From Candidatus Methylomirabilis lanthanidiphila (GTDB taxonomy: Bacteria > Methylomirabilota > Methylomirabilia > Methylomirabilales > Methylomirabilaceae): 55,471 nt of DNA. Position numbers and translations under genes: made by a program. The stretch spans positions 1 to 55,471 of the forward strand of contig CABIKM010000038.1 in NCBI GenBank assembly GCA_902196205.1. Direction: 5' to 3'. A model generated the notes under the pieces. That model ran no database searches, was not told the DNA's origin, and saw only the letters and a list, made by a program, of their open reading frames with translations. This document shows, piece by piece, positions 1-55,471 of this stretch. Positions within the stretch are counted from its first letter, which is position 1; every line of letters begins with the position of its first letter.

Positions 1-958
<958 letters not shown>

Positions 959-995
959 CCCAATTTTATTTTTTCTCTGTATAGGAATTGCGGTG

Positions 996-1337
996 ATGAA
1001 AAGGATCGCGTTACGAATCGTTGGCAGTGCTGCGGTCATTGTGGCCCTGAGCGCCTCAATGAAATGGATAGGGTGGCGGGAGGCAAGGGCGGACGCCAGG
1101 GAAGAAGTCGGATCGAGAGTAGTTACACACAAGGTAGACCTGAACACAGCGTCAGTGCGAGAGCTCGAACGGCTCCCAGGGATGGCACCTGAGGTTGTTG
1201 AGCGAGTGCGGCGAAATCGGCCGTATCGTACACTCGACGAATTGATTGCCCGAAAGGTATTAGGTCGGAAGGAGTTCGCGAGAATCAAAGAGCGAATTCG
1301 AGTGAGTTCGCCTCAAGCGAAGAACAGCGCGCCGTGA
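996..1337 (+). CDS. Small ComEA-like helix-hairpin-helix protein between 23S and 5S
   Basis: A 113-residue protein. Residues 5-22 are a hydrophobic signal or anchor segment with a possible cleavage site after AREARA. Residues 47-102 match the ComEA/PF12836 helix-hairpin-helix pattern: VDLNTAS at 47-53, LPGM at 60-63, then RPYRTLDEL. In ComEA this domain binds double-stranded DNA in the periplasm. The ATG at 996 is chosen because AGGAA lies 8 bases upstream; GTG at 993 is in frame, and a longer frame opens at 954 inside the 23S end. The gene fills the 23S-5S spacer on the rRNA strand, so it is probably carried on the rRNA transcript. The domain is clear. A role in DNA uptake is inference, and no other competence gene is in the window. 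Confidence 0.8.
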   Translation: MKRIALRIVGSAAVIVALSASMKWIGWREARADAREEVGSRVVTHKVDLNTASVRELERLPGMAPEVVERVRRNRPYRTLDELIARKVLGRKEFARIKERIRVSSPQAKNSAP

Positions 1338-1385
1338 CCGACGGACAGCGGCCAATGAAGAGAGACCTGGAAAGCTTGTAAGCAT

Positions 1386-1503
1386 TCCTGGTGGCCATAG
1401 CGGAGGGGAAACACCCGTTCCCATCTCGAACACGGAAGTGAAGGCCTCCAGCGCCGATGGTACTGCGTGGGCAACTGCGCGGGAGAGTAGGTCGCCGCCA
1501 GGA
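1386..1503 (+). rRNA. rrf: 5S ribosomal RNA
   Basis: A molecule of about 118 nt with complementary ends (TCCTGGTGGC at the 5' end, GCCGCCAGGA at the 3' end), the CCCATCTCGAACACGGAAGT loop region, and the GCGCCGATGGTACTGCGTGG segment typical of bacterial 5S. It lies 428 bases after the 23S end. The unusually long spacer is occupied by the helix-hairpin-helix gene. Confidence 0.95.
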
Positions 1504-1510
1504 GTTTTTT

Positions 1511-1551
1511 GAAAAGCCCACACGGAAGGCGCGTGCGGGCTTTTCATTTTT
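1511..1551 (+). terminator. Intrinsic terminator of the rRNA operon
   Basis: GAAAAGCCC at 1511-1519 pairs with GGGCTTTTC at 1537-1545, with an inner CAC/GTG extension, and is followed by a T-rich tail. It sits directly after 5S and closes the rRNA transcription unit. Confidence 0.9.
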
Positions 1552-1573
1552 TGGGTGAACGCGTTAGGGCGTA

Positions 1574-3274
1574 ATGAGCAGGCGAGGGAATTATGCAGAA
1601 CGGGCGCGTGCGAGGGGCGAGACGCCGAGTATGGTAACAGGCAGCGCGATGTTATGGAGTCAGAAGAGGGGGAAACGACCGACGGTAGCGGGTTTAGCCA
1701 CGGCATTGTGGGGAGTACTGCTTGCGGTGGCGCTCAGCTCCTCGGCGGCGGCTCCCGTGCGGGTGTATCTGGAGAAGAAGGAGCTGACGTTGAGTACTGT
1801 GATGATCCGTGGCGCCGAATATCTGTCGCTGAAGAGCCTCGGCAGGGCTGTAGGAAGTTCGGCAACTGGAGCGCCGACTCGGGGAGGCGCTAGGATGGCG
1901 CTTGGGGACTCCACGATGGTGCTGACCATGGGCTCTCCGGAAGTGCGAATCGGAAACAGCATCGTCGTGCTTTCCGAAACACCTCGACAGCTAAGGGAAA
2001 GCATGGTCGTACCGCTGGAACTGCTGCCGATTGCGCTCGGCGCGCGATATGGCGAAGACCACGTGAACTGGAATCCAGAAACCCGAGTCGCTAGAGTTGC
2101 CGAACGGGCTTACTCGCTGCGCCTCTTCCGATTTCGCACGTATCCTGATCATACCCGAGTAGTCCTGGAAGGAACGAGGCCTCATAATTTCGTGCTCAGG
2201 GAGGATGGCGCGTCTGGACGGGTGATGCTGGAGGTGAAGGGGGGAATCGTGAACCCCTCAATGCGAACAAGTCAGGTCTCGGATGGCTTAGTGGCTGCGA
2301 TCGAAATTCGTCAACGTGGTAACGATAGCCAGGTGACCATCCAGGGGACAGGGCGTAGTTTACGGAGTAAGGTGTTTGCTTTGGAAGGGCCAGACCGGAT
2401 TGTGGTCGATCTGTTTCCCTCCGAAAGGCAAGAGCGTCATTCGCTTCCGCCCGATACCGTCTCGAAGACGCCACGTGGACGAGCCGCGCAGTCAGGACTA
2501 GCGGGTCGAGCCATCGAGGCGACCGAGCTGGCTGGTGCGCTGTCGGTAGAGCCGCTTGTCAAGACGGTTGTGATCGATCCTGGCCATGGCGGAAGAGATG
2601 CTGGCGCCATCGGCCAGTCAGGTGCGAAGGAGAAAGATATTGTTCTGGATATCGGTCTTCGGTTGCAGCGACTGATCAGGGAGCAGCTTGGGATGAAGGT
2701 CATCATGACTCGTACTAAGGATATCTTTGTCCCACTCGAGAACCGGACGATGATTGCCAATCGACACCACGCTGATTTTTTTATCAGCTTGCATGTCAAT
2801 GCAGCCCCAGGAAGTCGTGCAGTCGGGTTCGAGACCTATTTCTTGAGCCGTGAACCATCCGACCGCGGCGCAAAGGCGTCTGCCGTCAGAGAGAATACGG
2901 TTCTCAATCTTGAGGGAGTCGGTCAGGACGCACAGCGGGGCTTGAAGACTGTCCTGTGGGATTTGGCTCAAACGTTTTATGTAAAGGAATCAAGTGAGCT
3001 GGCGGAGTTACTCTTGAACGAGCTCGGGCAGAGCCTGAAGATGGAGAATCGTGGAATCAAGTCGGCTCCATTTTTTGTGCTGATCGGAGCGGCGATGCCG
3101 TCTGTCCTTGTAGAGGTGGCTTTTATCACGAACCCGGATGAAGAACAAAAACTTGAACAAGAGGCGTATCGACAACAGATCGCTGAAGCTTTGTTGGCCG
3201 GCATCGGCAAGTTCAGGACAAGATATGAAAAACGGGTCGGTTCGACGTCTGCGCCCATGCCGGTCGTCAGATGA
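1574..3274 (+). CDS. N-acetylmuramoyl-L-alanine amidase with AMIN domain
   Basis: A zinc-dependent cell-wall amidase that cleaves the bond between N-acetylmuramate and L-alanine in the periplasm. Order: signal segment (about residues 38-60), a region like the copper-amine-oxidase N-terminal or stalk domain (about 63-175), an AMIN peptidoglycan-targeting domain (about 190-285), and a C-terminal Amidase_3 domain (about 330-555). The zinc ligands and general base are present: H338 in DPGHGG, E353, H407 in SLHVNA, and E514 in VEVAFI. Starts at 1574, 1631 and 1649 are all possible; none has a strong ribosome binding site, and 1631 or 1649 would put the signal peptide closer to the N-terminus. The stop overlaps the next gene as ATGA. 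AmiC-like by domain order. Confidence 0.92.
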   Translation: MSRRGNYAERARARGETPSMVTGSAMLWSQKRGKRPTVAGLATALWGVLLAVALSSSAAAPVRVYLEKKELTLSTVMIRGAEYLSLKSLGRAVGSSATGAPTRGGARMALGDSTMVLTMGSPEVRIGNSIVVLSETPRQLRESMVVPLELLPIALGARYGEDHVNWNPETRVARVAERAYSLRLFRFRTYPDHTRVVLEGTRPHNFVLREDGASGRVMLEVKGGIVNPSMRTSQVSDGLVAAIEIRQRGNDSQVTIQGTGRSLRSKVFALEGPDRIVVDLFPSERQERHSLPPDTVSKTPRGRAAQSGLAGRAIEATELAGALSVEPLVKTVVIDPGHGGRDAGAIGQSGAKEKDIVLDIGLRLQRLIREQLGMKVIMTRTKDIFVPLENRTMIANRHHADFFISLHVNAAPGSRAVGFETYFLSREPSDRGAKASAVRENTVLNLEGVGQDAQRGLKTVLWDLAQTFYVKESSELAELLLNELGQSLKMENRGIKSAPFFVLIGAAMPSVLVEVAFITNPDEEQKLEQEAYRQQIAEALLAGIGKFRTRYEKRVGSTSAPMPVVR

Positions 3275-3831
3275 GAACGGCGGCAATCTTCATCGCCTTA
3301 GTGGTCGTCATCGTCGGCGCGATCGCGCTGTGGGGTACAGGATCGGTGACGGGGAACAGGCCTGTCGCCCAGCGCACCGCCGTAAAGACCGAGAAGCCGG
3401 TATTTGAAGCTGGAACGAAGCGCGTCACGCTCTTCTTCTTGGGTCGCGGCGACTATTCCTTTCGTGAAGAGCACAGAGAGATAGAACGTGGGGCGACGAC
3501 GGCAGAGGAGGCGAAGCGGACCTTGGCCGAGCTGGTAAGAGGACCTAACAGCGCCGACCTCGCGCCGACGGTTCCTCGTGAGGCGAAGCTGTATAATCTC
3601 TTTATTGATTCGTCCGGGACTGCGTACGTCAATTTCAATCAGGGGTTACGGGACGGTTTGTCGAGAGGCGGTCAAGAGGAACTCTACACGGTATTCTCCA
3701 TTGTGAATACGCTCGCGTCGAACTTCGTTCAGATTGCGCGTGTACAGATTCTTGTGGAGGGAGCGGAGATTTCAACACTGGCGGGACATGTTGATACGCG
3801 CATGGCCTTACAACCGCAGTACGTGTTTTGA
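3271..3831 (+). CDS. GerMN-domain exported protein
   Basis: A 186-residue protein with an N-terminal membrane or signal segment (about residues 4-22) and a GerMN domain (about 50-175; LVRGP, then the [13 protein letters not shown] strand). The domain was named from the Bacillus germination protein GerM. In diderms, proteins of this type commonly sit beside amidases, rph and rdgB, as here. The biochemical role is not established. It is translationally coupled to the amidase through a 4-base overlap, which suggests a joint envelope role. Confidence 0.85.
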
Positions 3832-3866
3832 GGCGGCTGGCGGGCGATCGCGCGAAAGGAGAACCT

Positions 3867-4604
3867 GTGAGAAGTGACGGTCGAAGGATAGACGAGATCA
3901 GGCCGGTGAAGGTGGACCGCGGCTGTCTCAAGCATGCCGAGGGATCGCTGCTAATTGAGATCGGTGAGACCAGGGTCTTGTGTACAGCCACGGTGGAGGA
4001 GAAGGTTCCGCTATTCCTGCGGGCTACCGGCCAGGGGTGGGTCACTGCAGAGTACGGCATGCTCCCCCGCGCGACGAAGACGAGGACCCCTCGGGAATCG
4101 GTAACCGGAAGGGCGAGCGGCCGGACCTTTGAGATCCAGCGCCTCATTGGCCGATCGTTGCGAGCCGTGATCGACCTGACACGATTGGGTGAGCGCACGG
4201 TGCTGATCGATTGTGACGTGATTCAGGCTGACGGCGGGACTCGAACCACCGCCATCACAGGAGCCTTTGTGGCAATGGCCGATGCGCTGTCTCGACTTCA
4301 AGAGAACGACCAACTTCATGGACCACTGCTTAAGGATTTCGTAGCCGGCGTGAGCGTTGGGCATGTAAACGGGGAATTATTGCTGGACCTTAACTACGCC
4401 GAGGACTCCATGGCCGAGGTCGATATGAATATCGTCATGACAGGCTCCGGGAAATTTGTCGAGGTGCAGGGGACCGCCGAGGAGGTTCCCTTCAACAAGG
4501 TAGAGTTAGACCAGATGCTCGACCTGGCGACGCGAGGGATCGATCAGCTCGTGGGCCTTCAGCGTCAACTGCTGGGAGCTGAGATTAATGGTCTGAAGAT
4601 GTAA
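3867..4604 (+). CDS. rph: Ribonuclease PH
   Basis: A phosphorolytic 3'-5' exoribonuclease that trims tRNA precursors. The protein of 245 residues begins [14 protein letters not shown], the standard RNase PH N-terminus. Downstream are [17 protein letters not shown] and the [18 protein letters not shown] phosphate-site region. The GTG at 3867 is chosen because AAAGGAGA lies 5 bases upstream and because the family starts here; a TTG at 3828 would add 13 unlikely residues. It lies just before a tRNA cluster, but that position is probably incidental because rph-rdgB is a widespread pair. Confidence 0.96.
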
Positions 4605-4640
4605 AGATGCAGCTTGACATCAGGGGACAAGGTTTCTAGA

Positions 4641-5273
4641 ATGCAGTTGATCGTGGCAACAGCCAATGCGGGAAAATTTCAAGAAATTGTGACCATCCTC
4701 AGCGACCTGAGGATTTCTTTTTTATCGCTCGCCTCACTTCATGGGTATAACCCGCCGGTTGAGGCTGGTAGGTCGTACGCTGAGAACGCTGCGGCTAAGG
4801 CGAAGGCCGTTGCAGCGTTCAGCGGCGACTGGGCTCTTGCGGACGATTCGGGTCTTGAGGTGGACGCCCTCGGGGGACAGCCCGGGATATACTCAAACCG
4901 TTACCTCGGCCCTACAGCGACGGATCGAGAGCGCAATCAGCGGATCCTCGAGTTGCTGGATGGGATACCGCTCTCACAGCGGGGAGCTCGTTTTCAGTGT
5001 GCGGTGGCCGTGGCTGGCCCTGGAGGAGAATTGACCCTTTCTCATGGGAGCTGCGACGGGATCATCTCCGAGGTGCCTAGCGGTCATAGCGGGTTCGGCT
5101 ACGATTCCATCTTCACCGTTCCAGGATTCGACGCGACGATGGCGTCGCTTCCGACGGACGTTAAGAATCGAATCAGTCATCGTGCGCGGGCGCTTGAAAA
5201 TGTCAAACCGTTGTTGCGACGCCTCGCGCTTGTTGCGGTGTGTAACTACTCAGGTGGACAGACCAAAGGCTGA
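4641..5273 (+). CDS. rdgB: RdgB/HAM1 non-canonical purine NTP pyrophosphatase
   Basis: Hydrolyses dITP, ITP and XTP to monophosphates, keeping damaged purines out of DNA and RNA. A 210-residue protein starting IVATANAGKFQEI, with the ADDSGLEVDALGG catalytic segment and the SGFGYDSIFTVPG substrate segment. The ATG at 4641 fits the family start and has AAGG 8 bases upstream; an earlier TTG at 4614 is unlikely. The last residues (GGQTKG) run into an iterated-word hairpin at 5267-5335, so the natural C-terminus may have been extended slightly. Confidence 0.95.
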   Translation: MQLIVATANAGKFQEIVTILSDLRISFLSLASLHGYNPPVEAGRSYAENAAAKAKAVAAFSGDWALADDSGLEVDALGGQPGIYSNRYLGPTATDRERNQRILELLDGIPLSQRGARFQCAVAVAGPGGELTLSHGSCDGIISEVPSGHSGFGYDSIFTVPGFDATMASLPTDVKNRISHRARALENVKPLLRRLALVAVCNYSGGQTKG

Positions 5274-5335
5274 AGATTGAAGACGTGGTGTAGACCCGAG
5301 TCATGCGTTATCATGCGACCTTCGGCCTTCAGCCT
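5267..5335. repeat. Iterated-word inverted repeat at the end of rdgB
   Basis: AGGCTGAAGATTGAAG at 5267-5282 faces CCTTCGGCCTTCAGCCT at 5319-5335, able to pair imperfectly across a 36-base loop. The left arm covers the rdgB stop codon. There is no T tract, so terminator function is uncertain. Confidence 0.6.
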
Positions 5336-5369
5336 AAACCCCTAAGCGGTTACGCAAGACGATCCAGGA

Positions 5370-5446
<77 letters not shown>

Positions 5447-5450
5447 CAAG

Positions 5451-5566
5451 ATAGGGTATAGGGTATAGGGTTCACAATCTGACAGTTCGTCGATTGGATT
5501 GCAGGTTGAGGAAGGGATTGCATTTTCTAACCCAACCCCCCAAACCCTAAACCCTGTGATCTATAC
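5451..5566. repeat. Iterated CCCTATA/TAGGGT words in the Pro-Arg spacer
   Basis: Tandem ATAGGGT units at 5451-5472 followed by TTCACA face C-rich AACCCTAAACCCTGTGATC and CTATAC on the other side of the spacer. The two sides can pair imperfectly. Related words recur at 44150 and 51290. Confidence 0.6.
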
Positions 5567-5570
5567 TTGT

Positions 5571-5648
5571 GCGCCTGTAGCTCAGCCCGGACAGAGCAAC
5601 GGCCTCCGGAGCCGTGTGTCGCCCGTTCAAATCGGGCCAGGCGCGCCA
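5571..5648 (+). tRNA. tRNA-Arg(CCG)
   Basis: Acceptor GCGCCTG/CAGGCGC, anticodon stem ACGGC/GCCGT with loop CTCCGGA (anticodon CCG), T-stem GCCCG/CGGGC and encoded CCA. Confidence 0.95.
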
Positions 5649-5655
5649 GAGAATA

Positions 5656-5678
5656 GCTGATAGCGTCCAGCTATCAGC
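5656..5678. repeat. Short perfect hairpin between tRNA-Arg(CCG) and tRNA-His
   Basis: GCTGATAGC at 5656-5664 pairs perfectly with GCTATCAGC at 5670-5678 around a 5-base loop. It uses the same word family (CTATCAGC) as the following spacers. Confidence 0.65.
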
Positions 5679-5686
5679 GGCAGCAT

Positions 5687-5762
5687 GGTGAGCGTAGCTC
5701 AATGGCAGAGCACTGGACTGTGGCTCCAGGGGTTGAGGGTTCGAGTCCCTTCGTTCACCCCA
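5687..5762 (+). tRNA. tRNA-His(GTG)
   Basis: Acceptor GTGAGCG/CGTTCAC, anticodon stem CTGGA/TCCAG with loop CTGTGGC (anticodon GTG) and encoded CCA. The extra 5' G (position -1) at 5687 faces C73 at 5759, as expected for tRNA-His. Confidence 0.95.
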
Positions 5763-5773
5763 TTAGTACAGCT

Positions 5774-5860
5774 ATCAGCCATCAGCGGTCAGCGTTCAGG
5801 AAAGACCAGGCGATACGCGTTGCGTACCGCGCTGAAAGCTGATTGCTGACCGCTGTTTTT
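5774..5860. repeat. Iterated-word hairpin with T tail, His-Arg spacer
   Basis: CAGCGGTCAGCGTTCAG at 5783-5799 pairs with CTGAAAGCTGATTGCTGACC and CGCTG at 5832-5855, followed by TTTTT at 5856-5860. The shape is that of an intrinsic terminator, yet it lies inside the tRNA array. The 27-base stretch at 5774-5800 recurs exactly at 6120-6146. Confidence 0.7.
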
Positions 5861-5862
5861 GT

Positions 5863-5939
<77 letters not shown>

Positions 5940-5947
5940 CGATAAGG

Positions 5948-6026
5948 CAGTGATGAGTGACGAGTGGTCAGTGATCAGTAACAACTTCGTTCCCTTCACT
6001 AATCACTATTCACTGGCCACTGTTTT
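5948..6026. repeat. Iterated-word hairpin with T tail, Arg-Arg spacer
   Basis: Left arm of CAGTGAT/GAGTGAC/AGTGGTC words (5948-5982) can pair with TTCACTAATCACTATTCACT and GGCCACTG (5995-6022), followed by TTTTT. A different word from the neighbouring spacers but the same architecture. Confidence 0.65.
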
Positions 6027-6031
6027 TCCTG

Positions 6032-6108
6032 GCGCCCATAGCTCAGCCGGACAGAGCGGCTGCCTTCTAAGCAGTAGGTCGGGAGTTCGAGTCTCCCTGG
6101 GCGCGCCA
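6032..6108 (+). tRNA. tRNA-Arg(TCT)
   Basis: Acceptor GCGCCCA/TGGGCGC, anticodon stem GCTGC/GCAGT with loop CTTCTAA (anticodon TCT) and encoded CCA. Reads AGA and probably AGG codons. Third arginine tRNA in this array. Confidence 0.95.
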
Positions 6109-6113
6109 CTGTA

Positions 6114-6198
6114 ACAGCCATCAGCCATCAGCGGTCAGCGTTCAGGGCACCTCTGAGACGCTTATCGTGGCTGGCTGATAGCTAATTGCTAATCGCTG
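6114..6198. repeat. Iterated-word hairpin, Arg-Lys spacer
   Basis: CAGCCATCAGCCATCAGCGG words on the left face TGGCTGATAGCTAATTGC and TAATCGCTG at 6168-6198, able to pair imperfectly. Contains the exact second copy (6120-6146) of the 27-base stretch at 5774-5800. Confidence 0.65.
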
Positions 6199-6207
6199 TC
6201 TTGTGTG

Positions 6208-6283
<76 letters not shown>

Positions 6284-6381
6284 ATACAATACTGACGTAT
6301 GAGCTGTGTTTGCTCCGGGTAATCATTGTGGTCGAGCGTGGCGGTGCTATAACTGGCGGGATATTGAGCTTGCAGTGAAAA

Positions 6382-7005
6382 TCAGAGATGAATTGTCCGT
6401 CTGGCCATGGCGCGCTCCCACTTCGTCTCGAAATTCTCATCGAAGACGAGAGCTTCGTCGGCCGCGACAATCTCCCAGGCTCCTGCCTTGATTTCTGCCT
6501 CGAGCTGCCCGGCGGCCCAACCCGCGTAGCCCAGTGCGAAGAGGCTCTTGCGCGGACCGATCCCGGCGCCCATGGCGCGGAGAATCTCAGGCCGTGTCGT
6601 TACGGCGATCCCGTCTTTGACGATTTTGGTGCCATCGGTCTTATGGTCCGACGTATGCAAGACGAATCCCTGTCCCGGTTCGACCGGCCCTCCAAAGTGC
6701 ACGCGGATCTTTCCTTTGACCCCCACACCATCTAACCCGGCTTGTTCCAGTAGTTCGGATAAAGACGCCTCCGCGATCGGCCTATTCACGATGAGACCCA
6801 TCGCTCCAGTCGCGTTATGGTGTACGACATAGATCACGGAGCGGACGAATCGCGGGTCGCGCAGTTCTTCTCTGGCAACCAGAAGTTGCCCGGTGAGGGT
6901 GGCAGGTTGGGCGGCAACGGCTATCCCTGTTGTGATGCCTCGATGCGATTGACCCGATGTTAAGAGCCCCGCAATAGCCGCCAGACCCGCCAGATACCGC
7001 AGCAT
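6382..7005 (-). CDS. YqgE/AlgH (DUF179) family protein with signal peptide
   Basis: A 207-residue protein. The YqgE domain spans about residues 35-200, with GQLLVAREELRDPRF, GAMGLIVNRP, HFGGPVEPGQGF and the ALGYAGWAAGQLE segment. The biochemical function of the family is not known; AlgH was linked to alginate regulation in Pseudomonas. The ATG at 7005 is chosen because AAGGAG sits 7 bases upstream and because a hydrophobic signal-like segment (LRYLAGLAAIAGLL) follows at once. Typical YqgE proteins start at the domain and are cytosolic, so export is an odd feature here. A longer frame to 7149 exists but lacks support. Confidence 0.88.
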   Translation of the reverse strand: MLRYLAGLAAIAGLLTSGQSHRGITTGIAVAAQPATLTGQLLVAREELRDPRFVRSVIYVVHHNATGAMGLIVNRPIAEASLSELLEQAGLDGVGVKGKIRVHFGGPVEPGQGFVLHTSDHKTDGTKIVKDGIAVTTRPEILRAMGAGIGPRKSLFALGYAGWAAGQLEAEIKAGAWEIVAADEALVFDENFETKWERAMARRTIHL

Positions 7006-7352
7006 GGAGCCGCTCCTTCGGCGGGGTTCGGGACCGATTTTAGTAAGACGAGGTATGCTATTTTGTTCCCGCGGCAGTTCAACAATGTGAGGGCCGGGGC
7101 CTGCAGAAACAATCATTGGTCGTTCGCTCCGATCCGGCAGGCGCTCCATGTTCGTCGGCGAGTATAGCAGAAGCCCCGTAGTTTGCCTCGAACTTCTTCC
7201 ATCATGAGGGTGCGTCGCAGTCAGCAGCCCTTAGGTCCACGTTGAGAATCCGGTCACGGGGCAGGGGATCCGCGACACACAAAGTCGATTCGCCGCGACG
7301 GGACCCGTAAGGCCTTCTCGAAGGATTTGGGGGAGCGAAGGATCAGTTAAGT

Positions 7353-8798
7353 TTATGAGAGCGGAGCGGGGAGGGCGGAGTGGCCCATGAGGTAGTGGTC
7401 AATGCCGCGGGCGGCGCTGCGGCCTTCGGCAATGGCCCAGACGATCAGGGACTGGCCGCGCTGCATATCGCCCGCGGTAAAGACGCCCGACACGCTGGTC
7501 ATCCAGTTCTCATCCCGCCAGACGTTGCCGCGGTCGGTGAGCCTCACGCCGAACTCGCTCAGCAGTCCGTTGCGCTCAGGACCTACGAACCCCATCGCCA
7601 GCAGGACCAGGTCGACCTCTATCTCGAACTCGGTCCCCGGGACTGGCTTGAAACTCATCCGGCCGTTTTCTGTGGTCATCTCAACCCGATGGGCGTGCAG
7701 CTTCTTGACCTTTCCATCCTCTCCTGAGAAGCGGGTCGTCGAGACCGAGAACTCTCGAATGCCGCCCTCCGCATGAGCGGACGAGGTTCTGAAGATGACC
7801 GGCCACTGGGGCCAGGGGTTATCAGACGCGCGGGTATCGGGTGGCTGGGGGAGCAGCTCGAACTGGTGGACGGAGAGGGCGTCTTGTCGGTGGGCGGTCC
7901 CCAGGCAGTCGGCGCCGGTGTCGCCGCCGCCGATGATGACGACCCGCTTGCCGTTAGCGGTGATGAACATCTCGTCGGAGATCACGTCGCCTTGGCATCG
8001 CCGGTTCTGCAAGGTCAGGTACTCCATGGCGAAGTGGACGCCTCGCAGTTCGCGTCCGGGGATATTGAGATCGCGCGGCGCTGTGGCCCCCCCGGCAAGC
8101 AGAACGGCATCAAACTCTCGTCGCAACTCCTCAACAGGAACGTTGACGCCCACGTTCGCGTTGACCCGGAACTGGATCTCCTCTTTCTGAAGCTGGTCGA
8201 GCCGCCGGTCCAGGACCCGCTTTTCCAGTTTGAACTCCGGGATGCCGTAGCGCAGCAGGCCGCCGATCCGGTCGGCCCGCTCAAATACGGTCACCCAATG
8301 GCCGGCGCGGTTGAGCTGCTGGGCCGCCGCAAGCCCCGCAGGACCTGAGCCGATGACGGCCACCTTCTTGCCGGTTCGGATGGCGGGAGGCTCCGGCCTG
8401 ATCCACCCTGCTTCAAAGGCGTGTTCGATGATGGCCAGCTCGATGGCCTTGATTGTGACCGGATCGTTGTTGATGCCGAGGACGCACGAGCCCTCGCAGG
8501 GGGCAGGGCAAGCGGTCCCGGTAAACTCCGGGAAGTTGTTTGTGGCATGCAAGCGCTCGATCGCGTCCCGCCACCGGTCGCGGTAGACCAGGTCGTTCCA
8601 GTCCGGGATGATATTGCCCAGCGGGCAACCCCGGTGGCAGAACGGGACGCCGCAATCCATGCAGCGTGCCCCCTGTTGCTTCAGTGCCTCCGTCGGCCAC
8701 GGCAGCATGACCTGATGCCAGTCGCGGATCCGCTCCTCGACGGGCCGGTACGGCTGCTTCCCGCGATTAAATTCGATGAAGCCGGTTGGCTTACCCAT
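7353..8798 (-). CDS. gltD: Glutamate synthase small subunit
   Basis: The NAD(P)H-oxidising flavoprotein subunit of glutamate synthase; it passes electrons to GltB. 481 residues. The N-terminal iron-sulfur region has [17 protein letters not shown] and CPAPCEGSC; two nucleotide-binding folds follow with [12 protein letters not shown] (FAD) and [12 protein letters not shown] (NAD(P)H). The C-terminal [19 protein letters not shown] is the usual FAD-closing motif. The start overlaps the end of gltB by 8 bases, so the two are translationally coupled. Length and motifs are normal. Confidence 0.97.
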
Positions 8799-11700
8799 GG
8801 GCGCCCACCATCACTGCCTGCTCCCAGGGAATCCCTTCGAGTTCAGCTCGCTTCAGCGCTTTCATTGCCCGTTTGTAGTCCTTGGGTATCACCTTGACGA
8901 ACTTCGCCTCCATAGCTTCCCAATTCCCGAGGATCCGTTCCGCGACCGCGCTTCCGGTATAGTTCAGATGGCGGCGCAGCAGTGCCTGGACCTCCGTGAT
9001 TTCCTCCTCGACATCCAACGCTTCAAGATCGACCATGCTGAGATTGCACCGGGTCTTGAAGTCGCCGGCTTCATCCAGGACGTAGGCTACGCCGCCAGAC
9101 ATTCCGGCGGCGAAGTTCCGTCCGGTGGAACCGATGACGACAACGAGGCCGCCGGTCATGTACTCACAGCCGTGGTCGCCGACACCCTCTACCACCGCAT
9201 GAGCACCGCTGTTGCGTACTGCGAACCGCTCGCCCGCAACCCCACGGAGATAGATGTCACCCTTCGTCGCGCCATACAGCGCCACGTTGCCGATCAGGAT
9301 ATTCTCCTCAGGAACGAATGTCGCCTCGCGCGGTGGGAACACGATGATCTTGCCGCCGGACAGCCCCTTCCCCAGGTAGTCGTTAGAGTCGCCCTCCAGG
9401 GCCAGCGTGATACCCTTAGGGATGAAGGCGCCGAAGCTTTGGCCGGCCGACCCGGTAAAGTGGATCCGGATCGTGTCCTCGGGCAGGCCTTCGCCCCCGT
9501 AGCGGCGGGTCACCTCGGAGCCGAGGATGGTGCCGACCGTGCGGTTGACGTTCCGGATCGGCAGACGCAAGCCGACCGGCTCGCGCCGTTCGAGCGCGGG
9601 CCGGCAGAGCGGGACGATGGTGGTCATGTCGAGCGATTGCTCCAGGCCGTGGTCTTGCTCCCGCACCTTGCGGATGGCTACCTCTGGTCCTACCTCCGGT
9701 CGGTACAGGATCGACGAGTAGTCGAGCCCCCGAGCCTTCCAGTGGTCCACCGCTTTCTTCATTTCCAGCCTGTCCATGCGGCCGATCATCTCGTCCATGG
9801 TGCGGAATCCGAGCTGGGCCATCAGCTCGCGTACCTCTCGGGCGATGAAGCGGAAGAAGTTTTCGACGTATTCGGGCTTGCCGGAGAAGTTCTTCCGAAG
9901 CGCGGGATCCTGTGTGGCGACCCCGACCGGACAGGTGTTCAGGTGGCAGACGCGCATCATGATACAACCCATCACGACCAACGGTGCCGTGGAGAAACCG
10001 TACTCTTCGGCTCCAAGCAGGGCGGCGATGACCACGTCGCGTCCGGTTTTCATCTGACCATCGACCTGGACAGCGATCCGGTCCCGGAGCTTGTTCATCA
10101 CGAGGACTTGCTGGGTCTCGGCCAGTCCCAGCTCCCATGGCAGACCCGCGTGCTTGATGGAGCTGAGCGGGGAGGCGCCGGTCCCGCCATCGAAGCCGGA
10201 GATCAGGACGACATCAGAAAAGGCCTTCGCCACCCCTGCCGCAATCGTGCCGACTCCGACTTCAGCGACAAGTTTCACGTGAATTCGGGCAGTTGGGTTA
10301 CTATTCTTCAAGTCATGAATGAGCTGTTTGAGATCCTCGATGGAGTAGATGTCGTGGTGCGGAGGCGGTGAGATCAGCCCTACGCCAGGGGTCGAGTGCC
10401 GCACCTTCGCAATCCATGGATAGACCTTGGCGCCGGGGAGTTGTCCGCCCTCGCCGGGCTTGCTGCCCTGCGCCATTTTGATTTGAATATCTGTGGCGTT
10501 GACCAGATACTCGCTGGTGACACCGAAGCGGCCTGACGCCACCTGCTTAATGGCGCTTCGGCGCCAGTCGCCGTTCGGGTCAGGGGTGAAGCGCGTCGGA
10601 TCTTCGCCCCCCTCGCCGGTATTCGACCTGGCGCCCAGCCGGTTCATGGCGATCGCAAGGGTCTCGTGCGCCTCCTGGCTGATTGAGCCGTACGACATCG
10701 CCCCCGTCGCAAAGCGCTTGACGATTGCCTCTACCGGCTCGACCTCCTCCAGCGGAATCGGTTGGTCGGCAAACTTGAGGTCGAACAGGCCTCGGAGCGT
10801 ACAGAGATTATGATCGTGGTTGTTGATCTGCTCCGTATACTCCTTGAAGATTGTGTACTGGCCGGTCCGGGTAGAGTACTGAAGTCTGGAGATCGTCTCG
10901 GGGTTGAAGAGATGCGCCTCGCCGTCGCGCCGCCACTGATATTCACCGCCCCATTCAAGCTCAGGCTGGCCGACGGGTCGGTCCGGGAAGGCGCGGCGAT
11001 GCCGGAGGAAGACCTCCTCTGCGACGACATCGATGCCGATGCCGCCGATCCGGGATGCCGTCCAGGTGAAACATCGATCGACAAACGTCTTGTCCAGGCC
11101 GATCGCCTCGAAGATCTGAGCGCCGCGATACGACTGGATCGTCGAGATCCCCATCTTGGAGATCACCTTCAGCACGCCTTTGTTCAGCGCCTTGATGTAG
11201 TGCTTGACGGCCTTCTTGTGGTCAAGCCCAGGCAGCAGCCCTTCATGGATCATGTCGTCAAGGGTCTCGAAGGCGAGGTATGGGTTGATGGCGCCGGCTC
11301 CGTAGCCGATCAGCAGCGCCGCGTGGTGTGTCTCCCGAGGCTCACCGCTCTCGATGATGAGTCCAACGCGCGTTCGGGTTCCCTCCCGGACCAGGTGATG
11401 GTGGACGCCGGCTGTCGCCAGGAGGGCCGGAATCGGCGCCAGTTCCTTACACACGCCCCGGTCGGAGAGGATGATAAGGGTGTAGCCGTCGGCGATAGCC
11501 TGGCTCGCCTTTCGGCACAGCTCCTGCAGCGCCAGTTCCAAGCCTTGGCCGCCTTCGGCCGCCGGGAAGAGCATCGGCAGCGTGATCGACTTAAAGCCGG
11601 GCAGATCGACATAGCGGATTCGCGCCAGCTCCTCGTTGTCCAGGACCGGCGTCTTCAGTTTGATCTGTCGGCAACTCTCAGCTTCCGGCTTGAGCAGGTT

Positions 11701-13383
11701 GCGCTCAGGGCCGATAGTCGTTGCCATCTGGGTGACCAGCTCCTCGCGGATCGCGTCCAGCGGCGGATTGGTCACTTGAGCGAAGAGCTGCTGAAAATAA
11801 TCGTACAGCAGGCGAGGGCGGTTGGAAAGGACGGCAAGCGCCGCGTCGTTCCCCATCGAGCCGACCGGCTCCTCACCCTTCAACGCCATCGGACTCAGCA
11901 ATAGACGCAGATCCTCATGGGTATAACCGAAGAGTTGCTGCCGCTGCAGCACGGTCTCGTGATCCGGCTCATGGACGTGTGGAGGCGCCGGGAGTTCCTC
12001 GAGCGGGACCAGGTGCTGCTGTAGCCACTCCCGGTACGGGTGCTCGGTGGCAAAGGCATGCTTCAGCTCTGCGTCGTCGATGATCCGGCCCTGGGCCGTA
12101 TCCACCAGGAAGATTCGGCCGGGGTGCAGGCGCTCCTTGATCAGCACATTCTCGGGCGCGATATCCAATACCCCTACTTCAGAGGCCATGACCACCATGC
12201 CGTCCTTCGTGACGTAGTAGCGAGACGGGCGCAGTCCGTTCCGGTCCAGGACCGCTCCAATGACCGTCCCATCGGTAAAGGCAATCGAGGCCGGCCCGTC
12301 CCAGGGCTCTATGAGGCAGCCGTGGTACTCATAGAACGCCTTGCGCTCCTCGCTCATCGATTCATGGCCGCTCCAGGCCTCCGGAATCATCATGAGGATC
12401 GCGTGGGGTAGGGGGCGTCCGGCCATTACCAGAAACTCCAGAACGTTGTCGAAGACTGCCGAGTCGCTCCCACCCTCCAGCACGATGGGAAAGATCTTTT
12501 TCAGGTCCGGCAGCAGCTCGGACTCGCACAGCGACTCGCGGGCGCGCATCCAGTTGGTGTTGCCTCGCAGCGTATTGATCTCGCCGTTGTGCGCCATGTA
12601 CCGGTACGGGTGGGCCAGCGGCCATGAGGGGAAGGTATTGGTGGAGAAGCGCTGGTGCACGAGCGCCAGCGCCGATTCGACCGCCGGATCCGTGATGTCC
12701 GGAAATGTTGCCTCGATCTGGTCCCCTATGAGCATCCCCTTGTACACCAGCGTGTTGGAGGAGAGACTTGGGATATAGAAGAGTCTTCGTTGCGGCAGGG
12801 CCGAACCGTAGACGACATGCTCAACCTGCTTGCGGATAATGTAGAGTGTCCGCTCGAATACCCGATTGTCCTGAATCGCAGGGTTACGGCCGATAAAGAT
12901 CTGCTTAAAGACAGGCCTGGCGGCCTTGGCGCTGGGGCCGATCGGCGCGTCGTCGGTTGGTATATCCCGCCATCCCAGAAGCGTCTGCCCTTCCTCCAGG
13001 ATAATCTCCTCGAAGGTCGCCTGACACTTGGCGGATTGTGACGGGTCAGTGGGAAGAAAGACCAATCCGGCGCCGTAGTATCGCGGGGCCGGCAAGGTAA
13101 TTCCGATCTTTTCGCACTCGCGGGCAAGGAAGGCGTGTGGCATTTGAATGAGGATACCGGCCCCATCACCCGTGTTTGGCTCTGAGCCGGACGCGCCGCG
13201 GTGCAGGAGGTTCTTCAGCACCGTCAGTGACTGCTGGATGATGGCGTGGGACTTCCGACCTTTGATGTCCACCACGAAGCCCACGCCGCACGCGTCATGC
13301 TCGTAGGTGGGGTCGTACAGGCCCTGTCGTGGCGGGGGGATAGTACAAGGATTCACAGACACTGAATCCGCCTGGTCAGTCAC
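8791..13383 (-). CDS. gltB: Glutamate synthase large subunit
   Basis: Makes two glutamates from glutamine and 2-oxoglutarate in the cytosol. 1530 residues: class II amidotransferase with its nucleophile Cys32 after a short propeptide (HDACGVGF), central domain, FMN-binding synthase domain ([19 protein letters not shown]), a 3Fe-4S cysteine set in [15 protein letters not shown], and a C-terminal GXGXG beta-helix domain ([22 protein letters not shown]). The start is GTG at 13383 with AAGGAG 6 bases upstream. The long open frames on the opposite strand of this gene are composition artefacts. It leads the gltB-gltD operon. Confidence 0.98.
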
Positions 13384-13705
13384 GCAGTTCTCCTTCCATC
13401 TTCATAGAGCCGATTAATGGTCAATAGTATTAAATATTAGCCGAAACCACGTGGGAAGTCACGTGAAAAGCGGCTACACTCAGCACGAGGAAATGTTCTC
13501 CTTCGCGGGTCCCCCGAAAAAAGCGGGGTAAAAGTGGCGGCGGAGATCCCCAGGCAGATTGGTGATAGTGTGATAGCGTTGTTCAATCTCGCTGTCAAGT
13601 AGAAAGTCGCTGAACCGGGAGGTCAAGGGAACTCGGTGCGGGGGGCGCCGCAGATGGGTCTATCTTGCATCTCGAAATGATGGACATTACTGTATACTAT
13701 ATGTA
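13384..13705. promoter_or_regulatory. Divergent intergenic region with paired CACGTG palindromes
   Basis: 322 bases between gltB (minus) and the PBP gene (plus), with no gene. Two identical CACGTG hexamers lie at 13448-13453 and 13460-13465, 12 bases apart, a little over one helical turn, about 70 bases upstream of the gltB start. They could be an operator for a dimeric regulator; this is inference. On the plus side TATACT at 13693-13698 lies just before the PBP start codon. No convincing -35 was found for either gene. Confidence 0.4.
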
Positions 13706-16180
13706 ATGACTAGAAAGGGCTTCATCATTACGGGCCATGGCGTGAAGGCCATTATTACGCGGTTCATTATCGTCTTGAGACATCGGCGTGAGCTGGTGAA
13801 CGAATTGAAACGAATCGCGCAGCCGGCCGCTCCAATCCTCTCGACTTTTTTTCTCCTTTTCTTCCCCATCGTATCCGGCGGGTTGCTCGCCTTATATCTG
13901 AATGGTTTCTTTGCATGGCCCGATTTCTCGCGGATTCACGATCGCCGTGAAACGAGTATTCTGTACGCTGAGGACGGTGAAGTGCTTAGGGAGTACTGCA
14001 CCTACTGCCGCGAGATGGCCACGCTTGAAGAGATGGGACACTTCCCAAAGCTGGCGGTGTTGATTGAAGACAAAGCATTTGAGAAAAGGCTGGCCCCGGT
14101 CAGCGGTCGCGGTATCCTGCGGGCGTTGTGGCAGGACCTCAAGACGCTGAGCCTCCAGCAGGGAGGATCAACCATCACCCAGCAGGTTGCGCGCATCCTG
14201 TTCGCGGAAGAGGAACTCCGGCACGAACAGGAGAGCAGGGCCTTGAGCGCCAAATTATGGCGGAAAGCGAGAGAGTTCTGGTTCGCGATGCTGCTTGAGG
14301 GACACGTCGATAGGAGGACAATTCTTGAGTTGTATCTGAACAATGTCTTTTGTGGACACGGACGATACGGGGTAAAAGCCTGCAGTCAGTATTACTTCCG
14401 TAAAGAGCCGACCGAGTTATCGATTACAGAGGCCGCGATGATGATCGGGACGTGGCGGGCCCCGCAGTACTCTCCCTTCATCAACCCAGAACAGGCGCTC
14501 AAACTTCGGGGCAGGGTGCTTGAGCAACTCGTCGACGAACGGGCCATCAGTAAGACACAGGAGCAGGAATGGCAACAGCAGCCACTTCCCCAGCGACAAG
14601 AACGCGATCAATGTCGAGCGCTCCATGCTGCCGAATTCGTTCGACGGCGGATCGTTCAGACAACGCGTCTGGTCGATCAAGGATTGAAGGTACATACCAG
14701 CATCAACTGTGGCTGGCAGCGCGCGGCGGCCGATGCGCTCCACGAGTCGATGGAGACGATGAAAGCCCGGAATCCTGCGTTGACGGATTTATGGGGGGTC
14801 GCGATCCTCATTGACGCCCGAACCGGAGCGATTAAGGTCTTTGCGCAGGAGCCTACATTTGCGGAGAACGAATATCTCTTGAGCCAGATCAAGCGACATT
14901 GCGGGTCAGCATGTAAACCGTTCTTCTATGCAACATGGATCCTGAAGGGCGGGCGGCTCTCATGCCAGGACCAGGGTTCTGGGCCCTGCCGACTAGACGA
15001 TTCTTACGGGACTGCAGACGGCAAGTCTGCGCTCTCGCTCGCCATGGGCAGGGGCCGCCGGCATCGGATTCAGAATTTCCCCTATGAATCACTTGCACGA
15101 TATGTCGGTATCAGTGAGCCGATTCGTTGTCTGGCTGAATCACGAAACGCCTGTACGATGAGCGCCATCAGGGATGTTCGGGCGGCTGTCCGGGGCTCAC
15201 GGGTACCGAGACTTGTCTATAAAGAGGAAATACTCGGACTTATGAATCGACTGGGTATCCAACTCCCGACGATGGATCCGGAACGCGCCAAGCGAGAGGG
15301 GATCAGGCTTATTGCTCCAGACGTTGCGAGACAGTTCGGATTACCCAAGGATACGATCGATCCGGGGCTCACGGTTGCGATAGGTTCGATTGACGTCTCG
15401 CCCCTTGATATGGCCGTTGGCTTAGCCGGACTCATGGGGAGCAGGGTCGAGCCCTACGCGATCGAGGAGATCGAGGGGCCATCCGGCGATGTCGTCTGGG
15501 ACACTACCCCGAAGGCGCCTGAAAATATCTTCCAGAAAATGATTGAGGATGAGCTGGTTGCGGAGTTTCAGTTGCAAAAGGCGCGGAACGGCTTGGGCAG
15601 CGATCTGACGGCGGAAGAGAGGAAGAAGATTGAGGCAGACGCCAAACCGGATGCTGAGAAGCTGGCGCTGGCCATGATCCGTGGACTCCGCGCGCCCATC
15701 GAGCTCACGCATGGGACTGGGAAGCTTGTGACAACGGGTGATCCGAGGCGAGGCATACCCAAGTTGGATTTCCCGGTGATAGGCAAGACCGGTACCGCCA
15801 CCAACGAGGAGGGGGAAACAACCGACAACTGGTTCTACGGTTGTTCGCCCTCTTACTGCATGGCGGTATGGATTGGACGGGAGAAGAAACAACCCATGGA
15901 AACGGTCGTTGAGACACCCGGTGGCAAAACAATCAGGGTGCAAGAGACTGGAGGCCGCAATGCACTGCCTGTGTTCATCAAGACGATGACGGCGGTCTAT
16001 GAACATCGCCCCACGGAACTCTTTCCTGACGCGACAGATCCCAGGAAACCATTTGTGTTCTCGCTGCCATCATCGCCTACTCCTCTCGTCATCCCCGAAG
16101 GCGAGGCGGGCGCTCCGCATGTTGTAGAACCTGTCATACCACACGAAGAGGCCGGCACGGGTGATCAAGATGATTTCTAG
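13706..16180 (+). CDS. Class A penicillin-binding protein (transglycosylase/transpeptidase)
   Basis: Polymerises and crosslinks peptidoglycan outside the inner membrane. 824 residues: one membrane helix (about 44-68), a GT51 transglycosylase domain with catalytic E121 in IEDKAF and QGGSTITQQ at 152-160, and a transpeptidase domain with S401-x-x-K404 (GSACKPF), SRN, and K694-T-G-T. All catalytic motifs are intact. The extracytoplasmic part holds about 14 cysteines, which is many for a PBP, and one lies inside the SxxK motif. The PBP1a/PBP1c subtype cannot be fixed. The ATG at 13706 has no clear ribosome binding site and sits just after a TATACT box; GTG at 13742 is an alternative. Confidence 0.9.
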   Translation: MTRKGFIITGHGVKAIITRFIIVLRHRRELVNELKRIAQPAAPILSTFFLLFFPIVSGGLLALYLNGFFAWPDFSRIHDRRETSILYAEDGEVLREYCTYCREMATLEEMGHFPKLAVLIEDKAFEKRLAPVSGRGILRALWQDLKTLSLQQGGSTITQQVARILFAEEELRHEQESRALSAKLWRKAREFWFAMLLEGHVDRRTILELYLNNVFCGHGRYGVKACSQYYFRKEPTELSITEAAMMIGTWRAPQYSPFINPEQALKLRGRVLEQLVDERAISKTQEQEWQQQPLPQRQERDQCRALHAAEFVRRRIVQTTRLVDQGLKVHTSINCGWQRAAADALHESMETMKARNPALTDLWGVAILIDARTGAIKVFAQEPTFAENEYLLSQIKRHCGSACKPFFYATWILKGGRLSCQDQGSGPCRLDDSYGTADGKSALSLAMGRGRRHRIQNFPYESLARYVGISEPIRCLAESRNACTMSAIRDVRAAVRGSRVPRLVYKEEILGLMNRLGIQLPTMDPERAKREGIRLIAPDVARQFGLPKDTIDPGLTVAIGSIDVSPLDMAVGLAGLMGSRVEPYAIEEIEGPSGDVVWDTTPKAPENIFQKMIEDELVAEFQLQKARNGLGSDLTAEERKKIEADAKPDAEKLALAMIRGLRAPIELTHGTGKLVTTGDPRRGIPKLDFPVIGKTGTATNEEGETTDNWFYGCSPSYCMAVWIGREKKQPMETVVETPGGKTIRVQETGGRNALPVFIKTMTAVYEHRPTELFPDATDPRKPFVFSLPSSPTPLVIPEGEAGAPHVVEPVIPHEEAGTGDQDDF

Positions 16181-16211
16181 CCATAAACGGCGAAGGTCAG
16201 GAGGCTCAAGG

Positions 16212-17555
16212 ATGGGGTATTGCGACGTGTGGGGTGGTGGCTGCTTTCGGATTGTGGGTGCAGCCGTACTCCTGTTGGGGATCCTTACTCCGAGTTACGA
16301 TGTGTCGGCTCAGCCCATAATCTTGGAAAAGATCAAAGAGGCACAGAATCGGCTGGACGGGCTGGAGTTGAACCATCACGTTACGACGATCCAACAGGCA
16401 GTTCCCGTTGCGAGGCGATCTAAAGGGCAGGGACGAAAACCGGCGTTCCGTTACGTCAAGCTTCAGGCGCTGACGCGAGACGTAGCGGTGACCGGGCTGA
16501 ACCTTAAAACCGGGGAGTCAAAAGATTTTATCTTTGAGGAAACTGTGCTGCTGGAACCTAAAAAACGCCCACATGTGAAGCCTCCTCAAGTCATCGCTAA
16601 CGAGAATAATTGTGAATTGACCTGGCGCGGAGGAAGCCGTTGGGGCTTTAACAGGGATCTTCTGCTGACCTGTAACGGTGAGGATTTTGCCGTCATCAAC
16701 CTGACGATGTGGACGTCCCGTACGGCGCGCAGCGTGGTGGTCGACCAAAAAACCGGTAGACGGATGTGCCGGCAAGGCCCCCTGGAACAGATTCTCGGTT
16801 CCTATGTGCCGTATTCTTTAGAACTCCATACGCCAGACGTAGCGGACGCGGGCCGTAGATATCTGGAGCGAGTGATATTGCAAGCGCTTCAGGATCTGGA
16901 TGACCTTAACGTCACATCCAAGACATTTACCGACGAGAATCTGAGTGGGCTCACCTCAATCGACTTCATCCACGCACTGCTGGTTGATGAACATATGGAT
17001 CCGGAAGAATTTATAAAACATCAGAAAAATGGGTCGCTGTCCCGGCTTATCGAAAAGTATTGGGTAGAGGTCGCCATCAATCAGGATTCAGCGTTCAGGA
17101 TGAGTGTTTCTCCAGCCGGAGCGACGGGCATCAGCCAGTTTATCTGTCCTACCTATGCGCGAATTCTTGACGAATCTCCAGAATCAGGACTTGACCCGGG
17201 TTTTGTTCACGGTATGCGAGATCATGTGAATGCTGTGAAGGCTTCGATTATTCTTTTCGACGCCGACATGTCGTCATGGTGGACTCCGACGGTCAAAAAA
17301 GTCTGCGCCGTGTCCACTGAGATGCTCGAAGATTGCTGGGCCGCTTCCTATAACGGAGGTCCCAATAGATTGAATAGGGTGGTGACAAAGCGTGGGAAGC
17401 ACTGGATGGAGAAAGATACTACGGTTCGGAACACACGCCGCTACTTCGCCTCCCGACTCAAGGAAGAGACCTATACCTACCTCGCAAAGCTTCGCAGCAT
17501 CCGGGGGTATCTCTTAGCCCTCGAAAAAAGTACCCCGTCAACAACGGATCCTTAA
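16212..17555 (+). CDS. Exported lytic-transglycosylase-like protein
   Basis: 447 residues with a signal peptide ending near DVSAQ. A C-terminal SLT-like domain (about 270-400) has SPAGATGISQF and AASYNGGPNR, the usual active-site surroundings of soluble lytic transglycosylases. The catalytic glutamate position, usually in ESxF, reads D292-S-A-F here, so activity may be lowered or altered. The first 250 residues are not recognised. It has about six cysteines in the mature part. The ATG at 16212 is chosen because AGGAGG lies 7 bases upstream. It follows the PBP by 31 bases, which suggests a synthase-hydrolase pair. Confidence 0.82.
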   Translation: MGYCDVWGGGCFRIVGAAVLLLGILTPSYDVSAQPIILEKIKEAQNRLDGLELNHHVTTIQQAVPVARRSKGQGRKPAFRYVKLQALTRDVAVTGLNLKTGESKDFIFEETVLLEPKKRPHVKPPQVIANENNCELTWRGGSRWGFNRDLLLTCNGEDFAVINLTMWTSRTARSVVVDQKTGRRMCRQGPLEQILGSYVPYSLELHTPDVADAGRRYLERVILQALQDLDDLNVTSKTFTDENLSGLTSIDFIHALLVDEHMDPEEFIKHQKNGSLSRLIEKYWVEVAINQDSAFRMSVSPAGATGISQFICPTYARILDESPESGLDPGFVHGMRDHVNAVKASIILFDADMSSWWTPTVKKVCAVSTEMLEDCWAASYNGGPNRLNRVVTKRGKHWMEKDTTVRNTRRYFASRLKEETYTYLAKLRSIRGYLLALEKSTPSTTDP

Positions 17556-17785
17556 CGTGAAATGATGTGGTAGTAAGAATATCGTCCGACCTGTCTGCTG
17601 AGGTGCCCCATGAGCAGAGTAAGAGGACAAATCAACTGTAAACTGGTTGACGGCAAGTGGTTCTTTGTGCAATAGTCACTACCTGATGGGCTTTGTGGCT
17701 CTATTGGGCGTTTTCAGAGGCGTAGTATTTGAGTATGATGAGAGGTCGCTCTAACTTAAACTCAGTGTCAAAGGAGGGGGTAGCG

Positions 17786-18073
17786 ATGGTTTACCACATC
17801 ATGTGTGAAGTCCAGCCAGAGCAAGAGGCCGCGTTGGATAGTTTCTTGACCGGCAAGATGAAGAAGTTCTGGCTAGCTAACCCAGGAGTCTCGAGGTATC
17901 ACGTCTATGGAGACCATTTGGCGAACAAGTTGGAGCGAATCGTTACGATTGAGGTGGGCGACTTCGGCAACTTTGATAAGATTTTGGCTCTCGATGAGCG
18001 TAAGGAACTGCGTAGCGAGCTTATGACGTTATCCTCTCATGTCCAGAGTCGGGTCCTGACCATGATCGAGTAA
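17786..18073 (+). CDS. Small conserved-looking protein of unknown function
   Basis: 95 residues, no membrane segment. The start at 17786 follows AAAGGAGG by 7 bases, a strong ribosome binding site. The sequence alternates hydrophobic strands with charged helices (MVYHIMCEVQPEQEAALDSF, then ERIVTIEVGDFGNFDKIL) and could be a ferredoxin-like alpha-beta fold as in dimeric barrel proteins. I do not recognise the family. A strong terminator follows, so it is probably the last or only gene of its unit. Confidence 0.75.
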   Translation: MVYHIMCEVQPEQEAALDSFLTGKMKKFWLANPGVSRYHVYGDHLANKLERIVTIEVGDFGNFDKILALDERKELRSELMTLSSHVQSRVLTMIE

Positions 18074-18102
18074 GGCTCAGAGGCTACCGCGGTTTTCAAG
18101 AC

Positions 18103-18137
18103 GAAGGAGGCCCAATGCGGGGCCTCCTTCTTTTTTT
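18103..18137 (+). terminator. Intrinsic terminator
   Basis: GAAGGAGGCC at 18103-18112 pairs perfectly with GGCCTCCTTC at 18121-18130, followed by seven Ts. It lies between convergent genes. The 3' end of the minus-strand hydrolase is 15 bases away. Confidence 0.92.
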
Positions 18138-18151
18138 GTCGATCCGCATTG

Positions 18152-18937
18152 TCAGGCTACCTTATCGAGGAAGCCGAGTAGACTGCGGTTGAATGTCTCC
18201 GGCTGCTCCAGGTTGCACAGGTGCGATGCCGAGGGGAGGATGGCAAGCTCAGAAGAGGGGATGGCGGCGCAAATCTCCCGCGCCATAGCCACCGGAGTTC
18301 CGGGATCCTCTTTGCCTGAAATAACGAGGGCCGGGCACCGAACCTCGCCGAGCCGGTCGGTGACGTCAATCGCTGGAATCGCGTGGCAGCAGCCGATGTA
18401 CCCTTGCGGCGGCGTGCTCCGAATCATCGCGCGTACACTGTCCATCACATCCTGGCGACGCACCCGAAACGGGGCCGTAAACCATCGCTCGAGCGCCGGC
18501 TCTACCAGCGGTTCCATCCCCTTCGTTTCTATCGCGCGGATGCGTTCCGCCCAGGCCGATCGCGCGGCGGCGGGGTAGCGGCTGGTCGTAGACGAGAGGA
18601 TCAGGCTTCGGACCATCGACGGGTACTTCAGCGCAAAGATCTGGCCAATCATCCCGCCCATGGAAATACCTAGGAAGTGCGTCGCAGTGACGCCAAGCCC
18701 GGTGAGCAGTCCGTGGAGATCATCGGCCATCTGTTCCAAGCTATAGGCGCCGGGCGGGGCGCTGGTCTGACCATGTCCTCGCGTATCGTATCTGAGTACC
18801 CGGTAGCGCGCACTAAGCGCTTGAGCCTGTTCGTCCCAAAGACTCAGATTGCACCCGAGGGCATGACTCATCGTGACGACAGAACCATCTCCTTCAATCG
18901 TATAGTGGATGTCGATGCTGTTAGCGGTGAGCTTCAT
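18152..18937 (-). CDS. Alpha/beta hydrolase, 3-oxoadipate enol-lactonase-like
   Basis: 261 residues with the alpha/beta hydrolase fold. Nucleophile elbow GISMGG, acid in SGKEDPGTP, and catalytic His in PSASHLCN, close to the end; the oxyanion region is near SHALGCNLSLWD. The overall pattern (RYDTRGHGQTSAPPGAYS, then LGISMGGMIGQ) resembles PcaD-type enol-lactonases of the beta-ketoadipate path, but no other aromatic catabolism gene is in the window, so the substrate is unknown. The ATG at 18937 has AGGAG 5 bases upstream; the frame extends 18 bases further. Confidence 0.87.
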   Translation of the reverse strand: MKLTANSIDIHYTIEGDGSVVTMSHALGCNLSLWDEQAQALSARYRVLRYDTRGHGQTSAPPGAYSLEQMADDLHGLLTGLGVTATHFLGISMGGMIGQIFALKYPSMVRSLILSSTTSRYPAAARSAWAERIRAIETKGMEPLVEPALERWFTAPFRVRRQDVMDSVRAMIRSTPPQGYIGCCHAIPAIDVTDRLGEVRCPALVISGKEDPGTPVAMAREICAAIPSSELAILPSASHLCNLEQPETFNRSLLGFLDKVA

Positions 18938-19156
18938 CTTATCTCCTGTGTCCATACCAGTGAATCTGCTCTAGTGCTGCGGCCTGCTCGAACAGGACGC
19001 CCAGACTCGCTTTGGCAGGACGAACCCCTCCTGCCCAGTGGTCCGGTTGACCACAGCGTCACCGGCGCCAGACATATCCTTTGTTCGTGCGATCCGCGCC
19101 AGACGCAGGACTATGGCCCGTTGGCCACCACTCAGGTGGCGACGCCCAGCATCCGT

Positions 19157-19642
19157 TCAGCAACGGGTTACGCAACAGACCGGCCGCCGCAACCGGTTAT
19201 TGGGTCGCGAGGCCGTTCCCTTCTCCCACGTTTCAACGTCACCTCGCACGACCCGAAACAACGGGTGCGGCTGAGGGCGCCGTACGCGCTTGAGCAGATC
19301 GAATGCCGCCGGGTCGCGGATCGCCAGCTTTGTCATGAGATGATACCACTCCTGCTCGACCTGACCGCGAGTCACGGCGATGACTCCAGAACCCCTCGCC
19401 GGGCTAATCTTGTTCGATGAAAACTTGTAGCCACGCCGGACGGCTTCTGCATACACACCGCGAAGGTAACCGGCAATTGCTCCAAGGGGGGAGCGCTGAG
19501 CGCGGAAACGCTCGAGTTGAGGGTGGTACCGGTAACCGGTCGTTTCACCTCTGAGTACGGCCTGTGCCAAGAGCGCCTCGCGCCACACCGCGACCAGCCC
19601 GCGAACATCGAGGTACTTTGGATGCAAGGACCAGAGCCGCAT
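19157..19642 (-). CDS. Pyrimidine dimer DNA glycosylase/endonuclease V family
   Basis: 161 residues. The N-terminus MRLWSLHPKYLD, followed by GLVAVWREALLAQ and YRYHPQLERFR, is the signature of the bacterial Pyr_excise family related to T4 endonuclease V, which removes UV pyrimidine dimers by glycosylase and lyase action. RGYKFSSNKI in the middle also fits. The C-terminal 25 residues are less typical and may run past the family end. Possible ribosome binding site AGGGGTGAG is 7 bases upstream. It lies downstream of katG on the same strand, 166 bases away; both are DNA or oxidative stress functions, but they may have separate promoters. Confidence 0.85.
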   Translation of the reverse strand: MRLWSLHPKYLDVRGLVAVWREALLAQAVLRGETTGYRYHPQLERFRAQRSPLGAIAGYLRGVYAEAVRRGYKFSSNKISPARGSGVIAVTRGQVEQEWYHLMTKLAIRDPAAFDLLKRVRRPQPHPLFRVVRGDVETWEKGTASRPNNRLRRPVCCVTRC

Positions 19643-19808
19643 CCGTTAACTCACCCCTGGGAGCCCATCTGCCCAACGGGGCGGGTAACCCGAGGGCCGC
19701 CCGAACCTGGCCTCTGGAGGCGTTACCGACGCAGTCGGGCGGGCCGGCTGGTTGACAAGCGTGTTAGCCATCAATTAGCGGAATCCCACGAAGGCGTTCA
19801 TGCGGCGA

Positions 19809-22283
<2,475 letters not shown>

Positions 22284-22876
22284 TCAGTAGCCGGTGACGT
22301 AGGGGAGGCTCCTGGCAACCCGGTCGGTGGTCTCTCCAGCTTCCGACAGAACACCCATCGCGTTCCAGGTGCCTGCCAGGAGCTGATTGCGAGCGCCGTC
22401 CGGGATCATAGCAAGGATGCTCTGTTCCCCGAACTGCACGACGCGGTTCTCCAAATCAAGTATGATCTCCTGCTCCGGACGCCGCGCCAGGACCTCCGAT
22501 AATTCCGCCAGGTCTTTCGTATGCGATGTCAGGCAGGGAAGCCCGATGGCCGTGCAGTTGCCGAAGAAGATCTCGGCGAACGACGTGCCCACGATGCCTC
22601 GGATGCCCCATCGTCTCAAGGCCTCCGGCGCGTGTTCTCGCGAGGAACCGCAGCCGAAGTTTTGGCCGACCACCAGGATCGTCGCTCCCCGGCAGCGAGC
22701 CTGGTTGAACGGGTGGTCCGGCATCTGCCGGCGGTCATCCTCAAAGACGTGCGCCTCAAGCCCTTCAAAGGTGATGCATTTCAGGAAGCGGGCGGGGATG
22801 ATCCGGTCGGTGTCGATGTCGTTACCGGGCAGCGGCATCGCGCGTCCGGAGATCTGGCGCCGAATGTCGTCCTGTC

Positions 22877-22880
<4 letters not shown>
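22284..22880 (-). CDS. leuD: 3-isopropylmalate dehydratase small subunit
   Basis: Swivel-domain subunit that completes the LeuCD enzyme, isomerising 2- to 3-isopropylmalate in leucine synthesis. 198 residues with [16 protein letters not shown] and [20 protein letters not shown], both diagnostic. The start overlaps the leuC stop by 4 bases. Typical length. Confidence 0.96.
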
Positions 22881-24280
<1,400 letters not shown>

Positions 24281-24327
24281 AGTGATCGTATTGTGCCAGA
24301 TCAGTCTGTCGCACGCAAGTACCGTCA

Positions 24328-24346
24328 GTGAACCTGCACGGTTCAC
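24328..24346. promoter_or_regulatory. Perfect palindrome upstream of leuC
   Basis: GTGAACC-TGCAC-GGTTCAC, a 7-bp perfect inverted repeat 48 bases upstream of the leuC start. It may be an operator or an RNA hairpin in the leader. No leader peptide or T-box features were seen. Confidence 0.4.
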
Positions 24347-24361
24347 ACGGCCTCTTTCTCC

Positions 24362-24389
24362 TTGACACGCGTGTAAGCTGCGCTATTTT
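24362..24389 (+). promoter_or_regulatory. Candidate sigma-70 promoter
   Basis: TTGACA at 24362-24367, a 16-base spacer, and TATTTT at 24384-24389, on the plus strand facing the nucleotidyltransferase gene 185 bases away. The -35 is embedded in an ACACGCGTGT palindrome. Confidence 0.45.
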
Positions 24390-24573
24390 AAGTTTGTCTT
24401 GATTGGTTCCTATTTGAAGGGCCGTGCGCCCCTGGTGCTTGGCGAGGTGCGTAAAGTCCTGCACTGATGCGAGGGTCCCGTTGCGTCTGCGCGGGTGGTA
24501 AGCCGAGAGGCGAGCAGGTCGGTCCATTTGAATAAAGGGCGATTCTGGACAGTGAGGAGTAAGGAGGTGACGC

Positions 24574-24891
24574 ATGACAGCGGATGCGGCGATTCAGACA
24601 ATGGTTGACCGGATTGTGCAACGATTTCATCCGCTGCGCGTCATTCTCTTTGGCTCGTATGCTCGAGGATCAGCCGTCCCGGAGAGCGATGTTGATCTGC
24701 TCGTCGTCCTACGAGAAGTAGCGGACAAGCGCCGCACGACGGTAGAGATACGCCGCGCTCTCGGCGACCTCCCGGTCAGTAAGGATATCATTGTGACGAC
24801 GCCAGATGAAATCGCTCGCCGCGGCGATCTCGCCGGCAGCGTGCTGCGGCCCGCATTACGCGATGGCAAGGTCGTCTATGAGCAGCAGTGA
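24574..24891 (+). CDS. MNT-type nucleotidyltransferase domain protein
   Basis: 105 residues. It has the minimal nucleotidyltransferase signature GSYARGSAVPESDVDLLVVL, with the Gly-Ser and paired aspartates, plus a third acidic position near SKDIIVT. Such proteins usually pair with a HEPN RNase (MntA/HepT), where the nucleotidyltransferase AMPylates the toxin. No HEPN gene lies on either side here, so this copy may be an orphan or work in trans. AAGGAGGTGA lies 3 bases before the ATG, a very strong ribosome binding site. Lone antitoxin-like function is inference. Confidence 0.85.
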   Translation: MTADAAIQTMVDRIVQRFHPLRVILFGSYARGSAVPESDVDLLVVLREVADKRRTTVEIRRALGDLPVSKDIIVTTPDEIARRGDLAGSVLRPALRDGKVVYEQQ

Positions 24892-24920
24892 GCTGCTCTG
24901 CCATGGATTCGTGCTCCTCG

Positions 24921-24970
24921 TTGAGTACACCAGGCTGGGTTGAGAAATGAAATCCAGCTTTACCTGGTGA
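24921..24970. repeat. MITE-like palindromic repeat, diverged copy
   Basis: GAGTACACCAGGCTGGGTTG followed by AGAAATGAAATCCAGCTTTA: the GGCTGGGTT/AATCCAGCT palindrome seen in the longer copies at 27208, 28180 and 29112. Confidence 0.6.
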
Positions 24971-25004
24971 GGGATAGCCGGAAAAGTGCTGCTAACAGGT
25001 GACC

Positions 25005-25523
25005 ATGGAAACGAACTCAGACAACCCGTTGTTGACAAAGATTCTCACGCGCCAGGAGATCCGCCTGGTTGCTCGACGAATAAAAGCCATGCTTCCAGCG
25101 GAGATCTTTCAGTTCTCGCGGAGCCGTGGCCGGAGTGTGGAGGACACGCTCCGTATCGGGTCCCTCTCGAAGCGGTGCCAGATCGAACGCGAAAAACTCA
25201 GACTGACCGTCAAGCAGGCCGCCGAACAGTTGAGGGTCCCGCAATATCACCTGAGGGCCTGCGATGAAGGTGATCTCAGTGAGATTCGGCAAGACGTGTT
25301 GGGGGAGTACCTGGTCCTGCTGGGATTGCAGGATTGGGTACAGGAATGGATCGCTGCGAATCCTGGGCTTGCCCGAAGGCTAGGTCTCAACGAGCGTCCC
25401 GTGAACCGAACGCGCCGTACGGCGATCACTTCGGAAACTAGTAAGCGATCCAGGACCACTGTGCCACGGGCGGATGCGGCGGTCAGGAAGACTAATCCCC
25501 TGCGAACTCGTAGGAGTGGGTAG
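25005..25523 (+). CDS. XRE-like helix-turn-helix protein with basic tail
   Basis: 172 residues. The middle (about 65-115) looks like a Cro/C1-type helix-turn-helix unit: EREKLRLTVKQAAEQLRVPQ, where AAEQLRVPQYHLRACDEGD fits helices 2 and 3. The last 40 residues are rich in Arg, Thr and Ser with no fold visible. The first 60 are not recognised. GTG at 24999 and ATG at 25005 are both possible and neither has a well-spaced ribosome binding site. A DNA-binding regulator is the likeliest reading, with no target known. Confidence 0.6.
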   Translation: METNSDNPLLTKILTRQEIRLVARRIKAMLPAEIFQFSRSRGRSVEDTLRIGSLSKRCQIEREKLRLTVKQAAEQLRVPQYHLRACDEGDLSEIRQDVLGEYLVLLGLQDWVQEWIAANPGLARRLGLNERPVNRTRRTAITSETSKRSRTTVPRADAAVRKTNPLRTRRSG

Positions 25524-26055
25524 CCCTTGCACGTAAGCGTGCGACCTGATTTATCCTTGGCACACGCGTGAATCGGGCTATGTTTAGTCTGTTTTGGCGG
25601 CTCCCTGTTTCTCGGCATGGGAGTTTCGGTCATAGTGACCGGCGGAGACCCGCGATTGAAGTAGACCAAGTATTCAACCGTAGCAGTATGCCTGTACGGC
25701 CCCTTGGGGTGGGAACCCTGAAGGGCCTTGCTGTTTCCAGGAGCTTTGGCCGTACTAACTCGGGCCAGACGGTGCATGAAAAGCGAAGAGGTCTAGGCAC
25801 AAAAGCCATGTATCTTCATTTGCTATCCATTGCCTTGAGGAGGGCTACAGCATAGCCGCCACGCCAGTCTAGGCATAGCGGGATCATGCTGATCATGGCT
25901 TATCGAGATCTGGTCAAGATACAAGAGAAGAGAGCTTGACAAGTACTCGGAAAAAGGAAAGAATTTGGCTCCGTATTTGATTTCGCGCAGCAGGCATACG
26001 CTAGTCGGGCTACTCGTTGGACGGCAGACGAGAGGAAAAGGGAGACTGAATCGCG
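25524..26055. other. Gene-poor stretch with one candidate promoter
   Basis: 532 bases. A frame of 95 codons at 25568-25855 has no recognisable features and I do not call it. At 25936-25964 there is TTGACA, a 17-base spacer and AAGAAT on the plus strand, which may serve the nuclease gene starting at 26056. Confidence 0.5.
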
Positions 26056-27163
26056 ATGATCCGGCAACACGTTGAGAAGATCCGTGAAGGCCTGCGTGAG
26101 GGGCGATTTCCGAATGAAGCTGCGGTCTCGCAGGGAATCGTTCTGCGTTTGCTCGCGGCACTCGAGTGGCCGACCTACGACACGCAAGTGGTGTGCCCCG
26201 AGTTCGCTCTTGAGGGCCGGCGCGTGGATTTTGCACTCTGTTACCCGCCCGGTAGGCCGCAGGTCTTTGTTGAGGTTAAGCAGATCGGTCAGAGTGACGG
26301 GGCCGAGCGTCAACTCTTCGAGTATGCTTTTCACAAGGGCGTCCCGCTCGCGATCTTGACCGACGGGCGGGAGTGGAACTTTTTTCTACCTGCGGAAGCT
26401 GGCGACTACGGGGAGCGGCGAGTCTACAAACTCGATTTAGTCGAGCGTGATATTGAGGAGTCAGTCCGGCGGTTCACACGTTATCTCAGGTACGAGGACG
26501 TCTGTTCTGGAACAGCGCTGGCGGCTACACGCGCCGATTACCAGGATGTCGCGCGATCTCGCCAGATTCGTGACGCACTGCCACAGGCTTGGCTCAAGCT
26601 CGTCGAAGAGGAGGATGAGATCCTCCTTGAATTGCTCGCTGACCGCGTCGAGAGCCTATGCGGCTACAAGCCCGACCCGGATATGGTCGGCTCAGTTTCT
26701 GGCTCAGAATGTTCAGCTTCGTCCAGCCTCTCCGACGACTCCGACCCAGAGGCTAATCGTTTCCGCCCCCTCTGTTGCTCCACCTGGAAGAACACAGCAT
26801 GGACCGCAAGGCGCCCCCTCCGCCATTGGTTTCGTTCTACACGGCCAGTTCTCGCCATGCCGGAATGCTCGCCACGTGTTGGTGTCTGTCATCGAGGCAT
26901 TGGCTGAGCGTGACCCGTCGTTCCTTGAGAAATTTGCGTCACTCCCACGACACGGGAACAAGCGTCGCTACGTCGCTCGCGATCGCAACGACCTCTATCC
27001 AGACCGGCCAGACCTCGTACAAAAGGAGTCGCACCAGCTTCGTTCGGGTTATTGGTTGAGCGTCCACTGGGGTCGCAAGTCCATCGAACGAATCCTTACT
27101 ATCGCATGCGGGGTGGCCGGTCTTCGGTATGGGACTGATCTTAAGATTAACTTCTGGCAGTGA
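26056..27163 (+). pseudogene. HsdR-N-like PD-(D/E)xK nuclease, frameshifted
   Basis: The first frame (26056 to about 26688) encodes an HsdR N-terminal-like nuclease domain: RRVDFALCYP with D58, and FVEVKQ with E73 and K75, followed by AILTDGREWNFF. This type stands alone and is not the full type I motor subunit. At about 26686-26690 the reading must move +1: skipping one G gives DMV then AQFLAQNVQLRP, and the second frame continues to 27163 with a conserved-looking C-terminal domain ending IERILTIACGVAGLRYGTDL. Both halves look intact, so a single inserted base, a sequencing error or programmed shifting are all possible. Without the shift, the protein stops at 26907 with an unrelated tail. 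Confidence 0.7.
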
Positions 27164-27207
27164 CAGGCTGCGATTCAAACGGCTCTGCGCTCCACTCGCA
27201 GTACGCC

Positions 27208-27354
27208 GTAGGCTGGGTTGAGGAACGAAACCCAGCTCAACCGGGTGAAGCGTGGAAGATACCCCGCCGACTGGGCGGTGAGATCGCTGGACGTCACGGC
27301 GTCTCAACGGGAGGAAGCGGATTGCTGGGATTCGCTTTGCTCATCCCATCCTTT
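27208..27354. repeat. MITE-like element, copy A
   Basis: About 147 bases. The left end GTAGGCTGGGTTGAGGAACG is an imperfect inverted match to the right end (TTCGCTTTGCTCATCCCATC near 27331-27350). The body includes GAAACCCAGCTCAACCGGGT and CCGCCGACTGGGCGGTGAGA. No coding content. It lies in the 383-base gap after the nuclease gene; the rest of that gap shows nothing else. Confidence 0.7.
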
Positions 27355-27546
27355 CTGGCTCGTAAACTAGTTAGTAGTAGGCACCGGAATACGAGATGGG
27401 GCGCAGTATCTATCCTCAGTGTTCTGTGAGTTGTTTGGCTTCGGACCTTCGTCATCATCCGGCAAGAAGCGCCGCATCAATCTGAATTGGAGCATAGTAG
27501 ATTCCGATATCCTTGGATGGTATCGGGGGATAAGATAATCGGGGTC

Positions 27547-27981
27547 ATGAGAATGAGAGTTGTTGAGATCAGGCTGGCTGTAATTCTGTGTGCCGCTATG
27601 TTGGTAATCGGGTGGGCTGCGAATGGAGAGGGTCAGGACCCGAAAGGGAAGGAGCCAAGCGCAGCTGAAGCATTAGCTGAGATTCGGGACTTGATCAATC
27701 AGCTTAATGCGCTCGGAGTGCATCCGAACATGGGGACTTCTACTACCACTACTACCAGTACTATGATACCAGGAGCCAAGCCATCTGGCCCTCAGCCTTC
27801 CATCGGATCGACAGCTCAGAAGCTGCTGGAAAAGATCTACGGACTCGTCCCCTACATCGAAACAGATGAATTTCGAGTTAAAGAGATCCGGTGGACTGTC
27901 GGGTGGAATACCAACATGGAGGTTACGATGGAGAGACGACCAAATGTTGGAAAGAGAGGCGTAGGGGTAAAGGAACGCTAG
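27547..27981 (+). CDS. Small exported protein of unknown function
   Basis: 144 residues from the ATG at 27547. A signal peptide is clear (EIRLAVILCAAMLVIGWAAN, then GEGQ). The mature part has a short amphipathic helix (SAAEALAEIRDLINQLNALG), a Ser/Thr-rich linker with a Thr run, and a basic end. No family recognised. No strong ribosome binding site; another ATG at 27553 is equally possible, and the frame begins at 27487. The surroundings are repeats and gaps. Confidence 0.55.
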   Translation: MRMRVVEIRLAVILCAAMLVIGWAANGEGQDPKGKEPSAAEALAEIRDLINQLNALGVHPNMGTSTTTTTSTMIPGAKPSGPQPSIGSTAQKLLEKIYGLVPYIETDEFRVKEIRWTVGWNTNMEVTMERRPNVGKRGVGVKER

Positions 27982-28011
27982 TGTAATGCGTCTAACGCTT
28001 CTTTACATTCA

Positions 28012-28090
28012 CCGTTCACCTTGAGCCTGTCGAAGGGTGAAGCATTTAAATGGGTTCCGTTCATGGGTTCGACCAGCTCACCACGAATGG
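28012..28090. repeat. Large imperfect inverted repeat of the TTGAGCCTGTCGAAGG type
   Basis: Left arm CCGTTCACCTTGAGCCTGTC plus GAAGGGTGAA, right arm (read in reverse complement) CCATTCGTGGTGAGCTGGTC plus GAACCCATGAA. The arms match over about 30 bases around a short loop. Sequences of this word type (TTCGACAGGCTCA) are known as dispersed repeats in many bacterial genomes. Confidence 0.7.
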
Positions 28091-28179
28091 ACTGTAAAGG
28101 GATTTATGACGCACTACACTCGCTGATGTACTGTACGAACCGAAGAGCAAGACCCCAGCAAACTTAATTACAGTACGCC

Positions 28180-28300
28180 GTAGGCTGGGTTGAGGAACGA
28201 AACCCGGCTCGACTGGGTGGAGCGCAGAGTATATCCTGCTGACTGAGCGACAGGATCGCTAAGTGAAGTGCTCGGATTCGCGCTGCTCATCCCAGCCTAC
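28180..28300. repeat. MITE-like element, copy B (both ends intact)
   Basis: 121 bases. Left end GTAGGCTGGGTTGAGGAACG and right end TTCGCGCTGCTCATCCCAGC plus CTAC are imperfect inverted repeats of about 24 bases. The 9 bases before the left end (CAGTACGCC) are shared with copies A and C. Confidence 0.75.
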
Positions 28301-28375
28301 CTGGCCGCGAGCAGTGGACGGCAGCGAGAACGGATGACCGAGTGCCTTAACGCGGAAAAAACACAAAAGGCGATC

Positions 28376-28403
28376 TTGACAAATATACGGAAAGCTGTAA
28401 AAG
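28376..28403 (+). promoter_or_regulatory. Candidate promoter of the vapBC-type operon
   Basis: TTGACA at 28376-28381, a 16-base spacer, then TAAAAG, within an AT-rich stretch that also holds TATATT at 28404. It lies about 45 bases before the antitoxin ribosome binding site. Confidence 0.45.
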
Positions 28404-28443
28404 TATATTTATGTAATATCATGTGTGAGAAGGGGGGAAAGCC

Positions 28444-28704
28444 ATGAAAACCACCATCGAGCTGTCGGATGATCTCTACCGGCAAGCCAAAGCCGAGGCG
28501 GCCTTGCGTGGGCGCAAGCTCAGAGAGCTAGTGGAGGAAGGTTTGCGTTTGGTGATCCAGAGCCCCCGCAACCGGGCCACACGGCCTACGCTACGGGAGC
28601 TCATGAAGAACGCATGCGGAGTGGTGGATTCCGGTCTTCCGGACCTCGCCTCCAACCCGAAACACCTTGCAGGTTTTGGCCGCCATGCCCGTCGCCATCA
28701 CTGA
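28444..28704 (+). CDS. VapB-type antitoxin
   Basis: 86 residues. The N-terminus MKTTIELSDDLYRQAKAEAA is a ribbon-helix-helix fold of the type that binds DNA as a dimer and represses its own operon; the rest would mask the PIN toxin. AGGGGGGAAA lies just before the ATG. The stop overlaps the toxin gene by 20 bases, typical coupling. The last 12 residues (AGFGRHARRHH) are read from the toxin start region in another frame. Confidence 0.88.
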   Translation: MKTTIELSDDLYRQAKAEAALRGRKLRELVEEGLRLVIQSPRNRATRPTLRELMKNACGVVDSGLPDLASNPKHLAGFGRHARRHH

Positions 28705-29098
28705 CACCGGCCCGCTCGTGGCGTTGCTCGATCGGGCCGAGCGACATCATGGGTGGGTGATGGAACGGGTTGCTGAACTGGAGGCGCCGTTGTTGGTGTG
28801 CGAACCGGTACTGGCGGAAGCGATGTTCCTGCTCGCGCGGTTGCCGAAAGCTCAGGAGGCCGTGTGGGAGCTGTTGGAAAATGGCGCTATTCGAATTGCG
28901 TTGCACATCGAAGAACAGATAGTGGCGCTGCGGGCGCTTCATCGCAAGTATCGTGATCGCCCGATGTCTCTCGCTGACGCCTGTGTCGTGCGCATGGCCG
29001 AGCTGCACGAACACCACGCGGTATTCACACTGGACTCCGATTTTTCGGTCTATCGTAAACACGGGCGCGAACCGCTTATCCTGATTCACCCGTCTTGA
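28685..29098 (+). CDS. VapC-type PIN-domain toxin
   Basis: 137 residues. PIN ribonucleases cut tRNA or rRNA using a Mg-binding acidic quartet; here the acids are in ITDTGPLVALLDR, LAEAMFLL, SLADACVVRM and FTLDSDFSVYR. The ATG at 28685 is chosen because the PIN domain begins at once (MPVAITDTGPL); an ATG at 28667 is in frame. It is neutralised in all likelihood by the overlapping upstream antitoxin. The gene appears intact. Confidence 0.9.
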   Translation: MPVAITDTGPLVALLDRAERHHGWVMERVAELEAPLLVCEPVLAEAMFLLARLPKAQEAVWELLENGAIRIALHIEEQIVALRALHRKYRDRPMSLADACVVRMAELHEHHAVFTLDSDFSVYRKHGREPLILIHPS

Positions 29099-29111
29099 GG
29101 GGCAGTACGCC

Positions 29112-29194
29112 GTAGGCCGGGTTGAGGAACGAAACTCAGCTCAACTGGGTGGAACGTGGAATATATCCCGCTGACTGGGCGGTGGTATCGTCGG
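29112..29194. repeat. MITE-like element, copy C (right end missing)
   Basis: GTAGGCCGGGTTGAGGAACG, then GAAACTCAGCTCAACTGGGT and CCCGCTGACTGGGCGGTGGT. It matches copies A and B on the left and in the body, but similarity stops near 29194 before the right terminal repeat. It starts 13 bases after the toxin stop. Confidence 0.65.
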
Positions 29195-29318
29195 GAGTTA
29201 GTTACAGCTTGCCAATGGGAGTAACGGGGCGTTCGGGTATAGAAGAATCGTTTGCGCTTCGGCGCAAAGGCGTTGTACGATTCGATAGTCCTGGATAGAG
29301 GCGTGTAAGGGACAGATC

Positions 29319-29534
29319 ATGCGACGTGTTTTCTCTCCTACAGAGATTTTGGCTCGGGCTGAACAGGAAGGTATTGACCTGTCGATGTTGCGCGAACGCC
29401 TTCGGCTGACCCCGACTCAGCGCCTCGAGCGCCACCAAGCCGCCTTGGCGCTGGTCGAGGCGCTGCGCGACGCGAAGAGGAAAGGGAGTCGTGGTACAGA
29501 CCGAGCGATTGCTGGGCGCCCTTTGCAAGGCTGA
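29319..29534 (+). CDS. Small protein preceding a nucleotidyltransferase
   Basis: 71 residues, largely helical and charged (SPTEILARAEQEGIDLSMLR, then TQRLERHQAALALVEALRDA). AAGGGA lies 6 bases before the ATG. It overlaps the next gene by 44 bases in another frame, so the pair is probably coupled. Small helical partners in front of nucleotidyltransferase genes are common in toxin-antitoxin-like cassettes, but this one is not recognised as a named family. Confidence 0.7.
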   Translation: MRRVFSPTEILARAEQEGIDLSMLRERLRLTPTQRLERHQAALALVEALRDAKRKGSRGTDRAIAGRPLQG

Positions 29535-29988
29535 CGTCGCCTTTGTCGTCATTGGCGGTATGGCGGCTGTCGCGCAGGGCTCCTCGTATGTTACCGCGGA
29601 CTTGGATATCTGCTATCAGCGGCAACCGCGCAACTACGAACGGCTCAGTCGCGCCCTTCAACCTTTCCATCCGCAGTTACGCGGGGCTCCCGCCGATCTC
29701 CCTTTCATTCTCGACGCCGCGACACTCAAAGCCGGACTGAATTTCACCTTGACAACAGATGGTGGCGATCTCGATCTCATGGGCGAGGTGAAGGGGCTGG
29801 GAGACTATGAAGCGGTCAGAGCTCATGCAGAAGAGGTAGAGATTTACGGATATCCCGTTTTAGTGCTTACGCTCGCGGGGCTCATTCACTCTAAGCAGGC
29901 TACGGGACGCCCGAAAGATCTCCGACTCATCGAAGAACTCCAAGCCCTTCAGGCACTGTGGACGGAATCTCAGCAGAAGGAGCGGTGA
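29491..29988 (+). CDS. Nucleotidyltransferase-fold protein (AbiEii/DUF6036-like)
   Basis: 165 residues starting GTG, with AAAGGGAG just upstream. The N-terminal half has the nucleotidyltransferase pattern VVIGGMAAVAQGSSYVTADLDICY: a Gly-Gly turn followed by a D-x-D metal site. Further acids occur in DGGDLDLMGEV. The C-terminal part (HSKQATGRPKDLRLIEELQA) is typical of this group. Relatives include AbiEii-type toxins of abortive infection systems, but substrate and role are unknown. It forms a unit with the small gene at 29319. Confidence 0.8.
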   Translation: MVQTERLLGALCKADVAFVVIGGMAAVAQGSSYVTADLDICYQRQPRNYERLSRALQPFHPQLRGAPADLPFILDAATLKAGLNFTLTTDGGDLDLMGEVKGLGDYEAVRAHAEEVEIYGYPVLVLTLAGLIHSKQATGRPKDLRLIEELQALQALWTESQQKER

Positions 29989-30041
29989 GTGGTAGACAGA
30001 GGTGTATCGCCTCACCACGGACTGGAAGTACGGTGGAACCA

Positions 30042-30242
30042 ATGGAGGCCATGAGTCCTGAGGTGACGTGGCTCTTCGCCGCGATGGAAAAGCGGCGACG
30101 CAAACTGGCCGGGCTGCCGTTTCTGGAGAAAGTGCGCGCGGTGGTACAGCTCCAGCGGATGATCGCACCCATCCTCGGCGCACGAGGCCGGCAAGTGCGC
30201 GCGTGGGACATCGAACTCTCAGGCAGGCTAGGAGGAAAAGCG
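30042..30242 (+). other. Small conserved-looking segment fused in frame to the next gene
   Basis: From ATG 30042 or 30051 the frame encodes about 60 basic residues (EVTWLFAAMEKRRRKLAGLP, LEKVRAVVQLQRMIAPIL, ARGRQVRAW). This looks like a genuine short protein of the kind found after nucleotidyltransferase genes. No stop codon separates it from the exported HEAT protein starting at 30243. It may be a small gene that lost its stop, or the first part of a longer product. Confidence 0.5.
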
Positions 30243-31277
30243 ATGGAAAACCCTAGCACAGAAGGTCGCCGATACCAACGGAACGGACCCGCATTGGCTG
30301 CGGTTGCTTTCGCTTTTCATGTCCTCTCGATACCGTTCGCAGCCGAAATAACCTCTGCAGACATGCTGCACTTCAAGCTGCTTGGCGAATGGGCGAATGC
30401 CGATGCAATGGAGGGTAAGCTGGGCTTGTATTCCGTAGCGCAGCTCACAGGTAACTCCGCCACCTTCGTGAGTGATGTAACTATTCCGGACGGAACAGTG
30501 GTAAACGCTGGCCAGAGGTTTACCAAAACCTGGCGGGTCAAGAACAGCGGCTCAACAAGTTGGAACGGTTACAGTTTGACGTTTAGCGGTGGTGATAAAA
30601 TGGGCACCTCGACCTCTGTCGCTGTCCCGACGACTACGCCAGGGGCGATGGTGGATATAAGCGTCCCGATGATCGCTCCGACTGAGCCGGGTCCCCACCG
30701 GGGCGATTGGCGGATGCGCGCTGCCGACGGGGCACCGTTCGGCGAGGACGTCTTCGTCTTGATCACGGTCAAAGGGACTCGCCCGCTCGCCGAATTGGAG
30801 ACCGATCTTCGGGATCATTCCCCTGAAGTCCGCAAGAAGGCGGTAGAAGCTCTTGCAGCCTTAGGGCCGCAGGCCGCGCCGACACTGATGCAAGCCTTGA
30901 AGAAAGATGCTGATGCGGGAGTGCGAGGTCTCGCGATGGCGGGCTTGGCCGACATCAAGCCGCTGAGCAAGGAGGCGTTCCTAGGAATACTCACGGCCCT
31001 TAATGACCCGGACGATACTGTCCAATTAATCGCGATGGAGGTTCTCTACGCAATCGGCCCTGGGGCCGTCCCGACATTGGTCGGGCCGGAGACAGTCCCG
31101 ACCTTGGCTAGGGCTTTGACAAACCCTAATCCGGCAGCGCAGAGCATGGCAATTCAACTTCTCGGCGTTCTCGGTCCCGCAGCCAAAGAAGCAGTTCCTG
31201 CATTGAGGGAACTCGTTACTCGCCAGCCGAATAACGATTTAGCAAAAGAGGCTCTCCGGGTAATCGAGGGCCATTGA
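30243..31277 (+). CDS. Exported NBR1-like Ig domain and HEAT-repeat protein
   Basis: 344 residues. The ATG at 30243 has AGGAGG 7 bases upstream and is followed by a signal-like hydrophobic segment (ALAAVAFAFHVLSIPFAAE). Residues about 75-180 match the NBR1-type immunoglobulin fold: FVSDVTIPDGTVVNAGQ, FTKTWRVKNSGSTSW and GDWRMRAADG. Residues about 185-340 are HEAT-like repeats (EVRKKAVEALAALGPQAAP, and QSMAIQLLGVLGPAAKEAVP). Both domains bind protein partners; the target is unknown and an extracytoplasmic location is inferred. The frame stays open upstream to 29958. Confidence 0.82.
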   Translation: MENPSTEGRRYQRNGPALAAVAFAFHVLSIPFAAEITSADMLHFKLLGEWANADAMEGKLGLYSVAQLTGNSATFVSDVTIPDGTVVNAGQRFTKTWRVKNSGSTSWNGYSLTFSGGDKMGTSTSVAVPTTTPGAMVDISVPMIAPTEPGPHRGDWRMRAADGAPFGEDVFVLITVKGTRPLAELETDLRDHSPEVRKKAVEALAALGPQAAPTLMQALKKDADAGVRGLAMAGLADIKPLSKEAFLGILTALNDPDDTVQLIAMEVLYAIGPGAVPTLVGPETVPTLARALTNPNPAAQSMAIQLLGVLGPAAKEAVPALRELVTRQPNNDLAKEALRVIEGH

Positions 31278-31632
31278 AGGGGAACGCGGCACCGGCGGAT
31301 GTCCTCCGGGGAAAAGGTTTGGCACGGGACCGAGCAAACGGCCAAAGGAGACCAACGTATGATGGCGGGCGATTCTGATGTTCGCTCTGGCGATTTCAGC
31401 AGCACGCCGTAGGCCGCGCTGAAGAGAAACCCAGCTTGGCAGCTAAACGGAAAGCTGAAATAGAGTGTCTACCAAAATACTACGTGCAAGGAAGAGAAAG
31501 GCAATGAACACCAGAAACACTCGCAGGTTTTGGCCGCCGTGCGCTGTTCATTGGTAAGGCGCGACCACTGAACGGGTTGCAGTGGCGCGAGTTGAGGAGC
31601 TGAGAACCAACCCACACCTAAGGGAGGCAATC
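31278..31632. other. Gap with repeat fragments and two tiny frames
   Basis: 355 bases. A 17-codon frame at 31360 follows AAAGGAGA but stops inside the repeat at 31399. Another 17-codon frame at 31504-31557 shares GCAGGTTTTGGCCGCC with the vapB/vapC junction near 28668. Neither is called as a gene. Confidence 0.5.
31399..31440. repeat. MITE-like repeat, short diverged copy D
   Basis: CAGCACGCCGTAGGCCGCGC followed by AGAAACCCAGCTTGG: left-end and palindrome portion of the family at 27208, 28180 and 29112. Confidence 0.6.
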
Positions 31633-32016
31633 ATGAGAAAAAAGCTGCTTATGCTGTGTTCCGGGGTTGCGATATTGACGTTATCCGCCGGATTGACATT
31701 TGCCGTCGAAGAGAAGCCGGCTCAGAGCGAGGCGAAACCGGGAGCTGCGGCGAAGACAGATAGCCAACAAGAGCGGGTCCGTGGCAGCCAGTTCGTGACA
31801 GATCAAGAACGCGCTGATTTTCGTGAGAAAATGCGTGCCGCGAAGACCCCTGAAGAGCGGCAGCAAATTCGTAAGGAGCATCATGAGATGATGAAGGCTC
31901 GCGCCAAAGAGCGTGGCGTGACACTGCCAGATGAGCCGCCTGCGAAGGGTAGGGGCATGGGAGGGCCCGGCAGCGGCATGGGGCCTGGCGGAATGGGTCC
32001 CGGTCCGCGTCGCTGA
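31633..32016 (+). CDS. Small exported Gly/Met-rich protein
   Basis: 127 residues from the ATG at 31633, with AGGGAGG 5 bases upstream. Signal peptide at residues 1-25 (LMLCSGVAILTLSAGLTFA). The mature part is a charged helix (DQERADFREKMRAAKTPEER, QQIRKEHHEMMKARAKER) followed by a Gly-Met-Pro tail (GMGGPGSGMGPGGMGPG). It resembles small periplasmic proteins of the Spy/CpxP style in composition, which bind misfolded protein or metal, but no LTxxQ motif is seen. Function unknown. Confidence 0.75.
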   Translation: MRKKLLMLCSGVAILTLSAGLTFAVEEKPAQSEAKPGAAAKTDSQQERVRGSQFVTDQERADFREKMRAAKTPEERQQIRKEHHEMMKARAKERGVTLPDEPPAKGRGMGGPGSGMGPGGMGPGPRR

Positions 32017-32052
32017 ACATCGCGTGCCTGATACCGTGATCAACCAAACAAC

Positions 32053-32089
32053 CGTGGCGGGGCACCTCCGAAGTTGCTGCCCCGCCACG
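32053..32089 (+). terminator. Strong GC hairpin, probable terminator
   Basis: CGTGGCGGGG at 32053-32062 pairs perfectly with CCCCGCCACG at 32080-32089, 37 bases after the stop of the exported protein. There is no T tract, so Rho-independent termination is not certain. Confidence 0.55.
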
Positions 32090-32186
32090 ATTGCCGCGTA
32101 CCTTGGCGTTATGTGGGCCGCCGGGGTAAAATAGGCTGCCAGACTCGGGAATACCGGTGGAACCCGCACCAACATGGATGTAGCCC

Positions 32187-32687
32187 ATGAGCCTACAGCC
32201 CGATGCCGGCGCTGCCGCTAAAGCTATCTCAGATATCGCCGATCTGATCTCCTATTATACCGACCTCCACGGTGACCAGGTGACCGTCACTGCGATCGCC
32301 TCGCAGTGGTACACCCTGGGTTTCCAGGCCGACAGCGATCTTTCTGATTGGCTCGCGGCCGGGTGGCTCAACCCAACCCTTGCCCACGCCGCTGTCGCCG
32401 TAGGCCTTACGCCGAAACAAGCCACCACCGCAGCCGAATACGCGTTGGTTGACGACTACCTCACCTGGTGGGAGCGCGACGACAACCCCCACGCGGTTCA
32501 TATGGCTGGTGAGATGGGCGAAGCGTGGGAGATCTATATTGACGATAAATATCCCTCCCTTACCCGCAACAACCGCTATTCCGTCCGCGACCGTACCACA
32601 TTCGCCGTCAAAGCGGTATGCAGCGGCTTGCTCACTGTGGACTTTCCCGCTTACGTCTCGCGGCGGAGGCATGCTCAAGCTACGTAA
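32187..32687 (+). CDS. Tryptophan-rich soluble protein of unknown function
   Basis: 166 residues, no signal or membrane segment. Repeating pattern of helices with Trp and Gly (QWYTLGFQADSDLSDWLAAG, and LAHAAVAVGLTPKQATTAAE). No family recognised. The start is weakly supported, as no clear ribosome binding site precedes the ATG. It lies alone between the accessory region and the lysS promoter. Confidence 0.6.
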   Translation: MSLQPDAGAAAKAISDIADLISYYTDLHGDQVTVTAIASQWYTLGFQADSDLSDWLAAGWLNPTLAHAAVAVGLTPKQATTAAEYALVDDYLTWWERDDNPHAVHMAGEMGEAWEIYIDDKYPSLTRNNRYSVRDRTTFAVKAVCSGLLTVDFPAYVSRRRHAQAT

Positions 32688-32749
32688 CCCCCTTACCACG
32701 CAAGGATCTCCAAATTCGAGAGATTTCACCTGAGGCGCTAGAGCTCTCC

Positions 32750-32778
32750 TTGACAGGCATCAGAGCGGTTCCTATAAT
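32750..32778 (+). promoter_or_regulatory. Perfect-consensus sigma-70 promoter of lysS
   Basis: TTGACA at 32750-32755, a 17-base spacer, TATAAT at 32773-32778. Both hexamers match consensus and the spacing is ideal. Start of transcription is expected near 32785, giving a leader of about 20 bases before the GTG of lysS. Confidence 0.92.
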
Positions 32779-32804
32779 CTGCGCATCTCACAATTGGAGG
32801 CGCT

Positions 32805-34310
32805 GTGGAAGAACATAATCTATTAGTGGGCGAGCGGATGCGGAAGCTGGTAGAGCTCGAAGCGGCAGGTGTAGACCCCTATCCGACCGGTTTTAAGGTC
32901 CGCCACCTTGCGGCTGACCTCCACCAGGAGTACGCCGTTCTCCCTGAAGAGGGCGATGGGGCACCTGAGGTCGCCATTGCCGGTCGCCTGATGTCGCTGC
33001 GCCATCACGGCAAGGTGGCCTTTGCCCACCTTCAAGATGACTCCGGAAGAATCCAGATCTACCTGGCGCACGATGCGCTGGGCACACAACTGTACGATTT
33101 CTGCAAGAGGTTGCTGGATGTCGGCGACTACCTAGGGGTGGAGGGATCGCTCTTTCGGACGCGGACAGGGGAACTCACGGTGAGAGCCAGGACGGTTCGA
33201 CTTCTGACAAAGTCGCTGCGACCGCTTCCAGAGAAGTGGCATGGCCTGACCGATATAGAGACCCGTTTTCGTCAGCGCTACCTGGATCTTATTGTGAACC
33301 GGCAGGTTGCTGACGCCTTCAGAAAACGCAGCCGTCTGATCGCGGGGATGCGCCGCTTCCTTGAGTCGAGGGGATTCCTGGAAGTCGAGACCCCCATGAT
33401 GCAGCCGATGGCCGGCGGCGCCATAGCGCGACCCTTTGTCACACATCATAACGCCCTCGACATCAAGCTATACCTGAGGATTGCCCCCGAGCTCTATCTG
33501 AAGCGGCTGGTGGTCGGAGGGTTCGATCGGGTATTTGAGATCAATCGCAATTTTCGGAATGAGGGAATCTCGACCCAGCATAATCCCGAGTTCACGATGT
33601 TGGAATTTTATCAAGCGTATGCCGATTACCAGGATCTGATGGCGCTAACGGAAGAGATGCTGGCGTCTCTGGCCAAGGAAATCACTGGGGATCAGCGGGT
33701 GACCTACCAGGGGCAGCAGATCTCGTTTGCTCCACCCTGGCCGAAGCTGACGCTGGAAGAGTCGCTCGTCAAGCTGGCCGGGCTTGATGCGGAGGCGCTG
33801 AAGGCAGAAGCGGGTATTCGCGAGACAGCAAGACGCTTCGGGGTCCATATCTTGCCGGGTTGGGGCAAGGGGAAGGTGCTGGCCGAGCTGTTCGACACGC
33901 TGGTAGAGTCGAAGCTCATCCAGCCGACGTTCATCGTCGATTTTCCTACGGAGCTCTCCCCCTTGGCTAAGGCGAAACCAGGCGAGCCGACAGTAGTTCA
34001 GCGATTCGAGCTGTTTGTAGGCGGGATGGAAATCGCGAACGCCTACTCCGAGCTGAACGATCCCCGCGAGCAGCGCGCCCGCTTTCTTGACCAGTTGCGG
34101 CAGCGCGACCAAGGCGATCTCGAAGCGCATGGTCTGGACGAGGATTATCTTCGGGCGCTGGAGTATGGGATGCCTCCGACGGCTGGCGAAGGGATCGGTA
34201 TCGACCGGTTGGCGATGCTCTTGACCGACTCTCCATCGATTCGTGATGTGATCCTGTTTCCTCTCTTGAAGCCCGCCCAAGGCGAACAGGGCGGTACCGA
34301 TGCCGTTTGA
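32805..34310 (+). CDS. lysS: Lysyl-tRNA synthetase, class II
   Basis: Charges tRNA-Lys. 501 residues with an OB-fold anticodon domain (about 55-140) and a class II catalytic core: motif 1 near FLEVETPMMQPMAGGAIARP, motif 2 FEINRNFRNEGISTQHNPEF and motif 3 GEGIGIDRLAMLL. The start is GTG, with GGAGG 4 bases upstream. The stop overlaps lolC by 11 bases, and lysS-lolC-lolD form one unit, an arrangement common in several diderm phyla. Confidence 0.97.
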   Translation: MEEHNLLVGERMRKLVELEAAGVDPYPTGFKVRHLAADLHQEYAVLPEEGDGAPEVAIAGRLMSLRHHGKVAFAHLQDDSGRIQIYLAHDALGTQLYDFCKRLLDVGDYLGVEGSLFRTRTGELTVRARTVRLLTKSLRPLPEKWHGLTDIETRFRQRYLDLIVNRQVADAFRKRSRLIAGMRRFLESRGFLEVETPMMQPMAGGAIARPFVTHHNALDIKLYLRIAPELYLKRLVVGGFDRVFEINRNFRNEGISTQHNPEFTMLEFYQAYADYQDLMALTEEMLASLAKEITGDQRVTYQGQQISFAPPWPKLTLEESLVKLAGLDAEALKAEAGIRETARRFGVHILPGWGKGKVLAELFDTLVESKLIQPTFIVDFPTELSPLAKAKPGEPTVVQRFELFVGGMEIANAYSELNDPREQRARFLDQLRQRDQGDLEAHGLDEDYLRALEYGMPPTAGEGIGIDRLAMLLTDSPSIRDVILFPLLKPAQGEQGGTDAV

Positions 34311-35550
34311 GCTGTTCGTAGGACTTCGGTATCTGAAGGCGAGGCGAGGGCAGGCGTTTATCTCCCTGATCACACTGATCTCTATCGGCGGCGTCGCCCT
34401 CGGCGTCATGGCGCTCATAGTTGTGCTGGCGGTGATGAGCGGATTTGAGCGTGACCTTCGGAGCAAGATCCTCGGAACCAACGCGCATCTCTGGATCATG
34501 CGCTCTGGGGATCGCGGGATCGAAGAGCCGGACCAGACAATCGCGCGGGTCCGCGAGGTTCCACATGTGGTCGCGGCCTCGCCATTCACCTACCACCAGG
34601 TGATGCTGAGCACGGGTCGAGGGGCAGGCGGAGTAGTCCTTCGCGGCCTCGACCTCCAGTCTGCGCAGGAAGTGACGTCGTTGACCAAGAGCTTCGCCGA
34701 GGTCGATCCGACGAGGCTGAAAGGACCGGCCGAGGGGCGCGGGTGGCAGCTTGATCCCGAGGGGATCATCATCGGGCGCGCTCTGGCAACGAACCTCGGT
34801 GTGGGTCTCGGCGGGCGGGTCAATGTCATTTCTCCCTTCGGCAATGTGCTGACACCGTTCGGACTCGCGCCCCGCATGCGAAGTTTCACCGTGGCCGGGA
34901 TCTTCGAGATGGGGATGTATGAATATGACAGCGCATTGGCCTATATTACGATTGCGGCGGCCCAGCAGCTCTTTCAGATGGGACCATCAGTGACCGGACT
35001 CGAGGTCAAGGTGGACGACCTGTACAGGGCAAAAGAGGTGGGTGCAGAGATCCAGCGGCGCCTCGGGTTCCCGTACGTTGCGAGAGATTGGATGCAGTTA
35101 CACCGCAATCTCTTTGCCGCGCTGAAGCTGGAGAAGCTCGCGATGTTTATTATCCTGACAATGATCGTGCTGGTCGCGGCGTTCAACATCGTGAGCACAC
35201 TGATCATGAAGGTGATGGATAAAGGGGCGGAGATCGGCATCTTAAAGTCGATCGGCGCCAGCTCCAGGAGCATCATGCTGATCTTCATGGTAGAGGGCGT
35301 GGTCATCGGCCTTGTCGGCACCCTCTTGGGGACTGCGGGTGGCGCGATGATCTGCAAGCTGCAGGAGACCTATAAAATCGTCAGGCTTCAGAGCGATGTC
35401 TATCTGCTGGATGCCGTTCCGATCCTGATGAAGGGGACCGACCTGGCTCTGATCGCCTCGTCGACGCTGGTCTTAAGTTTCCTTGCGACGCTCTACCCGT
35501 CCTGGCGGGCGGCTAGGCTGGACCCGGTTGTCGCGATCCGTTATGAGTGA
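34300..35550 (+). CDS. lolC: Lipoprotein-releasing ABC transporter permease, LolC/E type
   Basis: Inner-membrane part of the complex that extracts mature lipoproteins for transfer to the outer membrane. 416 residues: one N-terminal helix (about 22-48), a large periplasmic MacB-like domain, and three C-terminal helices in an FtsX domain (about 285-410). The RYLKARRGQAFISLIT and GVALGVMALIVVLAVMSGFE pieces are family signatures. A single permease gene is present, so it probably forms a homodimer (LolF-like) with LolD. Confidence 0.95.
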   Translation: MPFELFVGLRYLKARRGQAFISLITLISIGGVALGVMALIVVLAVMSGFERDLRSKILGTNAHLWIMRSGDRGIEEPDQTIARVREVPHVVAASPFTYHQVMLSTGRGAGGVVLRGLDLQSAQEVTSLTKSFAEVDPTRLKGPAEGRGWQLDPEGIIIGRALATNLGVGLGGRVNVISPFGNVLTPFGLAPRMRSFTVAGIFEMGMYEYDSALAYITIAAAQQLFQMGPSVTGLEVKVDDLYRAKEVGAEIQRRLGFPYVARDWMQLHRNLFAALKLEKLAMFIILTMIVLVAAFNIVSTLIMKVMDKGAEIGILKSIGASSRSIMLIFMVEGVVIGLVGTLLGTAGGAMICKLQETYKIVRLQSDVYLLDAVPILMKGTDLALIASSTLVLSFLATLYPSWRAARLDPVVAIRYE

Positions 35551-36223
35551 GTTCATCAAGGCGGATGGCGTCTGCAAGTCATTTCAGATCGATGGCGGAA
35601 CAGTCGAGGTCCTGAAGGGAGTCGACCTCACCATTGAAACGGGAGAATTCATCGCAATTGTGGGACCGTCAGGAGCCGGTAAGAGTACGCTTCTGTATTT
35701 GCTTGGCGCCCTGGATCGCCCGACCTCCGGTGAGATTTTCTATGAGAACGCCGGCCTGAGCCGCATGGATGACAGACAACTGGCCGACTTTCGCAACCGG
35801 TCTGTCGGTTTTATCTTCCAGTTTCACCATCTGCTGCCGGAGTTTACCGCGCTGGAGAATGTCATGATGCCGCTGCTGGTGGCGCGGCGAAACCGGTCGG
35901 AGGCGCGGGAGATCGCGGCGTCCTTACTGAAGGAGGTAGGACTCGAGCCCCGGCTTGCGCATCGCCCTTCTGAACTCTCAGGCGGGGAGCAACAGCGAGT
36001 CGCAATCGCCAGGGCCTTAGGCGCCTTGCCCAAGGTCATCCTGGCAGACGAACCGACCGGCAATCTTGACACGAAGACAGGCGACGCGACCTTTGAGTTG
36101 CTGCATCGGCTGAATCGGGAACGCGGCCTCACCTTTGTGATGGTGACGCACAACGAGAAGTTAGCCCATCGATCGGATCGGATCGTAACAATATTGGACG
36201 GTCGAATCGTAGAGAAGACTTGA
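35543..36223 (+). CDS. lolD: Lipoprotein-releasing ABC transporter ATPase
   Basis: 226 residues. Walker A GPSGAGKST, Q-loop IFQFHHLLPEFTALEN, signature LSGGEQQR, Walker B VILADEPTG and H-switch VMVTHNEK are all present. ENVMMPLL after the Q-loop is typical of the MacB/LolD group. The ATG at 35543 overlaps the lolC stop by 8 bases. Drives LolC. Confidence 0.96.
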   Translation: MSEFIKADGVCKSFQIDGGTVEVLKGVDLTIETGEFIAIVGPSGAGKSTLLYLLGALDRPTSGEIFYENAGLSRMDDRQLADFRNRSVGFIFQFHHLLPEFTALENVMMPLLVARRNRSEAREIAASLLKEVGLEPRLAHRPSELSGGEQQRVAIARALGALPKVILADEPTGNLDTKTGDATFELLHRLNRERGLTFVMVTHNEKLAHRSDRIVTILDGRIVEKT

Positions 36224-36247
36224 AATTCTGGAGGGATCGGCTATACT
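36220..36247 (+). promoter_or_regulatory. Candidate promoter of clpC
   Basis: TTGAAA at 36220-36225, a 16-base spacer and TATACT at 36242-36247. The -35 overlaps the lolD stop codon. No CIRCE element (HrcA site) was seen. Confidence 0.6.
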
Positions 36248-36291
36248 CAGCGTGTCGGTAACGTAAGGGCGCTGAAGAGGAGAGCGAGGAG

Positions 36292-38724
36292 ATGTTCGAG
36301 CGATTTACAGAGCGGGCCCGCAAGGTGATTATCCTGGCCAGGGAGGAGGCGATCCGCCTTGGACACAACTTCGTCGGCACCGAGCACCTGCTGCTCGGGT
36401 TGATCCGCGAGGGCGACGGACTTGCAGTCGCGATTCTCAAGAAGCTGAATGTCAACATCTCCGCGGTGAAGGGGGAGATCGAGAAGATTGTCTCGGTTGG
36501 CTCCGAGTTCAGCCCAGCCGGCGAGATCCCCTTTACCCCGCAGGCCAAGAAGGTCCTGGAATACGCCATCTCCGAAGCCAGATCGCTCGGGCATAACTAT
36601 ATCGGCACCGAGCACCTGCTGCTCGGGCTGATCCGCGAGGGCGAAGGGATCGCCTCGTTAGTCCTGAGGGACTTTGGTGTCAGCGTCGCCTCAGCCAAGG
36701 CGCAGGCCCAGGAGTTGCTGGGCGAGCAGGCCTCCAAGCCCACGACCTCGACCAGGACGCCGGCGCTGGATGAGTTCGGTGTCGACCTGACCGCCATGGC
36801 GCGTCAGGACCGGCTGGATCCCGTCATCGGCCGCGAGACAGAGATCGAGCGGGTCATCCAGATCCTCTCGCGTCGGACGAAGAACAATCCGGTCCTGATC
36901 GGGGAGGCCGGCGTCGGCAAGACCGCCATCGTGGAAGGGCTTGCCCAACGGATTGTCGCCAGCAACGTGCCCGAAACCCTGCTTCGGAAGCGGGTCGTAC
37001 AGCTTGACCTCGCCGGCATGGTGGCCGGGACCAAGTATCGCGGGCAATTTGAGGAGCGGCTGAAGGCTGTCGTGAAGGAGATTCAACAGGGGCAGAGCAT
37101 CATCCTGTTTATCGACGAGCTGCACACGCTGGTGGGCGCCGGCGCCGCAGAAGGCGCCATCGATGCGTCCAGCATGTTGAAGCCGGCGCTTGCGCGCGGG
37201 GAGTTGCAATGCATCGGCGCGACAACCCTCGACGAGTATCGCCGCCACATCGAGAAGGACCGGGCGCTCGAGCGGCGATTCCAGGCTGTCCAGGTCGGGC
37301 CGCCGAGTGTAGAGGAGACGATCCGGATCCTTCGGGAGATTAAGGACCGCTACGAGGCACATCACTGCGCGGTCATTACCGACGAGGCTGTGACGGCTGC
37401 GGCGCGTTTATCGCAGCGCTACATCGCCGACCGCTTTCTGCCCGACAAGGCCATTGATGTTATCGATGAGGCCGGTTCGCGGGCGCGACTGAAAACCCTG
37501 ATGTTGCCCCAGGAACTCCGCGAGATGGAAAACGAGGTCGAGCGTCTCAGGGTCCAAAAGGAAGACGCGATCCGGACCCAGGCCTTTGAGGTTGCGGCCA
37601 GGCTCCGCGACTCTGAGCGTAAGCTCCGGGCTGATTTGGAAGAGAAAAAAGCCCGCTGGAAGGAGTCCAGGTCGAAGGAAAAGACCGTCGTGACGGCCGA
37701 GGAGGTCGCCTACATCGTCTCCAAGTGGACAGGCATTCCGCTGTACCAGATTGAGGAGGAAGAATCGGCGAAGCTGATGCGGATGGAGCAGGAGCTGGCC
37801 AAACGAGTAGTGGGGCAGATCGAGGCGATAGAGAGCGTCAGTCGCGCCATTCGTCGTTCGCGGGCCGGGATTAAGAGTCCGAGTCGTCCCGTCGGATCGT
37901 TCATCTTTCTCGGGCCGACCGGCGTGGGGAAGACTGAGCTGGCCAAGGCGCTCGCGGAATTCCTGTTCGGCACGGAGGACGCGCTAATCCGCGTCGACAT
38001 GTCGGAGTACATGGAGCGTTTCTCCACCTCCCGCCTGATCGGCGCCCCTCCTGGGTATATCGGGTACGACGATTCAGGCCAGCTCACTGAGAAGGTCCGG
38101 CGTCGGCCGTTCTCGGTCATCCTCCTGGATGAGATAGAAAAGGCCCACCCGGAGGTATTTAATCTGCTCCTGCAGATCTTCGAGGATGGTCGTCTGACCG
38201 ACAGTTATGGCCGCATTGTGGACTTCAAAAATACCATTCTGATCATGACGAGTAATATCGGCGCCCGCCAGATCGGCCTCCATACCGCGATGGGCTTTGC
38301 GAAGGGGGGTGACGAGGCGGTCACGTACGACAAGATGAGGGATACCGTCCTTGGCGAACTGAAACGGGTCTTCAATCCCGAACTGCTCAACCGGCTCGAT
38401 GAGGTGATTGTCTTCCACCAGTTGAGCAAGAACGAGCTCTGTAAGATCGTGGACTTGATGCTTGCCCGCCTGCAGCTTCAGCTCGCGGAGCGCAAGATCT
38501 TGCTGGCGGTTGATGAGAGCGCGAAAGAATTTCTGATCAATCGAGGATTTGACCCGACCCTCGGTGCCAGGCCGCTGCGCCGCGCCATCCAGCGCTATGT
38601 GGAGGACCGATTGGCTGAAGAGGTGCTGAGGGGGCGGTTTGCCGAAGGGGGCACCCTCAGGGTAAAATTGGAGGGAGATGCCTTATCCTTCGAAGAGATC
38701 AGCCTCCTCGAAGCCCCCAAATAG
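36292..38724 (+). CDS. clpC: ClpC-type AAA+ unfoldase
   Basis: Unfolds proteins and feeds them to ClpP. 810 residues: two Clp N-repeats (residues 1-65 and 75-145), AAA domain 1 with GEAGVGKT and Walker B LFIDELH, a UVR-containing middle domain (about 415-450), and AAA domain 2 with GPTGVGKTE and [20 protein letters not shown]. The UVR insertion and length favour ClpC over ClpA or ClpB. A 43-base stretch at 36374-36416 recurs at 36602-36644 with one change, in the two N-repeats. AGAGGAGAG precedes the ATG. McsA, McsB, MecA and clpP are not in the window. Confidence 0.95.
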
Positions 38725-38824
38725 CCTCACTTACCTCCAGTCTACAGCTCTTTTACGCGGGCCCGTCCGGGCGAGTTTCTCCTTGCGTTATCATGGTTAA
38801 GGTGGTAAGGTTGGCGCGTTTCAT

Positions 38825-41182
38825 TTGAGCGTAGAGGCATCCCCCCCATCCAGACTCGAGGAGCAGAAGCGTTCAGTGCAACCCTTCGCGAGTAAGGTAC
38901 GGTTTCTCGCCGCCAGTTCTCTCATTCTCTCCGTATTCTTCGTATTGGCATTCGGCAACGCCTTCGGCCAGGAACAGGCACCGGTCAAACAGCTCGATAT
39001 CAAGGGAAGCCGTAAGATCGATGAGGCGACCATTCGGTTCAAGCTCAAGACCCGGGTCGGAGAGCCGTTCTCACTGGAAAAGATCAGAGAGGATGTCAAG
39101 ACCGTCTATCGGTTGGGCTTTTACGACGATGTCGCCGTAGATGCCGATATCTTTGAGGGAGGCCTGAAAATCACCTTCATCCTCACCGAAAAGCCGACCA
39201 TCCGGGAGGTAAAGATCCGAGGCAACAAGGGGATTGCCACCGACAAGATCAAAGAGAAGCTGACACTCACTGAGGGTGGAGTATTCAATCCCCAGACGGT
39301 GGCGGCGAATGCGGAAAAGGTGCGGCTGCTTTACGAAGAAGAAGGGTATTACCAGGCAAAGGTCGTCCCGCAGACGGAGAAGACCCCGGAGGGAGATATC
39401 TCTGTTACCGTTGAGATCAACGAGGGGGGAAAATTTGAGATTGCCACTATTCGGATCCTTGGCGCCAAAGGTCTCAGCGAAGATGAGATCAAGGCGCGCA
39501 TCGCCACCAAGGAGCTGTTTCTCTTCTTCTTTTTTGGGACGCTGAAACGCGATGAGTTGCAACGCGATCTCGATCGGATTAAGGCGTACTACCTGGATAA
39601 CGGTTATCTCGATATTAAGGTAGGGGAGCCGGAGATCCGGGTGATTGAGGCAAAACAGAAGCTCGAGATCGGCATCCGGGTGGACGAGGGCGCACAATAT
39701 CGGGTCGGAGAGCTGGGAATTGCCGGCAATACGGTCTTTTCTACTGAGGAGGTGTTGAAGCCGCTTCAGATCGCCAGGCAGGGTATTTTCAGCCGGGAGG
39801 TACTCCAGCGGGACATGCTGACGCTGACGGATCGGTATTCGGAGCGCGGGTATCTCTTTGCGGATGTCACCCCGACCATTAACACTGATCGTGAGAGCCA
39901 TATTGTCGATGTGGGGCTGGACATCAGTGAAGGGAAGCAGGCCTTCCTGGAACGAATCGAGATTGCAGGCAACACCAAGACTCGCGACAAAGTCATCCGG
40001 CGGGAGATCCCTCTGAACGAGGGCGACCTGTACAATAGCCGTCTCTTGGCGCGCGGTCGTCAGAATCTGACCAATCTCGGCTTTTTCGAGGAGGTTAAGA
40101 TTGAGACGCGCCGGGGTACGGCTGAGGACCGGGTGGACATCGATGTGATGGTGAAGGAGAAGCCGACCGGCTCCTTTAGTGTCGGAGGTGGTTTCAGCTC
40201 CATCGATGGCATCCTGGGTTCGGGTTCTGTCACTCAGGAGAACTTTCTCGGATTGGGGCAGCGGATGTCGCTCTCGGCGCAGCTTGGCGCCAGAGCAAGC
40301 CGGTTTGTGTTGAATTTCTTCGATCCTCATATCCTGGATACGGGGACCTCGCTGGATCTCTCGGCCTTCAATCAGCGCATGCTCTTTGACCAGCAGATCG
40401 GCTTTGACCAGGATACCAAGGGCGGGTCGATCGCCTTCGGCCGACGACTCCACAAGGAGTTGTTCGGTTCACTGGGCTATCGGTACGAGCGTGACAAGAT
40501 CTTTAGTGTTGCCGACAACGCGCCTACGCTCATTCAGAAGCAGGAAGGGACGAGTACCACCGGGAGGGTGTCGCTCGGCCTCTCGATGAACCTCACGGAC
40601 AATCGCCTCGATCCGACCACCGGCTTCACCGGGGCGGCAACGTATCAGATTGCCGGGAATTTTCTGGGCGGGAGCAATAAGTTTCAGCGCATCAATCTCG
40701 ATCTTGGGTACTACCACCCGCTGGTCTGGAAGCTGGTCGGGCATATCCGCGGCAACCTGATTGTGGCGGACGCCTACGGTGGGAAGTCGCTACCGGTTCA
40801 GGAACGGATCTATCTCGGTGGGACCACCACGGTTCGAGGGTTCAAGACCTTTCACCTGAGCCCTACCGAGACCGTGACGGATGCCGACGGCTCGACGCAC
40901 AGGGAGCGGATCGGCGGTACCAAGGCCCTCTACTTTAATAACGAGGTGATGTTTCCCCTCTACGAGCCGTTGGGTCTCAAGGGCCTGGTGTTTTTCGATG
41001 CGGGTAATGCCTTCGCAGGGGGGGAGAGTCTCTCGCTGACCGATCTACGACCGACAGCCGGGGGCGGCGTTCGTGTAGCCACCCCATTTGGCTTGGTTCG
41101 CGTCGAGTGGGGTCTCAATCTGGACAAGCGACCCGGGGAGTCGAGCAGCGCGGTGCATTTGACTATGGGATCGGTATTTTAG
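38825..41182 (+). CDS. bamA: Outer membrane assembly factor BamA
   Basis: Central pore of the BAM complex, inserting beta-barrel proteins into the outer membrane. 785 residues: signal peptide (cleavage near GNAFGQ), five POTRA domains (about 50-430) and a 16-strand barrel domain from about 450 with the loop-6 VRGF motif in GGTTTVRGFKTF. The protein ends in Phe, as outer membrane beta signals do. The start is a TTG at 38825; no better start was found. It heads the outer-membrane gene run. Confidence 0.94.
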   Translation: MSVEASPPSRLEEQKRSVQPFASKVRFLAASSLILSVFFVLAFGNAFGQEQAPVKQLDIKGSRKIDEATIRFKLKTRVGEPFSLEKIREDVKTVYRLGFYDDVAVDADIFEGGLKITFILTEKPTIREVKIRGNKGIATDKIKEKLTLTEGGVFNPQTVAANAEKVRLLYEEEGYYQAKVVPQTEKTPEGDISVTVEINEGGKFEIATIRILGAKGLSEDEIKARIATKELFLFFFFGTLKRDELQRDLDRIKAYYLDNGYLDIKVGEPEIRVIEAKQKLEIGIRVDEGAQYRVGELGIAGNTVFSTEEVLKPLQIARQGIFSREVLQRDMLTLTDRYSERGYLFADVTPTINTDRESHIVDVGLDISEGKQAFLERIEIAGNTKTRDKVIRREIPLNEGDLYNSRLLARGRQNLTNLGFFEEVKIETRRGTAEDRVDIDVMVKEKPTGSFSVGGGFSSIDGILGSGSVTQENFLGLGQRMSLSAQLGARASRFVLNFFDPHILDTGTSLDLSAFNQRMLFDQQIGFDQDTKGGSIAFGRRLHKELFGSLGYRYERDKIFSVADNAPTLIQKQEGTSTTGRVSLGLSMNLTDNRLDPTTGFTGAATYQIAGNFLGGSNKFQRINLDLGYYHPLVWKLVGHIRGNLIVADAYGGKSLPVQERIYLGGTTTVRGFKTFHLSPTETVTDADGSTHRERIGGTKALYFNNEVMFPLYEPLGLKGLVFFDAGNAFAGGESLSLTDLRPTAGGGVRVATPFGLVRVEWGLNLDKRPGESSSAVHLTMGSVF

Positions 41183-41201
41183 CATCAGGAGGAAACGACG
41201 T

Positions 41202-41750
41202 ATGATGCGTCCGATATGCGGTTGGCGAAAATTGGCGTTCTGTGGGACCACGGTGATAATCTTCACGGCGTCCGCGGTTTGGGCTGCGGATTCTCCGATG
41301 CGACTCGGGTTTGTCGACCTTCAGGCGGTCATTACCCAGTCGAAAGAGGGGCGAGCCGCAGAGGACAAGGTGAAGGCGGAGGCGGCTGAGAAACAGAAAG
41401 AGATCAGTGCGAGAGAGGCTGAGATCAAGCAGATGGACGCGGATCTCCAAAAACAGACATCCGTCCTGAGTGAGGCTGCGAAGAAGGAGAGAGAGGAAGA
41501 GATTCGGCGTAAGCTTCGTGATCTCAAGCGAGTCACGGAGGACGTCAATCGTGACTTGGCCAAGCGGGAAGGCGAGATGGTGAATGATCTGCTCAGGGAT
41601 CTCACGGCTCTGATTCGAGACTATGGTAAAGAGAAGGGATATACCCTTATTGTCGAGAAGGGGCAGAGTGGTGTGATTTACGGCAACGATGCGGCTGATC
41701 TGACCAAAGAGATACTCGAGCGTTATAACACCCGCCGAACCAAAAAATAG
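41202..41750 (+). CDS. skp: OmpH/Skp-family periplasmic chaperone
   Basis: 182 residues. Signal peptide ending VWAAD. The mature protein starts [17 protein letters not shown], the family hallmark, then a long charged coiled coil (about 55-145) that forms the tentacles of the Skp trimer, and returns to a beta strand ([16 protein letters not shown]). Holds unfolded outer membrane proteins for BamA. AGGAGG is 8 bases upstream. Lies 19 bases after bamA, the usual neighbour. Confidence 0.94.
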
Positions 41751-41758
41751 TTGTTGCG

Positions 41759-42838
41759 ATGCAACTGAGAGAGCTGGCTGAAAAGCTGGGATGCCGGCTG
41801 GTCGGTGACGGTGAGACCGAGGTTCATCGTCTTGCTCCGCTGCACGAGGCGAGTGAGGGGGACTTGGTCTTTATAGCAAGGACCACCGACTTGCCGAAAC
41901 TGAAGACGAGCAAGGCCTCTGCCGCAATTATACGTGAGGGGAGCCCGCCCTGCCCCAGGCCGACGCTGCTGGCGAACGATCCCTACCTGACTTTTGTCCA
42001 GGCCCTCCGTCTTTTGTATACCTCGGATCAGCCAACGCCCGGTGTCCATCCATCCTGCGTCATACAGGAAGGCGTGCGCCTGGAAGAGGATGTGGCGATC
42101 GGACCGCTCTCGGTTGTTGAGGCAGGGGTAACGATTGGCCGGAGGAGCGTTGTGGGCGCACAGGTCTACATCGGGAAAGACTCGCGCATCGGCGCCGACT
42201 GCCGGCTCTACCCGCAGGTCATGATCCGGGAGGGTGTCGAGATCGGCGATCGGGTGATTATTCACAGCGGGACTGTGATTGGGAGCGATGGCTTCGGGTA
42301 TGTCAGGGGCGAACAGGGAATTCGTATCAAGATCCCGCAGGTGGGGCGGGTGATTCTTGAGGATGATATAGAGATCGGTGCTAACGTAACGATCGATCGG
42401 GCGACGATAGGGGTGACGCGGATCAAGCGTGGAACCAAGATCGACAATCTGGTCCAGATCGCGCACAACGTTGTCGTGGGTGCCGATACGGTGATTGCGG
42501 CCTTGAGCGGCATCTCCGGAAGTGCGAAGATCGGAGATCGTGTCACGCTGGCCGGCCAGGTCGGGATCGTCGATCATATCGAAATTGGCGATGATGCCAC
42601 CGTGGGAGCGCAGGCTGGAGTTGCGAAGAGTCTGCCGCCTGAAAGCGTTGTTCTCGGCTCGCCCGCCGTACCGCATCTCACATTCAAGCGCCGCGTTGCC
42701 GCAGCGAGTCGGCTTCCCCAGATCCTCAATACGCTCAAGCGTATTGAGGCGCGTCTGGTATCGCTGGAGAGCGCCAGTGGGACAGAGGGACAACAGTCGC
42801 AGACTGCTCAGTCGATATCCGAAAGGGGAGCCCATTGA
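41759..42838 (+). CDS. lpxD: UDP-3-O-acylglucosamine N-acyltransferase
   Basis: Third step of lipid A synthesis, adding the N-linked acyl chain. 359 residues: N-terminal uridine-binding domain (about 1-100), left-handed beta-helix of hexapeptide repeats (about 105-320) with the catalytic His in [12 protein letters not shown], and a C-terminal helix ([12 protein letters not shown]). It overlaps the fabZ start by 4 bases. Confidence 0.96.
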
Positions 42839-43314
42839 TAGATATTCGACAGATTCAGGAGATGCTTCCTCACCGTTATCCGTTCCTTCTGGTCGATAGA
42901 ATCCTCGAGATCGAGCCTGGAAAGAGGGTGGTAGGGCTGAAGAACGTGACCATCAATGAGGCCTTCTTTCAGGGTCACTTTCCTGGACAGCCGATCATGC
43001 CTGGAGTATTGGTGATCGAGGCGATGGCGCAGACCGGAGGCGTCCTGTTGATGCGGACACTGAACGTGAGCGCCGAAAAGAAGCTCGTTTATTTTACCGG
43101 TATCGACCGCGCGAAGTTTCGCAGACCCGTACTTCCTGGGGATCAGTTACGGTTCGAGATCGAACTGCTCCAAATGAGAAGTCGGAACTGTCGAATGCAA
43201 GGCATGGCGTTTGTGCAGGATAAATTAGCTGCAGAGGCCGAGCTGTCGTGTATGGTTGTTGACCGGGAATCGCCGAACCTCCCTTCCGGCGTTCCTGTCG
43301 TGATGGGAGCCTAA
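42835..43314 (+). CDS. fabZ: 3-hydroxyacyl-ACP dehydratase FabZ
   Basis: Dehydrates 3-hydroxyacyl-ACP in fatty acid elongation and so competes with LpxA and LpxD for substrate, which explains its constant place between them. 159 residues, hot-dog fold; catalytic His and Glu in [20 protein letters not shown]. The start is TTG, supported by AAAGGGGAG 4 bases upstream and overlap with lpxD. It begins [20 protein letters not shown], as family members do. Confidence 0.96.
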
Positions 43315-44090
43315 TGACACAGATTCATCCTTCGGCAGTTGTTGCCCCGGAGGCCAAGCTGGCGTCTGACTGCCGCATCGACGCCTTTTCAGTGATCGGT
43401 CCCGATGTGGTGGTGGGATCAGGGACCATCATCGGCTCGCATGTCGTGATCGAGGGGATCACGGAGATCGGAAAACGATGCCAAATCTTCTCTCATGTTG
43501 TTCTCGGCACAGCGCCTCAGATCTTCCAGGACAGGGGTGAGAGAACGAAACTGGTTATCGGCGATGAGACGGTTATCCGGGAATTCGCATCGGTCCATCG
43601 TGGCTCGGTGAAGGGTAGAGGCGTAACGGCACTGGGATGTCGGAACTACATTATGGCCTATGCCCACATCGCACACGATTGTATTGTACACGACGACGTC
43701 GTCGTCGCCAGTCAGGCCGGTTTGGCCGGCCACGTTGAGGTTGAAGCGCGAGCCGTAATTGGCGGGCAGACCGGGATCCATCAGTTCGTTCGCATCGGCC
43801 AATGCGCCATGGTCGGCGCTTGCTCGGCGGTACTGCAGGATATCCCACCCTTCCTCAAGGCGCAGGGCAATCGAGCCAAATGCTACGGGTTGAATACGGT
43901 GGGCCTGCGTCGCCATGGTATGTCTGAGGAGGCGATCCTTCGACTCAAGCAAGCCTATCGGTTGCTCTTCTTATCCCACTTGAATACGTCCCAGGCGTTG
44001 GATCGGATCGCATCGGAGGTGACCTCTTGCCCGGAGATTGATCACTTGATGTACTTCATTAAGTTATCGGCCAGAGGGATTGCGCGCTGA
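43314..44090 (+). CDS. lpxA: UDP-N-acetylglucosamine acyltransferase
   Basis: First step of lipid A synthesis. 258 residues: hexapeptide beta-helix (about 1-190) with catalytic His in AYAHIAHDCIVHDD, and a C-terminal helical domain (GLRRHGMSEEAILRLKQAY). The region IHQFVRIGQCAMVGA is typical. Shares one base with the fabZ stop. If this organism makes diamino lipid A, the LpxA would have to accept an amino acceptor; that cannot be read from the sequence. Confidence 0.96.
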   Translation: MTQIHPSAVVAPEAKLASDCRIDAFSVIGPDVVVGSGTIIGSHVVIEGITEIGKRCQIFSHVVLGTAPQIFQDRGERTKLVIGDETVIREFASVHRGSVKGRGVTALGCRNYIMAYAHIAHDCIVHDDVVVASQAGLAGHVEVEARAVIGGQTGIHQFVRIGQCAMVGACSAVLQDIPPFLKAQGNRAKCYGLNTVGLRRHGMSEEAILRLKQAYRLLFLSHLNTSQALDRIASEVTSCPEIDHLMYFIKLSARGIAR

Positions 44091-44094
44091 TGGT

Positions 44095-44225
44095 AGGTGC
44101 CAGGTACGGGGTGCGAAGTGCTGAACGCTGGGTTTAGGGTTTGGGGTTTAGGGTCCATACCCCATACCCGTTTCTCCGGTGCGGTGCGGTTCTCTACGCC
44201 TCGCACCTCGCACCTCGGACAGGAC
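44095..44225. repeat. Iterated-word array between lpxA and lpxI
   Basis: Words of three kinds: GGTGCCAGGTACGGGGTGCG on the left against CGCACCTCGCACCTCGG on the right (imperfect inverted), and between them GGGTTTAGGG and CCATACCCCATACCC. No gene. It stretches the lpxA-lpxI gap in an otherwise tightly packed operon. Confidence 0.65.
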
Positions 44226-44227
44226 TA

Positions 44228-45028
44228 GTGGAGCGCCTTGGGATCATAGCCGGCGGGGGTCCGCTTCCGATTGTCGCCGCGCGGGATGCGCGCATGCAGG
44301 GGCTGAGGGTCGTGGCGGTAGCCGTCGAAGAGGCGGCTTCTATCGATCTGGTTGATGAAGTCGATGCGATCTGTTGGGTTGGGGCCGGACAACTTGGGCG
44401 GTTGATTGCAGCGCTCAAGCGTGAACAGGTGACGGATGCCGTCATGCTTGGAAGGGTCCCGCTTGATTTACTCTTTTCCCGCGCGAAGATCGATCTGGCC
44501 GGTCTGTGGTTCTATCTGAAGCTGAAAGACCGACGCGGCGATACGATCCTCTCGAGCGTGGGTGATCTGCTGGCGAGGGAGGGGATCACGCTGCATGATT
44601 GCAGACGGTTCCTTTCCTCGATTGTATTGCGGAAGGGCGTATTAACGGCACGAGCGCCCTCATCGGAGGAACAGCAAGATATCGGCTTCGGGAGGGAGCT
44701 TGCTCGGTCGATTGCGCAGTTGCGAATCGGCCAAACGGTCGTAGTGAAACGCCGAACCGTCCTCGCCGTAGAGGCGCTGGAGGGAACAGATGCCGCCATT
44801 CGCCGCGGCGGCACACTCGGCAATGGAGGAGTGGTGGTCGTCAAGGTGGGACGTCCGGATCAGGATATGCGCTTCGATCTACCGGTTATCGGGCCGGAGA
44901 CTGTGGCGGCTCTTGAAGATGCGGGCGCAACGGCGCTGGCCCTGGATGGCGATCAGACGTTAATTCTCGAACGGGAGCAGGTTGTGGCGAGGGCCGATCG
45001 GCTTGGCCTGGCGATTGTGGCGGATTAA
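44228..45028 (+). CDS. lpxI: UDP-2,3-diacylglucosamine pyrophosphatase LpxI
   Basis: Hydrolyses UDP-2,3-diacylglucosamine to lipid X; the DUF1009 enzyme that replaces LpxH in many bacteria. 266 residues. LGIIAGGGPLPIVAARDARM at the start and GRVPLDLLFSRAKIDLA are family features; the C-terminal domain ends with PVIGPETVAALEDAGATALA. The GTG at 44228 is chosen because the family begins here; AGGA is 3 bases before. The frame continues to 44141 through the repeat array, which I do not take as coding. Confidence 0.93.
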   Translation: MERLGIIAGGGPLPIVAARDARMQGLRVVAVAVEEAASIDLVDEVDAICWVGAGQLGRLIAALKREQVTDAVMLGRVPLDLLFSRAKIDLAGLWFYLKLKDRRGDTILSSVGDLLAREGITLHDCRRFLSSIVLRKGVLTARAPSSEEQQDIGFGRELARSIAQLRIGQTVVVKRRTVLAVEALEGTDAAIRRGGTLGNGGVVVVKVGRPDQDMRFDLPVIGPETVAALEDAGATALALDGDQTLILEREQVVARADRLGLAIVAD

Positions 45029-45065
45029 GGGCGCGGTCCTGCTGACCTTGAGGGACAGATTGGGC

Positions 45066-46022
45066 ATGAAGAACGGGAATAACGGAAAGCCGGTTCGAGT
45101 CGGTGTCGTGGGTGTGGGCTATGTGGGACATCATCACGCCAGGATCTATTCGGAGTTGCCTGGTGTTGAACTGGTCGGAGTCGTCGATATCGACGAGCAT
45201 CGCCTGCAGGAGGTTGGGCTGCGGCATCGGATCCGACTGTGTCGGGATTACCGCGAGCTTCTGGAAAGGGTAGATGCTGTCAGTATCGCGGTTCCGACCC
45301 TGCTGCACTACCCGATTGCCAAGGAATTTCTGAAGCGCGGGGTGGACGTATTGGTAGAGAAACCGATTGCGCAGCTCCCCGCTCAGGCCGACGAACTGGT
45401 TGAGATCGCCAGACTTGACGATCGAATCTTTCAGGTCGGCCACATCGAGCGATTCAACGGCGCGGTGAAGGCGCTCGAGGCTGTTGTGAGGAGCCCAGGC
45501 TTCATCGAATGCCACCGCCTTGGTCCTTTCGCTCACCGCAATACGGACGTCGATGTCGTCCTTGATCTGATGATCCATGACATCGATATTGTGCTGAACC
45601 TGGTCAAGTCGCCTGTCGTCGCGGTGACGACTGTCGGGGTTCCGGTCATCTCCGATCAAGTGGATATCGCCAATGCTCGGCTTGAGTTTGAATCGGGGTG
45701 TGTCGCCAACCTGACCGCCAGCCGGGTGAGCATCGAACGAGTGCGGCGGATACGGATCTTTCAACGCGATACCGTCATCTCCCTTGATTATACCCAGCAA
45801 GAGATCACGGTGTACCATCGTATCCCAGGGGCGAGTGAGGCGGCCGACGAAACCACCCCGGCGATCGTGAAAGAAGAGATCCCCATTGATAAGGCAGAGC
45901 CGCTTCGCGTCGAGCTTGAAAGTTTTATCGAGTGCGTGCGGGCCCGGAAAAGACCGCTGGTGTCGGGAGAGGAAGGACGGGATGCCCTGAAAGTGGCCTC
46001 TCAGATTGTGGAGCGGTTGTAG
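45066..46022 (+). CDS. Gfo/Idh/MocA-family oxidoreductase in the lipid A operon
   Basis: 318 residues. Rossmann start VRVGVVGVGYVGHHHARIYS, then VLVEKPIA with the conserved Lys, and HDIDIVLNLV in the C-terminal domain. Family members oxidise or reduce sugars with NAD(P). Its place between lpxI and lpxB recalls GnnA, which makes the 3-keto sugar for 2,3-diamino lipid A, but the partner aminotransferase GnnB is missing here. The ATG at 45066 fits the family start. The specific reaction is therefore open. Confidence 0.88.
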   Translation: MKNGNNGKPVRVGVVGVGYVGHHHARIYSELPGVELVGVVDIDEHRLQEVGLRHRIRLCRDYRELLERVDAVSIAVPTLLHYPIAKEFLKRGVDVLVEKPIAQLPAQADELVEIARLDDRIFQVGHIERFNGAVKALEAVVRSPGFIECHRLGPFAHRNTDVDVVLDLMIHDIDIVLNLVKSPVVAVTTVGVPVISDQVDIANARLEFESGCVANLTASRVSIERVRRIRIFQRDTVISLDYTQQEITVYHRIPGASEAADETTPAIVKEEIPIDKAEPLRVELESFIECVRARKRPLVSGEEGRDALKVASQIVERL

Positions 46023-46027
46023 GCCAG

Positions 46028-47200
46028 ATGCGGGATGGTCGGATCCTGATTGTCGCAGGCGAGTCCTCGGGAGATCTGCATGCCGCCGGGGTGGTTGCTG
46101 AGCTGCGGCGGCGCGCCCCGGACCTGACCATAGAGGGAATCGGGGGAGAGAGGATGCGTCGGGCGGGCGTCCGTCTTCACGCGCATGCCGGAGATCTGGC
46201 TGTCGTGGGCCTTGTCGAGGTGGCTGGCAGGCTCCCTGCTATCTGGCGCGCGTACCGGAGCATGATCCGCTGCTTACGCGACCGACGCCCCGATCTGGTG
46301 ATCCTTGTGGATTTTCCGGACTTCAACCTGAGGCTCGCTCGCCGTGCATTCCGACTGGGCATTCCGGTGGTCTACTTTATCGGTCCGCAGGTATGGGCGT
46401 GGCGTGCCGGCCGGATACGAGCGATTGCCAGGTATGTCCGACGGCTTTTGGTTATCTTTCCCTTTGAGGAAGGTTTCTATCGAGACCGGGGGGTTGAGGC
46501 GTCATATGTCGGACACCCGCTTATGGATCGATTAGCATGCGCACCATCGATGGATGAGGCGCGTCGCCGTCTGGGGCTGGAGGGGGAGGCTCCGGTGTTG
46601 GGGCTTCTGCCTGGCAGCCGCGTAGGTGAACTTGCGCGGCATCTGCCCGTCTTACTCAGATCGGCCAAGCAACTGATGGCGGAGCGGCCGGATCTTCGTG
46701 TCATAATCGCCGCGGCCGACGGGCTGCCCCTCGACCTTATCGGGTCCTACGTCAACCAAGAGGCTGTCTCAGTCAGAGTCGTACAGGGGCGGACCTACGA
46801 GGTCGTGGCTGCCTCTGATCTGATTCTTGTGGCGTCTGGCACCGCAACCCTCGAGGCAGGCATCATCGGGACCCCCATGGTGATTGTGTATCGTCTCGCA
46901 TTTCTCTCATGGCTGTTTGGCCGCCTCTTGATCAGGGTTCCGTACATCGGTATGGTGAATCTGGTAGCGGGAAAACGGGTTGTGCCTGAGTTGATTCAAT
47001 TTCAGGCGACGCCGGAGCGAATCGCCGACGAAGCGCGTCGGCTGCTCCAATCTGCAGAACAACGTTGCCGAACGCGGCAGGAGCTCCGGCAGATGCGTGA
47101 TCGCCTGGGACCGTCTGGAGCCTTGAGCCGGACAGCAGACGCGATCCTTGAGTGTTTGCGGTCCGGCGTGTTGGAAGAGATGGTGGCCCAGGGCGGGTAA
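46028..47200 (+). CDS. lpxB: Lipid-A-disaccharide synthase
   Basis: Joins UDP-2,3-diacylglucosamine and lipid X to the disaccharide. 390 residues, GT-B fold, family 19: RILIVAGESSGDLHAAGV at the N-terminus, VYFIGPQVWAWRAGR, LGLLPGSRVGELARHLPVLL and VASGTATLEAGIIGTPMVIV. The ATG at 46028 is 5 bases after the upstream stop. Overlaps the next gene by one base. Confidence 0.96.
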   Translation: MRDGRILIVAGESSGDLHAAGVVAELRRRAPDLTIEGIGGERMRRAGVRLHAHAGDLAVVGLVEVAGRLPAIWRAYRSMIRCLRDRRPDLVILVDFPDFNLRLARRAFRLGIPVVYFIGPQVWAWRAGRIRAIARYVRRLLVIFPFEEGFYRDRGVEASYVGHPLMDRLACAPSMDEARRRLGLEGEAPVLGLLPGSRVGELARHLPVLLRSAKQLMAERPDLRVIIAAADGLPLDLIGSYVNQEAVSVRVVQGRTYEVVAASDLILVASGTATLEAGIIGTPMVIVYRLAFLSWLFGRLLIRVPYIGMVNLVAGKRVVPELIQFQATPERIADEARRLLQSAEQRCRTRQELRQMRDRLGPSGALSRTADAILECLRSGVLEEMVAQGG

Positions 47201-47886
47201 TGGGGAAGTCGCCCTTGTCCCGGGCGGTCGGTGTGCTCAAGGAAGACCCCCGTGTTGCGCGAATGGTTCCATGGCTGGCTGCGGGGTTGATGCGATGCCT
47301 GTTTCGCTTGCTTCGAGTGGTTCATGTGGACCGTGCGTATCCGGAACGCTGCTGGGCAAGAGGGGAGCGGATCATCATAGCCTTCTGGCATGGCCGGCTC
47401 CTGATGATGCCGTTTGCCTATCCCGGCACGCCCAGCGCGCTACTGATCAGCCAGCATCGGGATGGAGAATATCTCAGCCGAATCGCAACGCGGTTTGGAT
47501 TTGAGGTCGTTCGAGGCTCGGCAACGCGAGGCGGGATGCGCGCCGTGAAACAGATGATCCGCGCCATCAGAGAGAGGCTGAACCTGGCGATCGCCCCGGA
47601 TGGGCCGAAGGGACCACGAGCAAAGGTGAAGTCCGGCGTCATCGAGATGGCGAGGCTGACTGGGGCCCCTATTGTGCCGGTCAGTTTCAGCGCATCGCGA
47701 CGCCGACTCCTGAAGAGTTGGGATGCGTTCCTGGTGCCGGTTCCCTTTTCCCGCGCCGTCTACATCTGGGGAGAACCGATGTACGTGCCACGGACGGCGA
47801 CGAAGGATGAGGTGGCGCAATACCAGGAAGCCCTTGAAGCCCGCCTGAATCTGCTCACGATGAAGGCCGATAATTATTTCCGATAG
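47200..47886 (+). CDS. DUF374 lysophospholipid-acyltransferase-like protein
   Basis: 228 residues with one possible N-terminal membrane helix (PWLAAGLMRCLFRLLRVV). DUF374 signatures: IIIAFWHGRLLMMPF with the catalytic-type His, RGSATRGGMRA and LAIAPDGPKGPRAKVKSG. Family members sit in lipid A gene clusters and are thought to act as acyltransferases, but no precise substrate is established. Starts on the lpxB stop (TAATG). Confidence 0.88.
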   Translation: MGKSPLSRAVGVLKEDPRVARMVPWLAAGLMRCLFRLLRVVHVDRAYPERCWARGERIIIAFWHGRLLMMPFAYPGTPSALLISQHRDGEYLSRIATRFGFEVVRGSATRGGMRAVKQMIRAIRERLNLAIAPDGPKGPRAKVKSGVIEMARLTGAPIVPVSFSASRRRLLKSWDAFLVPVPFSRAVYIWGEPMYVPRTATKDEVAQYQEALEARLNLLTMKADNYFR

Positions 47887-47899
47887 CGTTTTTAGCGTG

Positions 47900-47955
47900 T
47901 ATTGCGTCTATTGCGTACAACGCAACGGACGCAACGGACGCAACGGACGCAATGA
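47900..47955. repeat. Nine-base iterated array over the waaA start
   Basis: Three exact tandem copies of ACGCAACGG at 47920-47946, then ACGCAATGA at 47947-47955, which contains the waaA ATG. On the left, ATTGCGTCT and ATTGCGTAC run in the opposite sense, so the array can fold back. No ribosome binding site is visible before waaA. Confidence 0.75.
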
Positions 47956-49247
47956 CGCTGATGTATGCTGCCTACTCCTTTCTGCTGACCCTTGGTCTGC
48001 TCTGCTGGTCACCCTTCATCCTTTTGAAGATGCTTCGACGTTCCTCATACCGGGAAGGATGGTCGGAGCGTGTGGGTCGTTACCCTCAGGCGCTGTTCTT
48101 GCGGCTGCGACCGGTTCAGCCGATCTGGATACATGCCGTCTCGGTAGGGGAGGTCGGTGCCGCTTCTGTTCTGGCGAATCGCTGGAGGGCGTGCCGCCCA
48201 ATGCCCTCATTTGTCGTCTCGACGGTGACCGGAACCGGACGAGAGGTCGCCAGACGTTCGCTTCCACAGGCGGCGGCCGTGGTTTACTTCCCAATTGATC
48301 TTCCGATGATGGTTCATCGGTCCTTGGCCACGGTGAGACCTCGCCTCATCCTTCTCACGGAGACGGAAATCTGGCCGAATTTCCTTCGCGCATGTGCGAA
48401 TTCGAAGATCCCGGTTGCCATCATCAATGGTCGATTATCAGAGCGCTCGTTTTTACGCTATCGCCTCATCCGACCCTTTATTTGCCGAGTCCTGCAGCGC
48501 ATCGATCTCTTTTGTATGCAAACCAGCGCAGACGCGGAGCGGATGCTTGCACTGGGTGCCAATCCTGAGCGGGTACACATCGTGGGCAACCTCAAGTTCG
48601 ATGCAGTCCTCCACGCCGACACCTCATCACTGGCTGAACAGTGGCGTCGGGAGCTTCAGATCGACGCTCAGCGACAGGTCCTGGTGGCCGGCAGTACCCA
48701 TCCCGGTGAGGATGAGGTGCTGCTTGAGGCCTTTCGCCGCCTGCGCGGAGAGTTCCAGGACCTGTTGCTGATTCTGGCGCCGCGCCATCCGGAGCGGGTA
48801 GCCCAGGTGGAAACGACGGTAGCCGGCCAGGGCCTGGCCGCCGTGAGGCGGAGCGCTCTACCTCGAGGAGGAAATGGTGCAAAGGAGGTGATTGTCCTGG
48901 ATACCGTCGGTGAACTGTCGGGACTGTACGCGGTGGGGAGTATCAGCTTTATCGGGGGGAGCCTGATATCCAGAGGCGGCCACAACCTGCTCGAGCCGGC
49001 CCTGCACGGTCGTCCGGTTCTCTTTGGCCCTCACATGGAGAACTTCAGCGAGGCGAGCGCATACTTTGTCGAACGAGGAGCAGCGATCCAGGTGAACGAC
49101 ACAACGGACCTGGTCCGGCAGGTCGCCAGGCTTCTGCGCGATCCAGCCGAGAGAGCCATGATGGGTCAGGCGGCGCTGGCGGCGCTGGCGGCGCATCGGG
49201 GCGCATGCGAGCGGACCGTCACCCTTCTGGAGCGGTTCGTATTGTGA
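47952..49247 (+). CDS. waaA: 3-deoxy-D-manno-octulosonic acid (Kdo) transferase
   Basis: Adds Kdo to lipid IV-A at the inner membrane. 431 residues: N-terminal membrane anchor (YAAYSFLLTLGLLCWSPFIL), GT30 N-domain with IWIHAVSVGEVGAA, VVSTVTGTGREVA and LTETEIWPNF, and C-domain with LVAGSTHPGEDEVLLEAF and GGHNLLEPALHGRPVLFGP. Whether it adds one or two Kdo residues cannot be told. Its start lies inside a nine-base repeat array. Confidence 0.95.
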   Translation: MTLMYAAYSFLLTLGLLCWSPFILLKMLRRSSYREGWSERVGRYPQALFLRLRPVQPIWIHAVSVGEVGAASVLANRWRACRPMPSFVVSTVTGTGREVARRSLPQAAAVVYFPIDLPMMVHRSLATVRPRLILLTETEIWPNFLRACANSKIPVAIINGRLSERSFLRYRLIRPFICRVLQRIDLFCMQTSADAERMLALGANPERVHIVGNLKFDAVLHADTSSLAEQWRRELQIDAQRQVLVAGSTHPGEDEVLLEAFRRLRGEFQDLLLILAPRHPERVAQVETTVAGQGLAAVRRSALPRGGNGAKEVIVLDTVGELSGLYAVGSISFIGGSLISRGGHNLLEPALHGRPVLFGPHMENFSEASAYFVERGAAIQVNDTTDLVRQVARLLRDPAERAMMGQAALAALAAHRGACERTVTLLERFVL

Positions 49248-50368
49248 AAGGCATCGAGGCGCTCTCAGCCTGGACGTTGCGCTGCATGGCGGCGGCTCCG
49301 GAGCAATGGGCCGCTAACGCCTGGCTGACGTGCTTGCGCCCGGTGTCGCGTGCGTATGGGGCAGTCGTCTCGCTTCGGACCGCGCTCTTCTCGCATGGCC
49401 TCGTCGGGATACGCCGACTTCCGGTTCCGGTGCTGAGCGTCGGCAACTTGAGTGTTGGTGGAAGCGGAAAGACGCCGTTTGTCGAGATGTTGGCGGGTCG
49501 ACTGCATCAGCGTGGCCAGCGGGTCGTCATCATTTTGCGGGGGTACAAGGGGGGATCGAAAGAGCCGACCATTGTCAGTGATGGCAGGGGCGTACAATGC
49601 GAGCCGCCGGTCGCGGCCGACGAGGCCTATTTGCTGGCCAGGCATCTGCCCGGTGTCGCTGTCTTGACCGGAGCCGACCGGCACCGTGTCGGTCAGGTCG
49701 CCCTTGAGCAGGTCGATTGCGGCGTCATTATTCTGGATGACGGGTTTCAGCATCTCCGGCTTCATCGCGATCTGGATATCGTGCTGGTTGACGCGATCAA
49801 TCCGCTTGGATATGGTCGGCTACTGCCATCGGGTTTGTTGCGGGAGCCGCCGGAGGCGCTGAAGCGGGCCGACATGGTGGTTCTGAGTCATGCTGACGTC
49901 GGACGGGACGCGGATGCGGCGATACGAGCGATCCGACAATACACGCCTGTTGCGCCGATTGTCAGGGCCGTCCACCGGCCCGTCGCGCTTGTCGATGGGG
50001 GGAGTGAAGAACGCTCAGGGCTTGAGCGTCTTCGTGGCCGGCGGCTGCTGGCGGTCTCCGGTATCGCTCATCCGGGCCGGTTTGAAGCAACGCTTGTTCA
50101 GCTTGGCGCGTGTGTTGCGGCTCACCGTATCTTCCCGGATCACCACCGTTATACTTCCGCCGATCTGAAGATCATTCACGCAGCGGCTGAAGATGTCGGC
50201 GCCTCCATGGTAGTCACGACAGAAAAGGATATGGTAAAATTGGCGCGCCTGAACGTCGTGAGGGGGGGCGTCCCGCTCTACGCGCTGTCGATCTCGCTTG
50301 AATTAATTGAAGGGGCGGAACTGCTGGACGCGATGTTGAACCGCCTGATGAGACCGAACCTATCGTGA
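49244..50368 (+). CDS. lpxK: Tetraacyldisaccharide 4'-kinase
   Basis: Phosphorylates the lipid A disaccharide at the 4' position. 374 residues. Membrane-associated N-terminus, P-loop VGNLSVGGSGKTPFVEML, VIILDDGFQHLRLHRDLDIV and the closing TTEKDMVKL motif. The start is a GTG at 49244, coupled to the waaA stop (GTGA). An upstream ATG at 49205 would overlap waaA more deeply. Confidence 0.94.
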   Translation: MKGIEALSAWTLRCMAAAPEQWAANAWLTCLRPVSRAYGAVVSLRTALFSHGLVGIRRLPVPVLSVGNLSVGGSGKTPFVEMLAGRLHQRGQRVVIILRGYKGGSKEPTIVSDGRGVQCEPPVAADEAYLLARHLPGVAVLTGADRHRVGQVALEQVDCGVIILDDGFQHLRLHRDLDIVLVDAINPLGYGRLLPSGLLREPPEALKRADMVVLSHADVGRDADAAIRAIRQYTPVAPIVRAVHRPVALVDGGSEERSGLERLRGRRLLAVSGIAHPGRFEATLVQLGACVAAHRIFPDHHRYTSADLKIIHAAAEDVGASMVVTTEKDMVKLARLNVVRGGVPLYALSISLELIEGAELLDAMLNRLMRPNLS

Positions 50369-51330
50369 AGCCCAAGAACCAGGGCGGGGTTGCCGCCTAT
50401 CTGGAATACCTCCTTGTAGCAGGCTTTGCGAAAGGCTTGTTCCACCTGCCATCGTCCATGGCGTACTCTATCGGTGAGGGGCTGGGCGCGGTTCTGTACC
50501 GTTTCGACCGCAAACATCGGTTGATTGCCCATGACAACCTGCGCCTGGCTTTTCATGGTGAGCTTTCCTCTCGAGAGATCGCTGAGCTTGCGCGTTCAAC
50601 CTTCGTCAATCTTGGCCGAACTGTGGTGGAGACCTGCCGGATGCTCAAGATCGATCGGGAGAACTTTCGGCAATTCATCCGGATCGAAGGGTATGAGCAC
50701 TTTCAACAGGCCAAGCACCGAGGGAAAGGGATCATTTACATTACCGCGCACCTGGGATCGTGGGAACTGCTGCCGCTTGCGTCCGCCCTTATGGGGGAGC
50801 CATTGTCTATTGTGACACGCCCTCTGGATAACCCCTACCTTGATAGGGCAATCACCCGGTTGCGAACCGCCTGGGGAACGAGGGTATTTCCCAAGAAGCT
50901 GGTGATGCCGGCGCTGGTGCAGGCGCTGTGTCGCGGAGAGAGTATCGGGATTCTCATAGATCAGAATATCACCTGGAAAGAGGGAGTGTTTGTCGATTTC
51001 TTTGGCGTACCGGCCTGTACGGCCCTCGCGCCTGCGCTCCTGGCCCTCAGAACCGATGCATCGGTCCTTCCGGTCGCCATCATGCGGTGCGGGCGTGACC
51101 GGCACACCGTCCTTATAGAGCAAGAGATTCCCCTAATCAGAACTGGACGTGTGAGAGCGGACGTTGTTGCCAACACCGCCTCGTTCACCAGGGCCATCGA
51201 AGGACTGGTGCGGAAGGAGCCGTCCCAGTGGTTCTGGGTCCACCGCAGATGGAAAACGCAACCGCGTCCCGAGTCCCCCATACCCCACATCCCACACCCC
51301 ACACCCTATACCCGGAACTCTGGATTATGA
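50365..51330 (+). CDS. lpxL: Lipid A secondary acyltransferase, LpxL/HtrB family
   Basis: Adds a secondary acyl chain to Kdo-lipid A. 321 residues: N-terminal hydrophobic region, H-x4-E catalytic pair in TAHLGSWELLPLA, DQNITWKEGVFVDFFG and the terminal WFWVHRRWKTQP, where relatives usually end. The last 19 residues here (from RPESP to RNSGL) are read from a CCCCATACC/CCCACACC word array at 51268-51320, so the tail is probably an acquired extension. GTG start, overlapping lpxK by 4 bases. Confidence 0.93.
   Translation: MKPKNQGGVAAYLEYLLVAGFAKGLFHLPSSMAYSIGEGLGAVLYRFDRKHRLIAHDNLRLAFHGELSSREIAELARSTFVNLGRTVVETCRMLKIDRENFRQFIRIEGYEHFQQAKHRGKGIIYITAHLGSWELLPLASALMGEPLSIVTRPLDNPYLDRAITRLRTAWGTRVFPKKLVMPALVQALCRGESIGILIDQNITWKEGVFVDFFGVPACTALAPALLALRTDASVLPVAIMRCGRDRHTVLIEQEIPLIRTGRVRADVVANTASFTRAIEGLVRKEPSQWFWVHRRWKTQPRPESPIPHIPHPTPYTRNSGL
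51268..51320. repeat. Iterated C-rich array inside the end of lpxL
   Basis: Repeated CCCCATACC, CCCACATC and ACACCCTATACCC words. It is related to those at 5451 (reverse sense) and near 44157. It is read through by the lpxL frame and ends just before the waaF start. Confidence 0.7.
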
Positions 51331-52979
51331 GCCTCGCGACACTCCATGTTCGGAAGACGTTCGAACCCGACCGGTTACGATCCATTCTGGTCGCAAGCCC
51401 GAATTGGTTGGGCGACGCGGTTCTTGCGCTTCCCGTGCTTGCTAACCTTCGCCGCTCCTTTCCTGACGCACGAATCGCGCTCCTGGTGCGTTCGTGGCTC
51501 AGTCCGCTGTTTCGCTCCTTGCCGTTCGTCGACGAGCTCGTTGAGTTGCCGCGCACGGGTGAGTTGATATGGGCGGCGACGGCGTTGCGGAAACGAGGCT
51601 TTGACGTGGCCCTGCTTTTGCCGAACAGCTTCCGGACGGCGCTGATCAGTCGTTTGGCAGGGATTCCGCACCGGGTAGGGTACATGGCCGATGGACGGGG
51701 TTCTCTATTGACCGTGGGAGTGCGCCCGTCGAGCGGAATGGTGCTGCATCAGGCAGACGCCTACCTTGGCCTGCTCCGAGCGCTGAAGTGGGATTCCTGG
51801 TTACGTCCGACCGGGTTCCTGCTGCCGCCAGAGAGCGATGCCGAAGCGGAGAAGCTGCTCACCGAGTCCGGTCTCTCCCCTGACGTTCGAGTCATCGGCA
51901 TTGCCCCCGGGGCCAGCTATGGGACGGCAAAGCGCTGGCCGTCGGAACGATTTGCGGAGGTTGCCGATCTTCTGGCGGATCGCCTCGGCATAGTTGCCAT
52001 TTTGTTCGGCTCCCCGCAGGAAGCGCCATTAACAAGAGCCGTTCACGAGCGAATGCACGGGGCTGCTATCAACTTCGGCGGCCGGACGTCGCTTACGGAA
52101 TTAGCCAGCCTGCTCCGCCGGTGCGCGCTGCTCCTGACGAACGATACGGGGACGATGCATCTGGCCTCTGCTCTGGGGATCCCATGTATCGCCCTGTTTG
52201 GTCCGACGGATCCGCACCGCACCGGCCCTCTCGGCCTTGGCCATCAGGTTCTTCACGATCCACCGGCCTGTAGTCCATGTCGCTACCGCAACTGTCCTAT
52301 CGATCATCGATGTATGCAGGCGCTGGATGTGGAAAGGGTAGTGGCCGCAGCGGAAGCCGTTCTCACCCGATCACCCTTGACCGCTGTGGCAAACGTCCGA
52401 CGAACACCGGCGATCTTTCTTGACCGGGACGGCACCATCAATGAGGAGATAGGGGCGATTCAACATCCGGATCGTATGAGACCGATCCCGGGGGCGGCGG
52501 AAGCATTGAAACGCCTCGGTGAGGCGGGGTATCTGCGGATCGTGGTCAGCAACCAGGCGCGGGTTGCCCGAGGGGACGCAACCGAAGAGCTGGTTGACGT
52601 GACGCATCAGCGACTTCTGGAATTGCTCCACGCCGATGGGGGCGAGACCGACGCCTTCTACTACTGCCCTCACCATCCGCGAGAGGGGCGCTTCCCATAC
52701 AGACGGGACTGCCTGTGTCGCAAGCCCAATCCCGGATTGGTTCAGCAGGCGGCCTATGAGCAGCAGGTAGACCTGGAGCGATCGTATGTGGTGGGGGATA
52801 AGGTGAGCGACATGCTGCTCGCCAATCGACTGGACCTGCCTTCGGTGCTGGTCCTGACCGGCTATGGGCGCGAGTCGTTGGAACGTCTGCATGCGGCGGG
52901 CGGTCCGATGCCGGCCTGTACGACAAAAGATCTGCTGGGTGCCGCTGAGTGGATTGTGCAAAGGCGCAGCCCGGGATGA
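51327..52979 (+). CDS. waaF: Fusion: heptosyltransferase II (WaaF) and GmhB-type HAD phosphatase
   Basis: 550 residues. Residues about 1-345 are a GT9 heptosyltransferase: SPNWLGDAVLALPVLANL, APGASYGTAKRWPSERFAEV and NDTGTMHLASALGIPCIALF. Residues about 365-545 are a HAD phosphatase: FLDRDGTINEE (motif I), VVSNQ (motif II) and VVGDKVSD (motif IV), with the Cys/His zinc set of GmhB in YYCPHHP and CLCRKP. GmhB removes the 7-phosphate on the way to ADP-heptose, so one chain would make the sugar precursor and use the finished sugar. The canonical SGIARG piece after motif II reads ARVARG. ATGA overlap with lpxL; the stop overlaps waaC. Confidence 0.93.
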   Translation: MSLATLHVRKTFEPDRLRSILVASPNWLGDAVLALPVLANLRRSFPDARIALLVRSWLSPLFRSLPFVDELVELPRTGELIWAATALRKRGFDVALLLPNSFRTALISRLAGIPHRVGYMADGRGSLLTVGVRPSSGMVLHQADAYLGLLRALKWDSWLRPTGFLLPPESDAEAEKLLTESGLSPDVRVIGIAPGASYGTAKRWPSERFAEVADLLADRLGIVAILFGSPQEAPLTRAVHERMHGAAINFGGRTSLTELASLLRRCALLLTNDTGTMHLASALGIPCIALFGPTDPHRTGPLGLGHQVLHDPPACSPCRYRNCPIDHRCMQALDVERVVAAAEAVLTRSPLTAVANVRRTPAIFLDRDGTINEEIGAIQHPDRMRPIPGAAEALKRLGEAGYLRIVVSNQARVARGDATEELVDVTHQRLLELLHADGGETDAFYYCPHHPREGRFPYRRDCLCRKPNPGLVQQAAYEQQVDLERSYVVGDKVSDMLLANRLDLPSVLVLTGYGRESLERLHAAGGPMPACTTKDLLGAAEWIVQRRSPG

Positions 52980-54121
52980 CCACCTCGTTGTGGACCGACC
53001 CCGTGCCGATGGACCAGGTGCGGCGGATTCTTATCATCAAGCCGAGTTCGCTTGGCGATGTAGTGAATGCGCTCCCGTTCCTCAGCTCGCTCAGACAGCG
53101 ATACCCTGATCGATACATTGCATGGCTGGTGGAGGAGGAGGCGGCAGAACTGCTGCTGGGTCACCCCTTGCTGGATCGCGTCATCGTATCAGGTCGCAGA
53201 CGATGGAGTCGGGAGATACGATCCCCCTTTCGCGGGTCTGCGGCGCTGCGAGAACTTGCTGCGCTGATCGCCGAAATCCATCAGGGTCGGTACGACCTTG
53301 TAGTCGATTTACAGGGACTGCTGAAAAGCGCCCTCATGGTGATCTGCGCTGGGGCGCAATTTCGGGTCGGCCTTGCCGGGGCCCGAGAGGGGAGCAGGCG
53401 CGCGTTGACTCACGTGGTCCCGCTTCCAGCCGGACCGCTGCATGCTGTGGATCGATACCTGGAGGCCGCCAAGTGTCTGGGCGCAGAGCCGTTATTGAAG
53501 ACGTTTGTATTCTCATCCCGTCCCGACGACGGGGCGAGGGCGGAGGCGCTCCTGACTGAGGCAGGCGTAGGGCCGAATACGTTGGTCATTGCCCTGAATT
53601 CCCAGGCGCGTTGGCCGACAAAACTCTGGGGAGAGGAGCAGTTTGCGCAGGTGGGGGAGGTCCTGGCGCGTCGACACGGGGCGAAGATCGTAGTAATCGG
53701 ATCTTCCTCGGACCTTCCGGCGGCCAGGCGTCTGGCGCGTCGCATGAACCCGGCGCCGTTTGTAGCAGCCGGTCGGACGGATCTGAAGGTGCTGATTGCG
53801 CTCATGAAGCGGATCGACCTCCTGGTGACGGTAGATTCCGGCCCTATGCATCTGGCCGCCGCACTCGGGACTCCGCTCATCGCGCTCTTTGGTCCGACCG
53901 ATCCCCGCCTCATCGGTCCCTATGGGGGCGACGGGGTCGTACTCCGCGTCCCCCTACCCTGTAGTCCCTGCTCAAAGCGGCGGTGCCGGATAGAGATAGA
54001 TCGTTTGTGTATGCACTCAATCTCGGTCGAAGAGGTGGCGGAAGCCGCCTCCGCGCGCCTGGCTAGAGGTGCCCGAGACGCAACAGGCGCAATCACTGCA
54101 ATGACGCAACAGACGCTATAG
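52976..54121 (+). CDS. waaC: Lipopolysaccharide heptosyltransferase I-like
   Basis: 381 residues, GT9 fold. KPSSLGDVVNALPFLSSL at the N-terminus, LVVDLQGLLKSALMVICAGA, and VTVDSGPMHLAAALGTPLIA in the C-domain. It would add the first heptose to Kdo. Assignment as I rather than II rests on KPSSLGD and the pairing with WaaF. The last 15 or so residues (DATGAITAMTQQTL) come from a nine-base word array at 54077-54120 and look like an added tail. ATGA overlap with the upstream gene. Confidence 0.92.
   Translation: MTTSLWTDPVPMDQVRRILIIKPSSLGDVVNALPFLSSLRQRYPDRYIAWLVEEEAAELLLGHPLLDRVIVSGRRRWSREIRSPFRGSAALRELAALIAEIHQGRYDLVVDLQGLLKSALMVICAGAQFRVGLAGAREGSRRALTHVVPLPAGPLHAVDRYLEAAKCLGAEPLLKTFVFSSRPDDGARAEALLTEAGVGPNTLVIALNSQARWPTKLWGEEQFAQVGEVLARRHGAKIVVIGSSSDLPAARRLARRMNPAPFVAAGRTDLKVLIALMKRIDLLVTVDSGPMHLAAALGTPLIALFGPTDPRLIGPYGGDGVVLRVPLPCSPCSKRRCRIEIDRLCMHSISVEEVAEAASARLARGARDATGAITAMTQQTL
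54077..54120. repeat. Nine-base iterated array at the end of waaC
   Basis: Units ACGCAACAG, GCGCAATCA, CTGCAATG, ACGCAACAG, ACGCTATAG in tandem. Same word family as ACGCAACGG at 47920-47946. Supplies the C-terminal codons and the stop of waaC. Confidence 0.7.
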
Positions 54122-54137
54122 ACACGAGGGACTGACG

Positions 54138-54941
54138 ATGATTCGACAGGCAGTCGCAGCCGGCTCGTTCTATCCGGAAATGCCCGAGCGCTTACGGGCG
54201 CAGGCCGCCGATCTGATCGCAGGGGACCTTCCAAAAGTACGCGCTATCGGGGCTATTGTCCCCCACGCCGGCTATATCTACTCCGGGAAGATCTCCGGTG
54301 CCGTGTACGGCAGACTTGTGTTTCCCGATGTCTTCGTGATCCTGGGGCCGAACCATACCGGCGTAGGGGCGGGGGTGGCGATCATGACCCATGGGAAATG
54401 GGAAACGCCTCTGGGACAGATACCCATCGACACAGAGTTGGCTACGGCTATTCTACGGAACTCGCAGACCATCGAGGAGGATCAGCTCGGGCACCAGCGC
54501 GAACACTCGATCGAGGTCCAGCTTCCTCTTCTTCAGGCGTCTGACCGTCCCTTCTCCTTTGTGCCGATCTGTCTTTTCAGCAGTGAATATGCGGTCTGTC
54601 AGGATGTCGGCTTGGCGGTAGCTCAGGCCATCGCGGGATTGAATCGATCGGTGCTGATAGTGGCCAGCACCGACATGAGTCATTATGTGAGTCGGGAACA
54701 GGCCAAGATAAAGGACCACCTGGCCATCGAGGCCATCGTGGCGTGCGATCCCCAACGGCTGCATCGGATCGTGCGACGCGAAGGCATTACCATGTGCGGA
54801 TTTCACCCGACGACCGCACTACTGGTTGCCGCCCAAGAACTGGGGGCCACCTCGGCAGAACTGATCGGCTACGCGACCTCAGCCGATGTCACTAAGGATG
54901 ACTCCAGCGTGGTCGGTTACGCCGGGTTGGTTGTGGCATAA
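54138..54941 (+). CDS. amrB: AmmeMemoRadiSam system protein B (MEMO1 family)
   Basis: 267 residues. Metal-site motifs of the Memo fold: PHAGYIYSGKISGAVYG, GPNHTG, EHSIEVQLPLLQ, ASTDMSHY and CGFHPTTA. The family is related to extradiol dioxygenases and normally occurs with AMMECR1 (AmrA) and a radical SAM protein (AmrS); neither is visible here, though they may lie beyond the window. Function is not established. GAGGGA lies upstream of the ATG. Last gene of the outer-membrane run. Confidence 0.93.
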   Translation: MIRQAVAAGSFYPEMPERLRAQAADLIAGDLPKVRAIGAIVPHAGYIYSGKISGAVYGRLVFPDVFVILGPNHTGVGAGVAIMTHGKWETPLGQIPIDTELATAILRNSQTIEEDQLGHQREHSIEVQLPLLQASDRPFSFVPICLFSSEYAVCQDVGLAVAQAIAGLNRSVLIVASTDMSHYVSREQAKIKDHLAIEAIVACDPQRLHRIVRREGITMCGFHPTTALLVAAQELGATSAELIGYATSADVTKDDSSVVGYAGLVVA

Positions 54942-54962
54942 GGACGAGAGGGGCGAATTCTC

Positions 54963-54990
54963 TTGACAAGCATAGATCGGCTTGATTAAT
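54963..54990 (+). promoter_or_regulatory. Candidate promoter of the YVTN protein gene
   Basis: TTGACA at 54963-54968, a 16-base spacer and ATTAAT at 54985-54990, about 80 bases before the start codon at 55068. Confidence 0.4.
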
Positions 54991-55067
54991 GTTCTTCGAG
55001 TTTTAGTCGACTGCGCAAAGACGATCGTTGCGAGCAGCGAAGGTAGACCCGATTGATACCCAAACAG

Positions 55068-55471
55068 ATGGTGAAAGCGCCCGCACTGATCAGGTATAGG
55101 CGATCAGATACGCGTAGAGACGGAATGCTGCGCCGATGGGGCGGAGTCCCCGCTATTATCTGTCCCATGATTCTCGCATTGGCGGGAGCGACGGTTGCGA
55201 ATGCTGCCTCTCTGGCTTATGTGACGAACTCCGGCTCAAACAACGTCTCTGTCGTTGATACTGTAACAAAGGCTATTTTTACCACAATCTCGGTTGGACT
55301 GACGCCTGAGCAGGTTACTGTTACGCCGAACGGCGCCTTCGCTTACGTCGCCAACTTCGGCTCCAACACCGTTTCGGTCATTGCTACCGCCACCAACACC
55401 GTGGTCGGGAGCCCAATCCCGGTCGGGTCTAACCCAGTCGGCATTGCCATCACCCCGAACGGCGCCTCTGT
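55068..55471 (+). CDS. Exported YVTN beta-propeller protein, 3' end outside window
   Basis: At least 134 residues, open at the window edge. Signal peptide (AIICPMILALAGATVANA, then ASLAYVTN). The repeats are of the YVTN type: AYVTNSGSNNVSVVDTVTKA, then VTPNGAFAYVANFGSNTVSV, then IAITPNGAS, each about 40 residues. Such repeats form beta-propellers in surface or periplasmic proteins; no enzymatic role is implied. ATG at 55068 or 55125; the second places the signal peptide nearer the N-terminus. Confidence 0.85.
   Translation, partial: MVKAPALIRYRRSDTRRDGMLRRWGGVPAIICPMILALAGATVANAASLAYVTNSGSNNVSVVDTVTKAIFTTISVGLTPEQVTVTPNGAFAYVANFGSNTVSVIATATNTVVGSPIPVGSNPVGIAITPNGAS

Follow-up and report, generated by a model that had tools for sequence, protein, structure and literature searches.

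RESULTS

An open reading frame between the 23S and 5S rRNA genes

The window analyzed here is a 55,471-nucleotide stretch (contig CABIKM010000038.1) of the near-complete genome (G000) of Candidatus Methylomirabilis lanthanidiphila, and its forward strand begins within a 23S rRNA gene. The 3′ third of this gene spans positions 1 to 958 (Rfam RF02541, 1085 bits, model positions 1967 to 2925), and the 5S rRNA gene follows on the same strand at 1387 to 1503 (Rfam RF00001, 109.5 bits). With the 23S 3′ end at approximately 958 to 961, these Rfam matches leave a 23S-5S spacer of 428 nt (959 to 1386). Eighty percent of the spacer is occupied by an open reading frame (ORF) on the rRNA strand, running from an ATG at 996 to a TGA at 1335 to 1337 and encoding 113 amino acids with a hydrophobic N terminus (residues ∼4 to 20) and a helix-hairpin-helix (HhH) domain (residues 44 to 103). 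A Shine-Dalgarno-like AGGA (983 to 986, forward strand) lies 9 nt upstream of the ATG, and its GGA is kept among the orthologues; the ribosome binding site (RBS) claimed in a preliminary description of this DNA is therefore present, although it is a weak one. In two related genomes (G008 and G014; loci L003, L007, and L009), the embedded gene starts with TTG rather than ATG and is preceded by AGAGGA. A consensus scan places an intrinsic terminator-like hairpin 3′ of the 5S gene (1524 to 1551, forward strand). A terminator-like site was also called at the 23S 3′ end (943 to 959); it is most likely part of the 23S itself, and could reduce read-through into the ORF.

The remainder of the operon is on a second contig (C10), which carries 16S, tRNAIle, tRNAAla, and the 5′ part of 23S, and whose end shares a 33-nt overlap with the start of the window. 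Because of this overlap, and because three relatives have the entire operon in this order on one contig, we consider the operon to be intact; its 16S gene, spacer tRNA genes, 23S gene, and 5S gene lie on one strand at one locus, as in other linked bacterial rRNA operons. The 16S and 5S genes are each present once in the genome, and the embedded ORF is linked to the sole rrn operon found. Downstream are amidase, GerMN, RNase PH, and RdgB genes (window 1574 to 5273), and this order following rrn is common to families f1 to f5; it was not seen adjoining rrn in the three f7 loci examined. Six clustered tRNA genes (Pro, Arg, His, Arg, Arg, and Lys) are at 5370 to 6283 in the window, and are kept behind RdgB in three relatives. 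In another genome (G021), a second, divergent 5S-like match (L066, contig C61, 7297 to 7404; 67.9 bits) is separated from the main 5S gene by about 1.7 kb.

Conservation and loss of the embedded gene

A check of the 23S-gene-5S order in the same clade, as suggested in the preliminary description, found the gene in the spacer of all 10 genomes of the genus that have a readable spacer (414 to 441 nt). These include an assembly cut just inside 23S (G013) and a closed one, consisting of a single contig of 2,752,854 bases (G006); the other genomes of the genus have no 5S match in the assembly or, for G012, an assembly that ends at 5S. Beyond the genus, within the one phylum sampled, the gene is present in one f2 member (G015, 473-nt spacer) and one f5 member (G034, 431-nt spacer), giving a total of 12 genomes. 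The G034 genome has 10% contamination; we do not regard its gene-bearing contig as a contaminant, because the locus order flanking rrn is the same in families f1 to f5. The gene is absent from the spacers of families f3 and f4 (58 to 67 nt) and f7 (47 to 212 nt). A tree of 23S left the families unresolved, and concatenated neighboring genes group f3 with f4 (support 93/94).

G028 and G034 belong to one genus. The G028 spacer is 163 nt long and is similar in sequence to the two ends of the G034 gene region, but lacks what lies between them. Both the start region ATGCGACG and an end coding for KKQFAQIRD are still recognizable at this locus (L074, contig C290). We conclude from this resemblance that the G028 spacer is a deletion remnant and that the embedded gene can be lost.

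Within the genus, the median dN/dS of the gene is 0.23, with many of the dS values near saturation; for the pair G000 and G013, dS is 0.77 and dN/dS is 0.35. A ratio near 1, which had been named beforehand as evidence against a gene, was thus not found. Substitutions in the genus number 1725, 1370, and 2767 at codon positions 1, 2, and 3, respectively, being highest at the third position, and the HhH part is constrained (pN/pS 0.28, versus 0.72 for the N-terminal part). By these measures of substitution, the embedded gene is under purifying selection. Because the ORF has the same spacer position in 10 of 10 readable genomes of the genus, a low dN/dS, and a codon-position bias, we conclude that it is a real gene, far beyond chance expectation. 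The claim of a same-strand coding gene that nearly fills the spacer is borne out.

The encoded protein is a ComEA-related HhH protein

The protein matches HHH_3 (PF12836) over residues 44 to 102 with 45.2 bits, against a gathering cutoff of 27 (E = 1e-11), placing it in this family. It also passes the Pfam cutoff for PsbU (PF06514; 30.9 bits against 24.5), a weaker match than that to HHH_3, and falls short of the PsbU equivalog NF002708 (33.3 against 85). Canonical ComEA was considered as an identity and was ruled out: scores are below the cutoffs of TIGR01259 (29.3 against 152.35) and TIGR00426 (18 against 53.1), a 4-residue loop of the 'YREEHGPF' type is missing (R----PY), and KVLGRKEF replaces the GIG motif of the second hairpin. 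The domain assignments place the protein as a member of a ComEA/PsbU-like HhH subfamily, so that the 'ComEA-like' label used previously applies to the HhH domain and the relationship to ComEA, but not to canonical ComEA. Canonical ComEA-type genes and ComEC are encoded elsewhere in these genomes.

AlphaFold2 models the HhH domain with a pLDDT of ∼91 and the linker as disordered. The closest structures belong to PsbU proteins and to a ComEA-related protein of Thermus, 2duy (rmsd 1.4 across 56 columns), none of them below an E value of 0.001. All 12 orthologues have a hydrophobic N-terminal segment, in agreement with the signal segment proposed earlier, and the HhH part carries a net charge of +5 to +11. 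The protein is probably exported or membrane-anchored, as predicted from this segment, and judging from its domain, a DNA-binding role is likely. We note that members of the same subfamily occur in the f7 genomes as solitary HhH proteins that look secreted (L016 to L030), with Lys/Ala/Pro-rich linkers and signal peptides recognized by eye; these solitary relatives have no conserved neighbors that point to function.

A predicted pre-23S stalk encloses the gene

The 23S leader on contig C10 contains a boxA-like sequence (GCTCTTTGACAA) 5′ of a segment that is predicted, by duplex and alifold calculations, to pair with positions 951 to 982 of the window (GGCTTGACCCCAATTTT...TCTGTAT, forward strand) as the inner pre-23S stalk. 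Leaders are known for five genomes only and are nearly identical, so the covariation is modest: three pairs are changed on both sides in these five genomes, with 91% of cells paired across the stalk. The inner helix (AUACAGA/UCUGUAU) stops directly 5′ of the AGGA of the RBS, and the inner stalk reaches the RBS in all five.

A second leader segment (AAGCGATCCGGGTCTC) is predicted to pair at −26.8 kcal/mol with a pre-5S motif at 1362 to 1379 (GAGACCTGGAAAGCTTGT, forward strand) that is kept in the genus and would form the 3′ strand of an outer stalk. The outer leader arm (AAGCGAUCCGGGUC) has two competing partners, the pre-5S motif (GACCCGGAAAGCU type) and the start-codon region. For the pre-5S motif, just 1, 2, 5, and 1 of 1000 shuffles pair as well with the arm in G000, G009, G006, and G004, respectively, and partition-function folds give this pairing a mean probability of 0.62 to 0.80. 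Four further genomes whose leader is not known carry the motif, and its pairing with a borrowed consensus leader outperforms no fewer than 98.6% of shuffles. G010 has an altered motif, and its leader arm instead pairs with the start-codon region (0.82), reaching the first codons. For the start-codon part of the pairing, pair counts are no better than those of shuffles and covariation is uninformative. A first stalk model, in which the outer arm paired with codons 3 to 6, was set aside when a scan of the whole spacer gave a better, pre-5S partner in four of the five genomes; we likewise abandoned the idea of a generally buried start codon, as only G010 among the five prefers the start region. 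Low-threshold Rfam matches in the spacer were judged to be chance.

Leader and trailer thus show the conserved complementarity of a pre-23S stalk, and an RNase III gene is present in 14 of 15 genomes of the genus. Within the genus, the ORF is predicted to lie inside this stalk, looped out from the 3′ strand. In the f3 and f4 relatives, which have no gene, the stalk is continuous within the short spacer. The G034 stalk is already closed ahead of the ORF, which is therefore outside it, and enclosure is not required for the gene to exist.

DISCUSSION

Expression of the embedded gene

A plausible model is one for which we infer co-transcription with rRNA, release by processing, translation, and DNA binding, combined with the stalk pairing, export, and fold predicted above. 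A scan of 850 to 1600 for sigma-70-like promoters, the one promoter type covered, returned none, and the gene should therefore be transcribed as part of the single rrn operon, in the order 16S-tRNAIle-tRNAAla-23S-hhh-5S. The rRNA promoters would drive transcription, with antitermination through boxA. The 23S leader and trailer of the precursor would form the stalk, with the ORF looping out of the 3′ strand as a segment of ∼350 nt; cleavage of the stalk by an RNase III-type activity, together with 5S maturation, would then free a short mRNA with its 5′ end just upstream of the RBS. Translation of this mRNA would yield a probable extracytoplasmic DNA-binding protein, in amounts that track ribosome synthesis. 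We lean toward this model as a whole, from co-transcription to an exported HhH protein. Both transcription from the rRNA promoter and excision by rRNA processing had been put forward in the preliminary description: the former is in keeping with the location of the gene and the promoter scan, and the latter with the predicted stalk on either side of the gene, each as a suggested step. A stronger version, which we offer tentatively and think doubtful, is that processing licenses the mRNA, with the RBS region sequestered in the pre-23S stalk until cleavage by RNase III, and the protein made only as fast as 23S matures. A switch could then arise from the two alternative partners of the leader arm, the start region and the pre-5S motif.

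It is possible, if rather unlikely, that the gene is a passive passenger, co-transcribed and translated with no contribution of the stalk to its expression. Pairing would then be kept for 23S processing, and the gene would have had to land where 23S and 5S maturation stays unbroken; the stalk arms in the gene-free f3 and f4 families and the location of the G034 gene outside the stalk are as this predicts. However, with the inner stalk extending to the RBS in five genomes, and pairing extending into the first codons in G010, an effect on initiation is hard to avoid. Expression from the gene's own promoter, located within the spacer or immediately ahead of it (a promoter of non-sigma-70 type, for instance, or one in the T-rich tract), with regulation independent of rRNA, is improbable: although an AT-rich tract (962 to 982) is immediately upstream and a single promoter type was scanned for, no sigma-70-like site was found, and the 23S-to-ATG gap is just 37 nt and mostly taken by the predicted stalk.

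More improbable still is that the protein acts on RNA or the ribosome, in rRNA processing or subunit assembly for example, and is encoded in cis for this reason. Such a role would suit a basic domain encoded in the rrn operon, and HhH domains are capable of binding structured nucleic acids, but the hydrophobic N-terminal segment is conserved in every orthologue, the solitary relatives elsewhere in the phylum look secreted, and sister families whose rRNA operons are normal lack the gene. Finally, a chance ORF, a pseudogene, or an assembly error is refuted by recurrence in 12 genomes, including the single-contig G006, and by purifying selection; the decayed copy in G028 is the one point in its favor, and nothing of the kind was found in the genus of the window.

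Relationship to known systems

To our knowledge, it is very rare for a protein gene to lie within a compact, linked rRNA operon, and a literature search of partial coverage found no earlier description of an HhH gene between 23S and 5S. A gene long kept in this spacer and enclosed by a stalk would make it possible to test directly whether a messenger can be excised from pre-rRNA, and whether its translation depends on rRNA maturation. Production of the protein may be coupled to ribosome making in methane-oxidizing Methylomirabilis and, if the favored model is true, an exported HhH protein would be tied to the growth rate of a methane oxidizer of environmental importance.

By analogy, the link between an HhH protein and rrn appears to be of a kind already known from the ComEA homologue ComE of Neisseria, and what seems new is the 23S-5S position inside a predicted stalk. 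Chen and Gotschlich (2001) reportedly placed the Neisseria comE copies downstream of rRNA operons. Both systems would thus have a small exported HhH protein with a gene linked to rRNA operons, whereas the gene described here is located between 23S and 5S and within the predicted stalk. The two proteins are compared here by description, and the embedded protein is not a canonical ComEA. There are four comE copies in Neisseria (PMC2601033).

With ComEA and ComEA-related proteins (such as PDB 2duy and 8dss), the embedded protein has the HhH fold in common, and two features of canonical ComEA are missing from it: a loop of 4 residues and the second GxG hairpin. PsbU, the 12-kDa extrinsic protein of photosystem II, is similar in fold and by the Pfam cutoff, but not at the equivalog level; as far as we know, photosystem II is not expected in NC10. 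The predicted stalk resembles the bacterial pre-23S stalk cut by RNase III in its leader-trailer complementarity by boxA and in the presence of an RNase III gene, and differs in that its 3′ strand is interrupted by an ORF. In unlinked rRNA operons, other genes lie between the rRNA genes (PMC7761764). Protein-coding sequence separates rRNA genes in both situations, but here the operon is linked and compact, with one gene in a spacer of 414 to 441 nt.
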